Assembly: GCA_028753945.1 (NCBI GenBank)
Contig: JAPNXP010000012.1
Span: 1,984,001 to 2,048,000 of the forward strand
Length of the DNA stretch: 64,000 bases
DNA from: Hexactinellida sp. DTS-2022
Taxonomy: Eukaryota > Porifera > Hexactinellida
Direction: 5' to 3'
The translations under genes were made by a program, and so were the position numbers. Shown here one piece after another: positions 1 to 64,000 of this stretch (positions are counted from its first letter, which is position 1; every line of letters begins with the position of its first letter). The notes below the pieces were generated by a model that was given only the letters and a program-made list of their open reading frames with translations, was not told the origin of the DNA and made no database searches.

Positions 1-159
1 AGTAGCAATTATGTCATGGTAGAAAAACTGTCATACAACAGGACAAAAGGGAGTCAGAACATTTTTCGTCTTCTTTTACACTTACTACTCTCCATTTGTG
101 TAAATGTTACTGATGAACTGCATGGATCACTTTGACAAGTTTCATTGAAAATTTATCGC

Positions 160-332
160 AGTCTATCCGACGAAGAATCAGCATCTCGTTTTAATTTATT
201 CCTCAATAATGACTCGCCCATTTTACAGAGTTTCATCGTGGTCATGCTCATGAGTTGTGATCAACGTATTGATGCATGCTCTATTTTTGCAAATCCTTTA
301 CACCCTGACTTTCTACTCAGTATACACGTACG
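160..332 (+). other. possible orphan exon, unrecognised
   Basis: An open frame of about 57 codons runs between a plausible acceptor (ATCGCAG) and a strong donor match (CG|GTGAGT at 333). The predicted peptide (SLSDEESASRFNLFLNNDS at its start, ending near FLLSIHVR) matches no family I recognise. The frame is open back to a TGA at 133. It lies on the strand opposite to the kinase gene, so if real it belongs to another gene or to a transposon. The case rests only on the donor consensus and the absence of stops. Confidence 0.25.
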
Positions 333-377
333 GTGAGTAAGTTTTCTGAAGCTCGAACTTTGATGATACATAGAGTA

Positions 378-904
378 CAGTGTACTCCGCTTAATTGGGA
401 CACCGGTTAATAGGGACAGCCGCTTAATTGGGACAACGCTCCAAGAACAGAATCCTTTCTTTAGAAGCTATTACTAAATTTTCGGTTAATCGGGACAAAC
501 TAAACAATTTTGGTTCAAAATTCGTGCTCGATCAATAGAAAATTCCTATTGATTAGAACAAATTCTAATAATCTTTGTCAATAATGATGAAGGGAATACA
601 AAATATCCAAATATTGTCAATTTCTTATTGATTTCAGTAATATCGAAATTTTCCACAAATTATGACTTTGTGGTTCATGGATATATCAAATGGTCCAGAG
701 AATATTTCGGCTCATTCTATGGGTTTGAGAAGAATCAAGGGTCAGCAGGCATTGGAGGAATTGTTGTAACAGGTTTAAAACCAAAATTTGTGTAAATCAC
801 AGGTAAATCACTACTTTACCAAAGTTTTTCGGTTAATTGGGATCTCCGCTTAATTGGGACAAGAGGCCTGGAACAAACGTGTCCCGATTAAGCGGAGTAG
901 ACTG
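378..904. mobile_element. pogo/Tigger-like MITE (CAGTGTACTCCGC ends)
   Basis: Terminal inverted repeats start CAGTGTACTCCGCTTAAT on the left and CAGTCTACTCCGCTTAAT on the right (reverse complement). TA precedes the left end. Internal copies of the TTAATTGGGAC word are scattered through it. There is no coding capacity. Similar CAGT-started TA-flanked ends occur at 16734, 49836 and elsewhere in the window. Confidence 0.8.
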
Positions 905-1411
905 ATATTCTTCTGATTCAAAGATAAAAGAGTTGAGTTTTTTTCCTTCATCAATTGTAAATTCCATTATTATCAAAGAAATATATTGTAAAGATTACAA
1001 CTATAAATCAATAACCAGGAAATAAAAGAGCTTCTGTCTTCTTTCAAATAACACATAGTTTACAATTTGTCGAAATAATGAATCCTCTTACTAGTGTCAT
1101 GTAGTAAATTCACATTCAAATTAGAAACCGTTGACCAAATTGCTAACTACTGCGCTGACTAAATTCGAAACTTTTTAAAAAGCGTTAACCATAATTCCTA
1201 ACTATGGCGTTGACCGAAATCATACCTTTACACACGTTTAACAAATTACTAACCTAGCGTTGACCAAATTACGCGTTGCCCTAGGGACAAACAATATAAA
1301 TGAAAATGTACAGTTAACTACTGGGTAGTATGAACAATATATGTAGATGAAGTAAGGAGACATGACTTTTATAATACTAGCCCACAGTTGTAAGTTAACT
1401 TAAATAATCTA
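905..1411. other. non-coding stretch with weak GCGTTGACC repeats
   Basis: No gene is seen. Between about 1125 and 1275 a loose repeat of the form GTTGACC-AAAT-CTAAC occurs four or five times with much divergence, suggesting an old tandem repeat. Confidence 0.4.
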
Positions 1412-1413
1412 TA

Positions 1414-1586
1414 CAGTTGAAACCGGATATTTTTAACACAGCTATTTTTAACAATCAGATACATTTAACACATTTTCTTGTAAATAATTAATCATTGTTG
1501 TTGTTGTAAATCGGGTATTTTTAACAATCGGATATTTTTAACAAATTTTCGTTAAAAGAATGTGTTAAAATATCCGGTTTCAACTG
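1414..1586. mobile_element. 173-bp MITE, TA target site
   Basis: Inverted ends read CAGTTGAAACCGGATATTTT on both sides, flanked by TA at 1412-1413 and 1587-1588. The interior repeats TTTTTAACA and AACAAT words. The family resembles the MITE at 16431-16633, whose ends read CAGTTCAAACCGG. It abuts the hairpin-ended repeat that starts at 1589. Confidence 0.85.
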
Positions 1587-1588
1587 TA

Positions 1589-2080
1589 CTATTAAAAGAC
1601 AAACCTGTATATTAGTATATGTGTATATATATATCTGTTTGTATGTTACGAGTTGATTGAAGAAAGTGGACGGTTTTCAAATGTGATTTTTGGCATATAT
1701 CGGAAACTTTTGGCACCCGCCAACAAGTTGAGGTTTCCAATAAAAATTTCTCGCACCTCGACAAGTTATGACGTCATTGTCACATTTTGAGAAGCCTGAA
1801 AATTCACTTAATCGCACATAATTCGAGCCCTTTAAGAGATAAAAATCTGAAAAATTAATAGAACATGTACATTAATGATGCGGACACGTTGGTCACACCA
1901 GATCCCCACTACGCTAACTCATTATCGCATGATGACGTAACATTGTTAAATTTGACTATTTAGGCCTATTTAAGCTTTATAATCAATATTAGAAGTATAT
2001 AAACTACACACCAACCGCGAAGCGGTTGGTGTGTGGTTGTGTTCTGCCGCGAAGCGACCTAGTAAGCGAAGCGTGCTAGT
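1589..2080 (+). repeat. hairpin-ended interspersed repeat, copy A
   Basis: One of five copies in the window (others at 15493, 29815, 39763 and 58424). It starts CTATTAAAA-CAAACC, passes through a TG/TA microsatellite and a conserved body, and ends in two hairpins. The first hairpin is the palindrome CCAACCGCGAAGCGGTTGG. The second is a shorter CTAG...CTAG stem. The 3' end is CTAG followed by T in copies A, C and D (ATAG in B), as in Helitron-type termini. However, TA also flanks both ends, so a TA-targeted DNA element with CTA/TAG ends is an alternative. No coding region is present. Confidence 0.7.
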
Positions 2081-2570
2081 ATCAATTAAATAGGAATCTT
2101 GCATATGTATATAATAATTCAACAACTAATAAATATGAAGACTATTAGAAAAATTATCATATTAGGGACGTAAATTAATAAATTAGGATACTATAAAAGA
2201 AGGACAATATTTTAGGCTAAATACTGTGAAAGGAAGATTATGGTCATGATTATGGTTCAAAACACGATTATGTTAAACAATATCTAGTGATGCACAATAT
2301 TAGAGAATTGGAATAATAGGGAAGTGGACGTTAGGTGGACAATTAGATTTTAAGTAATGCATAAAATATTCTATAATTGGGCATAACAAATTATAAACCC
2401 ATGTATGGAAATTTTATAATTAATAATTTCTGAAAAAAGAAAAATGTTCTGAAATTGAAATGAGATTATGGCAAAATAGTTATTTTATATAAAGAATAGT
2501 CTTAAGTTAATAAGGAATCAGGAAATATGGCGGCGATTAAGCGACGCCACTTTATCTCTTTGTCAATATA

Positions 2571-2736
2571 CACACAGTTCTCTTTAATAGTCCACCAGTG
2601 GGAAATTGGCCCAAAGTGGACTATTAGAGAGTATGGACTATTACAGATATATAAATAGTTTATTTGGACAAGTAAATAAGTGGACAATTAGAAAAGTGCA
2701 CTATTAGAAAAGTGGACTATTAGAGAGAACAGACTG
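2571..2736. mobile_element. MITE, GTTCTCTNTAATAGTCCAC ends, copy 1
   Basis: The right end reads GTGGACTATTAGAGAGAACA then GACTG|TA, with an inverted counterpart at the left. It is full of GTGGACTATTAGA words. The second copy lies at 62237-62384 in the opposite orientation and shares internal sequence, so these are two insertions of one family. Confidence 0.8.
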
Positions 2737-2850
2737 TACACCGATCAAATAGTTGACCATAGCCATATTTCAATTATTAATATATTTTAATTTTAAGGGT
2801 TAATCATCGTGATTGATTCTCGGAGACCTAAATATATATATATATATATA

Positions 2851-3036
2851 CAGTGTAGTCTCCCAAAACGGACACATCGAGAAGCGGACAACCCCTCTAT
2901 AACGGACAAGCCGCTTGGAACGGAATTAAATTACCATAAATGTAATAATTATGGACCAGTCTCCGAGAAGCGGACAACTCTCTACAACGGTCAGAAGCCA
3001 TTTCCCCAAAGTGTCCGATATTCGGAGACTCCACTG
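2851..3036. mobile_element. pogo/Tigger-like MITE, AGTCTCC..CGGACA ends, copy 1
   Basis: The ends begin CAGTGTAGTCTCC and CAGTGGAGTCTCC with TA on both sides. GAGAAGCGGACAAC words are repeated inside. It belongs to the same family as 8844-9027. Short open frames here are repeat noise. Confidence 0.8.
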
Positions 3037-4316
3037 TACATGTATACAACTAACGTTAATGAGCTTTACTAGTTTTGAAAATATTCTTGACTTCTACAAT
3101 AAAAAATATGGCAAGATTGAAATCGATCTAGTCTTCGATATATGAAGTCATGGTTAAATAGAAGATTCAAGTGAACAATTTCTACTGAATATTTTTGGAA
3201 ATTTGGAATTTGTTTGGTTGCAGTAAATAGTAGTTCAAATAATGAGGTATGGTTGAGCAGGATAATATCGAAAATATCGTTTAATTTAATTTTACCAAAT
3301 ACATATTTATAGGATAAACAATTAAGCAAATTCATCTCAATCAGTGTAGATTAGGTTCAAAATACAATAAAACTAAAGAATAGCGCGGGAGAGATGCGCA
3401 ACTGCCAATTAACATTCAATTTACTATATATGAGAGAATGAGAGTATATATATACATGTTATGTGTATTTTCGTTTGTATAATTGACTACCGGGCCATAA
3501 GTATATGAACACAACTAGTATTAGTATTCAACATTCAAATTTATAGCAGCATAATAACATTTGTAGATGCTTTTACATAAACAATATGTTAAAATAATAA
3601 ATTAACAAAATACTTGAATTTACATTTTTATGGCGCAGTATCCACCATTTTGTAATAAGTTAGCTCCTCAGTAAAAAATACCAATTGCGCATCTGGGCAA
3701 TTTAATTTGGGAGAAGGGCGACAAGAATAATGATTAGCTCAGAAGTAGTAATCTTAATCCAAATTCTCCTTTATTTTAAGGCACTATTATGGTTTTGTAG
3801 TAAAGAGAACCGGCATAAAAGTTCCAGTAACTGTAGAGGATAAGAATGATGACAGTGACAAATATTTTCCTCATTTCATAAAAGGTTTGAGGGTCAACAT
3901 TAGGTAATGGAGGGGCCATCGCTCCCGACTAGCCTCCCCAACAGATATGCACATTAAAATGACCATAATCAGAATTAGTTGTTAAAGTGGCATATAGCGT
4001 AAAACTATGTTCTTCACCTATAAGTAATCGGAACCAAAAGTAGATCCGTCTAAGCAGATTCTATTTGGCTTCGGGTATGGAAGTTATGACATTATTGGTA
4101 CGGTGTGTGTATGTGTGTGTGTTTAATTTGCTTAGTTCATCATATCTATTAGAGTTATCTCTTTGTAACTTAACATTAATTGTAACAATATGTTTTATAA
4201 TTAGTCCAAATTTGGTAATTGATTTTGGAAGTAAACGTGACAAAATGCAACGGAAATAACAAGAAATTCATGAGTGGCTAACCGCGTTTATCTGGCCCGG
4301 AATCTTAGTAGCGAGA
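3037..4316. other. no gene seen; repeat debris
   Basis: AT-rich sequence with only short chance frames. A relic of a Tc1-like end (ACCGGGCCATAAGTATATGA) sits near 3487. No other structure is recognised. Confidence 0.4.
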
Positions 4317-4556
4317 TTACCAAATTACGATAATATTGGATCGCTGAGAGATAAACCTGACAGAGATTTCTACTGCTGTCTCCAAAGCTAAATTTATATG
4401 ACATTCACTAGAGGTATCCTCTGGCCAACTGATTTCAAGCATCAAGCCCTTCCTCTGAGAAATCTTCCAAGTGAAACCCACCATTGTAAATTGAATTGAT
4501 TTGAGGAACATGGGCTTACTCAACTCAAGGTGTTTAGAACAGATATTTGTCACATC
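4317..4556 (-). other. possible exon, unrecognised
   Basis: On the minus strand an open frame starts directly after a good acceptor (TTTGCTTTCGTAG, ending at 4557). It continues for about 79 codons to a possible donor (TTTG|GTAATC near 4321). The peptide contains FTMVGFTWKISQRKG and CHINLALETAVEISVRF. I do not recognise it, and it does not look like the post-kinase region of SLK/STK10. It is on the same strand as the kinase gene and downstream of its last visible exon. It could be a later exon, an exon of another gene, or a transposon fragment. Confidence 0.3.
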
Positions 4557-4973
4557 CTACGAAAGCAAAATTGTAAATGAAAGGTTTAGAGAAACTTGAA
4601 ATGGAAAACATTTGTTTATGTAAATAGCTAACTGAATTTACTAAACATCAAAATAAATCAGCAAAACATTGGTTTCTAAGATTTTCTAAGCGACCAAAAT
4701 ATGTATATACAACATTTACCAGCGAATTTTGAAATTATTTAGTAAAGCTTTAACTTTGAGTATATTAAACTGATTTGTCAGGAAATTTCTGAAGCTGGAA
4801 TTGACGTTATTGTACAGGAATTTAAATTGCCTTTATTATGACAAAACATGACAGATAAAGTAACGAGGCTTGAAGTTAAGTACGGCTGAAATTTAGAACA
4901 CAAAGCGATAACGGAATGTAATTTTTGTATATATTATTAGAACTACGTTTAAATAATAACTGTAATAAGAAAG

Positions 4974-5215
4974 CATCGAATTTCCCCGAATAAGTGCAGG
5001 GTGGCTTGAATAAGCACCGGGTCAGTAAAAATGGCATTGGCTGATAAAATATAAACACATTAGTTGATCACTGTAGTGTAATTTCATTGATTTTAGCAAC
5101 TTCTGTATGTATACTGTAAGTGGAACCATTACAACGGGCCTAAATATTATTTTCTGGATTTTTAAACAAGAATTTTGCATAAATTGGGTACACGAAAACA
5201 ATAAGTGCCGGGGAT
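4974..5215. mobile_element. MITE, AATAAGYGCC..GGGG ends, copy 1
   Basis: The left part reads GAATTTCCCCGAATAAGTGC and the right part is an inverted AATAAGTGCCGGGG. It shares a family with 56117-56357 (ends CAGTATTTCC.CGAATAAGCG) and lies in the opposite orientation to it. The edges are approximate because no clean duplication is visible. Confidence 0.6.
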
Positions 5216-5695
5216 CATATTAAAACTGTATTTTTTGTGGATTTGATTATTCTCTGTGCAGCTAATTGTCAATACTTAGGTTCATTCCCTGTTTGCTATA
5301 CGAAATGAAAAATTTAGGCTATTTTTAGATTTTTAGAGTCTAAGACCGCTCTTTCATATGGCATCAATTGGATGATAGAACAAACAAGATTTTTACCAAA
5401 TTCCAAATGTTGTGTCAATGTGTCCAGAATAAATCATCAATGTATTACTTATATTTGGTATATAGTACACTCATATATTAGTTTTAAGAAGTAAGGCAGT
5501 AGAAAACAGTTCAATATCTCGAACCGAGTTTTGATTCAGACGCATACGATAATTGTTCATATATTCTTTTTATTTAGATAAGTGAGGGGGAATTTATAGT
5601 GAATGAATATCATACATGTTTCTTCAAAGTTTATCCATTAAATTATCTGTAGTTAATACCAGTGTTCCGAAATTAAATTATATATACCTAGTTAG

Positions 5696-5722
5696 CACAG
5701 TGGGCATTTAGGTGGAAATAGG
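5696..5722 (+). other. left RSS-like terminus of the 5696-6858 element
   Basis: Heptamer CACAGTG, then a 9-nt interval, then GTGGAAATAGG starting at position 17. Compare the right end (6822-6858), where the same block starts at position 27. Confidence 0.7.
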
Positions 5723-6821
5723 CTACTTTTTTGTATTCCCAAATCACTTAATCATTTCCTCCATTGAATTCACCATACTTTCAAACATAGGAATGTAAAT
5801 TTTCACTTATATCTAATAATAAAATTTGTTGTTATGGTGATGATAGCCAAAGGCATTTGAACAATAGGAATTTATTTTTGCGGTTGATCAAAACGACTAG
5901 GTTCATTGCAACATAAAATGTACACAATTAGTAAATTGATTGATTGATTTAAGTATATTTAATAACTATATACTATATAACTACATCAATTTAAATGATT
6001 GGAACTCTTTCAACATATTTTGTTTTTTGGTGCCAACTTTTTCTTATGCTTCAGTTTCGGACAAAAAAAATCATTTAAGCCGCCATCTAAAAAGTGATGA
6101 GACTTATAGTGCTGTGCCCTGCTGTGAAATCTGTATAGTTTAAAAATGTTGCTTATATACTAATATTCAAATTACGAAAGTATTTTACCCCGCACGGAGG
6201 CGCACTAACACTTTATTTTACAAATGGATATACCACTTCAGTAAATATATAGCATCACTTTCAATCGAGAAGCTCTTGAATTTCTCAAAATGCAACCTTT
6301 GTGAGAGAAGCTTCCAATCCAGTGACTTTATGGATAATGATCAATTGGGATCTGACTAATATCAAACAATTCGGTGTCAATTTGGTGAATTAAAGTTTGG
6401 CAGGGAGCTGAACTGTCGGCGAATTAGTGGAAACATACTTTTTTGCATACTCAGATGTCAATAATATTGCCAAAACTGTATTCTACTTGCTCTAAAACCT
6501 AGTAGGTGTGCAATATTCTTGTAAAAAAGTATCTAAATGCGCGAAAAGGGGCGACGTGGGTAACTTAATAACTTTGAGCCATATATATTACGATTTTTGA
6601 AATAATTACACCTTGTTCAAGAAATATAATCAATAATCATGGGTGAACAATACAAAATTTGTTAACAAACCTAAATATAATTTATGACAGAATTAACATG
6701 AATTGTCTAGAACTACGTTTAGGAGACTACGTACATCATTTGTGATGATGCCATTCAGTTTGCAGCTACCGATAACCTATATGTCAATAATACTTCATTA
6801 GAGTCTATCTAGCATAGTTTT

Positions 6822-6858
6822 CCTATTTCCACTTACACCCCTGAAAATGCCCACTGTG
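6822..6858 (-). other. right RSS-like terminus of the 5696-6858 element
   Basis: Read inward on the minus strand: CACAGTG GGCATTTTC..., with GTGGAAATAGG starting at position 27. That is 10 nt farther in than at the left end. The extra sequence is TCAGGGGTGT. Confidence 0.7.
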
Positions 6859-7079
6859 GTTAGAACATAAGATAGGGTGGAAGATAAATAATTTTAATCT
6901 CCTGGAATATTAATGTTACTGATGGAGTTAGTCGTAAACTTCGTAATACATGACCAACAACTCATTTTGTCAATGGACATATTTAATTTTTATATTTAAT
7001 TTACAATACTATACTTTTGAAATGAAGAGAATAGTAATAATCCAGTTAGTTCAACAGAAATAGATCTATATTATTAAGA

Positions 7080-7780
7080 AAGCTTGGTCCGTCCGTCTGT
7101 CTCTCTGTCTGTCCTCCCCTGTAACTCTTTGCTACATTATCCGATCAAGACGAATTAAATATCAATCGAAAGCTCTTCTAAGGGAGACCTCGGGAAATAT
7201 ACTGGGATCCACAAAAAGGTGTTAGTTCCAGAATTACAGGGCATTTTGTGTTTACGTACTAATGTGCATATATAAGCCTATTGTTAAATGTCTAATCCTA
7301 TTGGCTATTGCTATGCTAACTGGGATATAATCCGATTGGCTACTGCTAACTGGGATACTAATCCCATTGGTAACTGCTAACTTGGATACTAATCCTATAG
7401 TGTACTACCAATTGCGGTGCCTAAAATAAATTAATTTGTTAAATTTACTTAATCATTTACTACATCATGTAACGTAATCCAGTCAGATAGTTCACCCACA
7501 CACCGTTTCCGGCCGGAATGATGACAACCCTGAATCCTGCAATGTAATAAGCATGCAAGGCAAAACGAATGCAAATTCCAAAATGCATGGTTGTCCCTCG
7601 AGGGGCTTACATTAACGTCGTTGGAACCCGCGTTGGGGACCCGATGCAATCCGGTTCGTCAAAAACCAGGAAGCATAAAAGTAACCGCTGATGGCAGAAG
7701 CATGGAAGATGGGATGTGCAGAGAAGAGTGCCATACAGTTTGGTTAGAAAGCACGGGAATGGCTCTATTCGACTAATATT
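7080..7780. other. non-coding stretch with CTGTC microsatellite
   Basis: A CCGTCYGTCTGTCTC microsatellite sits at about 7088-7115. Short frames at 7449-7776 contain no domain I can name. No gene is supported. Confidence 0.4.
7291..7399. repeat. ~30-bp minisatellite, 3+ units
   Basis: Units of the form TAATCC-ATTGG-TACTGCTAACTGGGATAC are repeated head to tail about three and a half times with few changes. Confidence 0.75.
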
Positions 7781-7832
7781 GTACATCGGGAAGTATTTAA
7801 CAGCTAAGCTGCAACCCGTAGCATTGTAAGAG

Positions 7833-8060
7833 GCAGGGCGGATCCAGGGGGGGGGCCCAGGGGGCCTGGGCCCCCCTTCGACACTGAAATTGACTGAAAT
7901 TTAGGCTGAAATTGTCAAAATAATTAAGAAACTTCAGCCTCAAGTTTGAATTATGGTTCCTTATAAAGAAATTAGCGTTTAAAATTACTTCTGAGTGTAT
8001 ATAACTCAAAAAAAACTGGGGGGTTACCCCCCAGACCCCCTTAAAAATTGTAGTTTAGTA
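7833..8060. mobile_element. fragment of a GGCGGATCCA-ended MITE
   Basis: The left end CAGGGCGGATCCAGGGGG, followed by a G/C homopolymer-rich palindrome (GGGCCCAGG..CCTGGGCCC), matches the ends of the MITE at 22669-22788. A GGGGGGTTACCCCCC block follows near 8018. No convincing right end or duplication is found. Confidence 0.45.
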
Positions 8061-8843
8061 GTGTAAAAATTTGTGGCCAGTAAATAATTTAATTCGATTG
8101 ATAATACAGTAGTTAGAGGTATCCAATATAAAGGTGATACATCAACAGAGAAAATATTATTAAATAAGTTAATAGCGAACATTATTGGAGTGTGGTAGTC
8201 GTAAATGTAAATCCTTAACCGTAGATAAACCATTTATTTGTAAGGCAATGTACAATTAAGCTGTAACAAACAATAACTTATAGCTAAATTGTGGACTATC
8301 TTATATGACAAACCTAATCGGGTAATGTAAATTAGCAATACTTTAATTTAAAGTACATTGATACAAAACTTTAGGGGGAAAATGTCAACATGTTCGTTTA
8401 ATACATATTACATCTATAAGTACGTAAACTAGTATAAAATATGACATTCTAGTCATAGTTTCATAAATGTTCGACTATGTTCTCCACTTCAGGCTATAAA
8501 CGAATTAGTTCTTAAAGATATTAAGATAAGACAATTCGAAGCTACAAGAACATTTTACAAGCAATCTCCCAACATTCTGTGCTGGGCAAATTTAAAATCT
8601 CTTTGTTCCATTCTACAATTGAATCATTAACAAGGAAACGAATAAAGTTTTTCTAGGCTTGAAGCATACAAATACACTAGCGACCAATATCATTTCGACA
8701 TTCCAGACACAATATACTTCTTAAGCGTATTAACGCTTAAACTACTCTGAAATGAATATAAATATCTTGTTATAAGTACTAGTTATACAATCTCATCGCA
8801 AAGTATTCGTACTCACAAAATAATTCCAATGGAAATAGTACTA

Positions 8844-9027
8844 CAGTGGAGTCTCGAATAACGGACACATTGGGGGCATGGATTTTGTCCGTTGTAGAGA
8901 AATGTCCGCTTCGCGGAGTCTGGTCCTTCACTATTACATGTAACGAAAATGCATTCCGTTTCACGAGGTTTGTCCGTTGTAGAGGGGTTGTCCCTTCTCG
9001 GAGTGTCCATTTTGGGAGACACTACTG
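8844..9027. mobile_element. pogo/Tigger-like MITE, copy 2 of the 2851 family
   Basis: The ends CAGTGGAGTCTCGAATAACG and CAGTAGTGTCTCCC are inverted and TA-flanked (842-843 side and 9028-9029). The interior has GTCCGTTGTAGAG words shared with 2851-3036. Confidence 0.8.
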
Positions 9028-9029
9028 TA

Positions 9030-10120
9030 TACCAAGTCTAATATTTAGCAGTAATGTATTCACATTGTATGAGATAAGTCAATTTTGAATTCACAAGCGC
9101 ATTCTACACATCCGAATTAGCCAATGGAGAAGCTTTCAACTCAATTATATATTGATTAGTTTGAAAAATAGTATCGTGTGCACAATGTCCACTTTCCAAT
9201 TGCCATCATGGAACCAGATGGGAACAAGTGGCCATGGTGACAATAAATTATAATTTTCAACCTAAGGTTAGCTAATAGAGGAGAAAACTTCTGCAATGGA
9301 TATTTCGAATGCGTAGAATACGAATCTGAAATCAAAATTGACATAACCAATATATTTTGAATATAATACACATCATCAAGAGACTCGTATATTACCATTA
9401 TCTAAAGGGAATGTCTTGGAGTGAGAATACTTTTGGTAGGGGAGGGTAAATTTCATAAAATTGTGATTTTGAATCAATTTATCCAATATCCATGAAGTGG
9501 CAATAGTTTGCTGCCACGTGTCACTTGTGGAACAAATGGCACAAATTGGAATGTGTCTGTATCTATGTAGAAAATTGACTCTGCGGAAGATTAATTGTTT
9601 TCTCAGCTCAATCACTTAGTCTGGATCAGACATAGAAGAAAGAAAGGAGACGTTAAAGATTCCAGGATATGCAAGCTAAGTTCTCATTTCTTTCCTTCCC
9701 TGAAAATTGGTCATTATGTTATCCCGATGAATAGAGCTTGATACGACCTCTTATAGAATACTATAGCATCATGGTAGGCGCTACTTATCAGTAAATGAAG
9801 ATCTTCTGTTCAAGCCAGTGTAAGGTGTATTTCTCGACTTTCGATAAATTCTCTAAGTGGGTGGTAAGATATATTCCGCCTGCATCGTCGTAGCAAGCGG
9901 TTTTTTGTGCCACTTGAGTCAAAAGTGGCCCATTGACAGGTATACAAATACTACTACATTGAAATGAGTTAGTTCAAATATCATACTATCGTTATAAACT
10001 TGAAAACCTAGTGTTTTCAGGTCCTGTTATGTCGATATTGAAGAGGTAGCATATGCATCCCTGTCATCAGCCACTTGTGTCACAAATTTCGGAATTTCAA
10101 ACACTTTGGCTGGATAAAGT
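9030..10120. other. repeat debris; no gene
   Basis: Between about 9110 and 9620 the sequence shares words such as GCCACGTG...CACTTGTGG with the inside of the Tc1-like elements at 14889 and 23655. It is therefore probably an old relative. The short frames found here are chance. Confidence 0.4.
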
Positions 10121-10125
10121 AAAAA

Positions 10126-10475
10126 CAGTAGAACTTCGCTACGAATACCAGACAGGGGATCATCAAAATGCGTTCGTTCGCTTATCCGGTGTAAGAGCGT
10201 TAATGGGACCCCAACATTTTAGGGCATCCATCCATAAATTGCTAGGGTTTTGGGGCCCCTGGGATTTACAAAATTAGCGAAATGGGGACGGGTTCCTAAA
10301 AACTTTAGGGCTTTTTGGACGGGTTCCTAAAACATTAGGGCTATTGGACAGCGGCCCTAAACGCTGAGACCCCCAAAGCGCGCTTAGACCGGGATTCGTA
10401 ATAATCAATATGATTGTGTTGTAAAGGCTCTGAAGGGACTGTGTTAACCGTGTTATTACTAACGAGCTTCTACTG
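10126..10475. mobile_element. degenerate TA-type MITE
   Basis: The left end CAGTAGAACTTCGCTACGAA and the inverted right end CAGTAGAAGCTCGTTAG indicate a pogo/Tigger-like MITE of about 350 bp. The interior holds GGGTTCCTAAAA-TTAGGGCT repeats. TA is seen only at the right. Confidence 0.55.
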
Positions 10476-10984
10476 TATTATACACACGTATATTAAGTTT
10501 GATAGTTCAATTTAGGGGGGGAGGGAGGGGGGGTTAAGCTTTGGCGCAAATAATTTCAAGTTAGTTATTAGTATGTCTTGGAAAATACAATAGTAGGCAA
10601 AGTATAAGAAAGGAATCAGAAACGATGATGGTAGGAGAACAAATAAACAAAGTTCACACCAATGCAACATGTTCAGTCATACTTTCGGAAAAATTTCCAT
10701 AGACTAGAGGACAGTGGCTAAATCAGGGGGATAAAGATTTTAAAACTAATATTAAAAATGGCTTGTAACAAATATCAATAAAAATAATTTGACTTGTGAC
10801 AACAGTATAAAAACTATTTCGACTTGTAACAACAAGATAAATTCTGACTTCTGACCAGTGTAACTAGCCCTGCACAGTGCACAGTTTACATAGGTAAAAT
10901 CCTGATTTTCAATTTTGGTTAGTCGAACAATTTCCTTTTGCAACTCGAACCAATTCCGCATTACATTTCAAAGCTGTTAACAAG

Positions 10985-11270
10985 TATAATTCGAAATATC
11001 CACAATGTGGAACAATGGGCTAATAGGCAAAATTTTGACATGGCTAAATGCTAATTAAATGCACACATTCGATTCTACAATATTGAAAGATCAAATAAAA
11101 GTTATTATCATTTGCTTGGATAATTTTGAATGGATATTATCATTTGCCTGGATATTTATTATGCTGATTCTATGGTCATTCAAAACATATACGTATGAGT
11201 ATTCTTATACATTATTTGATAGCTTTTAACTAAGTTTCAAACGGGACTAATGTAATATCTTTGGTATATA
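10985..11270. repeat. dispersed repeat X, copy 1
   Basis: This stretch (GTGGAACAATGGGCTAATAGG, then CATTCGATTCTACAATATTGAAAG broken into parts, ending near TTCAAAACATATACG) is homologous to 31966-32260. The latter is the left flank of the satellite array. Repeat X is therefore an element that exists without the array. Confidence 0.65.
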
Positions 11271-11475
11271 TTTCATTTAATTATTGGATGAAGTCAGTTT
11301 GGTATACAAGTTCAGCTATAGAAATTGTTACGTAAAATTCAGTTCGAGAAATATTTTTCCCTATAACAAAACAAAGCACCCTATATTCATAAAAATAATT
11401 CCAAATAGTTAAATAATTTACATAAACCAAAAATGATGCAGTGAGGATGAGATTGTCGGTATATAATTAATTTAC

Positions 11476-11727
11476 CTCAGAAGTAGATCTTAAAGAAGGG
11501 TTCTTAACAAGACAAAGTTCTATAAACTGATGAAATTTATAGGACCATTTCACTCTATCACTCAATTTGGGTGGATCAGCTTTAGGAATTCTGAATAAAA
11601 CTCTCATGGGATTCATTTCATGATAAGGGGGGTTCATTTCAGCTAATTCGATCATAGTAATTCCAGCAGACCAAATATCAGAGGAATAAGTGTATGGTTC
11701 ATCCTTGGATGTTTCACAGATAACAAC
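11476..11727 (-). CDS. SLK/STK10-like kinase, exon 3 (C-lobe)
   Basis: This 84-codon exon encodes residues about 199-282 of the Ste20-family kinase seen in the two exons upstream. After the APE of exon 2 it continues VVICETSKDEPYTYSSDIWS, AGITMIELAEMNPPYHEMNP, then MRVLFRIPKADPPKLSDRVK, and ends CLVKNPSLRSTSE. This covers subdomains VIII-XI: the invariant Asp of the DIWSAG helix, the PPYHEMNPMRVL helix typical of SLK/STK10, and the C-lobe Arg. The acceptor is CTTCTAG|GTT and the donor is GAG|GTAAAT, both phase 0. The next exon (kinase tail and the acidic/coiled-coil region of the family) was not found between here and position 1. It is either beyond the window or too divergent to see. Confidence 0.95.
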
Positions 11728-12192
11728 CTAGAAGACATAAATAAAAATTTAGTGGAATATAGAATCGCAGGAAACATTCAGAGAGAAATAAAATTGGTTG
11801 AGTATATGTTGACTAATTTATGAATATAATGCTATTGGGGGAAATGAAGGATGGATAATTCATGGCTAAAATAATTCGATTTATCTACAACATCCAAATT
11901 CAAAAATTCGAACAATAGCCTACTATATTATGGTAGCATTACTTTACAAAAACTATTCATATTTCAGTAGTCATATTAAACTCAGAATTTAATTAAATAT
12001 TCTGCTTAAAACATGTATGACGACAATGTAGAATAAATGGGAAGAGATGACATAATCGTGACATAGGCTATAATAAGTGCTAAATTTTGTACCATGGATG
12101 TCGGTTAAGTCCATTGATTCTTTGGGAGAGCTGCTTTAGTTGAGGTTGTCATTAGTTATAATTATCTGAATTGTCACAGGTTAGGGTCGATT

Positions 12193-12275
12193 TTTAGTCT
12201 ATTGTAAACAAGTTAGAATTTGTTTTAGACTATTGTAAACAAGTTAGAAGTGTTTTAGACTATTGTAACAAATTA
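12193..12275. repeat. short tandem repeat, 3 units
   Basis: TTTTAGACTATTGTAA(A)CAA is followed by GTTAGAA and repeated three times with decreasing length (about 36, 33 and 29 bp). Confidence 0.75.
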
Positions 12276-12751
12276 GAATCAACTGTAAGTAGCATAAGAT
12301 ACAGCCATTTGTAAATACGCTCCCAATCCTGGTGATGCAATTTTCATACGCCTAAATCAAAAATAAATGTTACGGTATAGGAGAGGATTCAAATTATGCT
12401 CCTAAATTCAAAATTTCCCAAAATCATGCTCCAAAGGAGCGTCTCGCACTCCTGGATAATTCCTTGACTGTAAGCCTATTGCAACAGGTTAAAATCCATT
12501 GTAAGTATATTTGTTAGTTTTGCGTTAATTTGAATTGACAGTTAACTATTGTCACTCTATGAATTCTTATTTAACTGGATTATATAGCATCAGGTTAGAA
12601 AACATATCATATAGTATAATACATACTGTTTTTTGTAAACACTCGGCGGATATATATTCTGAGAGTGTTGATCTTTTAGAATAATGGAGTACACAATTAA
12701 AGAATTCAAACGCGCTACAGGTAGAGTTTTAAAAACTTCAAATGGACACAA

Positions 12752-12861
12752 GTACCTTATTATAAGAAATTAACGCGCCATGAAAATAATACGACGGAAT
12801 TAACGCGAATTGGAGCAATTCGCGTAATATAATGGTGCGTACATTTCCTATAATAAGGTAC
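12752..12861. mobile_element. 110-bp palindromic MITE
   Basis: The inverted ends GTACCTTATTATAAGAAAT and GTACCTTATTATAGGAAAT flank an interior with AACGCG words. No clear duplication is visible. Confidence 0.7.
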
Positions 12862-13639
12862 ATCAAGAAAGAAAGGTTTAATTAGAAGCCCGTAGGCTAA
12901 ATTGCACATACCAAAAAAATCCCAAATAATATTATAAGAAAAAAATACTTACAATAAAAGGAAGAAAAGAAATCTCCCAACTAAAACCCCAAATCAATTG
13001 GTCAATTAATAGGCAGGCATCCTGATACCCTGGAGGGTTCACATCGGAAAACAAGCTTTCTATCTACACCAGGATTATCCCACAGATAGCACCGTTGGAT
13101 TAGGAAGCCTACGACGGATTTAAAAATGTATACAAAATATATATACATAAATAGAAATACATAAATAATAATAATAAAAATTACGAAAAAGAGAATTAAC
13201 ATAAAAATCAAAAACAACAACGTTACATGAACACAAACAGCTAATATGCTAACATACGGGAGACTACCTCGTTCCCAGTAAACGCATTGTGCAATGGGTA
13301 GAAGGTGGAGAAGGAATTCTTAGGGTCAATAGCATCCGAACTGAACATCATCGCCGAAAACAATAGGGATGAAATGGATGCGATTTTATCAATAATCGCG
13401 AAACGGGTGTGGATGGGGATGTGGATGCGAATTTTAACCCCGCGGATTCGAATGCGGAGCTCCGTACCATCCCTTGATCACAACATAGCACAAAGGCTAT
13501 TAGAAAGGCGATATATAAAGGCGATGAAGTAATACCAAATTATATACAATGAACCGTACGACGTCAATGTTAGAGCATTCAAATAGTTCTAAATATTTTT
13601 TGTATAACTTTACAACAAAACTACTTACTAGACAAGTGT

Positions 13640-14340
13640 ATACATAAAAAGTTCGAAATATTCCCCTTCTGCATTTCCGCCAGTGAATCCCAACCTAGGG
13701 TCCAAGAGATGCATGGGAGAGGGATCCAGAGAATGTTTTTTAGGGGGTCCACGGTTAAAAAAGGTTGATAGTTGCAACAGGTCAACCGACTTGGAGAATC
13801 TTTTTTATACGCCCCTCTGTCGATCGAATCTAGGTAGTGATAAATCCAGGTTCCTAGTTCGTGTCGCGTAGGAAATTGCTGTCCTCCAAGATGTTTTTGA
13901 TTCAAGGAATAACCAGAAATCACAAGGTGATAGATCTGAGGAATAAGGGGGATGTTCAATCATTTCGAACCCAAAATCCTCAATAATACCCCTGACGAAT
14001 TTCGAAACGTGAGGTCTGGAGTTATCGTGAAGAATTTTGATACCTCGGCTCCGATATGCGGACGTCGCATTTTGTAGACATTCTCGACTTCTCTCAGGCA
14101 TTTGTATGCGGAAAATAATCCATTTAGTATTATCCTTTAGGGATAAGTATTTGAGTTATAGGCCCATATGCATCAAAAAGTATGCTGGAGAGAAATTTCT
14201 CGTCTCGGAAGTCAAACGTTCCTTTTCGGGGGGTAATAACCTTTTTTGAGCAAGGATTTGCTTTGTTGATTACGCTGAGTTTCAAAAATTTTAAATCTTC
14301 CGCGGGGTCCAGCCCAAGTTGATGGTATAATTACACCGGT
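13640..14340 (-). pseudogene. mariner-family transposase fragment
   Basis: On the minus strand the frame 13805-14101 encodes GIKILHDNSRPHVSKFVRG followed by HPPYSSDLSPCDFWLF. These are the second and third catalytic Asp of a Tc1/mariner DDD transposase. Exactly 34 residues separate the two Asp (D34D, the mariner signature). Upstream (about 14330-14100) another frame gives a KLMV..FDAYGPITQ-like segment. Downstream (13959-13650) a shifted frame gives LGGQQFPTRHELGTWI and YHYLDSIDRGAYKKD, as in mariner C-termini. Several frameshifts mean the copy is dead. It sits in intron 2 of the kinase gene. Confidence 0.85.
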
Positions 14341-14505
14341 CATGCCCCGGAATTGAACTAGAAGCTCCTCCCCTGCCCCCGGCTGGCCATATCCTGCGAA
14401 AGTCCCTGGACTCTATGTTAAATGCACACTAAAAATAATTAGAATTTAGAATATTCTGCAAAGGGAATAGACAACTCACGTCATAAAGAAGTGCTCGTGA
14501 CCGTA

Positions 14506-14825
14506 ATTTTATTTCGTTATAGGTGGAGTAAGTTATAAGCGGAGTTCGAGATTAAAAAGAGTTCATTGCAATTTGAATTTCGTTGTAACCGGAGTTCATT
14601 ATAAACGGATTTCGTTATAACCGGAGTTCGTTATAACCGGAGTAAATCAATAGCTTAGAAGCTATATGGGATTTAAATGGCTTCGTTAAAAGCGGTATTT
14701 CGTTATATCCATTTCGTTGTAAGAGAAGTTGTATTAATGTAATAAGATAGAAGGATTGCATTGAATGACTTCGTTGTAAGCAGGTACGTTGTTAAATTCG
14801 ACTTGGTTATAACGGGAGTGGACTG
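14506..14825. mobile_element. MITE of the TTCGTTATAACCGGAGT family, copy 1
   Basis: Repeated TTCGTTATAAC-GGAGTT words lead to the right end GTTATAACGGGAGT then GGACTG|TA. The same family, including its middle (AAATCAATAGC..ATATGGGATTTAAAT), hosts the MULE transposon at 51856-54025. The left edge is uncertain. Confidence 0.7.
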
Positions 14826-14888
14826 TATATTCAAATAATCTTTCAGTGATATTGAATATATTTCAAATTTGAAAATATACAATCCACT

Positions 14889-15360
14889 TACCTACCGAAA
14901 GTATTCGTACAGATCAACAATTTCCATGTTCATTTTGTTCATTCACCAACGTTTCGATAGAAGTACACAATAAATATGTTTGGATATGAGACTCATATAT
15001 TGGTAAATCAGGTTTAATTGTTTGGAAAAAAGGTTCTTTTAGCTTTTTATGAGGTATTAACCCAATTAACTACATAATGAGTTCAGAAAATATTTGTTTC
15101 TGTTTACCAAAAAAATAAATTTAAGAAAGCATTAATACAGTTTTGTATTCTAAGTGTCAGAATTACTCTTGCTGACAATTTTTGAAAAATTTCAACAATT
15201 AGTTATTAACTAACAATCACTTTAAAATTTGTGCCACCTGTGCTGTGCGACAAGTGGAAAATGGCCGTTTTGGGAATGTCGACTAGAGATGGCCCCAAAC
15301 ATTCGGGGACAGATTAATGTCCTAATAGGCCAGGAGCTGAATAATTTTGAAGGGGCTAAC
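14889..15360. mobile_element. Tc1-like element, left half
   Basis: The start CACTTACCTACCGAAAGTAT followed by TCGTACAGATCAAC matches the inverted end at about 17220-17350 and the ends of 23655-24640. CACTACC..CAAAAGTATTCG ends are typical of Tc1-type elements. The interior holds GTGCCACCTGTGCTGTG words shared with the copy at 23655. No transposase is seen. Confidence 0.65.
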
Positions 15361-15492
15361 CAGTTGACATTTCTATACACAATAAAACAGATTATATTTA
15401 TTCGGTAACAAAATATGTTTTTACATTATACAGCTATTTTACGTGCTTTTCTACATGCGAAAACATTAATCGTGGATTCCACATATATCACT

Positions 15493-15930
15493 TTCAAAAA
15501 CTGGACGGTTTCCAAATGTGATTTTTGTCAAATAGAGGCAACTTTTGGCAACCGCCAACAAATTGAGGTTTCAGCTCAAAATTTCTCACACCACGACAAG
15601 TTATGACGTCATGGTCACATTTCGAGAACACTGAAAATTCACTTAATCGCACATAATTCGCGCCCTTTAAGAGATAAAAATCTGAAAATTTAATAGAATA
15701 TGTACATTAATGATGCGGACACGTTGGTCACACCAGATCGCCACTATGCTATCTCATTATCGCAAGATGACATAATCATTAAAATTTCACATTGTTAAAT
15801 TTGACTATTTAGGCCTATTTACGCTTTATATCAGTATCAGGAGTGTATAAACCACACACCAACCGCTTCGCGGTTGGTGTGTGGTTGTGTTCTGCCGCGA
15901 AGCGACCTAGCAAGCGAAGCGCGATAGTAT
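15493..15930 (+). repeat. hairpin-ended repeat, copy B (5' truncated)
   Basis: Collinear with copy A from the ACTGGACGGTTTCCAAATGTG segment to the terminal hairpins (CCAACCGCTTCGCGGTTGG), ending GCGCGATAG|TA. The microsatellite start of the family is missing. It is inserted in or next to the hAT transposase pseudogene. Confidence 0.75.
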
Positions 15931-16430
15931 TTATTAAATCATCAGCTTTCTCACGCATCTGATTAGCGGCTAAAGAATCCAGTTGTGATAAATCAATATC
16001 TGTCTCACATAATACAATATGCTCCCTGTCTTTGATTCAAAGCTGCCACTAGTTTATCAATAATTGGAAGGAAATTTTTTCCTTAAATTCATTTGATTTA
16101 GAAAACTCAGCATCTTCCTTATTTCGGTTATGTATTCTCCGATGCTCTTTGATTAAGTGTCACAGTAATAAATAACTATATATTAATGCTCAAACTCTTT
16201 AAAATGAGAATAATTCTTTCATTGATTCTAGCACATTGTGGCTGTATTCAAATACAGACTTGCATCTTGAATACATATTGTAGTCTTATTAAACTGAATC
16301 AGTTTTGTAGACCAAATTTGTAACACTATTCCTGTTGACAAAAGATTCATTATTCCAACTCAAAACGTTTACATAACAGGTTTCTCAGATTCATATTCAA
16401 CATTAGTACAAGTACTTCTTTAACATTATA

Positions 16431-16633
16431 CAGTTCAAACCGGTTTTTTCTAACCATTTCTTTTCAGATAAAAATAGTAAGAAAAAACCGATAGTTAGAA
16501 AAAAACAATAGTTAGAAAAAACCGATGAAAAATACAGTATAGTTTGAATTTATTACAAAATATTGCATTACTAATAGTTAGAATAAACCGATAAGTTAGA
16601 ATAACCCGAGTTAGAATAAACCGGTTTCGACTG
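16431..16633. mobile_element. 203-bp MITE, TA target, in the hAT pseudogene
   Basis: The ends CAGTTCAAACCGGTTTTTTC and CAGTCGAAACCGGTTTATTC are inverted with TA on both sides. The inside repeats the word GTTAGAAAAAACC. The family is related to 1414-1586. Confidence 0.85.
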
Positions 16634-16733
16634 TATAACCTTTTAGTAAGGCACCTACTGCATCATGATGAGCAGACCATTGTGTGTCTGAAAGTTTTTC
16701 AAAGTTGCGAATTTAAAATGTCTTATCAAACTA

Positions 16734-16901
16734 CAGTCAACTGAGCTTAATAGAGCCACCGGTTAATAGGTTTCTCCGCTTAATCGGGTCAAAAATTAAC
16801 AGGATTTACAGGACAGAATTACAGTTTGGCTTACAATGTTTTCGATTAATCGGGTCAAAACAACCTGGTCCCGATGTGGCTATATTAAGCGGAGTCGACT
16901 G
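16734..16901. mobile_element. 168-bp pogo/Tigger-like MITE
   Basis: The ends CAGTCAACTGAGCTTAATAG and CAGTCGACTCCGCTTAATAT are flanked by TA and TA. Internal TTAATCGGGTC words relate it to 378-904. Confidence 0.85.
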
Positions 16902-16989
16902 TAATCTGAAATATAGTATTTTCGAGATTGAATAGTAGCTTATTATACCAAATGTTTGGGACCATATTTAGACGACATTTCCAAAGTGA

Positions 16990-17350
16990 CCTGATAACTC
17001 CTGTTTAAAGTGATCGTAGGTAAACAACAAATTGTAGGAATGTTTTGAAAATTGGCAACAACAGTAATTCTGACATGTAGAATTTAAAACTGCATTGAGG
17101 ATTTCTCAATTCGAAACACTTTTTGGTGAACAGAAAGAAATATTTAATGAGCTCATTATCTAGTTAATTTAGTAAAGATCTCAAAAAAATTAAAAATTAA
17201 AAGTATTAACCAAAACCAGCCCTGACCTGATATATGTATATGAGTCTCACCATATCGAAACCCAATTTAGTGATATAAACCGTTCTATTGTAATATTGTT
17301 GAGTGTACAAAATTAACGTGGAAATTACTGATCTGTTTGAATACCTTTGG
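16990..17350. mobile_element. Tc1-like element, right half
   Basis: It matches the right part of 23655-24640 (GTAGGAATG..TAATTCTG..AAAACTGCATTGAGGA) and ends GAATACCTTTGGTAGGTGAGT. It interrupts the hAT frame right after its FIPIYS segment. Only this half is present here, because hAT sequence resumes at about 16980. Confidence 0.65.
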
Positions 17351-17565
17351 TAGGTGAGTATATTGGAATAAATCTAAGAAATCGTTCCATTGAACCTGTC
17401 GGTAATACAAAGCGAATTATTAGTGAAAGTTGATTTATGTGCGAAATGTCCGGTGTGGAGTCCACACAAACAGAATAGTACTTAGCAGTCTTGATTTCTC
17501 ATATAATTTGTCGGAGAACTTGTTGTCCAATTACTTGGATATATTCATAAGATATTGTTGGTGGC

Positions 17566-17813
17566 CATGGCCGTAAACTTCATCTAATTATCCAGGGTGC
17601 CACGACACTGTTCATCCCCTAGTTATATATTTTTATGGATAACTATTCATTTTGTGTCTTAATTAAAAAATTATTTAGCCGCCATCTGCTAAATTAAGTT
17701 TGTGGGGTTAATTTCGTTTTGAAAATGCCAGGGTGCCAGACACCTTTGGCACCATGGCATCACAGCCGCCAGGGTGCCAGGCACCCGCCGCACACCCCAA
17801 GTTTACGCCCCTG
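17566..17813. mobile_element. 248-bp hAT-like MITE, TSD TTGGTGGC
   Basis: A perfect 8-bp duplication TTGGTGGC (17558-17565 and 17814-17821) brackets the ends CATGGCCGTAAACTT and CAGGGGCGTAAACTT. The interior has repeated CAGGGTGCCA-ACACC words. It is inserted in the hAT transposase reading frame after KGRG. Confidence 0.9.
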
Positions 17814-18372
17814 TTGGTGGCCTCGCCCTTTGTTCGCATGTTTTTGAATTTGGTCTGCAAGGAATGACTCATACTCAGCAAATAACTCGAGACAACCAAA
17901 AAAATTACCATTATGAACAACTACCACGAAATTAAAGACCTTTTGAAGAAAGCATCTTGATTATACTTAAAATTCTCTGGAGAACTTGATGCAAATACTT
18001 CTTGTAGACCCCTATACATATATAGAATATTGCTCAATTAGACTTTCATCTATAACTCCACAAGTGATTTAGCGCAAAATAAGTTTTTGAATAGATGTTT
18101 TATGCAACTGACTGTCTTCATGGCGAAGTAAATCCCTGAATGCATGCATCCAGTATGAATAACCAATTGTTAGTAATCGAGAAGTTATGTATGGTGTTTT
18201 GCGCAATATGCTGCATAAAGTTTTCACAAGGAAATGTCCTCTCTGAGGATGAGTCGCTATGCATGTGCTGCTACCAGCAAACACTTTTTGCACAAAGTAG
18301 TCGCGTGAACCATCAGTAATTTCCATTTCACAACATAATTTGAGAATAATGGTTCTTCTTGAAGGTAAATAC

Positions 18373-18678
18373 CACGGTTGCCGTGGGAATGGAATTTCCA
18401 TTCCCATTCCCATCCCATTCCCATAGGAATCCTGTGGGAATCCCCATAAGGAATCCCATAGGGGAGTATAATATACATACGTATACATAAAAAACTATTT
18501 AATTACTAAAGCAGATTCGTATCAATAGTAAAGCCTATATTAATTAAGGATGGCCTAATGAAACCATATTCGAATATCCCATGGGGATCCCCACAGGGGA
18601 AAATCTGATTCCCATTCCCATCCCATTCCCATGGGTATGGGGATCCCCATGGGAATTCCCATACCCACGGCAACTCTG
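18373..18678. mobile_element. 306-bp hAT-like MITE, TSD GTAAATAC
   Basis: A perfect 8-bp duplication GTAAATAC (18365-18372 and 18679-18686) brackets ends of the CAGAGTTGCCGTGGG type (left CACGGTTGCCGTGGG). Most of the arms is the simple repeat CCCATTCC and its complement. Long frames here (for example 18069-18488 minus) only partly reflect the hAT protein. Confidence 0.9.
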
Positions 18679-19479
18679 GTAAATACACAGTCAAAATATT
18701 CAGTTTCACCAAAAACCGTAACGGTAGAACAGATGGAGATTCTGCTATTCAGGGTGAAGAGGTTTAATTATTCACGTTCCGAATGGGATGTTGACGATCT
18801 GTATGTACTTTCTTGCATATTCCTTCATTTTCATTGGAGTATTTCGTAGAGCAAAACCCGGTCATTTTTCTGGACTTTCTAAAAGTTCCTGTAGTTTGCT
18901 TTTTTCTTGACGCTTAGCCTTTGATTTGTCCCAGCCACTAAAATATTTTTTCATATTTCTCTTCTCGAAATATCAAAATGGAATAATAAGGAATGAACAA
19001 ATAAAAAGTACAATCGAAACGGAATATAAAGCAATTAAATAAATTGCAAATACAAAGTATGCTGGTGGATCACATCATCATGTTATAGTTAATAAGGTAT
19101 GCACAGTCATAGCCTACTATATAAAGGCCATTTCACTGCTTTGGACCAGGGATAAGATAAAGGCGGGTTTATTTTTCTAACTGTAACCAATTACCTGATT
19201 AATACTAGACTCATTATATCAACTACACATATCAAAGTTTTATATATGGGTCATAGTTGTCTCCCAACATAAATTCAAGCTCAAGTAGTATTATTACATG
19301 CAAACTAGATAGTATAATTATGAAAACTAAGCAAATATTTAGAGGAATCTCTCATGATTTTCTTTGGGGTAGGTAATTGGAACAATAATACAATATGGTT
19401 CTTTGCCTTGTTGCTGTTAAGTAACAATTGGCTACTGTTGCTAAAATTAAATTAATAAATTGATTTTCCATCTGTACTA

Positions 19480-20390
19480 AGCATCTATACACTCATCAAC
19501 GAAGTCTTCGCACTTTTCACTATCGAGTTTTAGGAGGGGGAGTTGCTTGAATCCGATCGAAAACATAATTGTAAACACTTTCCAAGGTGTAAATACCACA
19601 TTTAGCACGTAATTGGAAGGGCCATTTTAAGCAGCCACGATCAAAAAGGCCAATCAAAAGGCAAAAGTTATAATTCGGGTCTTCAATTTCCATTCAATTC
19701 CGTATATTTTCAGTGAGTACTGAACAACGATCGGGGTACAAATCTGAGATTTTAGACAATTTCCTTAATAAGAAAGGCAGCATATTCTCCGATAAATGCA
19801 AGAGGTTGTCTTGTGGATGAATTCAGGAAAAATCTTCAAAAGAGTGGCCACAGACATTATGTGTGAAATCACAATTCTCCAGATGGCTGCGATAAAGATA
19901 ATCTTCATGGGTTTCGAAGCTGCTGATAAATTCCATAAACGAATCTCTATCTTTATGGACATAATCTTTCCTATTATACAACTTGAGAATATTAGATACA
20001 ATACAAATAAGCCATACAAATAAGCCCTCTCATTTTCCAGGACTTGACGAACCAATACATTGTAGTTTTACATCTGTAATCTCGTTCCTTGAGACGAACT
20101 CCCTTCCAAGAGTGTTGATTAATCAATCAATGTCCATATTTATCGGTTTTCAAACATCCAGCTGATTGAGAGATTCGCAAGGGTTCCACGATTATAACAC
20201 TTTAACTTGAAGAAACTTGTCAATAGTAATAATGTTTTGGACTGAAATGACAATATTTGATGTCTTATTAACAATATAAATGTGGTATCAAGGTGCCAAA
20301 AAACAATCCTTGGAGATCTTAATGTCAGATGATTTAGAGACAGTGAATTTTCTCTGTGTTCTTCGTACAAGTCAACACTCTGTTTCATTG
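19480..20390 (-). pseudogene. P/THAP9-like transposase C-terminal remnant
   Basis: On the minus strand a segment reads LPFLLRKLSKISDLYPDRCS, then EDPNYNFCLLIGLFDRGCLKWP. The second resembles the FxxLxDRGGLxxPS motif near the C-terminus of P-element/THAP9-type transposases. Other frames (20140-20388, 19765-20055) are probably its broken neighbours. Identification rests on this one motif and on the surrounding inverted repeats, so the family call is tentative. Confidence 0.4.
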
Positions 20391-20744
20391 CCTATATACA
20401 ATAACATAAAACAGGTTAAAATACAAAACTTTTACATTTAGCACAACTTGACATACTTGGATCAGTAAATCACGCTCCTTTAGTCTCTATCAAGCCGCTG
20501 ATACTTGATAGTGCAGTGTGATTAAGACGATCAGGGCCACTAGGAAGGTATTTAGGTACTGCGCTTTACTTCAATGTAGCTTTATTGGTCGTATCTTCGT
20601 TTGGCCATCATGTCAAGATAAGTTTGTGTGTCAATGATATCATCAGGATCAAAGTGTTTAGCACAAACGAAAATGTTTTCAGTGTGTGAAGATCTAGCAT
20701 ATAATTACATAATTACGCATGATTAATTAAAGAGCATCCATATA

Positions 20745-20888
20745 TGTAGACGGTCTATATAAAAAGCCCATACAAATAAGCCAAAAAATTGTCGACCGTC
20801 TATAAATTCTGTAGACCAAAACCCTGCCGTCTATGGGTATTACTAATGTATATGTAAGAAAACCTGGTCTAGAAATAGACGGTCTACA
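20745..20888. mobile_element. 144-bp MITE, TA target
   Basis: TGTAGACGGTCTAT starts the left end and TGTAGACCGTCTAT the right end (inverted), with TATA outside both. It is nested in the P-like element. Confidence 0.75.
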
Positions 20889-22110
20889 TATAAGTTATTT
20901 ATTAATTAAAGTATGTAAGTGATGTTAAGCTTAAAGGAAAACTGGTAAGTAATTAATTAAGCATGTCCAACTAGTAAAGATATACTCACCATCTCTATGC
21001 AGAAAACGTTTTCATTTATCATTTATATCTTGCGGCCCAGAAGGAAGTGAAATACTGCAACACCACTATGGTCACTATAGTATCCAGTAGCACATCTGGG
21101 AGCAGAATAAGTGTTGGGCATGAGTTCAGGATATAAATAAACAAGGAGCTAGCATTAAAAGGCAAAGTATGATTGAATTAAAGAGAATTTGTAATTAGAA
21201 TAACTAATATTGACACACGAATCTCGTTAACTATTTTTCTAAACCAGAAAAGCATTTATAGTTTTAATCAAAATATGTATATTTACATTATGGGTATACA
21301 AGAAAATCGCCTTCATCTTATCCCTGGTCCAGGCGCATTTGGCTCAGTGAAATGGCCTTATGTTTAGTAGGCTATGGCACAGTGTAATAAATAAAACAAA
21401 AAGTAATGATAACTAACAAAAATTAATCTAATAATGAAACCTAAACTATTGTTTAGTCAAAGATTAATTGGACACATGTAGAGTTAAAGTAAATGCATAT
21501 AAATCATTGTCATTTTCCAAGAAATAGTCAAGAAAGAATTTGCCATAAGCATATGAAATCCAAGGCTTCTTCTGCCCAACCAAACCAAAACTTTACTAAG
21601 CCTTCGGGTCTATGTCACAACGCGGTGGGCCTATTTTGAAAATGGGTCTAGGGCCGAAAATTTGTAAACCCCAGAAATCACCAAGGTGAAACCACCAAGA
21701 AACCACCAAGGTGTAACGCCCTTTAAGTTGTATGAAATTATGAATTAATTGTGTCAATGAAAGACCAAAAAATATTCAGGAATTCTGGAGGGTTGGAATT
21801 TTTTAAATCAGCATAAAAATGCCATCTAGTCAGGGCTGGATTAGCGAATAAGTATACCGGCAGTAGGTTCCGTACTTTGGGGCCCCAAAAATATATATTT
21901 AAGTGAATGGACAGGGGCCGGTCAGATTAGTCAGGTTCAACATGATAAATTCAAATATCGAAGCTCCTGGTCTTTGGTAACAAATAAACAAGGGATTTAT
22001 AAGTAATTTGCATTGGTGTATGTATTTTTAATTATTCGGAATTTGTGTAACACATAGAACTTGACAGAGACCCAAGGATATTAATTAACATATTCGGGAG
22101 GAGGGGGACA

Positions 22111-22140
22111 AAGATAAGTGCACCGGGGTGCACTTATCTT
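22111..22140. repeat. 30-nt near-perfect palindrome
   Basis: The arms AAGATAAGTGCACC and GGTGCACTTATCTT are perfect complements separated by GG. This could be a cruciform or hairpin element end, or the remnant of a tiny MITE. Confidence 0.8.
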
Positions 22141-22668
22141 GAAACTAAAGTCATTGTTTATGAAGGCGAACGTCAATTTTCAAATTTACAATTCTCAAAA
22201 GTTGTCTAAGGAGTCCCAGTCGAAAAATCTCGAAAATCCGTAAAATAAGACGAAGTCAGCAGAATTCCTTTCGAAAGCAATATTAACAAATTTTTTGCTA
22301 AAATTATGCAAATAAAGATGGAAACCTTATAATTTACAATAAAAGAACTTCTCTATTCCATTAAATGAATATAGTACTTGCTACTGTGCCGATTACAAAT
22401 TAGTGGGCCAGTATTAAAATCACTGCCCATATTTTATTATTTCAAAGTAGACGGTGCCCTGGAAACACCCTTATAGAGTGAGAGCTGAAACATGTCATGT
22501 AGGTTCGGTATCAGGGTTGGGTTCAATTATAATTACAACAATTACGCTATCTTTAGAATTTCAATTACAATTACAATTACAATTATAAGGATTTGTGTTT
22601 CCAATTACAATTATAGGGATTTTAGTTTTTCAATTACAATTACAATTACAATGACAATTGAACTCAAC

Positions 22669-22788
22669 CAGTGGCGGATCCAAGGGGGTTGGGGGGGCAC
22701 GTGCCCCCCTGAATTATAACCTGCCCCCCTAGTTCACTAGTAACACCCTATACTTCCCCCCTCGGATTTGTCTCTGGATCCGCCTCTG
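22669..22788. mobile_element. 120-bp hAT-like MITE, GGCGGATCCA ends
   Basis: The ends CAGTGGCGGATCCA and CAGAGGCGGATCCA are inverted. The flanks AACTCAAC and AAGGCAAC agree at 6 of 8 positions. It is rich in CCCCCC and GGGGGG runs. Confidence 0.8.
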
Positions 22789-22964
22789 AAGGCAACCCCT
22801 GAAAAATCATGCGTACCAGTTTTATCATAAAGGAACACTAAATGTCTACTCAGTACTCACTGGAGTCTAAAATATACTAGTAATTTCAATCTAAGTGTTT
22901 GTTTCCACTTATAAATAATCGACAATTTTTCCGTATACATTTATGAACAAAGTATTTTATTTAA

Positions 22965-23074
22965 CCCTCGTCTGGCTAGGAATGTAAAATTGAAACTGAA
23001 AGTTAATTGAATTTCAATTGAAAGTGAAAGTGGGGTTTTTCTATTTATACCTTTTACCCCAAGCCAGCCGAGGG
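22965..23074. mobile_element. 110-bp piggyBac-type MITE, TTAA target
   Basis: TTAA lies on both sides (22961-22964 and 23075-23078). The inverted ends are CCCTCGTCTGGCT and CCCTCGGCTGGCT. TTAA plus CCC ends is the piggyBac pattern. Confidence 0.85.
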
Positions 23075-23654
23075 TTAAGATTGGCAATATGGATTAGTGC
23101 TTTTCAATTACAATTACGTACAATTACAATTATAGGGATTTGTGTTTTTCAATTTCAATTACAATTACAATTATGTCAAAAACGTAATTAATTGTAATTG
23201 AATTAATTACAATTATAATTGAACCCAACCCTGTTCGGTATGACCGAAAATTTGCACCTGGAGTTAGGATTTTCGATCAACAATATTTTACACCTATTTA
23301 AACAAACTATGGATGATAACATGAAATAATGAGATGGGACCTTTTTCAATTTTATAACCTTTGGGCCATGGGGATGTAACAAATTTAAAATCTGTCCATA
23401 GATCCAGCCAAGATTGGGGTGCCAACCTCCCTTGTTTCCTCACACTTCAGATTCAGTTAGAATGATAAATTTAATTATATTGTTTGCGATAAATATCGAT
23501 TCTAATTGTGAGGTCTAGCAGGCTTCAAATTAAATATAGCATGTTATACAATGGATTAAAGCTAATAAATTAAATAAAGGAATTTGCTTGGAATAAATTA
23601 AATTCACTGTGGATACTAAGGTCAATTAATGAGTTAATTAGTTATATATTAAAT

Positions 23655-24640
23655 TACACTACCTATCAAAAGTATTCGTACCAATCAATATTTTGAGCCA
23701 CATATGGATGGAAGAAATATGTTGCAAACTTCATGTGTGTCTTATCAATATAATCTGATATACACCCTCATGGCCAAAAGTATTTGAACAATAAATAATA
23801 TTATACAAGAGGTAACGATTTTTAGCATAAATATTACGTTTGTAGATGCCTTATAAGTGGATATTTATATAAAACGTTATGTCCAGTATGATAAAATTCG
23901 AATTCGAATTTTTATAGTGGTGATAAATTCATTAACTATAAAATGAGCTAATTAAATATTGAATTTCGGGAACTTATGAGGCAATTAGAATATACAAATT
24001 ATGATATCAGATGAATAGCACGGAAAAATTAGTCTAGGTGGTAAATTTCCAAACATTACGATTATTTTCTACGTACTGAGATAGACACATTCCTATTTGT
24101 GCCACAAGTGGCACGTGGCAGGGACACTATGCACTTCATGGATATTGGCTGAAAATAACCTAAATCACGATTTTTAAAATTCAGATTTATAACAAAATTT
24201 GAGGGTAATAAAATGGTCTTTAATACGCTGTTAGAAGCTTATTGAGTCTGTATTATTATTCCTATAGTTTCAAGCCATTTGCCACATGTGACACAGGTGG
24301 TACAAATTTCAAAGTGACTGTAAGTTAACTTGTAGGAATGCATTAAAAAAATTCCGCAAGAGTAATTCTGCCTGTATAAATCAAAAATGCATTGAGACTT
24401 CCGTGTTTCAAAAAAGTTTTAGTACAGAAAATAATAGTATTTAATGAGTTCAGTAGTTTTCGTTAATTTGGTTGACACCTAAAAAATAAAAAATAAAAAT
24501 AAATTTGATGTAATATTATTAAGACTATATACCAATTTATGAGTCTCATCATATCGAACCCAAATCTAATGAGTACTTCTATTGATATGTTGGTGAATGT
24601 ACATAATGAACTCGGAAATTAATGACCGGTGCGAATACTT
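23655..24640. mobile_element. Tc1-like non-autonomous element
   Basis: The left end ACTACCTATCAAAAGTATTC and the inverted right end ACTCAATACCCAAAAGTATT have long related arms that include CATTCACCAACATATCAATAG. Inside are GTGCCACAAGTGGCACGTGG and TGCCACATGTGACACAGGTGG words. No transposase is seen. A second Tc1-like start (CCTCATGGCCAAAAGTATTTG) near 23766 may be another relic. Confidence 0.7.
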
Positions 24641-25053
24641 TTGGGTATTGAGTCAGTTTGAGTGCATACATAACAAATAAATGTAAATTCTCTCGGAGAT
24701 GGTGCAATAAACAAACCAATTTCCAAATTTATCTATTGATCCTTATGCCACGTAACACCAATCATATTGGTCTTAACACCTTGGGGTGATGATGACATCG
24801 TAAAAATATTTTCCAATTTAGTGAATTTGATATTTCGAGTGTGTTGGCCCAACATGCACAGAAAAAATGCTGAATCATCACCTACACCTTCCGAAACACC
24901 TTCCGAAACACATTTCTGAATGGTTGGCACTTCTTAGTATTGATGACGGATGAAAACATCGAAAATTACAGCTGTGCCGACTGCATGTTCTTTTTAGGAG
25001 GCTCAATCAATCAACCTACCAATAGTATAGTGTACCCAAATGAACATGGTATA

Positions 25054-25079
25054 CAGAGTGGGAAGTAATGGGAAATAGA
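25054..25079 (+). other. putative left RSS-like terminus of the RAG1-like element
   Basis: CAGAGTG heptamer-like start, GGG, and GGAAATAG beginning at position 18. About 20 of 28 aligned positions match the left end of 5696-6858. No matching target duplication is seen. Confidence 0.5.
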
Positions 25080-25658
25080 GTCAATTTGACAGTTGTTTGT
25101 ATGAATAACACCATCGTAACAAGCACATTCTAAAGCATAGTAAACCCAACGATTGATGCTAAAATAGAATTATTCAACACTTTGCTGAATTCTTATATAT
25201 TGACGTAATCCATTAATACTGTTAAATATTTGTGGTCAAATTCAACTCATGATCTATTGTTTCCTATAACTTCTTTATCATAAGAGTTATTCTTATAAGA
25301 TTTCCAGGAATTGTATACAAGGTATTCTTCTTCTTGAATACCCATAGTTCCAAAACATTTGAAATCTAATTTTATATTATTAGAACCTTCCACTTTACTT
25401 CTTAAATTCTAATTCGGACAACCTAGCCGCCCAGTATAAAGTGCATAAACTCAAAGAGGCCAGTTCTGGCCAGATAATTTGAAATTTTATGGTTATACAT
25501 TAATATATTAGGGATATTTTAAAGCAAATTCTAGGGTTCCCAAACCTTCCCAAAAATGTTACAACAATTTTAATTAGATGTGCTCGATTTTATTTATTAT
25601 TTTTGTACATTTTACACTAATGCATTTTTTTATATAATAATTAGATTTCCTTTGAATA

Positions 25659-27783
25659 ATGAATAAAAAAGAAGCATTTGAATTCCTGAATTCTCATTCT
25701 TGTATACGATAAGCTACAGAAACATTCTTATCTCAGTTCGAGGTTCCAGCAATTGATTTTCCATCAGTCCGCAGAAAGTTTCCACTCTGAAATCAGAAAG
25801 AAATGATTTCAACAGGCGTAGTGACCTTTCAACCTGGGAGGAAATGTTGTTCCATACATGCGTATACACAAACAGTCCAAAAAAACGTATCTCTGAAGGT
25901 GATATCATTTTTGAAGCTGAATTTTCGAGTGAGATGAGGAAGCTCTTGTCCGAGCTCACATTAAAGGGTTTAAGAAATCGTTTGAAACCAATTATACAGC
26001 TTAGTAAAACAGTCGCATCAAGAGAGCAAGTTGATCCTATTGATATTGTCACCTATACTCTTTGGTTGATTTCAAATGAAAATCATGATACTACAGTCTC
26101 TAATCTTTGCAAAAATCTTATTTCTCGGGGAACATTTGGTAAGAACCCCAAGGTCTCGATTTCCATTGAAAAGTCAGCTTTTCTTATTGATTTACTTGAA
26201 ATCGTAAAGAGAAGATATGCTTCTCCCCGGGATTTATGCATATCTGAAAATGTAATCTTGCATTCGTATGATAAGGTATCTATTTATCGAAACAATATAG
26301 TCCTCTCGGAAGAAATAACCTATGTACGCAACACTTCTGATATGATAATTGGCGTTTCGATATCTTATCAGAAAATTGTTCAACAGACTATTACACGTGT
26401 TTTTGAAACAAATGCCGAAGTACCTCAGTTTCATATTTCTATCAAAATTGTCGATGGTTTGGATGGATCAGGATGCCACCAAATTTATAGTCAATATAAT
26501 TCCAACGTTAATTTATCAACTAAGAATTATATCCTGTTTGCCTTTAGAGTAACATCAATTACGGATTGTAATAATAATTCTATTTATTCGAATGATAATC
26601 CCAATGCAACTTTCGGCATAAGACCAGTTGCATTGATCGCACAAAGAATGTCATAAAAGCATTAGTGAATTGATGGAAAACATTATTAATCCTGAATGCG
26701 AGGCAATGCAACAGGGTATATCTTTTCCCCATTGAACTGCTAAAGTCACTATCATTCGCAGTATGTTGATGGAAAGATGTCAGCGATTTTAAGCGGAGCA
26801 GGTGGGGCCAATTGTCAGTTGTGCACAGCTACTAGTAAAGAACTAAGAGATTTAGATCTTGTAAGGTGCCGGTTTCGAATCAACAGAACTATTTCGAGTG
26901 CTAAGGAAATAATTAGTTCTGTAGATGCAGACGAATTTTTGTCACTTCCCTCTCAGTCTCGATTCGGAATTACTCATGAACCCATCTCAGATATTGACAT
27001 CCTACCAGCCTCTCCTCTACATAGTTACACATGTATATTTCGTTGGTTCATGTTAGTGATATATCACCTTCAATCCGGCACACAAAAATGTTTGCCTACT
27101 TCTAAGAAAATTGAAGAATAGATGAAATTTACTCGAACATTCTTGGAAGAAAAAAACGGCTTTAGAATTGATCAACCAAGTAAGGATGGAGGTACAAAAT
27201 CAACAGGTAATATCGCAAGACAATGCTTTCTTAACTCCCATGATTTTATATTTTGGGTGAATTCCTTAATTCCCACTGACATGAGAGCGAAAGTTTTAGT
27301 TATTCACACCAATTTTTCTGCTATATTAAGAGTTTACAATTCCAGTCAGGAAATTAATGTCGATAATTAGAAGAGTTATGCAAAACAACATATGAAATAA
27401 TCCTCGTCAACTTTCCATGGGCCAGTATAACTCCTACCTTGCACAAACTCTTAGCACATTGTACAGAAATCATCAGAGATTGCAACAATGGACATGGATT
27501 AAAAGATTTATCAGAAGAAGGTGTTGAGTCCTGCAACAAGTTAATTAGAAGATATCGAGAACATCTTGCTAGAAAGACATCATTCTCTCACAATTCCAAG
27601 GACGTGTTCATCCGTATATTAACACAGAGCGATGCATTATTTCAGAGCTTCAGAAAAGTATTGAAATGTAAGGAATGTGGAGAGAATGGACACACTAATC
27701 GGATAAGATATAATAAGGTCTCATTACAGAACAATCTAGATGAATCTCTTGTAAATTCTCTCTTACTATCACCTAGCACCTAA
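25659..27783 (+). pseudogene. RAG1-like/Transib DDE transposase, multiply frameshifted
   Basis: The frames in order are 25659-25710, about 25762-26656, 26768-27121, 27122-27370 and 27439-27783. Key sites: GLDGSGCHQIYSQ with Asp at 26462-26464 (first catalytic Asp; compare Transib DGSSGHS and RAG1 D600), followed by LFAFRV and NPNATFGIRPVALIAQ. DGKMSAILSG has Asp at 26768 (second Asp), followed by CQLCTATSKELRD (the CxxC of the RAG1 zinc region). Then come GFRIDQPSKDGG and GNIARQCF, and finally LSEEGVESCNKLIRRYREHL with the third acidic residue, Glu, at 27526-27528. The tail CKECGENGHTNRIR fits the CCGHC pattern CX2CX3GHX4C of RAG1-like proteins except that Arg replaces the last Cys. Stops and shifts show it is not functional as it stands. 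Confidence 0.85.
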
Positions 27784-27985
27784 TAACAATTATTTAGACA
27801 TTAATAGCTATATTTTGTGGATTTATTATTGAACCACAATAATTAATAATTGGACAAAATAAATTATATCATCATAACTTGAGTAATACACATTGTACAA
27901 AAAATTGATGTGGTCAATCGATATATTATGGCCGATAACATATAAGCAAATAATACAATTAATGTATCTATCGCGCATGCAAATA

Positions 27986-28021
27986 CCTATTTCCCTTAAA
28001 ATCCCGTTTTCGCCCACTGTG
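27986..28021 (-). other. right RSS-like terminus of the RAG1-like element
   Basis: Read inward: CACAGTG GGCGAAAACGGG, with GGAAATAGG starting at position 28. This matches the spacing of the right end of 5696-6858 to within one base. CCGGG follows outside; GC-rich pentamers are usual Transib targets. Confidence 0.75.
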
Positions 28022-29100
28022 CCGGGCAAGCGTTTCAGCAAGTAGCAATTAATTCAGTTTGTATTTAATATACAGAGACAGTTTTAGTTTGTTTATGGGG
28101 AATATTCAGTGCGCTTAATTCAAAAATGTAGTTTAAAATATGTAAAATCAATAGTTGTTATGAATTATTATAGCTCTTTCAAGAAAATAAAAATAGTATA
28201 TCTAACTACACAATATAGGCACAGAGGTAATTTTAAATATTCCTATATTATATCACTTTATATATAAATGGAGCCCAATATTTTTCTCAGGCGTAAGGCC
28301 ACTGTACTGCTGAGTTGAACCCGGCCTTCAATCTAATAACCAAATTTGGTTTTAAAAGGCAGAATGAGGTTCATCTTCTCACCTTCGAAAAACTTAAGAA
28401 AAAACGGGGAGACCCATGAATATAGCATATTTATTATAATCATTAACCACCTCAATATGTTCTTCAGGTACTCGAACACCTTGGTTATTCGGACAATTAA
28501 TGTGTTGAGAGGTGAAACGGTTCGGTAACTGAAACATAAAATGTAGATGCTCGGATAATACATGATACACATTATATCTAATAATATGAAGCATAGCTGA
28601 GTAAGCCATACAATATTAAGATTCTGTAGCGAAATTTAAAAATCCTTGTGCAACTACAATATGTTTTATTTGAATACAATTCTAGTGAGATTATCACTCT
28701 TCAATTTAATCCAGGTGCATCGGTAGATGAGCCTTCAGCTGGAAGGGCACATTCGTTCCGATGCGCTTAAAAGTCCAGGTGATAATCCTGGGGGTAGCAT
28801 AAGTGATCCAAAAACTTAATATTATAGGTACAAGTAATGTCAACAGTTTCCTATCGAATGATGAAATATTGTAAATACCTTATTGGATTCATTTAGGGGA
28901 TGGCGAGGGATGGTTCCCTCCATCCCTTGCACCCCCTACCTTACAGCGTGCTTCCGCGCGCGGTCATATCCTCGCCATCCCTTATTCCTGAAAACCATAA
29001 TTTTGTCATCCCTTAAAACAAAGTCTAAATAGGAGCCTGCCTATATTGAATTGTGAAAAACATCGTTTCTGTGTCCACAACTCACAAAATATTAAGTAAA
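28022..29100. other. intron sequence; one small MITE
   Basis: No gene is seen. At about 28898-28985, GGGATGGCGAGGGATGG and its inverted counterpart CCTCGCCATCCCTT bound an 88-bp GC-rich palindromic insertion without a clear duplication. Confidence 0.5.
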
Positions 29101-29136
29101 CACCTACAAAACAATGCGAAATATACAAAGACCAAC

Positions 29137-29598
29137 CTCAGGCGCCATCCAATATGGAGTGCCTATGAAAGTATCACGCCTTGCATTGGTTTTCTTATTA
29201 ATACAGGAAACACCGAAATCAGCCAGTCTTATCGTTCCCTGTGAACATAGCAGAAGATTACCAGCTTTCAAATCTCGATGTATTATTCGATGAGAATGTA
29301 AGTAATATAGTGCTTCAAATATTTGCTTAGTAACACACACAATTTGGGGCTCGTTTAGCCCATGGTCCAATTCAATAATGATATCATCAAGAGCTCCACC
29401 AGGACAATATTCAAGGAAATACCATAGTTTATTATCGTAAAGGTAAGCTTCAAATAGATTAAGAATATATTGATGATTACAATCAGCAAGGATGTTGATT
29501 TCAATCAGAAATGTATTGAGTTCGGAATTGTCACCCAATTCAATAACTTTTGCAGCAGAAAAAACATCAGGGTCTAGTTTTGATTGAGCTTTATGGAC
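29137..29598 (-). CDS. SLK/STK10-like kinase, exon 2 (catalytic core)
   Basis: This 154-codon exon covers residues 45-198. It starts VHKAQSKLDPDVFSAAKVIE with the ATP-anchoring Lys at about 61, followed by the alpha-C Glu in FLIEINIL (about 77). The hinge is WYFLEYCPGGALDD. The catalytic loop is IIHRDLKAGNLLL (HRD at 151-153). The metal loop is LADFGVS (DFG at 171-173). The activation segment is RRDTFIGTPYWMAPE (APE at 196-198). All catalytic residues are intact, so an active enzyme is expected. The sequence is closest to the SLK/STK10 branch of Ste20 kinases, which phosphorylate ERM proteins at the cell cortex (family knowledge). Junctions: acceptor TTATTAG|GTC and donor GAG|GTTGGT, both phase 0. 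It is separated from exon 1 by about 28 kb. Confidence 0.96.
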
Positions 29599-29814
29599 CT
29601 AATAAATCAGAAATTGTAGAATGAATATGGAATAAAACCACTGTATCATTGAAATGTGGAAACTCAAAAAGCAAAATAAGTAATTCGAAATATGTCAAAA
29701 CTTACAAGAAGAAAGATTGATAAAGTTTGTACCGATGTTAACCATTTTTCAGAATAATTACAATTCATTAAATACTAAGAGTAATCATTTATCCAAATAA
29801 TTTAATGAATTAAT

Positions 29815-30296
29815 TACTAGCGAGCTTAGCTTGCTAGGTCGATTCGCGGCAGAACACAACCACACACTAACCGCTACGCGGTTGGTGTGTGATTTATATA
29901 CTTCTTACAATGATTATAAATCGTAAAAAGGACAAAAATAGTCAAATTTAACAATGTTAAATTTTCATGATTACGCCATCATGAGATAATCAGTTAGCAT
30001 ATTGGTGATCTGGTGTGAAAAACGTGTCCGCATCAATAATTTGCAATTTTTCGATTAAAATTTAAAATTTTTATCTCTTAGAGGGCGGGAATAGGGTTCT
30101 CGAAATGTGACAATGACGTCCTAACTTGTCGGGGTGTGAGAAATTGAGTGGAAACCTCAGCTTGTTGGCGGGTGCCAAAAGTTACCCCTATATATAAAAA
30201 ATCAGATTTCGAAACCGTCCAGTTTCTTCAATCAACTCGGAACATACAAACAAATATACGTATACACACATACACCCTTGTGTTTTAATAGTATAT
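29815..30296 (-). repeat. hairpin-ended repeat, copy C
   Basis: Full-length inverted copy: it ends ACTAGCGAGC...GCTAGGTCG on the left, has the palindrome CCAACCGCGTAGCGGTTAG-like hairpin at about 29868, and reaches the TGTGTTTTAATAGTATA start of the family at the right. It is flanked by TA. Confidence 0.8.
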
Positions 30297-30519
30297 ATAA
30301 ATAATACTAATTCCAAAGCATGCTCGGAATGTGAAAACTGAAAATGAAGGCAATTCAATTACAATTTCAATTGTGTAAATTGTTTTTCTCACAAATCGAA
30401 TCAATATAATTAGTGTGCAGTAAATCAATGGAAATTCCATTACTTAACATTGTTATGAAAAGTATAATTGAGACTGTTACTTAAATAGAATTAGAGCAGG
30501 AAAAAATAGTATTTAGGAC

Positions 30520-31965
30520 TTGTTATGTATGCTAATTATTACACAATTTAATAAAGATACTTATCTAAAACAAGGTAGCAGAGAGAAAGGTTTGTTAGCA
30601 TTCCAAGGATATTTGCAAATGATATCGAAGAATGGTTTCACGAATTTTGTTAGTTGGCAAATGGTTGTAAAGAAGAAAAGAAAGAGTAAAGGACTCCGAC
30701 TCTTCGTGAAAATGAGGCTTTCGCTGCGTACATTGAACTTAGTACCTGAAGAACGTAAAGATTATGGACAAGTAAAATATACCTTGTTAAATGCCTATCA
30801 ACCTCCTGAAGCAATGGTAATAGCGATTCATGAATTTGAAAATCGCAAAATGTTACCTGAAGAATCACCTCAGCTCAGGAGTTTATACACGCAATTAAGC
30901 AGTTGCTAGCCAAGGCAATATATATCTGACATGGATTACAGATCTAGTAGGCTGTAGGCATTGTTGCTAAGAGATTCTTTTGTGGAATCCCTGAAAACTA
31001 TAGCAATTTAATCCAAAACTCTCCAGAAATTCAAAGTAATACAGAAGCATTAAACAAGGTAAAACTATTAGATAACACTGCCAACCAGAAGCAGAAAATA
31101 TAATAGAGTCTATAAAAAAGTTATCAGATACAATAACGATGCAAGGATCAAGAATTTAGAAGAAATATTGAATAAGGTATTGGATAATTTGGATACATTA
31201 GGAAGGAATTATGAAAAATCAATGGTGAATGGCCAAAGAAGTAAGTTCTCGAAATTCAAATTTAGGATAAATGCAGAAGAACCAGTGAATGCCAAAGTTC
31301 GCGAATATTCTGTATTAATTGCCAGGAGCAAGGGCATATAAAAAGAAATTGTCCTTAAAACTATCAAGGGCCTACTGTCAGGAACACCCGTTAGCGGTCA
31401 AAAACTTTCGATCCAAAGATGAACTAAATGATGCCTCTTGATTTTGGTCATACATTGTTGGTGGATTGCTCGATACAGGTAATTCAAATTATTAATTGTG
31501 AAAGAGATTGTGAAAGAGATTGTGAAACGGTGTGGACAAGAAGCTGATTCTAACTATTTCAAGATTCTTATATCGGCTTCAGGGAAATGAGTTACAAGTT
31601 AACGGAAGGGTTCGATTTGGTATTTTGAAGTTACTCATGAGTTTATCGTTGTCTCAGATTAAATAACAACAGTGATTTTGGTAATTTTTCGCAGAAACAC
31701 ATCGAGTTTTTCCGTAGTTCGAGATATTAAGATAAATAAGAATACCAAGGATGAATCTGACTATTACTACCGTTTGCAAATTTCATCAACAAGTTCGGGG
31801 AAAATTTCCTAATTATTGCATTTACTGGAGAAGGTCGGATGATTAGGATGAATGTCATATTCTGTTTGGCAAGGATATGCGTTATGAACTGTCAGAATAA
31901 CCGGAGAAATTGAAGGAATTAATATTGGAATTTAAAGAACTTTTTTTCGAGTACTCCAGTGTGGA
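30520..31965 (+). pseudogene. Ty3/gypsy-type gag-protease remnant
   Basis: The frame 30520-30909 resembles gypsy-type gag (LVPEERKDYGQVKYTLLNAY then QPPEAM). Downstream, CINCQEQGHIKRNC at about 31310-31352 is a nucleocapsid zinc knuckle of the CX2CX4HX4C form. GGLLDTGNSN at about 31463-31490 is the aspartic protease active site with its DTG. ELKELFFEYS near 31935-31965 is the usual linker before reverse transcriptase. Stops and shifts are frequent. The element is then broken by an insertion and resumes at about 34560. No LTR pair was recognised. Confidence 0.75.
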
Positions 31966-34560
31966 ACCATGGGGTAATAGGTAAAATTTTAAAATTGCTA
32001 AATGCTAAAATAAATGCATACGTTCGATTCTACAATGTTGAAAGATTAGAAAAATATTATTATCTTTTGCCTTGGATAAATCGTGACAGCTAAATATATC
32101 ATGCAGATTCATGCTCACATAATGTTCAAAGTTATGCATAAAATTAGAAAATTAAATTCGTGAAAAACCACAAATATCTATTGTTAGCGTACGTTGCTCT
32201 ATTTAATTATGCTTGATTCTTTGGTAATTCAAAACATATATGCGTTTTATAATATACGAGCCCTTCGGTCTCGGTCGCTTTACGACAGATCTGTGCTACG
32301 CACCTCAAGTTAACAGCCGCTGTGCGGCCTTACTCCTCACACTTCTACCATGGAAATGGTAGAAAGGTACGTTATTATTTTGAATTTTCATTAATTTGTT
32401 TACCTATTTGTGTAAACAACAACAACAACAACAAATACTCAAATTAAAATTTTATAAATGCGAAATTCGTGTTCAGCACACTTGTTTACTTATAATACCC
32501 GTTGAAGGCTAACTTCTAGGTTGATTTTGAATTTTCATTAATTTGTTTACCTATTTGTGTCAACAACAACAACAAATATTCATATTAGAATTTTTAAACG
32601 CGAAATTCGTGTTCAGCATACTTATTAACCTATAATACCCGTTGAAAGCTAACTTCTAGGTTGATTTTGAATTTTCATTAATTTGTTTACCTATTTGTGT
32701 AAACAACAACAACAACAACAAATACTCAAATTAAAATTTTATAAATGCGAAATTCGTGTTCAGCACACTTGTTTACTTATAATACCCGCTGAAGGCTAAC
32801 TTCTAGGTTGATTTTGAATTTTCATTAATTTGTTTACCTATTTGTGTCAACAACAACAACAAATATTCATATTAGAATTTTTAAACGCGAAATTCGTGTT
32901 CAGCATACTTATTAACCTATAATACCCGTTGAAAGCTAACTTCGAGGTTGATTTTGAATTTTCATTAATTTGTTTACCTATTTTGTGTCAACAACAACAA
33001 CAAATATTCATATTATAAATTTATAAATGCGAAATTCGTGTTCAGCATACTTGTTTACCAATAATACCCGTTGAAAGCTAAATTCTAGGTTGATTTTGAA
33101 TTTTCATTTATTTGTTCACCTATTTTGTGTAAACAACAACAACAAATATTCATATTAGAAATTTTTAAACGCGAAATTCGTGTTCAGCATACTTATTAAC
33201 CTATAATACCCGTTGAAAGCTAACTTCTAGGTTGATTTTGAATTTTCATTAATTTGTTTACCTATTTTGTGTCAACAACAACAACAAATATTCATATTAT
33301 AAATTTGTAAATGCGAAATTCGTGTTCAGCACACTTGTTAACCAATAATACCAATTGAAAGCTAACTTCTGGTTTGATTTTGAATTTTCATTAATTTGTT
33401 TACCTATTTTGTGTAAACAACAACAACAAATATTAATATGAGAAATTTATAAACGCGAAATTCGTGTTCAGCACACTTGTTAACCTATAATACCAATTGA
33501 AAGCTAATTTCTGGTTTGATTTTGAATTTTCATTAATTTGTTTACCTATTTTGTGCAAACAACAACAACAAATATTAATATGAGACATTTATAAACGCGA
33601 AATTCGTGTTCAGCACACTTGTTAACCTATAATACCAATTGAAAGCTAACTTCTGGTTTGATTTTGAATTTTCATTAATTTGTTTACCTATCTTGTGTAA
33701 ACAACAACAACAAATATTAATATGAGAAATTTATAAACGCGAAATTCGTGTTCGGCATACTTGTTTACCTATAATACCCGTTGGAAGCTAACTTCTAGGT
33801 TGATTTTGAATTTTTATTAATTTGTTTACCTATTTTGTGTAAACAACAACAACAAATATTAATATGAGAAATTTATAAACGCGAAATTCGTGTTCAGCAT
33901 ACTTGTTTACCTATTATAACATTTGAAAGTTAGTTTATATCCCAATATTAATTGCGGTTTCTATTCCCCATCACTTTAATATAATCCGGACAAACACACA
34001 CACACACAAACACACAAACAACAATCGAGATTAAATAATATAGATTATTTGATAGATTTAAGCAAGTTTTAACAACGAACTAACATGTTTTATTTTTGTA
34101 TGATTTTTTCTTTCGGGCTATTTTAAAAATAACTCCCTGCATTGTAGCAAATATTCCAACCAGCCGATTTTCTTATGCAAACAATTGCGAGCTGATTAGA
34201 TTACGTTTTTATATTGTCTATTTATCTAAGCTTCGATTTAAAATATTTCTACGCCCGCCCAAATATTTTTTCGAGCTAAATAAAAAAGCTGGTGGTAATT
34301 TCGGAGGGTTTTCAATTTTTCCATTTTGAATATTCATCTTAATTGACTAATTTCCCTCATAATTGCTAACAAATAATGGTTTAAAATAATATTAAATGAG
34401 TTTGCTTGATAATTACTATTGTAATATGTACTAGCTTTTCAAATTTGACAACATGAGTGAATATGTTACTAATAAAGAAACCTATGATACTTAATTAGCT
34501 AACGACAGAAATATCACTATATTTGTACAAACGATTATTTGAAATTAGTCCGTATATTGT
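31966..34560. mobile_element. repeat X, copy 2, carrying a satellite array, inside the gypsy remnant
   Basis: The insertion separates the gypsy protease/linker from its reverse transcriptase. Its left part is homologous to 10985-11270. It then has a GC-rich block (CCCTTCGGTCTCGGTCGC, GCCGCTGTGCGGCC), the tandem array, and a CA microsatellite (33988-34018). Central tandem repeats plus a microsatellite recall non-autonomous Helentron-type elements, but no diagnostic end was found. The frame 34096-34329 is unrecognised. Confidence 0.5.
32370..33935. repeat. ~143-bp satellite array, about 11 units, with dimeric higher-order pattern
   Basis: Each unit runs TTGATTTTGAATTTTCATTA, TTTGTTTACC, GTG(T/C)AAACAACAACAACAAA, CGCGAAATTCGTGTTCAGCA and AATACC(C/A). 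Units 1 and 3 share one variant set (AAACAACAACAACAACAAC, TTTACTTATAATACC) and units 2 and 4 another (GTCAACAAC, TTATTAACCTATAATACC). This indicates duplication of a ~285-bp dimer. Units 8-11 form a third subgroup (ATTAATATGAGAAATTTATA). Confidence 0.9.
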
Positions 34561-34727
34561 CTAATAGCGACCCTGTACTGTTAAAATTCGTTTCAAAGCT
34601 AGAAAGGTATATAAGATCTTATACCTCCTAGGAGGAGCACAATATCACCAGGAAGTTTAGGATCAATTGCAAAACATGTTAATTAGGGAATTATTAGAAA
34701 TAGTCAAAGCCCATGGATAGTACAAGC

Positions 34728-35055
34728 TGTCTACGCAGTGGCGTCGAATTTTTCCATGTTTCGGAAATCATGCCGGGCGAGTGATGAAATCTTTTATAAT
34801 TCACCTAGAATAAATCGTGTTTTTCCGAAAAGTTGTTTTCACCAAATAGATTCGAGTCCAATTAAACGTATGAATAATTTTCCAGCGATGTTCGCAGTGG
34901 GTCCAAACATGCAGGAAATTTGCTCAAAAGAGTTCAGAATCAATAAAAAATAGCAATCAATGGAAGATGCATCCAAATTATCACGAAGCACCACCAAAAT
35001 CACTGAATTGGGCAGATTTATGCCGGGGCGGAACAGTGGCCGCCCCGGCATGGTC
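34728..35055. mobile_element. small insertion in the gypsy RT
   Basis: Between PWIVQA and EVAKKDGR of the reverse transcriptase, about 320 bp of unrelated sequence begins near CAGTGGCGTCG and ends with a strong hairpin. No duplication could be defined. Confidence 0.5.
35021..35050. repeat. 11-bp-stem GC-rich hairpin
   Basis: TGCCGGGGCGG and CCGCCCCGGCA are perfect complements around an 8-nt loop (AACAGTGG), at the right edge of the small insertion in the gypsy RT. Confidence 0.8.
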
Positions 35056-36436
35056 GAGGTAGCAAAGAAAGATGGTAGAATTCGAATTTGGGTGGATTAT
35101 TGTGAATTGAATAAGTTACCTGTAAAGGACACACATTTGACTGAAGATATCCAGTCGTATCTTACAGGTGCACAAGTGTTATCAACATTGGACCATCATT
35201 CTGGATATTGTCAACTTCAGGTCTTAAAGATGATTTTGAGAAAACATCATTAAGCCCAGGATCTGGAATGGGTTTGTACATCCGAGTTCATTCTAAAGAA
35301 TGATGGAATCTGTATTTCATGGTTCGAAAAACTCCAAAGTTTCAATGATGATATTTTAGTGATTTCAATTTGTGTTAAATATTTGAGAGAAGTGTTTAGG
35401 AGATTAAGCTAAGTAAAGCAAGTCTCACATTAGACGAAAAAAATGCTGTCTTGTAAAATCTGTGTTATCTTGGTAGGGTTTTCTCGGTTTATTAATATTA
35501 TTAATATTGTTATAGTTACTAATTTTGCTAGCATAGCATCAGGGCTAAACAAAACCGCTAGAAAAAGATTTTTATTAATTATGGAATAATGACTGTCAGC
35601 AAGCATCTGGAAGCTAAGTGTTGATCAACGAGTCCAGTCCTTAGTTATCTTAGTTTGACGGGAGGGTTTTGATTTATACAGAAGCTTGTGGGTTCTGTCT
35701 TGGTGTGATCCTTGAACAAGAAAATAATGTAATAATGTGTCAAGTCGCATGTTGACGAAGGCCGAAAAGAACCATAGTACTATCGAGAAATAATGTCTTG
35801 CGATAGTTTTCGGCACAAAACAGTTCCGAAATTACCTTTGACGTCCTTATCGAAAAGTAAAGATCACAATTCTTCAAAATGGCTTAAAGCAAAGAAAATG
35901 GAAGGAGGGTTGTGCAGATGGGCTCTAAAACTTCAAGAGTTTGACTATGAGAATACCGTAAGGGATGAGAAAATATAAACGCCGACGAACTTCCTAGAGC
36001 CTCTCACATAAAGTGATCGTAAAGTAATTACCAAAATTTCCAATGAACTGGATCTAGACCTACTGAGGAATGCACAAGATCAGATAAGATTTTGAATCGG
36101 ACAAGAATCTACTAAGGGAGAGTTCTGAAAATGCAACTTTGATGATATTCCAAAACGTGATTGTCAGATTTGCAATCAACTTAAAGTGAAGAATGAGTTG
36201 TTTCACAGGAATTATAAAGTAAATGGTTTCAATATGAGGTGTGTACTGCTCGCACCAAACAAGTTGAAGGAAATGTTTCGGCACATGAACCATAATTTAA
36301 GAAGTTCGGGACATTTTGGATTGGGTAAAACACTAGAGATTGGATTGGTATGGCCAAAGATGTCCAACAATATTTTAGATCATCTTCTTGGTGTTTCGAA
36401 TAAAAACTGTATAAACCAGCTGATGTACCGTTAGCT

Positions 36437-36790
36437 AGTTCTCCAATTGGACGATCTTATCACCGGATTCAGTAGAGGATTCAAAAACGATTCTTTCAGG
36501 CTTGTAACTCAAAAGTATAAGTCCAGTGTAAGAAATAGTTATATCATTCGAAAGAACAAACTTGGTACATTTCATATTACATTTTAATAATACCAAAATC
36601 ATCATGATGAGTCAGCAAAACTCAATATATTTTTGACTTTGGTTTTTGGTTAATAACTCAACAAATATTTTTATATAGATATTTCCTTTTAACTACGTTT
36701 ATATCTCACTTGGTACATTTTACAGTTCAATTTTTAAATAAAAATATTCTTTTTGACCAAATTTGCATTTAAGCATTTTAGAAACAGAAT
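36437..36790 (+). repeat. dispersed repeat Y, copy 1
   Basis: Homologous in inverse orientation to 41893-42225: GATTCAAAAACGATTCTTTC, AGGCTTGTAACTCAAAAGTA, TTGGTACATTT and TTTTTGACCAAATTTGCATTT are shared. It directly follows the gypsy integrase fragment. No coding function is recognised. Confidence 0.75.
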
Positions 36791-36879
36791 CGTAAATTCC
36801 AATCAATAGTCTGATTTTAAATTATTTGAATAATGATTTATCCACAATAACACAACTTGCTTACTCTTTTAGCTTCACC

Positions 36880-37760
36880 TTCGACCTTATTTTTTACTTT
36901 ATCTTCTTCACCTTTCGTCAACATTAGAACAGGTGAGTAAATTTTATTTTCTACTTGCAAAGCACAATAAAATAATATTAATATAGTTCAAACTTTTAGT
37001 AAATGACGGTATTTCATTTAATTAATTTTTCCAAGGCATCTATTGAGCAATTCGTACAGGCTCTTGTCGAACTCGGTTTTGATAATTTTCAAATAATCAA
37101 GGCTGCCTTGGATATGGGAGATAGACACAAAGCCAAATCAATCTGGGAAAGTTGTCCATAACTATATTTGGAAAGAACAAAGCTTATAAGCGTGAATCTC
37201 TCTACTTGAAATTGAGACTGAACCGCGAGAATTTTCATCAACTGGTTAAGGACATGACTAAAGGTAACAACCGTAAATCAGTTAACTATAGTGAAATACC
37301 ATGTTGGCAGTCGAACACATCAACCCCAGGTTACAATCAGCTAGTATTTTACCATAATAACTAGGAGCTTAGTGATAGTACTTTTAGTGATTACGATTTT
37401 AGAGACCTCTTTACTTTGTGGGCATCTCGTTGCGAACAGCCTGAATTTTATCATTTAGTGTCCTCCATCGCTTCTTCCCCTCCCCATACCGGAGGAAACA
37501 ACTCGCATTTTTGGACTTACTTAAACTGCGATAATATAATGTAGGCTAGATGCTCTTAATTGGTTACCATTGAGTGTCCATGTGCTAGTGGAGAATAGAT
37601 TCTTTTAAATGAAGAACTCTATAAAGAATCTGCTATATTTAGCAAATTTAAAATGGACACATTTCATTCTGTTAGATTAGTAAAGAGTGAGGCTAGTTTA
37701 ATAGAAGCATGGGTGTTGGTGAAAAATATCAAGAGTCAAGTACTAGAAATATTTGATTAT
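36880..37760 (+). other. unrecognised coding remnant with possible splice sites
   Basis: A strong donor match (AACAG|GTGAGTAAAT near 36932) is followed by an acceptor-like TTTTTCCAAG near 37036. The open frame then reads SIEQFVQALVELGFDNFQII, KAALDMGDRHKAKSIWESCP and stop. A shifted frame continues (37152-37364 and beyond: RENFHQLVKDMTKGNNRKS, LFTLWASRCEQPEFYHLVSS, then SLIEAWVLVKNIKSQVLEIF near 37700). The opening resembles a UBA-like helix pattern (VELGFDN) but this is weak. It may be a retroelement or the remains of a host gene. I cannot assign it. Confidence 0.3.
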
Positions 37761-37815
37761 TAGTATATTGCATTTGCAGTTCACAGCTAGAAGTATTCGT
37801 GAGAATTTAGGAATA

Positions 37816-39036
37816 CAGTAGAAGTCGGATATAAGCACACTGGTTTTAAGAATATATCGGATATAAGCACACAATGTTGGAAAACTGTTGCCATAAACCC
37901 ATAGGCGTATAATTCCGGGGTGCTGGGGGGGCGCCTCCCCCCTGTTTTTATTCTCGGGGTGCGGTTAATAGATTCGCCCCCCTTCCCCCTATTTCTAAAA
38001 CATTCATCCAATTTGTACAAATGCTGTCAATATTCTCAGAGGAATTTCTAGATCGGTGAAACCTTGACATGCTGCTTAGTCCCAGTTCACTACATGTAAA
38101 CCACCTCGATTATCCTAATTGTCTGGCCCTAATGAGTTCGTATAATTGAGGTTTCACTGATTTGTGAAATCTTGATTTTGTATTCTTGCCAGTTGTTAGT
38201 TACAAATTAAATATAAATTAATAATTAAAAGTATCATCAGTTAGTCTACAGGAGAAAGTTTTAGTGCTTGAGTGAGATTTTCAATAAATATGAAAATTTA
38301 ATATTGAATATAAAGTAGAGTTCTAGTAATCACAGCTCAAAATTTCAAAATTCTCAAAGTAAGAAAATGATAATTTAACTCAACATTTGTATGTTGTATG
38401 CAGGGTTTTATCAGGATTTTTGTTCAGGGGGGGAAGGTCTGCTAATACCAGGATCCACTAAATAATTGCTTCACCAGCTGGGGGTCTGGGGGGCGCTGCT
38501 AGCCCCCCAGTAGGGTCCATGGGCGAAGCCCCTGGTAGCCAGATACAATTTATAGTGCAAAGTATTATTGCTAACAATGGAGATCTATTGCTGTAAAATA
38601 ATCACATAGTATTTGAAGCTGTGGTAACTAATGGAAGATAATTATAGCTTCTGGCACAATTTCATTAATGATTATCACTAGTAATGTTTGAATGGTATGT
38701 GTAGGGAAGGTACAGAACTTCTAACATAAAATATTCTAGCCTAGAGAAGAATACGTCGATTTGTCTCTTTATAAAAGGCTTAAAACACCTAATTTTAACT
38801 GAAAATAAGAACTTAGCAGCATATTTCCAGGGGGGGGAATTCAAGCTAGGGGAATCCCGGGGCGCCCCCCCTCTGTATATTACCCTGGTATGTATAATAA
38901 CGAATTTTCGCCCCCCTCAGAATTTTACAATTTTTGCAGAAATTCTACGCCTATGCATAAACCCTATATAATTTATGTCCGTCATAAGCACATTAAGTGC
39001 AGTTCCCGACGATGAGCATATAAGCGGGATCCACTG
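37816..39036. mobile_element. TA-type MITE of the 61731 family, split by a nested element
   Basis: The ends CAGTAGAAGTCGGATATAAG and (inverted) CAGTGGATCCCGCTTATAT enclose words (ATAAGCACA, CCCTATATAATTTATGTC) matching the intact 157-bp copy at 61731-61887. TA precedes it, with CA (a mutated TA) after it. A 1056-bp element lies inside. Confidence 0.8.
37900..38955. mobile_element. 1056-bp hAT-like element, TSD CATAAACC
   Basis: A perfect 8-bp duplication CATAAACC (37892-37899 and 38956-38963) brackets the inverted ends CATAGGCGTATAATT and CATAGGCGTAGAATT. Patches of G/C homopolymers occur near both ends and at 38470-38540. The ends match the 176-bp GC-rich MITE at 51120. No transposase frame is seen. 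Confidence 0.9.
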
Positions 39037-39039
39037 CAC

Positions 39040-39490
39040 TAAACTCATTCCATTAAATGTGCCACAAACCTCAGTATTAATAACCACAAAACCTCAGAGT
39101 CTCGATGGACTTCGAACAGATAATCTAGTCATTCCGACTCCATCTTATTCGGAAGTATTAGTGGCACCGATAGATGATAATACTCTAGGTAATGAACTGT
39201 TGCGTGTAAAATTGAGGCACTGTAATTTTGAATCAAATGCATTAGTGGACCATGGATATTACTTTACCGAGAAATTTGAGTCAATAGTGCAGCGGAACAA
39301 CCATACAATTGTTCATTTTTTTGATAAAAGCACCAAATTTGTACAAATGTACTTTGATGTAGTGCGAACATTTTTGGATATTGAGACAATTGAAAGTGTC
39401 TATATCGGCCATGACAGCTCGCCAAAGCAACCACGTCCGATAGTGTTCGCCGGACTAGTTTCCCAAAAAAACTTGTTCAAATTAAGTTAA
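39040..39490 (+). CDS. unrecognised open reading frame, about 150 codons
   Basis: An uninterrupted frame from the edge of a MITE to a TAA at 39488-39490. It includes CTKLIPLNVPQTSVLITTKP, LVIPTPSYSEVLVAPIDDN, NALVDHGYYFTEKFESIVQ, FFDKSTKFVQMYFDVVRTFL and YIGHDSSPKQPRPIVFAGLV. It has no stop in a region where most frames are broken, and its composition looks protein-like. I recognise no domain. The MITE insertion (37816-39036) has removed or displaced its natural 5' end, so this is probably a C-terminal part. It could be a fragment of a large DNA transposon or of a host gene. Confidence 0.45.
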
Positions 39491-39762
39491 ATCGTCTTTT
39501 ATTATTGAATTCGGTTTCCAAGTAAATTTCCATTTGAAATATCAAGTGACCATATTTGGATAAATTTTCCATAGCAACGCTGGAATGTACCAGGAATGTG
39601 TCAAAATTCCATTCTCCAAATGTGTCCTTACCCAATCGAGTGACCCCTCTTTAAGCTTTCGACTCCACTCAACTACCCGAGTATAATTATACACTTACCG
39701 ATCCTGTAAAAAGTGATTTTTCATAAATATCAAATTACATTTCATCTTAATTTAATATAATA
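39491..39762. other. short unassigned stretch
   Basis: No feature is seen apart from the 3' flank of the preceding ORF. Confidence 0.4.
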
Positions 39763-39836
39763 CTAGCGCGCTTCGCTTGCTAGGTCGCTTCGCGGCAAAC
39801 ACAACCACACACCAACCGCTTCGCGGTTGTTGTGTG

Positions 39837-41126
39837 CAGGGTTGTTTGATTTAAATCATGATTTTAATCAAAAATCTGATTTTAATCAAAGAAGTCTGAT
39901 TTAAATCAAAAAAGTCGGACTTTTTTTATTTAAATCAGATTTTTTATGTCTATTGTTTTTTGCGGGGGAAAAAAGAAATACATTGATAACAGGGAATGAA
40001 AGGTTCACGAACGAACTTATTGAACTTGAACTGAACGAACTGAACGCAAGGCTTTTAAGGGATTCACGGTGAACGAACTGAACGAACGCCAACGGTTTCC
40101 GAACGGCAATTGAACGAACTGAACGAACTGAATTGAACGAAATTAACGGATTGAACGAACTGAACTGAACGAACTAAACTGAATAAAGATAAATTATATA
40201 TGTGGATCCATTAAACTGCAAAAGTGATAATTCCGGACATCCTTAGTGGACTCCTGTCTCTTAGCTTAGATTCTAGCTTCTAGCTTCTTAACCGGTATCA
40301 TAAACGGAATAGTTCGAAACCAACTGAACGAACGAACTGAACGAAGTTAATTGAACTGATTGAACGGATTGAACGAACGCGGGTTAGCCCGTGAACGAAC
40401 TGAACGAACGCTGGTGGAGCTGAATTTAGAAGGTGAACTTGAACGAACTGAACGTGCGTCAATTTAAGATGAACTGAATTGCCTCAATTCAGTCCGTTCG
40501 TGAACCTTTCATTCCCTGATTGATAACACAATGTGACAAAATATGAAAAAAAATTCGTTCCTGTGTTGCAAGTAATATTTCCTAATTCCTTACACATGTA
40601 AAGCATTCAAAACTACTTTTCTTCTCTTCTAACTTTGCTTTTGTCATGTTGACAATGATATTAATAAATTTACCGAAATGTCTCACTTATGATGCAGCTG
40701 TTATACTTTTGAATTGCTTTAGTACAGAGACATTATATTCATGTTGCACTATGATATTTCTAATTAATGGGAAAAAAAGTTGATAATACCAGTGATTTTT
40801 TATTGTAGATTTGTAAATTAAGAAATTTGTTTCATTGAGTAAAATCAAAGTCCTGATGTTGTTATCTCAAGATTCTATCCTTTTAGAGTATAAGGAATTA
40901 GGATATTTCTACTGATAGCCAGGAAAAAATTTTTGTCACATTGTGTAATGAGTCATTAACAATGTAATTAATCTATTAGCCAAATAATATACGCCAGTGT
41001 GACATAGATTGCAAAAAAAAAAATTTAAAATCAAAATTCTGATAAAAAATCAAAAAAATCTGATTTAAATCAAAAAAATTGGATTTTTTTGATTTTTAAA
41101 AAAAATCATGATTTTTATCAACCCTG
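39837..41126. mobile_element. hAT-like MITE, CAGGGTTG..AATCATGATTT ends, split
   Basis: The left arm CAGGGTTGTTTGATTTAAAT and the right arm (inverted) CAGGGTTGATAAAAATCATG share tens of bases of the simple word AATCTGATTT. A 7-bp repeat TTGTGTG flanks it imperfectly. A 529-bp hAT-like MITE lies within. Confidence 0.8.
39990..40518. mobile_element. 529-bp hAT-like MITE, TSD ATTGATAA, GAACGAACT repeats
   Basis: A perfect 8-bp duplication ATTGATAA (39982-39989 and 40519-40526) brackets inverted CAGGGAATGAAAGGTTCACG ends. The interior is dominated by GAACGAACTGAAC simple repeats. Confidence 0.92.
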
Positions 41127-41892
41127 AAATTTACTTGTGTGGTTTATATACTCCTAATATTGATTATAAAGCGTAAATTAAATAGGCTTGATAGTAAAAT
41201 TTAACAATGTTTAATTTTAATGATTACGTCATCATGCGATAATGAGTAAGCATATTGGTGATGGGGTGTGACCAACCTGTCCGCATCATTAATGTACATG
41301 TTCCATTAAAATTTCAGATTTTTCTCTCTTGAAGGGCGCGAATTATGTGCGATTAAGTGACTTTCCAGGGTTCTCGAAATGTGACAATGACGTCATAACT
41401 TGTCGAGGTGAGAGAAATTTTGAGTGGAAACATCAACTTGTTGGCGGGTGCCAAAAGTTGCCCCTATATGCCAAAAATCACATTTGGAAACTGTCCACTT
41501 TCTTCAATCAACTCGTAACATACAAACAAATATATACACACACATATACACATATACAGGTTTGTGTTTTAATAGTATAGATAATTAATGTTTGAATTGT
41601 AAATACTTCAATAAGAATCGTCTAATTAATTAATTAATGTAAGATTAATTATTACAAATAGAAATAGGAATCCGTGGAGTATTTACGTTACTATTTTGAT
41701 TAATAGAATTGACATAATCAACAATGTTCCAAGTGTTTTCAATGCAATTGTATGGAATATATATCGACTTACATACACTAGCATCATCATAATAACAGTA
41801 TAGTAGTATATGTAATATTCTATAGTATCAACATACTACGTATTGAGTAATTACAATATGGAGACTATTGAGTGGATATACGATTCTAGTTA

Positions 41893-42225
41893 ATAAATGC
41901 TAAAAAGCAAATTTGGTCAAAAAGAATATTTTTATTTAAAAATTGAACTATAAAATGTACCAAGAAGGTTATAAACGAAGTTAAAAAGAAATATCTCTAT
42001 AAAAATCTTTATTGAGTTATTAACCAAATACCAAGGTCAAAATTATATTGAGTTTTGTGGACTCATCATGACGATTTGGTATTATAAAAATGTTATATGA
42101 AATGTACCAAGTTTGTTCTTTCGATGATACAACTATTTCTTACACTGGACTTATACTTTTGAGTTACAAGCCTGAAAGAATGGTTTTTGAATCCGCTGCT
42201 AAGATTTCATTCGTTCCAATTGGAA
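41893..42225 (-). repeat. dispersed repeat Y, copy 2 (inverted)
   Basis: Inverted relative of 36437-36790. The frame at 42090-42287 crosses it and is not supported as a gene. Confidence 0.75.
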
Positions 42226-42553
42226 ACCCTTGGGAAAGGATCGCAGTTCCCCCCCCCCAACAGCTTTTTAACATTAGAATAAACTGAAATTAATTAGTGA
42301 ACAAGAAAGATAATATAATTTATGGGAAATTTTAATTTTAATACGATGAACGCGTATTAGCTAGCATGGACAAATTGTTGTTTTAGTATGTGTACTGTGT
42401 ATTATTTCGATAATGGAATCAAAAAGTAGTTATGATAAGTTCAATTTTGTCACAATACTAAGTATTGAGACAAGCACTAAGTAAAAACTAAGTATTGAGA
42501 CAAAAACTAAGTAAAACTAAGTATTTACTTAGTTTTGCTTTGTGAATACCAAC

Positions 42554-42842
42554 CACGGTACGTGGTATACCGATGGTATAATTAGGTATAATTAATTATA
42601 CCAAATTAGGAATTGTTCGGTATAACATTCAAAACTTCCATTACACATTTAATATACCTACATCTATACTACCTTAAATACTCGAAATTAACGTAGTACA
42701 TTGTTGTATAATATTGGTCTAATCTAGGTGCAATCTAGGTAAATTTAATAAATATTAAGTATAAGGTGGTATACCGAAACTAGACACTAACTTGGTATAA
42801 TTGGTTATACCTAATTATACCATCGGTATACCACGTACCGTG
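42554..42842. mobile_element. 289-bp MITE, CACGGTACGTGG ends, TSD ATACCAAC, copy 1
   Basis: A perfect 8-bp duplication ATACCAAC (42546-42553 and 42843-42850) brackets about 45 bp of inverted ends starting CACGGTACGTGGTATACC. It is nearly identical to 58832-59121. The target is itself a degenerate element of AACTAAGTATTTACTTAG words. Confidence 0.95.
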
Positions 42843-44293
42843 ATACCAACTAAGTTTGCGGTGTCTAATCAGGGGAAATACTTAGTATTTACTTAGTTAT
42901 CACTAGTTTTCATTCATAACTAAGTGTTTTTAGCGAAACATATACACGTAGTTGTACATCAGTTATATCTAGAGCTGCTTGTAGAGAAGGCAACTGGTAA
43001 AAGGAACTGGTTTCGCATATACAAGCTAGTTTGCTGGTGAAATAGACTAAATATTCCCTTTTGATTAAGTTTACATCTTGGACTTGAAGTATAGATTTAA
43101 CGAATTCAACTTATCAAAAATGTCAGTAAGATAAGCGATATCTTTTCATATTTTAATTTGATGGGACAGTTCGGGATAAATGCCATCCATTAAATGGAAT
43201 ATGGTATTAAATAATTCATTGAACCGTTTCCCTTGGACAACATTCTTACTTCTGTCAAGGAAAAGTCGTTCCAAATGTTCGTCATTCTCATGGCAAAGCT
43301 GCCGAGAGACGATCTTTTAGTGCACTTGTTTTGATGGTGCGTGACCTACGTTATATAAGGTATATGCACCAACTTTGTGAAACAGGACTATGGACAAAAG
43401 GAAGGCTATTGATAAATAGGTTATACGTATATTGTTATCTAAATAACTAGTAGTGATAGACCTAATAAATGTTCTATAACTATATAGGAAAATGGAATCA
43501 AGGTATAAATAGAGACAGGGTTGTAAAAAATGAGTGTAAAAATTAAGGCGCCTTAATTTTGGTCATTCATATCTACTCGCCAAAAAAAAATTTCGTCCGA
43601 ACTCCAATTGATTTACTAGCCTTATTTTTTCAGAATTACCACTCTAGGTTTACTCGCCTTAGTTTCTTTTTCGATCCTACACCAAATGATTTACTCGCAT
43701 TAGTTTTTTCCGGTCATACCCCAATTGGTTTACTCGCCTTACTTTTTTTCAGTCATAGCCCAATTGCTCTACTCATCATATAACAACCTTTAATCCATTA
43801 TAGTATAAATAAATGTTGATTAGCCACAATTTTAAAAATTATGCTTTGCACAATTACTTTTTACTATATGAAAAACACCATTATTAGCTTTTTCCTGAAT
43901 AAAATATTACACCATTGCCACTAATTGCAGGGCCGGCGCTGTAGGGGTTCATTTTGGGGGGGGGAGGGGGGCTATATTTAGGGGGGTACCCCCCAAATAT
44001 CCAATTTCATATGTTGAATTTGGGGGGAGGGAATGTCGAATGATATGTCTATACAATTTTGGGCCACCACTCTTACACTGCTTCCCTTTTAAAGAAATCC
44101 CCTACTTTATTCCCAAATTTCCATAATAGAAATATATTGATAGTAACAGATAGAATAGAGACACGTTTATCAAATACGTTTACTACATTTTAAAGAAATA
44201 TAATGTTGAATTTCTAGACTCCTCTGCCTATGCTATATAGCCTATGTGCTATATCTAATGTAAATCTGGTTTACCTAAACTAGTTTCCTAACA

Positions 44294-44639
44294 TCAGAGA
44301 GGATGTGAACTTCTGATTACAGATATGATTGGTTGATAGTGGAAATGCCTATTTTCAAGAAATATCCCCTGATGGCTTGAAATGTTACGTCCCCTTTTGG
44401 GATTAAAACCATGATACGAGAACTTATTCCACTTATTCTCCTTTAATACATATATGTCAGTTTCTAGCCAGATTGCGGCGCTAAAAAGTTCAACGTCGCT
44501 TCCCCATACTGTAGAAGCTTTCATATCTTTCTTAGATAAAATTCTTCCATTTTTTGATCAGATTTGTTTCTCACATACTGCTCACAAAGGGTTGGATTTT
44601 TTCATAAATTCAATTAACTTGATCCTGATTAAAGCGTGA
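44294..44639 (-). pseudogene. OTU-domain fragment, left arm copy
   Basis: The mirror copy of 45003-45348, encoding the identical C-terminal OTU half (TVWGSDVELFSAAIWLETDI, ending at HYQPI). It is the other arm of the palindrome. Confidence 0.8.
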
Positions 44640-44787
44640 GAATCTTCTCTTTCTCATAACCACCAACTCAGTGATCTAAAAAGACAATTTCCATCTGGAG
44701 CTATTTGGACTGTATTTTTGGCAACACACTTTTTCAATTTCATATATGTATAACTCTCAACACATATCGAATGCTCGAATTTCAATA

Positions 44788-45348
44788 TTAGAGGATTTTA
44801 AACGCCTAAAGAGAGATTTGAAACAAAAGCTTAGTCGAGAAAAATTAAATCTGATATTGAAATTCGAGCATTCGATATGTGTTGAGAGTTATACATATAT
44901 GAAATTGAAAAAGTGTGTTGCCAAAAATACAGTCCAAATAGCTCCAGATGGAAATTGTCTTTTTAGATCACTGAGTTGGTGGTTATGAGAAAGAGAAGAT
45001 TCTCACGCTTTAATCAGGATCAAGTTAATTGAATTTATGAAAAAATCCAACCCTTTGTGAGCAGTATGTGAGAAACAAATCTGATCAAAAAATGGAAGAA
45101 TTTTATCTAAGAAAGATATGAAAGCTTCTACAGTATGGGGAAGCGACGTTGAACTTTTTAGCGCCGCAATCTGGCTAGAAACTGACATATATGTATTAAA
45201 GGAGAATAAGTGGAATAAGTTCTCGTATCATGGTTTTAATCCCAAAAGGGGACGTAACATTTCAAGCCATCAGGGGATATTTCTTGAAAATAGGCATTTC
45301 CACTATCAACCAATCATATCTGTAATCAGAAGTTCACATCCTCTCTGA
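44788..45348 (+). pseudogene. OTU cysteine-protease domain remnant in the palindrome
   Basis: The frame reads LEDFKRLKRDLKQKLSREKL across the spacer, then QIAPDGNCLFRSLSWW, which is the OTU nucleophile motif DGNC. A further segment KMEEFYLRK appears in a shifted frame. Then TVWGSDVELFSAAIWLETDI, YVLKENKWNKF, HQGIFLENRHFHYQPI follow, with the catalytic His in HYQPI. OTU proteases cleave ubiquitin, and the domain is often captured by transposons (family knowledge). Two compensating frameshifts near 45060-45118 and stops show it is inactive. Because the arms are copies, the identical broken domain is also present inverted at 44294-44639. Confidence 0.8.
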
Positions 45349-45704
45349 TGTTAGGAAACTAGTTTAGGTAAACCAGATTTACATTAGATATAGCACATAG
45401 GCTATATAGCATAGGCAGAGGAGTCTAGAAATTCAACATTATATTTCTTTAAAATGTAGTAAACGTATTTGATAAACGTGTCTCTATTCTATCTGTTACT
45501 ATCAATATATTTCTATTATGGAAATTTGGGAATAAAGTAGGGGATTTCTTTAAAAGGGAAGCAGTGTAAGAGTGGTGGCCCAAAATTGTATAGACATATC
45601 ATTCGATATCCCCTCCCCCCAAATTCAACATATGGAATTGGATATTTCGGGGGTACACCCCCCCCCCAAATCAATCTCAAGAATTTGCATATTTAGGGGG
45701 TACC

Positions 45705-45880
45705 CATGGGCGTAGCCATGGGGAGGCACGGGGGGGTCTGGCCCCACTAAATTTTACATGGGCCCCCAAAAATCTTCTACAATAACTTTGAATAAGGATA
45801 GATTGAGCGTTCGCTCACTGTATTGTAATGACTCATCTGCATGTTGGCCCCCCCAAAATTTTTTGCAGGCTACGCCCATG
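45705..45880. mobile_element. 176-bp hAT-like MITE, TSD GGGGTACC (level 5)
   Basis: A perfect 8-bp duplication GGGGTACC (45697-45704 and 45881-45888) brackets the inverted ends CATGGGCGTAGCC. It is nested in the right end of the OTU palindrome. Confidence 0.92.
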
Positions 45881-46529
45881 GGGGTACCCACTAAATTTAG
45901 GGAGGCCCCCCAAATGAACCCCTACAGGCGCCACCGGGGGTGTCCTGGGTGTCCGGACACCCATTGCCTCAAGGAAATGAAGCGGTGCTTGGACAGTGAC
46001 ATCCACTAGACTATACAGTGACACCCACAACACCCACACCTCATAATACGTGGCGCCGGCAATGAATTGGGTTAATTAATTAAGACTTCAAAAAAGCACT
46101 TGTTTCGAATATCTATTGTTCACCAAATATTTACATGCCTTAATTTACTTTCCTTAAGTTCACACGCGTTAATTTTTATATTACGCTTTTTTCATTTATC
46201 ATACTCGCCATACTATTTTTTCTCAAAATTAAAAAATTATGGCGAGTAAAAAATTAAGGCGTGTAAACCCCTGCATGACCCTTCAGATTGAGCTATATCA
46301 TCATTTGATTACGTAATCGCTATTTTTGGTTGGGTATTATCGTGTTTTTATAGCCTGCTTTTAACATCGTAGACGCGTTATAAATGTTCAAAATTGGAAC
46401 ATAAGGATCTCCATAACTAGTTGAATGAAATAAATCGAAATTATAAATGTAATGTTGACACATTCCTCGGTTGCCAGGGAAATGCATATTTCCTAAAATG
46501 AGCCATAACTCAAATACTACTTATGTATT

Positions 46530-47390
46530 CAGGGTTGCCAACTACTGAAAACCAAAAAGCGGGAGATTTGCCAATTTTGGTGGGGGTTTACCAAAAAAGC
46601 GGGAGGTCGAAGATGAAAAAACGGGAGAAAAGCGGGAGACTCAAAATATATGCCATTTCTTTGAATCTATCATGAATAGAAGGATACAATATGATTATAT
46701 TTTATGTTTGGATATCTAGTATTAGGAAACGCATATTTTGATAGTTCTATCTATCAAATCACATATTCACCCAATGTATGCAATAATACAACAAAAACGA
46801 AATAGCTAGATTAATGAATTATAATCTTTTTTTACAAATATAATGTTTTTTTTCAGATATACGTAGATGTAGCAGCAATTAAATATCTTCAAAAGTTCTC
46901 GTAATTTATGAACATTTTTTCTGGAGATTTCAAGGAATTTCATGAAGATTAGGCCATCAGATTTGTAAATTGTGTTGTAAACTTAATCCACACGTGGTTG
47001 CATATATCGACATATAAACTAAACGAGAAAAAAATTCAGCATCGGATCTAGTATAACAAATTTCTGGAGGGTAGGCGCAAGCTCACCCGGGGAATTTTTA
47101 AGAATTTCTTCCAAATTCGAATTAAAACATAATAGTAAAGTGTACTAATAATTGGCTAAATAATCTTAACTACTTACAAGTATACATGAGTAGAACAAAA
47201 CTTGGTACTCGTATCTTGACTAATTTTAGCAAAAAAATCCCGTTATTTACTTATATATCATAAAATAATAATATAGAAACAATTTCCCAAAAGAGGGAGT
47301 TGAAAAGTTTGGCGTGGGGTCGGGAGGATGGGAGAAAAAAAGGCAAAAAAGCGGGAGACTGCCGCCAAAGCGGGAGGGTTGGCAACCCTG
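46530..47390. mobile_element. 861-bp hAT-like MITE, CAGGGTTGCCAAC ends
   Basis: Inverted CAGGGTTGCCAAC ends, with AAAAAGCGGGAGA words in both arms. The 7-bp repeat ATGTATT flanks both sides. It sits at the centre of the level 1 palindrome. Confidence 0.85.
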
Positions 47391-47959
47391 ATGTATTACC
47401 TCATAAGGAATTAAGTGTTAATTATCTTATTATCTCAAAAATCATTGTAGTTTGGCATATATAATGTTTATCAATGAATAGGAAGTTACCTATTGCGGGT
47501 AGATCAGTACTAGCCTAGTTTACATAAAATAGATAGTTTTTGAGCTATGGCTCATTTGAGGAAAATGCATTTCCCTGGCAACCGAGGAATGTGTTAACAT
47601 TACATTTATAATTTCGATTTATTTCATTTAACTAGCTATGGACATCCTCATGCTCCAATTTTGAACATTTATAACGCGAATACGATGTTAAAAGCGGCTA
47701 TTAAAACACGATAATACCCAACCAAAAATAGCGATTACGTAATCAAATGATTACATAGCTCAATTCTGAAGGGTGTTATGTATACCTTGATAGCATTTTC
47801 CTAAATATAGTTATAGAACATTTATTAGGTCTATCGCTACTAGTTATTTAATAACGATAAATAACCTATATATCAATAGCCTTCCTTTAATCCATGGTCC
47901 AGTTTCACAAAGTTGGTGCATAGGCCTTATATAACGTAGGTAAAGGATGGTGTTAATTG

Positions 47960-49000
47960 TAGTAATGACTACTTGTAGAGATGAATAGAGCAGATCACTA
48001 TGCTTTTGGCTACCAAGTGTTGACGGTGAATCGTACAATGTATCGAAATAGATTAGGAAACGCATTTCTTAATATACAATAAATCATCGATAGAACAAAT
48101 CGATGAAGGAGCAGAATCCATTGAACATGCGATAATATTCGACAAGGGTATTGTGATGTTCAAATATGAATAAACCACTTCAAATATAGATGCTCCTTTG
48201 TATCGGTAACTAGTGATTGACAAAAAGTAACTCTCCATGAAATACAATATACTCTTGAACATGTTTAGATCTCCGTCACAACCCGATTACACTTTTCCGA
48301 TCGAATTGGACTTGAGTTTGGAGGTACAACTCATATAGTAGGATAACAAAATAATTTCAATTAGGGATTTATTTCGAAGTGTAAAGAGAGCTTTAGAATA
48401 TATTGTGAGTAGAAGAACTAACCTCCTTTGACGAATTCGACAACGAACAGGTCTCAATTTTATATCAGCTCGCTTTGAGGACCATGACCATATTATATTA
48501 TCGAACGATACCACAGAAGTCATCACTTATGTTACAGGATATATGACCTATTCGTTGCTAAAATAGTAATTTGTACTGAATGTGTAAGAAAGCTGTTGCA
48601 GGACCCTGTGACCACTAACTATGTAACAATCACTAAACCATGGCCTTACATTACAACCATCTGCTCTCAACCATAGCACTTATACAACATTCGATATATT
48701 GGATACTTATGAATCCCCAATAAAGTTTCAAAGTCCATGGAAAATCTTGAGTCACAGGTTGCTCAATGAAATCTCACAGAATAGGGATAACCATTTTATT
48801 TGCTCTGCACACTCAATTCAATAATTTATACTACTATCACTAACGTATACTTGTCCAATGTTGCAAGGTGTCTCTCTGAAACCACGCAAAAAAATTGACG
48901 CTAAAAGAAGGATGATGAATTGAAGCAATTCAAAGATCCGCCAGCGAATTACAGAAATAATTACAAAGATTAGTCTAAATTCCTTCATTAATGTGGTAAT
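47960..49000 (+). pseudogene. P/THAP9-like transposase C-terminal remnant
   Basis: Broken frames on the plus strand include ADHYAFGYQVLTVNRTMYR (47991), RRVLEYIVSRRTNLL-like text, then VITYVTGYMTYSLLK and CTECVRKLLQDPV (48505-48610). This matches the (I/V)xYxxGYVxxKLL..C..C pattern near the C-terminus of P-element/THAP9-type transposases. A KPRKKIDAKRRMMN tail lies near 48890. It is heavily decayed and immediately follows the palindrome with P-like ends. Confidence 0.5.
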
Positions 49001-49035
49001 TTGCTATTATAGACATCAAAGTGGATAATTAAGCA

Positions 49036-49154
49036 CAGAGGCGGCGCCAGGATTTTTAGATAGGGGAGCTCTGGGGGGGCCGCACTGTACAACATTGCTA
49101 TTCTAGGAGGGGGTCAGCCTCAAAATAGGGGGGGCCCCGCTGGCGCCGCCACTG
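49036..49154. mobile_element. 119-bp GC-rich MITE, GGCGGCGCCAG ends
   Basis: CAGAGGCGGCGCCAG and (inverted) CAGTGGCGGCGCCAG enclose a GGGGGGCC-rich interior. No matching octamer is seen outside. The ends are shared with 54093-55047. Confidence 0.75.
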
Positions 49155-51119
49155 GCATCAAGTAAGAAAATCTTTAAAAAATAGAAGCTGGCCTTCTATT
49201 TTGGCCTGGTATTTGGTAAGGTGCATAGCTGTATATATTGTAGGCTATGATTACTCATAATGTCATTTGGGTGTGATGTGAATTAGTTATCAAAGGGATG
49301 GAAAGCACCATGTGAGACGTTTCCTTGGGAATAATTTAACCTTAATTACACATCCAATTTTGGAATAGAGATGTCTTCAGTCGTGCTCAATTCTTGCTGC
49401 TGGAACTCGCTGCTAACTTCACACTCGTAAATAATAAATGATAAAGTCACAATTAGGAAACGCCAGTTTTGAACTAAATTGCACAAAAGCCACCCCCCCT
49501 TGCTTAAATGTCTAGATGAAACACTGTCCATAATGGATAGTATAAATAGAATTAACATTATTGAAGATTTAATCTTGAATTAAGAAAATAGTGGCTGTTT
49601 GGTTTCCGATGGCCTCTGTAAAGTGTATTGTATACAAATACAGTAAATGTGTTTGGCAATATAGCACACCATCGTTAATCCGTATTCAAATCTACATTTT
49701 TCTTAAATGAAAATGTTTACAATTAAAATGATTTTTAGACGTAGTATTGTTTTATTCGGATTAGCGAGGGTTTCTATTATTTATATAAAATATTACAATA
49801 TGTATATGGAGTGTGTGTATACATAGTATCTAATACAGTGGAAGCCGCTTAATCGGGACGCCTCGGGAGTAGGAATTTAGTCCCGTTTATCCGGTTCTCC
49901 CGATTAACCGATATACTTTATACTATTTGATACGAATTGGTTTCCAAAGCCTCGTCCCGAATAACCGAATTTCCCGATTAACCGTCTCCCGATTAAGCGG
50001 CTTCCACTGTATATTTAATCCTCTCAATGTCAATTACATAATTTTTCCTTCGGATCACTGAGATTCATATTACTCTACAATAATAATGTACCTATGAAAA
50101 TAAAGAATTTATAAAATGGTCATGCAGACTTCCTGATATCTTTATGTGATAATTATAGAATGATTATGGAAATAAATTAAGATTTTGCTATATGATTTAG
50201 GGGCCCCGGGAAGGCGTTGAAATCATATCTTGACCCTTTAGATGTGAAAGATACTAAGCTATAAGATACATACTATCTTTCGAAAGTTAACATATTACAG
50301 TTGTAATCTGGAGAGAGATGTTGGCAGCAAAATGTATTTGGAACTAACTGTATATAACAATTAAATAAAATGGAATTTAGAAGATGTTGGTGAGGTGTAG
50401 TCGGTTTTGCAATGTTGCACTACAAATTGCAGTATACATTGTTTGCGTTTTCTTGTAGTTTTGTAAATTGATTGGCGCCTTTCTTTCGACTGCCATCTCT
50501 ACCGTACGAGTGAAGAATCTATTACTCTAATAGTGCTCTCATAACGATCCATGCACTGCTGAGAGCCTGAACTTCCGACCCTCTTAAAACGTTGTTAAAC
50601 TATCAGCATGGACATGATCAATATCAAACAATTTGTCAAGTTTGATTGAGTGCTCTCCCTGGTGCTTCAAGTCTGAAAAATTGCATCGCTGCTTACTTTT
50701 CATAACCTGCTATTTTTGCTGGTAGACTCTATGATTAGATGATAACTCACTTTAATTTCACTGCAAGGCGGAACAGTTCGTCATAGTTGCATTGGCGCTT
50801 TCCCGTATTACGTAAATTTGATCGAGATGCTGGATAAAAAAAATAATAACAGCACGGCACAAGGAAAAATTGAATAAATTATTATTTCATTGGGTAAGGC
50901 GATGAACCAAACGTGTTGAGAACTGCGATCTGCTATAATTTAACTAATATGAAGCAAATCCATTATTCGGAACAAAATATTTTAGAACCTGAACACATCG
51001 GTTCAAATTAGAGATGGAGGGGGGACTTTGTAAAAAAAGAAAGTGATTAACGTATTATACAACTTTGGTTTATGTGTAACGATGCAAAAATATATTACCA
51101 ACTAATATGCCCACTAGTA
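49155..51119. other. unassigned intron 1 sequence apart from one MITE
   Basis: No coding region is recognised. Frames here (for example 49346-49558 minus) show no domain. Confidence 0.4.
49836..50009. mobile_element. 174-bp pogo/Tigger-like MITE
   Basis: Perfect inverted ends CAGTGGAAGCCGCTTAATCG with TA on both sides. Internal CCGATTAACCG words are repeated. This is a well preserved copy. Confidence 0.92.
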
Positions 51120-51295
51120 CATAGGCGTCGGAAATGGTCCCGCCGGCCCTTTGGGCCGCCCTGCCCAAAGGTTCCGGGATCTGCCCAATCGATTCCGGGA
51201 CCGCTACATTCACGCCGAGTAGAGCCGAGTAGAGCTGGGTAGCCCTTTCGGGCTGCCCGGCCCATGCCGGTGGCCGGGTGGGCCCGACGCCTATG
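51120..51295. mobile_element. 176-bp GC-rich MITE, TSD CACTAGTA
   Basis: A perfect 8-bp duplication CACTAGTA (51112-51119 and 51296-51303) brackets inverted CATAGGCGTCGG ends (right GGGCCCGACGCCTATG). The body is strongly GC-rich in an AT-rich setting, with GGCCGCCCTG and GGCTGCCCGGCCC segments and a direct repeat GCCGAGTAGA. Confidence 0.93.
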
Positions 51296-52311
51296 CACTA
51301 GTATAATACTATGGTGCGGAAATGCCATCCCATAATTTACGAGTGCCGCATCTTCATGTAGGTCTAGCTACGCCTCTAATTCAGGCCATAATCTAGCCCT
51401 AAGAGGGGTACGCTCTGGGAACGCACTGCGCACCCAAATTAATTCCAATTTCAAGCATCCTTCCAGAATTTCCTTAAAATCACGCACCCCTGGGAAGCGC
51501 CGCGCACCCAGATGAAGGCCTGCTCTGATTGTGTGTGGGCTATATAATTATTCAAATCACTGTTACCCCTGATCAAATATTTCAGACAATTTTAACTGGG
51601 GTTGATATGCTCAGTGCAAAGCGAATTTGGTGTATTCGCAAATTTTCCAACAAAATGCGGCAATTAAAACTAAATTCGAATTTGCTCCAGTGTATTCGCG
51701 AATAAACCAAAGCATTGGTGTATTTGCAAATACACTGGATAATTTTCGAAAAATACAAAATTCACACTTGCACTCAGTGGTGTCCTGCTGTGGGATCGGG
51801 TGGGAGCGCGGCTCCCATAGTGTTTGTGATTGTGGGAACGCCGCTCCCTTACTAAATCAATAGCATAGAGGGTATATGGGATTTAAATCACTTTGTTATA
51901 AGCGGAATTTCGTTAATTCCATTTCGGTGTTACGAAAGTTTTAATAATGTAATATGATCAGATAGAAAATTTCCCGACCATTGAATGACTTCATTATAAG
52001 CTGGTACTTCGATATCGTTGACGGAAAGATGGTCGCGGGGAAATTTGGTCGCGGAAAAATTGTCGCGGAAAATTGGTCGCAGGGAAATTTAGTCGCTGGG
52101 AAATTTAGTCGCTGGGAAAATGGTCGCTACGAAACCATAATATTGAAGTTAATTTCCCATTCTTGATTTCACTCATTGTTATCCAAATGTCACTTGGGGT
52201 TAATTTGTTATTATCTCAACAAACACACGAGTATTCTTGACACTACACTATTTGGTTACTTAGGGAAAATTCTACAGTCAATTCACTTTTACGTTTTGAC
52301 TTGTTTCTCTA

Positions 52312-53143
52312 ATGGCCTCTGAATTACTGATTGAAAGAATCAAGAGCAACAAAAATAAAGACAAAGCCTCGCTAATGGGATATATCTATACGTTAAACCG
52401 AGTATCTGATGATATATTATACTGGGCATGTGAAAAACGCGGCACATGCAAAGCTAGAATTCATACGAGAAATGATGTGATAATCAAGCTTGTTCTAGTA
52501 TCCGAAGTTGAGCAATCCCATACGCACACCCCTTCACAGGATCGTATACAGATGTTAAAGGATTATAGAAAAATGAAAGACACAGCATCTAATTCCGAGC
52601 AGAGCACTAGAGGTATATTATCCTCTGGTTTAGAAAAAATGCATCCAAGTACTGTAAGTAAGCTACCACAATTGGAATCCGTGAAACGAACGATTCGTAA
52701 TTACAAAAGCATGAGTATCGAAAATTGTGGCAATCCCACTTGTGCAGCTGAAATTATCATCCCTGAAAAATATAAAAACTCTCTGAAAGGCGAAACCTTT
52801 TTACTGTATGATTCAGGGTTTGGGGATCAGCAAAGGATCATTATATATGGTACACTTAAATTTATTGATTTCCTAAGAAACTGTGATAGCTGGTTTTGCG
52901 ACGGAACATTTAGAGTTGTTCCTGATCTATTTACACAACTGTATACAATCCATGCAGAAAAGGATGGTGTAATTTTCCCTTGTATCTATGCACTGCTTCC
53001 AAATAAAACTGAAGCTACATATGACAGATTGTTTAAGAAATTATTAGAAATAGAGCCATCATTAAACCCTTTAAGAATTATGGTCGATTTTGAGAAGGCT
53101 GCAATTAATGCCCTGGAGGAGAATTTTATTTCTGTAATTACGG
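52312..53143 (+). pseudogene. MULE transposase, N-terminal part (FLYWCH zinc finger + first DDE Asp residues)
   Basis: The start MASELLIERIKSNKNKDKAS lies 296 bp into the element. Residues 23-72 form a FLYWCH zinc finger: GYIYTLNRVS, YWAC (C40), TCKAR (C46), SHTHTP (H70, H72). The MULE catalytic domain follows: SWFCDGTFRVVPDLFTQLY with D197, and RIMVDFEKAAINALEENF with D259. Family enzymes cut and join DNA with a DDE triad and make 8-10 bp duplications, which agrees with the 9 bp here. The frame leaves homology at about 53143, where a 1-nt slip is needed to continue. Read alone it ends at 53217. Confidence 0.93.
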
Positions 53144-53704
53144 TTTTTTCACCTCTCGCAAAATATATTCAGGCACGTTCAAGAACAAGGGTTGGCTGTA
53201 CGATATCAAGAGGATAACGATTTCGCTATTAGTATTAAGATGCTTGCCAGTTTGGCTTTTGTTCCAGAGATCGACGTTATAGACAGTTTCAAAATTTTAA
53301 TGCAACAGTTTCCAGAAGAGGCTATAGAAATAGCTAAATATTTTGAAAAAACATACATAGGTAAAGTATTACCCGATTTGACTAGAAGGGTTCCATTGTT
53401 CCCAATAAGAATTTGGAATCTTCACACGAGGGTCAACAGCCGTCTAGCCAGGACAAATAATAACGTTGAGGGTTGGCACAATGCATTCAGGTCTACAGTT
53501 GTATATTCGCATCCAAGTTTTTGCAAACTTTCTATGTTTCTTCAAAGGGAACAGTCTATGCAAGAGGCCGTTCTTGCAAAATGGGAGGGTGGAGAAGTAA
53601 AAAAAAGTTCAAAAGCTATTATCGCACGTGATAATCGCATCTTATCCCTTGTGGCCGATTACGAAAACCGTGAAACATTGGTTTTTCTGAAGGGAATTGC
53701 ATAG
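53144..53704 (+). pseudogene. MULE transposase, C-terminal part (catalytic Glu)
   Basis: It continues the MULE domain in frame 2: FFHLSQNIFRHVQEQGLAVR, YQEDNDFAISIKMLASLAFV, RVNSRLARTNNNVEGWHNAF. The Glu in NNVEGWHN (53468-53470) is the third acidic residue. The start annotated from ATG-like codons at 53192 is not the true one, since homology begins at 53144. The stop at 53702-53704 is followed by a direct repeat of TTCAACATTTATATTTAATTC units and then the right TIR. Only one slip near 53139-53144 separates it from the N-terminal part. Confidence 0.93.
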
Positions 53705-53721
53705 AATTTCGAATTTTAAGA

Positions 53722-53820
53722 CGTATATCATTTTTTCTCTTTCTTCAACATTTATATTTAATTCCTTCAACATTTATATTTAATTCCTTCAACATTTATA
53801 TTTCATTTATTTCTTCAATA
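53722..53820. repeat. ~25-bp tandem repeat 3' of the MULE transposase
   Basis: TTCAACATTTATATTTAATTCC is repeated three times head to tail, between the transposase stop and the right TIR. Confidence 0.85.
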
Positions 53821-54092
53821 AATTAATATTATTAATCGACATATTGGAGTATTGTGGACGTCTTGTTGTAATTTGGACCAAATATTCAGTACCATTAATT
53901 CTTGCGCGACTAAATTTCCCTGCGACTAATTTTCCGCGACAATTTTTCCGCGAACAATTTTCCCCGCGACCTTATTTCCGCCATTCCTTCGATATATCCG
54001 ACTTGGTTATAACGGGAGTTGACTGTACTAGTGGTTTGGTATTTTGTGAGTTCTATATTTGGAATCACACGTTTATTAATTGAGCAGAGCAC

Positions 54093-55047
54093 CAGTGGCG
54101 GCGCTAGCCTATCAAAAGAGGGGGTGCAACTGGAGGTGCTGTTGCATTTCAGGGGGTGGTGCAATAATTTGTCCAGTTACAACCTGCCAGAATGTTTGAA
54201 TGATTATTGTTCCAAATATGGTCATGTGATACAGGTAAACCTCCCAAAGCGGCACCTCCGAGAAGCGGCACAAAATTATTCTCCCGATGGGTGCCGCTTT
54301 GGGAGCTTTAACTTACGAGCAACCTCCGAGTAGCGGCAACCTCCGAGAAGCGGCACAAAAACATTCTCCTGATGGGTGCCGCTTTGGGAGGTTTACCTGT
54401 ATATCAAATTATCGGAAATTTACTTGAAAACCGAATTCAACAATAAAAAGACGATATAACTTAATTTGAACAAGTTTTTATGATAAACAAGTCCGGCGAA
54501 CACTATCGGACGTGTTAACTTTGACGAGCTGTCATGGCCGATATAGACACTCTTTCAATTGCCTCAATATAAAAAATGTTCGCACTACATCAAAGTACAT
54601 GTGTACAAATTTTGGTGCTTTTATTTAAAAAATGAACAATTGCATGGTTTTGCCGCTGCAGTAATAAAGGCACAACTTGGTTTATATATCTATTCAAATG
54701 TTTAGGGAATCCCTGTATAGTATATATTTAATTGCTTTACCTTTCCAAAGTATTAATTTTGATATGTGTTTCGTATTTCCCTGAATAATGATTCCCAGGG
54801 GCGAGCGAGCGAAGCGAGCGAGAAATCTTTGGGAGGTGTACACGGATTTTGGCCAATGTACGGGAAAATTTGAGCCATATGAGGCATATGACTCAAATAG
54901 GTTGGCAGGATGCTAGTTATGCTATTCAACTTGAATACAATAAATTCTAAACACACCTTGAATTCTCTAAGCACCCCCACTGGGGGTGCTGACAGAGTTT
55001 CAGGAGGTGCCGTAGCACCCCCTAGCACCCCCTTGGCGCCGCCCCTG
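54093..55047. mobile_element. 955-bp hAT-like element, TSD CAGAGCAC
   Basis: A perfect 8-bp duplication CAGAGCAC (54085-54092 and 55048-55055) brackets the ends CAGTGGCGGCGCTAG and (inverted) CAGGGGCGGCGCCAA. It contains a GCGAGCGAGCGAAGCGAGCGAG patch (about 54800), split here as a short simple repeat, and a nested MITE at 54232. No transposase is seen. Confidence 0.92.
54232..54399. mobile_element. 168-bp TA-type MITE, nested
   Basis: The inverted ends CAGGTAAACCTCCCAAAGCG are flanked by TA. The word CCTCCGAGAAGCGGCAC is repeated three times inside. Confidence 0.9.
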
Positions 55048-55055
55048 CAGAGCAC

Positions 55056-55787
55056 CACTGCTTGCACTGCAAGAAATGTATACTTTGGTTATCCCGGACG
55101 AAATAATTCAGTCGTTTTTGGTCGGGGGTATACTAATGCAGAGATCCCAACCTCTTTCGAACTCGGTCCCCTACAGCAAATATTAAACCGCCCCCCGTTG
55201 CACGTGATAAAGATTTTATATCTTGTGGATCCCGGGTTAGGAAACATTGTACTAATCTATTTCAAATGGAATAATAATAATAATAAACGCTTATTAGTTA
55301 TCCCTTAATTCAGTCATTTATAAAATTTTCGTGACAGAGCATATAATATATGTTTAAATGAATCGTAAAATTTGGAAAGTCAATTAGCATATAGAATTTG
55401 TTCAAATTAGAATAAATCTTTGCGAGTGTAACAGGCTCTACCTAAATTAAATTAAAGCTATTTAGGCTAATTAGGGGGCGTCTTTGGAAAATAAATACAA
55501 TACCAACAAACCTGGATTCGGTAACCGGCTAACCATTGCAGACATCGGTTAAAGGTTACAGATTTTAACAAAATGTTAGTAGACTGTTGAGTATCAGCAG
55601 TCTTAGACAGCAGAGTTATTAGGAAATTATTGTATAAAATAGCGAAAGTATCTGTAGTTTATTAGAATGTAATAGTCATGAATCCATTTCCTATCATCAC
55701 TTAATTAAAAATTTTCCTACATAAAATTCTTTTTAATGTATCAGTTACAGGATTGGAGTTTAACCCGGGTAAATAGGTTTAGCCGTG
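55056..55787. other. unassigned intron 1 stretch
   Basis: A frame at 54910-55308 is mostly hAT-like element sequence. The part after 55056 has no recognised domain. Confidence 0.4.
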
Positions 55788-57115
55788 ACCTTCGTTATAT
55801 AAGGCCAATTCACGACTTTTAAAAATTGGACCATGGATTAGTTCGAAGTCCATTGTAAAATAGAGGATTCTTTTTTATCTCGATTATTAGTAATGGTAGA
55901 CCTGAAATATAACTTGTAACTTTATGGGAACATCCGAACATGATATCAAGGTATACATAGCAATTTTCAAAATTGTAATGTCATCATCTGATGGCGTAAT
56001 CGCTATTTTTAGTGGGAATTATCGTGTTTTTATAGCCTGCTTTAAACATAGTTAAACGTGTTATAAATGTTCAAATTTTGCAACATGATGATGCCCAAAA
56101 CTAGTTAAATGAAATACAGTATTTCCACGAATAAGCGCCCCGGCGCTTATTGTTTTCGTGGGCCAAAATTATGGTGAAATATTTGTGAAAAATCGAGAAT
56201 AAAATATTTAGGTGGGTTCTAATGGTTTCCACCAACAATATACTTACCGAAGTTGTCAAAATCAATGGAATTATATTACAGTGATCAACTAATGTGTATA
56301 AATCTTATCATACCAATGTCATTTTTATTGACCCGGCGCTTATTCGGGGAAATACGGTATATCGAAAATTCGAAATTATAAATGGAATGTTATCACATTC
56401 CTCGGTTGCCAGCGAAATGCATATTCTTCAAATGAGCCATAATTCAAAAACCATCTATTCTATGTAAACTATGCTAGTTTTGATCCATCCGCAATTGGTA
56501 ACTTCATATTCATTTATAATACATTTTCTAGGTCTAACTTCAATAATCTTTGAGAAATCAGTTTATTACCATATAAATAATTAAGTGCAAATAATCTCAT
56601 TATCTCAAATATTATTGAAGTTAGGCCTAGAAATGTATTATCAATGAATAGGAAGTTACCAATTGCGATAGATCAGTACTAGCATAGTTTACATAAAATA
56701 TATAGTTTTTGAGTTATGGCTCATTTGAAGAATATGCATTTCCCTGACAACCGAGAAATGTGTCAACATTTTATGCATAATTTCGATATATTTCATTCAA
56801 CTAGTTATGGACATCCTCATGTTCCAATTTGAACATTTATAACATGTTTAATTATGTTTAAATCAGGCTATAAAAACAAGATAATTCCCACTAAAAATAG
56901 CGATTACGTAATCATATGGTGATATAACACAATTCTAAGGGTGTTATGTATGCCTTCATATCATGTTCCTAACTTCCTATATAATTATAATGCATTTCTC
57001 AGGTCTGTCATTATTAGCTATTGAGATAAAGATATGTCAGCTAATAATCAATGGCCTTTAAGTATTCCATGGTCCAGCAAAATCTACTCAGTAGTAAGGC
57101 TTTAAATAACGAAGG
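55788..57115. mobile_element. palindromic P-like element, copy 2
   Basis: The arms start ACCTTCGTTATATAAGG and (inverted) ACCTTCGTTATTTAAAG. They share TTGGACCATGGA, GTAATCGCTATTTTTAGTGG, GAAATGCATATTC and ACTTCAATAATCTTTGAGA blocks with each other and, in part, with 43344-47941. The left arm is interrupted by a MITE at 56117-56357. No protein is encoded. Confidence 0.75.
56117..56357. mobile_element. 241-bp MITE, CGAATAAGCGCC ends, copy 2
   Basis: CAGTATTTCCACGAATAAGC and (inverted) CCGTATTTCCCCGAATAAGC with TA on each side. It lies in the arm of a palindrome, which resumes at TATCGAAAATTCG. Confidence 0.85.
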
Positions 57116-57226
57116 TGAGGGGCTGAGGGCCTAGCCTATTCCTGAGTTTAGTCTGAATAAGACTAAAATTTGAAAATATTCGGTCTATTGAGTCTGAACT
57201 TGAAGGAAATTTTAAATAATTTTTAG

Positions 57227-57423
57227 CAGGGTTGCAAGACATTTAATCTCAGTTAAAAAAACAGAATAGTTAAGGGCGCTTTGTACTGCTACCTTAAATA
57301 ATAATCTAGTTTAACCCACTTTAGCTCACAAAAAGGGGTTTCGCCCAGCCCTATTTAAACCGTGTTAAAATAAATAATCATGGGTTTACCCGGCCCGGGG
57401 GATGGTTAAACTTGACAACCCTG
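57227..57423. mobile_element. 197-bp hAT-like MITE, CAGGGTTG ends
   Basis: CAGGGTTGCAAGAC and (inverted) CAGGGTTGTCAAG, with TTAAACC and GGTTTAA words inside. No matching octamer is seen. Confidence 0.65.
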
Positions 57424-57640
57424 ATCAGTTAATGTATTTATGGAATTGTACAGTATAAAATTGTCTTTTTCCATAGTTAATCCAAATTTTCTATAATATT
57501 AATTGTATTGAGTAGGATGGGCGGTTTTCCGGCTAACCGTGGCGTGAAATAAAATTGGAACCGAAGCCTCAGAACGATTAACCAACCCCACCCCTGCAAA
57601 AACAATAAAAGAACACACAGTGAAGAATATAAATATTTAC

Positions 57641-57772
57641 CTTGCCAAAACTGCCATCGCCAATTTCTTTTAATAGATCCCATTTAAACAAAGGATTTAC
57701 ATCTAGAAGATGCGGTGAAATATCTTCGGCGCGAGTTTGACGAGGGCTAAATAATTTTCTAAAGAATGCCAT
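57641..57772 (-). CDS. SLK/STK10-like kinase, exon 1 (start and glycine loop)
   Basis: The ATG at 57770-57772 opens MAFFRKLFSPRQTRAEDISP, then HLLDVNPLFKWDLLKEIGDG, ending SFGK (44 codons). The MxFFRKLF start and the W-x-L-x-x-E-I-G-D-G-S-F-G-K glycine-rich ATP loop (residues 36-44) are characteristic of SLK/STK10 kinases. The donor AAG|GTAAAT is phase 0 and joins exactly to VHKAQ of exon 2, restoring GKVHKAQ. The initiator has G at +4 but no purine at -3. Upstream, CACTAG|AACCTGC could be the acceptor of a 5' UTR intron. Confidence 0.95.
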
Positions 57773-58423
57773 GCAGGTTCTAGTGTAGTACGATAGAAAA
57801 TAAAATTCGAAATTAGGCCATATAAAAAATTACTTGTTTATCATCTAAATGTTTTACAAAATAAGGACGGATAGCGGGACAATAAAGATTATTCCATTAA
57901 AGTAGAAATCAAAGGACATTGGAAATATAACATACTGGAAGTATTGTAAATACAAGACCAAATAAACTGTATACACGTTTCTAGATAGTGTTCAATCAAA
58001 TCCGTCACAACGACCCAAATTATGTTCAATCATTACCTATGGAAGGCGCTGAGAATTAAGCATCCTTTAATTTGTGGAGCGTTCCCGCGCTCAGCGCTCC
58101 TTGCCAAAAAAAGGACAACACTGACAATTCAAATCCGAAATTCAAAAGGAGCACGCATATTTTGAACTCGTCTATGTATTTACAACGATATAATTTTATC
58201 AAGGTTGAAACCGACTAATGATTTATTTGGTTGAACAAATAATATTTGCCGAATATTTGATATTTGGTTGCCAACCTGATATCAGTATTTGGGGATACCG
58301 ACATTTCGAGACTCGACAATACGATACCGACAATTCGAGATGCGACATTTCGAGATGCGACATTACGATACAAGATATTATGAAGTTGATAAGATAACTT
58401 AGACATGAATAAACACAAGTCAA
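57773..58423. other. upstream flank of the kinase first coding exon
   Basis: It would hold the 5' UTR or its intron. No promoter element can be named with confidence. A short repeat (58301-58375) and chance frames are present. Confidence 0.4.
58301..58375. repeat. short tandem repeat of TTCGAGATGCGACA words
   Basis: ATTTCGAGACTCGACAATACG and ATTCGAGATGCGACATT units are repeated about five times, each of 13-21 bp. Confidence 0.7.
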
Positions 58424-58812
58424 CCGTCACCACACATCAACCGTGAAGCGGTTGGTGTGAGTTTATACTTATAAGATTAATTATATATCGTCGACAGTTC
58501 TGAAATTTTAATGATTACGTCATCTTCCGCTAATGAGCAAGCATGTTGATAAAATGGTGAGACAAACATGCCCTTAATGTACATGTTCTATCAAATTTTC
58601 AGATTTTTGCTAGATGGTGCGAATAATTAGTGGATAAATGAATTTCACGCTTCTCATAATGTGACAATGACGTCAGAACTTGTCGAATGAAAAATTTAGA
58701 TTGTAAACCTCAACTGGTTGCGGGCGCCAAAATTTACCCCTATATTCCTTAAATAAGATTTCGGAACTGTGCGAGTTTCTTAATCAATCAACTAGGAACA
58801 CACGGACAATAT
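58424..58812 (-). repeat. hairpin-ended repeat, copy E (diverged, 3' truncated)
   Basis: It contains CAACCGTGAAGCGGTTGGTGTG, GATTACGTCATC and the GTGACAATGACGTCAGAACTTG block of the family, ending near AATCAACTAGGAACACACGG. The terminal CTAG hairpin is missing. Confidence 0.7.
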
Positions 58813-58813
58813 A

Positions 58814-59612
58814 CAGTGCAACCTCTATAAGCACGGTACGTGGTATACCGATGGTATAATTAGGTATAATTAATTATACCAAATTAGGAATTGTTCGGTA
58901 TAACATTCTAAACTTCAATTACACATTTAATATACCTACATCTATACTACCTTAAACACTAGAAATATACGTAGTATATTGTGGTATAATATTGGTATAT
59001 TCTAGGTGTAATCTAGTTAAAATTTAATAAATATTAAGCATAAGGTAGTATACCTAAAATAGCCACTAATTTGGTATAATTGGTTATACCTCATTATACC
59101 ATCGGTATACCACGTACCGTGTCTATAAGTGGGGTCTCTATAAATGGGGAACCTCCATAAGTGGGGAATTTTTTTACCATATTCGTATATATCCATACAA
59201 ATGAACCTCTATAAGCGGGGAAGTGGGGAATGGGGGACCATAAATTTCAAGGAGTTTTTATCTGCATACAAAACAACCTCCATAAATGGGGGGAATGGAC
59301 AAATCCTAACATGATTCTTATAAAATAATACAATATTTCCAATAAATCGACTCTAAAGTTCTACAGAAAAAAATATTTTCGATTGATCTACTCTGATGTT
59401 TTTAGAAGAAATCACCTAGTGTAGATCAGCAGTTAACTAAATTGTCATAATATACAAATAATAACTATAACGTGCATTAATGTGTGTGTTATATGAATAC
59501 TTTGTATAATATAGCATATATAATGTTTTTCCAATTGAATTTTATAACCGGGGAATGGGGGGCAATTGAAATTTTCCCCGTCCCATGCTCCCCACTTATA
59601 GAGGTTCCACTG
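58814..59612. mobile_element. TA-type MITE, CCTCTATAAGNGGGG ends, split
   Basis: CAGTGCAACCTCTATAAG and (inverted) CAGTGGAACCTCTATAAGTG with TA on both sides. It is rich in ATAAGTGGGGAA words. The 290-bp MITE at 58832 interrupts its left arm. Confidence 0.9.
58832..59121. mobile_element. 290-bp MITE, CACGGTACGTGG ends, TSD TCTATAAG, copy 2
   Basis: A perfect 8-bp duplication TCTATAAG (58824-58831 and 59122-59129). It is almost identical to 42554-42842, so both insertions are recent. Confidence 0.95.
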
Positions 59613-60045
59613 TACGTATTCAAAGACAAACACTAACTACTAAGTATAAACAGTAGTCGTTATCAACTTTTTCCCGGATCATTGATAAACAGTTCATTAT
59701 AACTCTAGCCACTAGTTACAATCTAACGATATTCCCGTAAAATGACATTAACAAAATTGGAAGAATATATGTTTATTTAATTTTGATGGTAAGTTTTCAG
59801 AGCATAACAAAATGTTTCAAAGTAGGCATTACTTTCAATGGGAGGTCTGTGCTTGCTTCGTCTGTAGCAGCGCTACAAATTTGGGTTCAGTTTTAGACAA
59901 AGCGATAAAAAGATCAACCTCTACGCTTAATCGAGATGTTTGTATAAAGAAAAGTATCTTTGTTCACATAAATAAGTACACGGAAACTTCAATATGTTAT
60001 CCCATTCACAGCTATAGCACATTTACTAGGATAGTACGCACTCAA

Positions 60046-60240
60046 TTAAGACCAGAGCTTAATCAGTGGTAAGGTCAAAATGTTGAATCGTTCAAATATC
60101 GTCTGCAATATCATAAAATCGACTGTGAACTGTGTCGTTTGGAGAGGTACCCAATTGACCTTCTTTTCCACATTTACAATTAAGCAGCGAACAATGTCCT
60201 TACAAAACGGAAGTATAAGCATCTCTGCGATTGTGTGAGG
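60046..60240 (-). pseudogene. hAT transposase fragment (ZBED5-like)
   Basis: On the minus strand: KSPHTIAEMLILPFCKDIV and RCLIVNVEKKVNWVPLQTTQF. The K-P-H-T-I-x-E-x-L-I-L-P motif followed by a V-P-L segment is characteristic of ZBED5/SCAN-linked hAT transposases just before their DDE domain. Only this piece is clear. The plus-strand frame 59812-60072 is a shadow. Confidence 0.65.
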
Positions 60241-60404
60241 GGACTTTTCTTTGGGGATCTTCAGACCAACCAACTACGAGGCGCGAAGACCTGCTTGATT
60301 TTGATAATTTACATGACCACTCTTATCCAAACGAACTCGCTTCAATCCTATATCTTTCTACAAAAATATATAACATCTTTATCTAATAATCGGGATGTAC
60401 TTGA

Positions 60405-60500
60405 GCATAGGCGTCGTTACGGGGGGGCTGAGGGACCTGCCCCCCCCTCCCCACTTTACAAAACTGTGGGGGGAGCAGAGTACCTTTCGCCCCCCTAGTT
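60405..60500. mobile_element. solo end of the CATAGGCG family
   Basis: GCATAGGCGTCGTTACGGGGG matches the ends of 37900-38955 and 51120-51295. It is followed by GGGG/CCCC-rich sequence. No opposite end was found. Confidence 0.5.
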
Positions 60501-60826
60501 TTTTATCAGGAGTCTGAAGCATTTGTTTGTCTTTACGATGAAGACATATTCACTATACAGATTCATGTGCAATGGGTGATTAAAACCTCTAATTATTAAA
60601 GCCACATTGTTATTCATCTCCTATCGGTGTTTTTTCAAAACTTCTAGAATAATAATTATTAATATAAACTTTTTGTAAACTAATATAAACTTTTTTTAAC
60701 TTTTTGTTCTTTTTTTCTTCCAGCAAGACGAAATTTCTATCTTCGAGGAAAAATTCAGAATTATGCAGTTCCTAGATGTAGTTGAATTCCTCAGACAAGC
60801 TCCAGAGGATATTTACTCTAAACTAC

Positions 60827-60960
60827 CAAGGCCGGCGCCACCGGGGGTGTCAAGACACCCACTGCCTCAAGGAAATGAAGCGATGCTTGCAGTGACACCA
60901 ACTGGACTATACAGTGACACCCACTACACCCACACCTCATAATACGTGTCGCCGGCAATG
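60827..60960. mobile_element. 134-bp GCCGGCG-ended MITE, TSD ACTAC, copy 2
   Basis: CAAGGCCGGCGCCAC and (inverted) CATTGCCGGCGACAC with the pentamer ACTAC on both sides (60822-60826 and 60961-60965). This is the intact version of the level 3 element at 43928-46064. Confidence 0.85.
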
Positions 60961-61730
60961 ACTACTCATCGAAGAAGAATTTGTTACTGCTAACCATCTC
61001 GTTATCTGTTCTGGTGTGGCATCTGTAAAGGAATATATTAAAAAACTACACAGACCTACATCCTAAACTGAGTAATGATGGATCTCCCATTCCTCTACCA
61101 AAATGTATCCAAGAGACTACTGGTCTAAATTAACCCGTCTAGATGTTCTCGAGAATTTACCAAATTACTGTCGGAATTTTCATTCAGACAAAGATGTTGA
61201 TGTTATCAAAGAACTACTTAAACTTTGCTATTATACCCCTAGCGGTAGACGAAGTACTCATCCCAAGTAAAGCGGTTTTTCTGATGTTGAGGTATAGTAC
61301 TTCGAATTTAGCCTATAATATTTTTTGAAAATACTTTCCTCTCCCAAACAATTCACCCCAGAGTAAACTTAAGTCTCCTTCGATTGACAACTATCAGGCC
61401 CTTCAATGTCTACGTGATACAAACTATATTGACAATGACATAGCTATTATACTTGATGAAATGCATCCCCGCCCCAAGTTCAATACGATGGACAAGCTCT
61501 TATTGGTTGTAATGCAGATATGGCTATGCACACAAGTTCTATGTTAAATGGTTGCTTCGCTCAAGAAATCGATTCCTTTTGTTATTTCGGCAATATCCCT
61601 TGTTAAGAATTCTGGTGAAATTGTCACCAAATAATAATAATACAATCTCATTACAGAGTAAGCGATATAGTTCTGATAACCATACAACCAATGTGAAAGC
61701 TTATAATAAATTCTTAACTAATTACAAATA

Positions 61731-61887
61731 CAGTGGATGCCGGTTATAAGCACATCGTCGGGACCTGCACTTAATGTGCTTATAACCGACATGTTCTTAT
61801 AACCGACATAAATTATATAGGGTATATGGCAACCATTTTCCAACATAGTGTTCTTATAACCGGTGTGCTTATATCCGACATCTACTG
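61731..61887. mobile_element. 157-bp TA-type MITE, GCCGGTTATAAGCACA ends
   Basis: CAGTGGATGCCGGTTATAAG and (inverted) CAGTAGATGTCGGATATAAG with TA on both sides. Intact relative of 37816-39036. Confidence 0.9.
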
Positions 61888-62236
61888 TATCAAGACAAGA
61901 ATTACAAAATTACCAACCTCATCAGAATATCTATTTTATACATGTCACCTCATCTAGAACCCCAGAAATAACCTATAGTGTAAAAAAAAGTTTTTTGATA
62001 TATCAGCTTTTGAATTTATTTCTGTAAATTTCACCATTTCTTTTCCTCCGGGATTTGTTCGGTGGTCTCTTCTATATACACTATTCATGAAAGAAACCTA
62101 ATATTTTCTGGACACTCCGTGCTGCAAAAATAATAAAATCTTCAGTAATACACCTAGGAAATAACAAGCAAGCTGATGCTTCTGTTCTTGTTCTATTCCA
62201 CGAGACGAATATTACTATAGCAGGTATTCGTTTATA

Positions 62237-62384
62237 CAGTCTGTTCTCTCTAATAGTCGACTTTTCTAATAGTCCACTTATTTACTTGTCCAAATCAACT
62301 ATTTAATATCTGTAATAGTCCATATTCTCTATAGTCCACTTTGGCCCAATTGCCCACTGGTGGACTATTAGAGAGAACAGTGTG
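62237..62384. mobile_element. MITE, GTTCTCTNTAATAGTCCAC ends, copy 2
   Basis: CAGTCTGTTCTCTCTAATAG and (inverted) CACACTGTTCTCTCTAATAG with TA on both sides. Same family as 2571-2736, inverted relative to it. Confidence 0.88.
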
Positions 62385-62840
62385 TACCTTTCTGAAGATG
62401 GTATAAACGCTGGGGTTTTTAACTTAATTCGGGTTTGGTGGCTTTGTGTAAATTATAAGTGAAGTTTAAGTCAAGGAAACGCTTTAGTTTAAATTTTCAA
62501 ATGATTACAAACTGAATTTCTCTGTTCTTTTAATAATTGGCTGGATACATGGCAAGACTCAAAAAAGTTGGGTTTATCACAACAAACATTCAAAGCATTA
62601 ATTAATACAGACGAATTATGACATATCTGAACTGTCTCTTGAATTGCTCAATGAAGGATATGATTACGTACTAACTGGTAGTTTTCAAAATGATGCATTG
62701 GAAAGAAGGATTCACAGTATCGGTAGCTAAGTGGAGGACGGTTTTTAGTGAGTTCGCAAGAAGTACTCCGGTCTGAATCAATAATAAAGCTTAAATCTCT
62801 CCCTAAGAGAAACATCGACATCAGATCATTATGATCCACA

Positions 62841-63442
62841 AATGATTCCATTTGATCAATCAAGGAATACGCACATTAATTACTCATAAATGATTAAAGA
62901 TCACTTACAATTAAATGGATATACCCAACAAGCAGCTATTTACATTTCCGATATATTTCCTTGTCGTTAGCTGAAAGATTGAAGTGTCCTGACTGTCTAT
63001 GTTTCTTGCAGAATGACCATGTTTAATCTGACCTCAACAATGTGAATCAGGGAGGTTTAACACAACCTAATATAACAGCTTGACATCAATATGTGTCGAG
63101 TGCATTCTGCTTGTTAGAACATTCAGAAGGACAAATTTGAGTTTCTAACTTTCCTTGGAAAACTCTAGCTGAAGAATTACTCAATCTAACAACAACTGGG
63201 TGGGATAATTCGTTTGCTTGTCTAGAACACTCAAATAAATCAAGAGAAATCGTGAACAGTATCATTTCCAATATTTATTTTAAAAATAAGCTCTATAGCA
63301 ATTCAATAATGTTATTGTGAAAACCTAAATACGCTCGATAATACAATCATAATTAATGTAATAATATCAATGCCGGTCACATATCGTAGGATTTTGACCA
63401 GTACCATGGATTTGCTATTACAATTTTATATTGCGGGTCAGA
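62841..63442. other. unassigned stretch
   Basis: No gene is recognised. A minus-strand frame at 63086-63271 has no identifiable domain. Confidence 0.4.
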
Positions 63443-63450
63443 ATCCTATG

Positions 63451-63578
63451 CAGGGGCGTAACTACTATAGGACAGGGGTGGACAAAGTCCAGGGGCCTCC
63501 GAGCAATTGACTAGGAAATGGGAGGGGCATCAAAATTGTATTTGTCCAGGGGCCACCAAGCGCCTAGTTACGCCACTG
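63451..63578. mobile_element. 128-bp hAT-like MITE, TSD ATCCTATG
   Basis: A perfect 8-bp duplication ATCCTATG (63443-63450 and 63579-63586) brackets CAGGGGCGTAACTA and (inverted) CAGTGGCGTAACTA. The ends resemble those of 17566-17813. Confidence 0.93.
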
Positions 63579-63665
63579 ATCCTATGCGGGTCAAAATCCT
63601 ATGCAACAGGTTCCTACGATGAAGTCTGCAGAAATCAAAAACATTGATTGTTAGTTCGTCTAGAG

Positions 63666-63815
63666 CATGTGTGTCAAACTCGATTCGAATAGTGGGCCAA
63701 TTTAATAACCCCAGCCCTTACCCGGGCCAAATCCCAGATATTTTAATGGATTGCGGGCCGCATTTGAGCAACTGCGGGCCATAAATGGCCGCGGGCCAAC
63801 AGTTTGACACGCCTG
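63666..63815. mobile_element. 150-bp hAT-like MITE, TSD GTCTAGAG
   Basis: A perfect 8-bp duplication GTCTAGAG (63658-63665 and 63816-63823) brackets CATGTGTGTCAAACTC and (inverted) CAGGCGTGTCAAACTG. GCGGGCC words are inside. CAGGNGTGTCAAACT is a common hAT-type end. Confidence 0.93.
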
Positions 63816-64000
63816 GTCTAGAGAATAAGAGCACTCAAGTTTCGGTGTAAGCTAAAATGTCAAAGGGCTTGACCTACGTAAGATCAGGCCTTGGTGCTAT
63901 CCTAAAAAATGGACTATGGAAAGGTTACAAGGGTTACAACGAATTTTGGGTTAATAAACAATCGTCTCGTTAACAAAGTCAGCTTTTTGGGCGAGTCGGG

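Follow-up and report, generated by a model that had tools for sequence, protein, structure and literature searches.

A decayed Transib transposon in a sponge kinase gene, and the joining of short and long bipartite ends among its relatives

The stretch from 25054 to 28021 of the window (the whole 64,000-nucleotide stretch of Hexactinellida sp. DTS-2022 DNA that was analysed) is a decayed DNA transposon of the Transib superfamily, with the borders proposed in an earlier note made from the sequence alone. It is very probably the remnant of an autonomous cut-and-paste Transib of the Subgroup I type, with a RAG1-like core and bipartite ends. The second block of these ends and their short/long spacing, which the earlier note lacked, are the more interesting part of the system: in two genome listings taken together, all 42 facing pairs joined one short and one long end.

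Borders and ends of the window element

The element and its ends were located as follows.

25054–28021, plus strand: decayed Transib transposon (Subgroup I type), 2968 bp; other copies have the same ends
25054–25060, plus strand: 5′ heptamer, CAGAGTG in the window copy and CACAGTG in better kept relatives
25071–25078, plus strand: 5′ (short) end, second block GGAAATAG, separated from the heptamer by 10 bp
27987–27994, minus strand: 3′ (long) end, second block GGAAATAG, separated from the heptamer by 20 bp
28015–28021, minus strand: 3′ heptamer CACAGTG (CACTGTG on the plus strand)

At the 3′ end, the BLAST alignments of L010, L012, L003, L005 and L007 stop at 28021 and those of L006 and L004 extend 1 and 3 bp past it, with an inward CACAGTG at this point in all seven copies; L010 and L011 are partial copies with 88% identity to the window element. 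At the 5′ end, three alignments (L017, L020 and L028) begin at 25054, two (L015 and L011) extend 3 and 1 bp beyond it, and three (L019, L024 and L016) begin 3–5 bp inside it. CACAGTG is found at the 5′ point in three of these eight copies (L015, L020 and L028), and the remaining five read CACAGTA, CACAATG, TGAAATG, AACAGTG and TGCAGTG. Both borders of the element are fixed by these copies, whose 5′ ends fall on 25054 or a few bases from it and whose 3′ ends fall on 28021. The earlier claim that the element ends in CACTGTG at 28021 is confirmed, as other copies have the same end. The V(D)J-type heptamer ends named earlier need one correction, the window copy having CAGAGTG as its 5′ heptamer.

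No matching target-site duplication surrounds the window copy (flanks GTATA and CCGGG), and no empty site was seen when both flanks were compared with the fetched loci; an Rfam scan of the window gave no match. The left flank (24691–25053) is similar to a dispersed repeat that also occurs close to the Transib copies L023, L034, L036 and L044. To the right of the element, 60 bp (28955–29014) recur unchanged immediately left of L051 (L051 41–100), an element on another contig that itself has no target-site duplication; the shared segment might be captured filler or a repeat. Two deletion derivatives of the window element's subfamily, L015 (1139 bp) and L028 (1422 bp), have flanks that match over 4 bp (CATA and AGAT, respectively), not 5.

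The broken transposase frame

The transposase remains are distributed over the element as follows.

25659–27783, plus strand: broken transposase frames, by translation
25925–26125, plus strand: stretch corresponding to residues 90–156 of the intact relative L029, mapped by hand from L029
26453–26473, plus strand: DGLDGSG, by translation; 26462–26464 encodes the Asp that aligns with the catalytic Asp of RAG1
26768–26782, plus strand: DGKMS, second catalytic Asp, by translation
26813–26824, plus strand: CQLC zinc pair, by translation
27511–27540, plus strand: SEEGVESCNK, catalytic Glu, by translation
27547–27564, plus strand: RRYREH, by translation
27667–27711, plus strand: C-terminal zinc tail CKECGENGH..., with Tyr instead of the last Cys

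The frame starts with MNKKEAF at 25659, meets a stop at 25712 and continues in further pieces up to 27783. The three DDE regions, the CQLC pair and the RRYREH segment described earlier were all recovered by translation of the plus strand; the RAG1 residue aligned with 26462–26464 is D600 in RAG1 numbering. The proposed CX2CX3GHX4-type tail is kept as far as CX2CX3GH, its last Cys being replaced by Tyr at a spacing of X5, as in near relatives, and not X4. In a Pfam scan of three frame pieces, which left out the 82-residue piece at 27122–27370, the C-terminal piece matched RAG1 (PF12940) significantly (E 1.1e-6; 27.5 bits, cut-off 25), and the other two pieces gave no match to this entry. The model predicted for residues 90–156 of L029 resembles the RAG1 nonamer-binding domain (NBD).

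The host kinase gene and the window surroundings

Three kinase exons were placed in the window.

57638–57697, minus strand: probable glycine-loop exon of an STK10/SLK-like kinase (weak match, E 0.002)
29134–29598, minus strand: central exon of the host kinase, with STK10 and then SLK as best solved structures
11479–11727, minus strand: C-lobe exon of the host kinase

The central exon matches the solved structures of STK10 at E 1.2e-57 and SLK at E 2.1e-52, and the other exons were located with a query sequence. As the exons at 29134–29598 and 11479–11727 lie on the minus strand, the element is antisense within the stretch of about 17.4 kb between them, in agreement with the earlier placement in an intron of a host kinase gene. 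Although the genome is compact, the kinase gene has introns of about 17 and 28 kb, the longer one depending on the weak exon match. A second type of DNA transposon is present in the window at 52300–53704 (plus strand), with a FLYWCH zinc finger domain and a MULE transposase domain in frames that a frame change appears to have interrupted.

Relatives in the same genome

The genome comprises 112 Mb in 18 contigs. A DNA search returned 43 matches, and a RAG1L protein query found 63 places at E ≤ 0.001, 13 of which by hand count lie in stop-free open frames of at least 690 residues. The intact copies sought after the earlier note do exist, with frames of 695–751 residues at ten loci (L029, L034–L038 and L042–L045). 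The L029 element is 3081 bp long with a single frame of 708 residues; it contains no RAG2-like frame, the next longest frame in the 7-kb locus having 126 residues, in agreement with the earlier remark that no RAG2-like partner was seen. A genome search for Pfam RAG2 (PF03089) gave no match, in a search whose own controls matched nowhere either.

Within the L029 subfamily, five copies share 98.6–99.5% identity, each in a different 5-bp duplication. Four between-subfamily comparisons show saturation of synonymous changes, with differences at 20–39% of nonsynonymous sites, which indicates that the transposase has been under purifying selection. The existence of such selected, intact frames of some 700 residues could also point to a domesticated RAG1-like gene serving the host as the source, but copies that are almost identical, have matching ends and sit in different target-site duplications are mobile elements, and the window copy itself is broken; domestication is therefore considered very unlikely. 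Two full-length broken relatives are 68% identical to the window copy, one of them (L047) with AGATT on both flanks. Among 50 protein matches, all eight that name an organism are from Oopsacas minuta, which agrees with a glass-sponge host, though transposons can pass from one species to another.

The catalytic D, D and E are invariant across 36 aligned rows, and a zinc tail (CTT1-type, CCHC) is found in 29 of them; L038 stops before the tail and L044 is without one. The RAG1L-type motif Cx2Cx3GHx4C recurs in the relatives, with a last gap of exactly 4 in 16 of the 29 rows and otherwise of 2–7 (5 in six rows, 6 in four, and 2, 3 and 7 in one each). The zinc region of the relatives contains about 35 residues more than the solved HzTransib chain, an insert which by its position would correspond to the alpha11-12 region. 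L038, on contig C2, represents a second, distant Transib lineage that groups with the Hydra vulgaris protein P0088 and unnamed proteins, not with the sponge group. RAG1 and HzTransib tie in the fold comparison of the L038 model, and the separate NBD entry 3gna is absent among the matches listed there.

Placement on the Transib side

The phylogeny proposed earlier places the element outside the RAG1L clade in two unrooted trees. In the 10-row tree, which leaves out HzTransib, P0093, P0095, RAG1 and 16 other rows, this placement is supported at 100/100; in the 16-row tree, where long branches (HzTransib, P0095, zebrafish RAG1 and P0093) and odd composition in three rows were flagged, RAG1L forms a closed clade without the element with an SH-aLRT of 100. 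Membership of RAG1L was rejected, the element lying outside that clade in both trees. Among solved proteins the intact relatives are closest to HzTransib, and it is on this proximity together with the position outside RAG1L that the element is filed as a Transib, which narrows the choice left open by the earlier identification of a RAG1-like/Transib enzyme. As the trees are unrooted and the long HzTransib branch may be misplaced, kinship with HzTransib is not proved by the tree alone. Two scans of genome contigs for bacterial relatives to serve for rooting found none, and a scan of viral contigs found no relative.

An element of the RAG1L (RAGL/ProtoRAG) family that had lost RAG2L would offer another origin. 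An origin of Transib from RAGL elements through loss of RAG2L has been proposed as an alternative (PMC7204232), and such descent may hold, the trees being unrooted. Membership of the RAG1L family itself is improbable in view of the closed clade in both trees and of the domain content, as most near-complete RAG1L proteins carry six Pfam entries, of which 96 relatives carry PF26100 alone or none. Moreover, the top-scoring genome place for the RAG1L query was the Transib L038, at 27% identity at best. The Transib assignment is in keeping with the features observed in the group: a DDE core related to that of RAG1, a 5-bp duplication, a terminal inverted repeat that starts with CAC and has an RSS-like heptamer, and a single gene (L029). 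As judged from sequence, the element and its relatives fit the published Subgroup I Transibs in their CTT1 tail, NBD-like segment, zinc-region insert and asymmetric ends.

Two spacer classes across the genome

A second block, close to GGAAATAG, accompanies CACAGTG in the copies whose two ends are known. It lies 10–11 bp past the heptamer upstream and 20–21 bp past it downstream in 13 of the 15 transposase-bearing copies; the two that deviate are L040, with 7 bp upstream, and L044, without a visible block. A genome pattern of CACAGTGG, 2–32 free bases and GGAAATAG, corresponding to 3–33 bp from heptamer to block, gave 517 exact matches, against none for the reversed control pattern. The spacers are concentrated in two classes, with 235 matches at 10–11 bp and 270 at 19–21 bp, so that 505 fall in five of the 31 allowed spacings; eight are at 12–18 bp and four elsewhere. 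The variant block GGGAATAG gave 70 matches, with a spacer of 10, 11 or 20 bp in every case. Spacer sequences diverge widely between families while their lengths are constant at 10–11 and 19–21 bp: in a sample of 77 signals from the first 100 of the 517 places and eleven entered by hand, mean identity was 0.34 between 12 short clusters and 0.46 between 13 long clusters.

Pairing of short and long ends

Facing pairs at most 5 kb apart were drawn from the first 100 of the 517 places (contigs C1 and C2), and all 22 joined a short to a long end, as did all 20 in the second, GGGAATAG, listing, most of which belongs to a single family of about 1.8 kb. Under random pairing of the first list the probability of a mixed pair is 0.49 each, to be read in the light of the pairs being kin. 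Identical 5-bp flanks were found in 15 of the 21 first-list pairs tested out of 22, compared with a background of 0.0015, and such pairs are accordingly transposed units; twenty of these pairs gave 5 bp in 14, 4 bp in one and none in five, and the 21st gave 5 bp. A separate set of copies was accepted only when both 5-mers matched (14 of 18 loci, or 13 without L045, whose match looked spurious); having been chosen by matching 5-mers, this 18-locus set is no test of duplications, which the 21-pair set is. Most fetched pairs (16 of 20) span 0.97–1.66 kb and are without a frame above 91 residues. The window contains a second, non-autonomous element of the same kind, about 4.6 kb beyond the C-lobe exon.

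5696–6858, strand not assigned: non-autonomous element, 1163 bp, with spacers of 11 and 21 bp and a perfect duplication GTTAG

A mechanism can be proposed in which the catalytic core would read the heptamer and the NBD-like segment the second block GGAAATAG. Because the two ends differ by about one helical turn, the dimer would tolerate or demand a short end together with a long one and work best on such a pair, much like RAG on a 12-RSS and a 23-RSS, here without RAG2. Cutting and joining would follow the nick-hairpin path known from the family. That the enzyme enforces the pairing of 10–11 with 19–21 bp, measured from the heptamer to the block bound by the NBD-like segment, and does so without RAG2, is put forward tentatively, at just short of an even chance. 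The pairing step could also reflect shared ancestry, the layout descending from a founder with unequal ends under no functional demand, an explanation with an appreciable, if somewhat less than even, probability: all families are related, the short end is upstream in nearly all of the transposase-bearing copies, and the second listing is largely one family. It has to account, however, for spacers whose sequences diverged while their lengths stayed in the two classes, and for the scarcity of spacers of 12–18 bp (only 8/517).

Comparison with known systems

Subgroup I Transibs have been described with a CTT1 tail, an alpha11-12 region, an NBD-equivalent and asymmetric ends, without RAG2L (PMC9435367, Tao et al. 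2022), all of which they have in common with the sponge elements. The hosts named in the main text of that paper include ctenophores, Hydra and bacteria, and the words "sponge" and "Porifera" do not occur there; its species lists are in the supplement, and sponges or 10/20 spacings may already be included in that supplement or in the end-spacing figure. HzTransib (6PQN and others) shares the DDE core and is the best sequence match in the PDB, but the alignment with its solved chain begins only at residue 164 of L029, and this chain is without the zinc-region insert, the NBD-like segment and the CCHC tail present in most relatives here. By inference from PMC9435367 it belongs to Subgroup II, and its ends are described as symmetric (PMC8289069).

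ProtoRAG (BbRAG1L-BbRAG2L) has in common with the sponge elements a heptamer with a distal 9-bp element, unequal spacers (27/31), an NBD and a CTT* zinc tail, and differs in its need for a RAG2L partner, its heptamer CACTATG, its spacers and its block (PMC8289069). The V(D)J RAG1/RAG2 system shares the heptamer CACAGTG, the fold of core and NBD, and two spacer classes about one turn apart, whereas its nonamer is ACAAAAACC and not GGAAATAG, its spacers are 12/23 and not 10–11/19–21, RAG2 takes part and there is no mobile element. Drosophila and Anopheles Transibs have 12/23 ends (Kapitonov and Jurka 2005, as cited in PMC8355894); these insect elements share the heptamer and unequal spacers and differ in their few families and nonamer-like block, in contrast to the hundreds of ends with another block in the sponge genome.

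Implications

Transibs with unequal ends are already known, as 12/23 ends in a few insects (PMC8355894) and throughout Subgroup I (PMC9435367). New, as far as the literature was searched, are the sponge host, the GGAAATAG block, the 10–11/19–21 classes and the genome-wide pairing; no description of a sponge Transib was found in the main texts covered. Whether the 12/23 rule arose together with RAG2 or goes back to the ends of transposons is a matter of debate, and one view holds that RAG2 of vertebrates may be what asymmetric recognition depends on (PMC8355894). The enzyme described here is RAG1-shaped, apparently RAG2-free and from outside the bilaterians. If enforced pairing is true, the logic of the 12/23 rule would predate RAG2 and would have been kept by selection in a non-bilaterian, in many families and at hundreds of ends. 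With its natural end pairs in the hundreds, its many families and its intact enzymes, this genome offers a direct test ground for the origin of the 12/23 rule.
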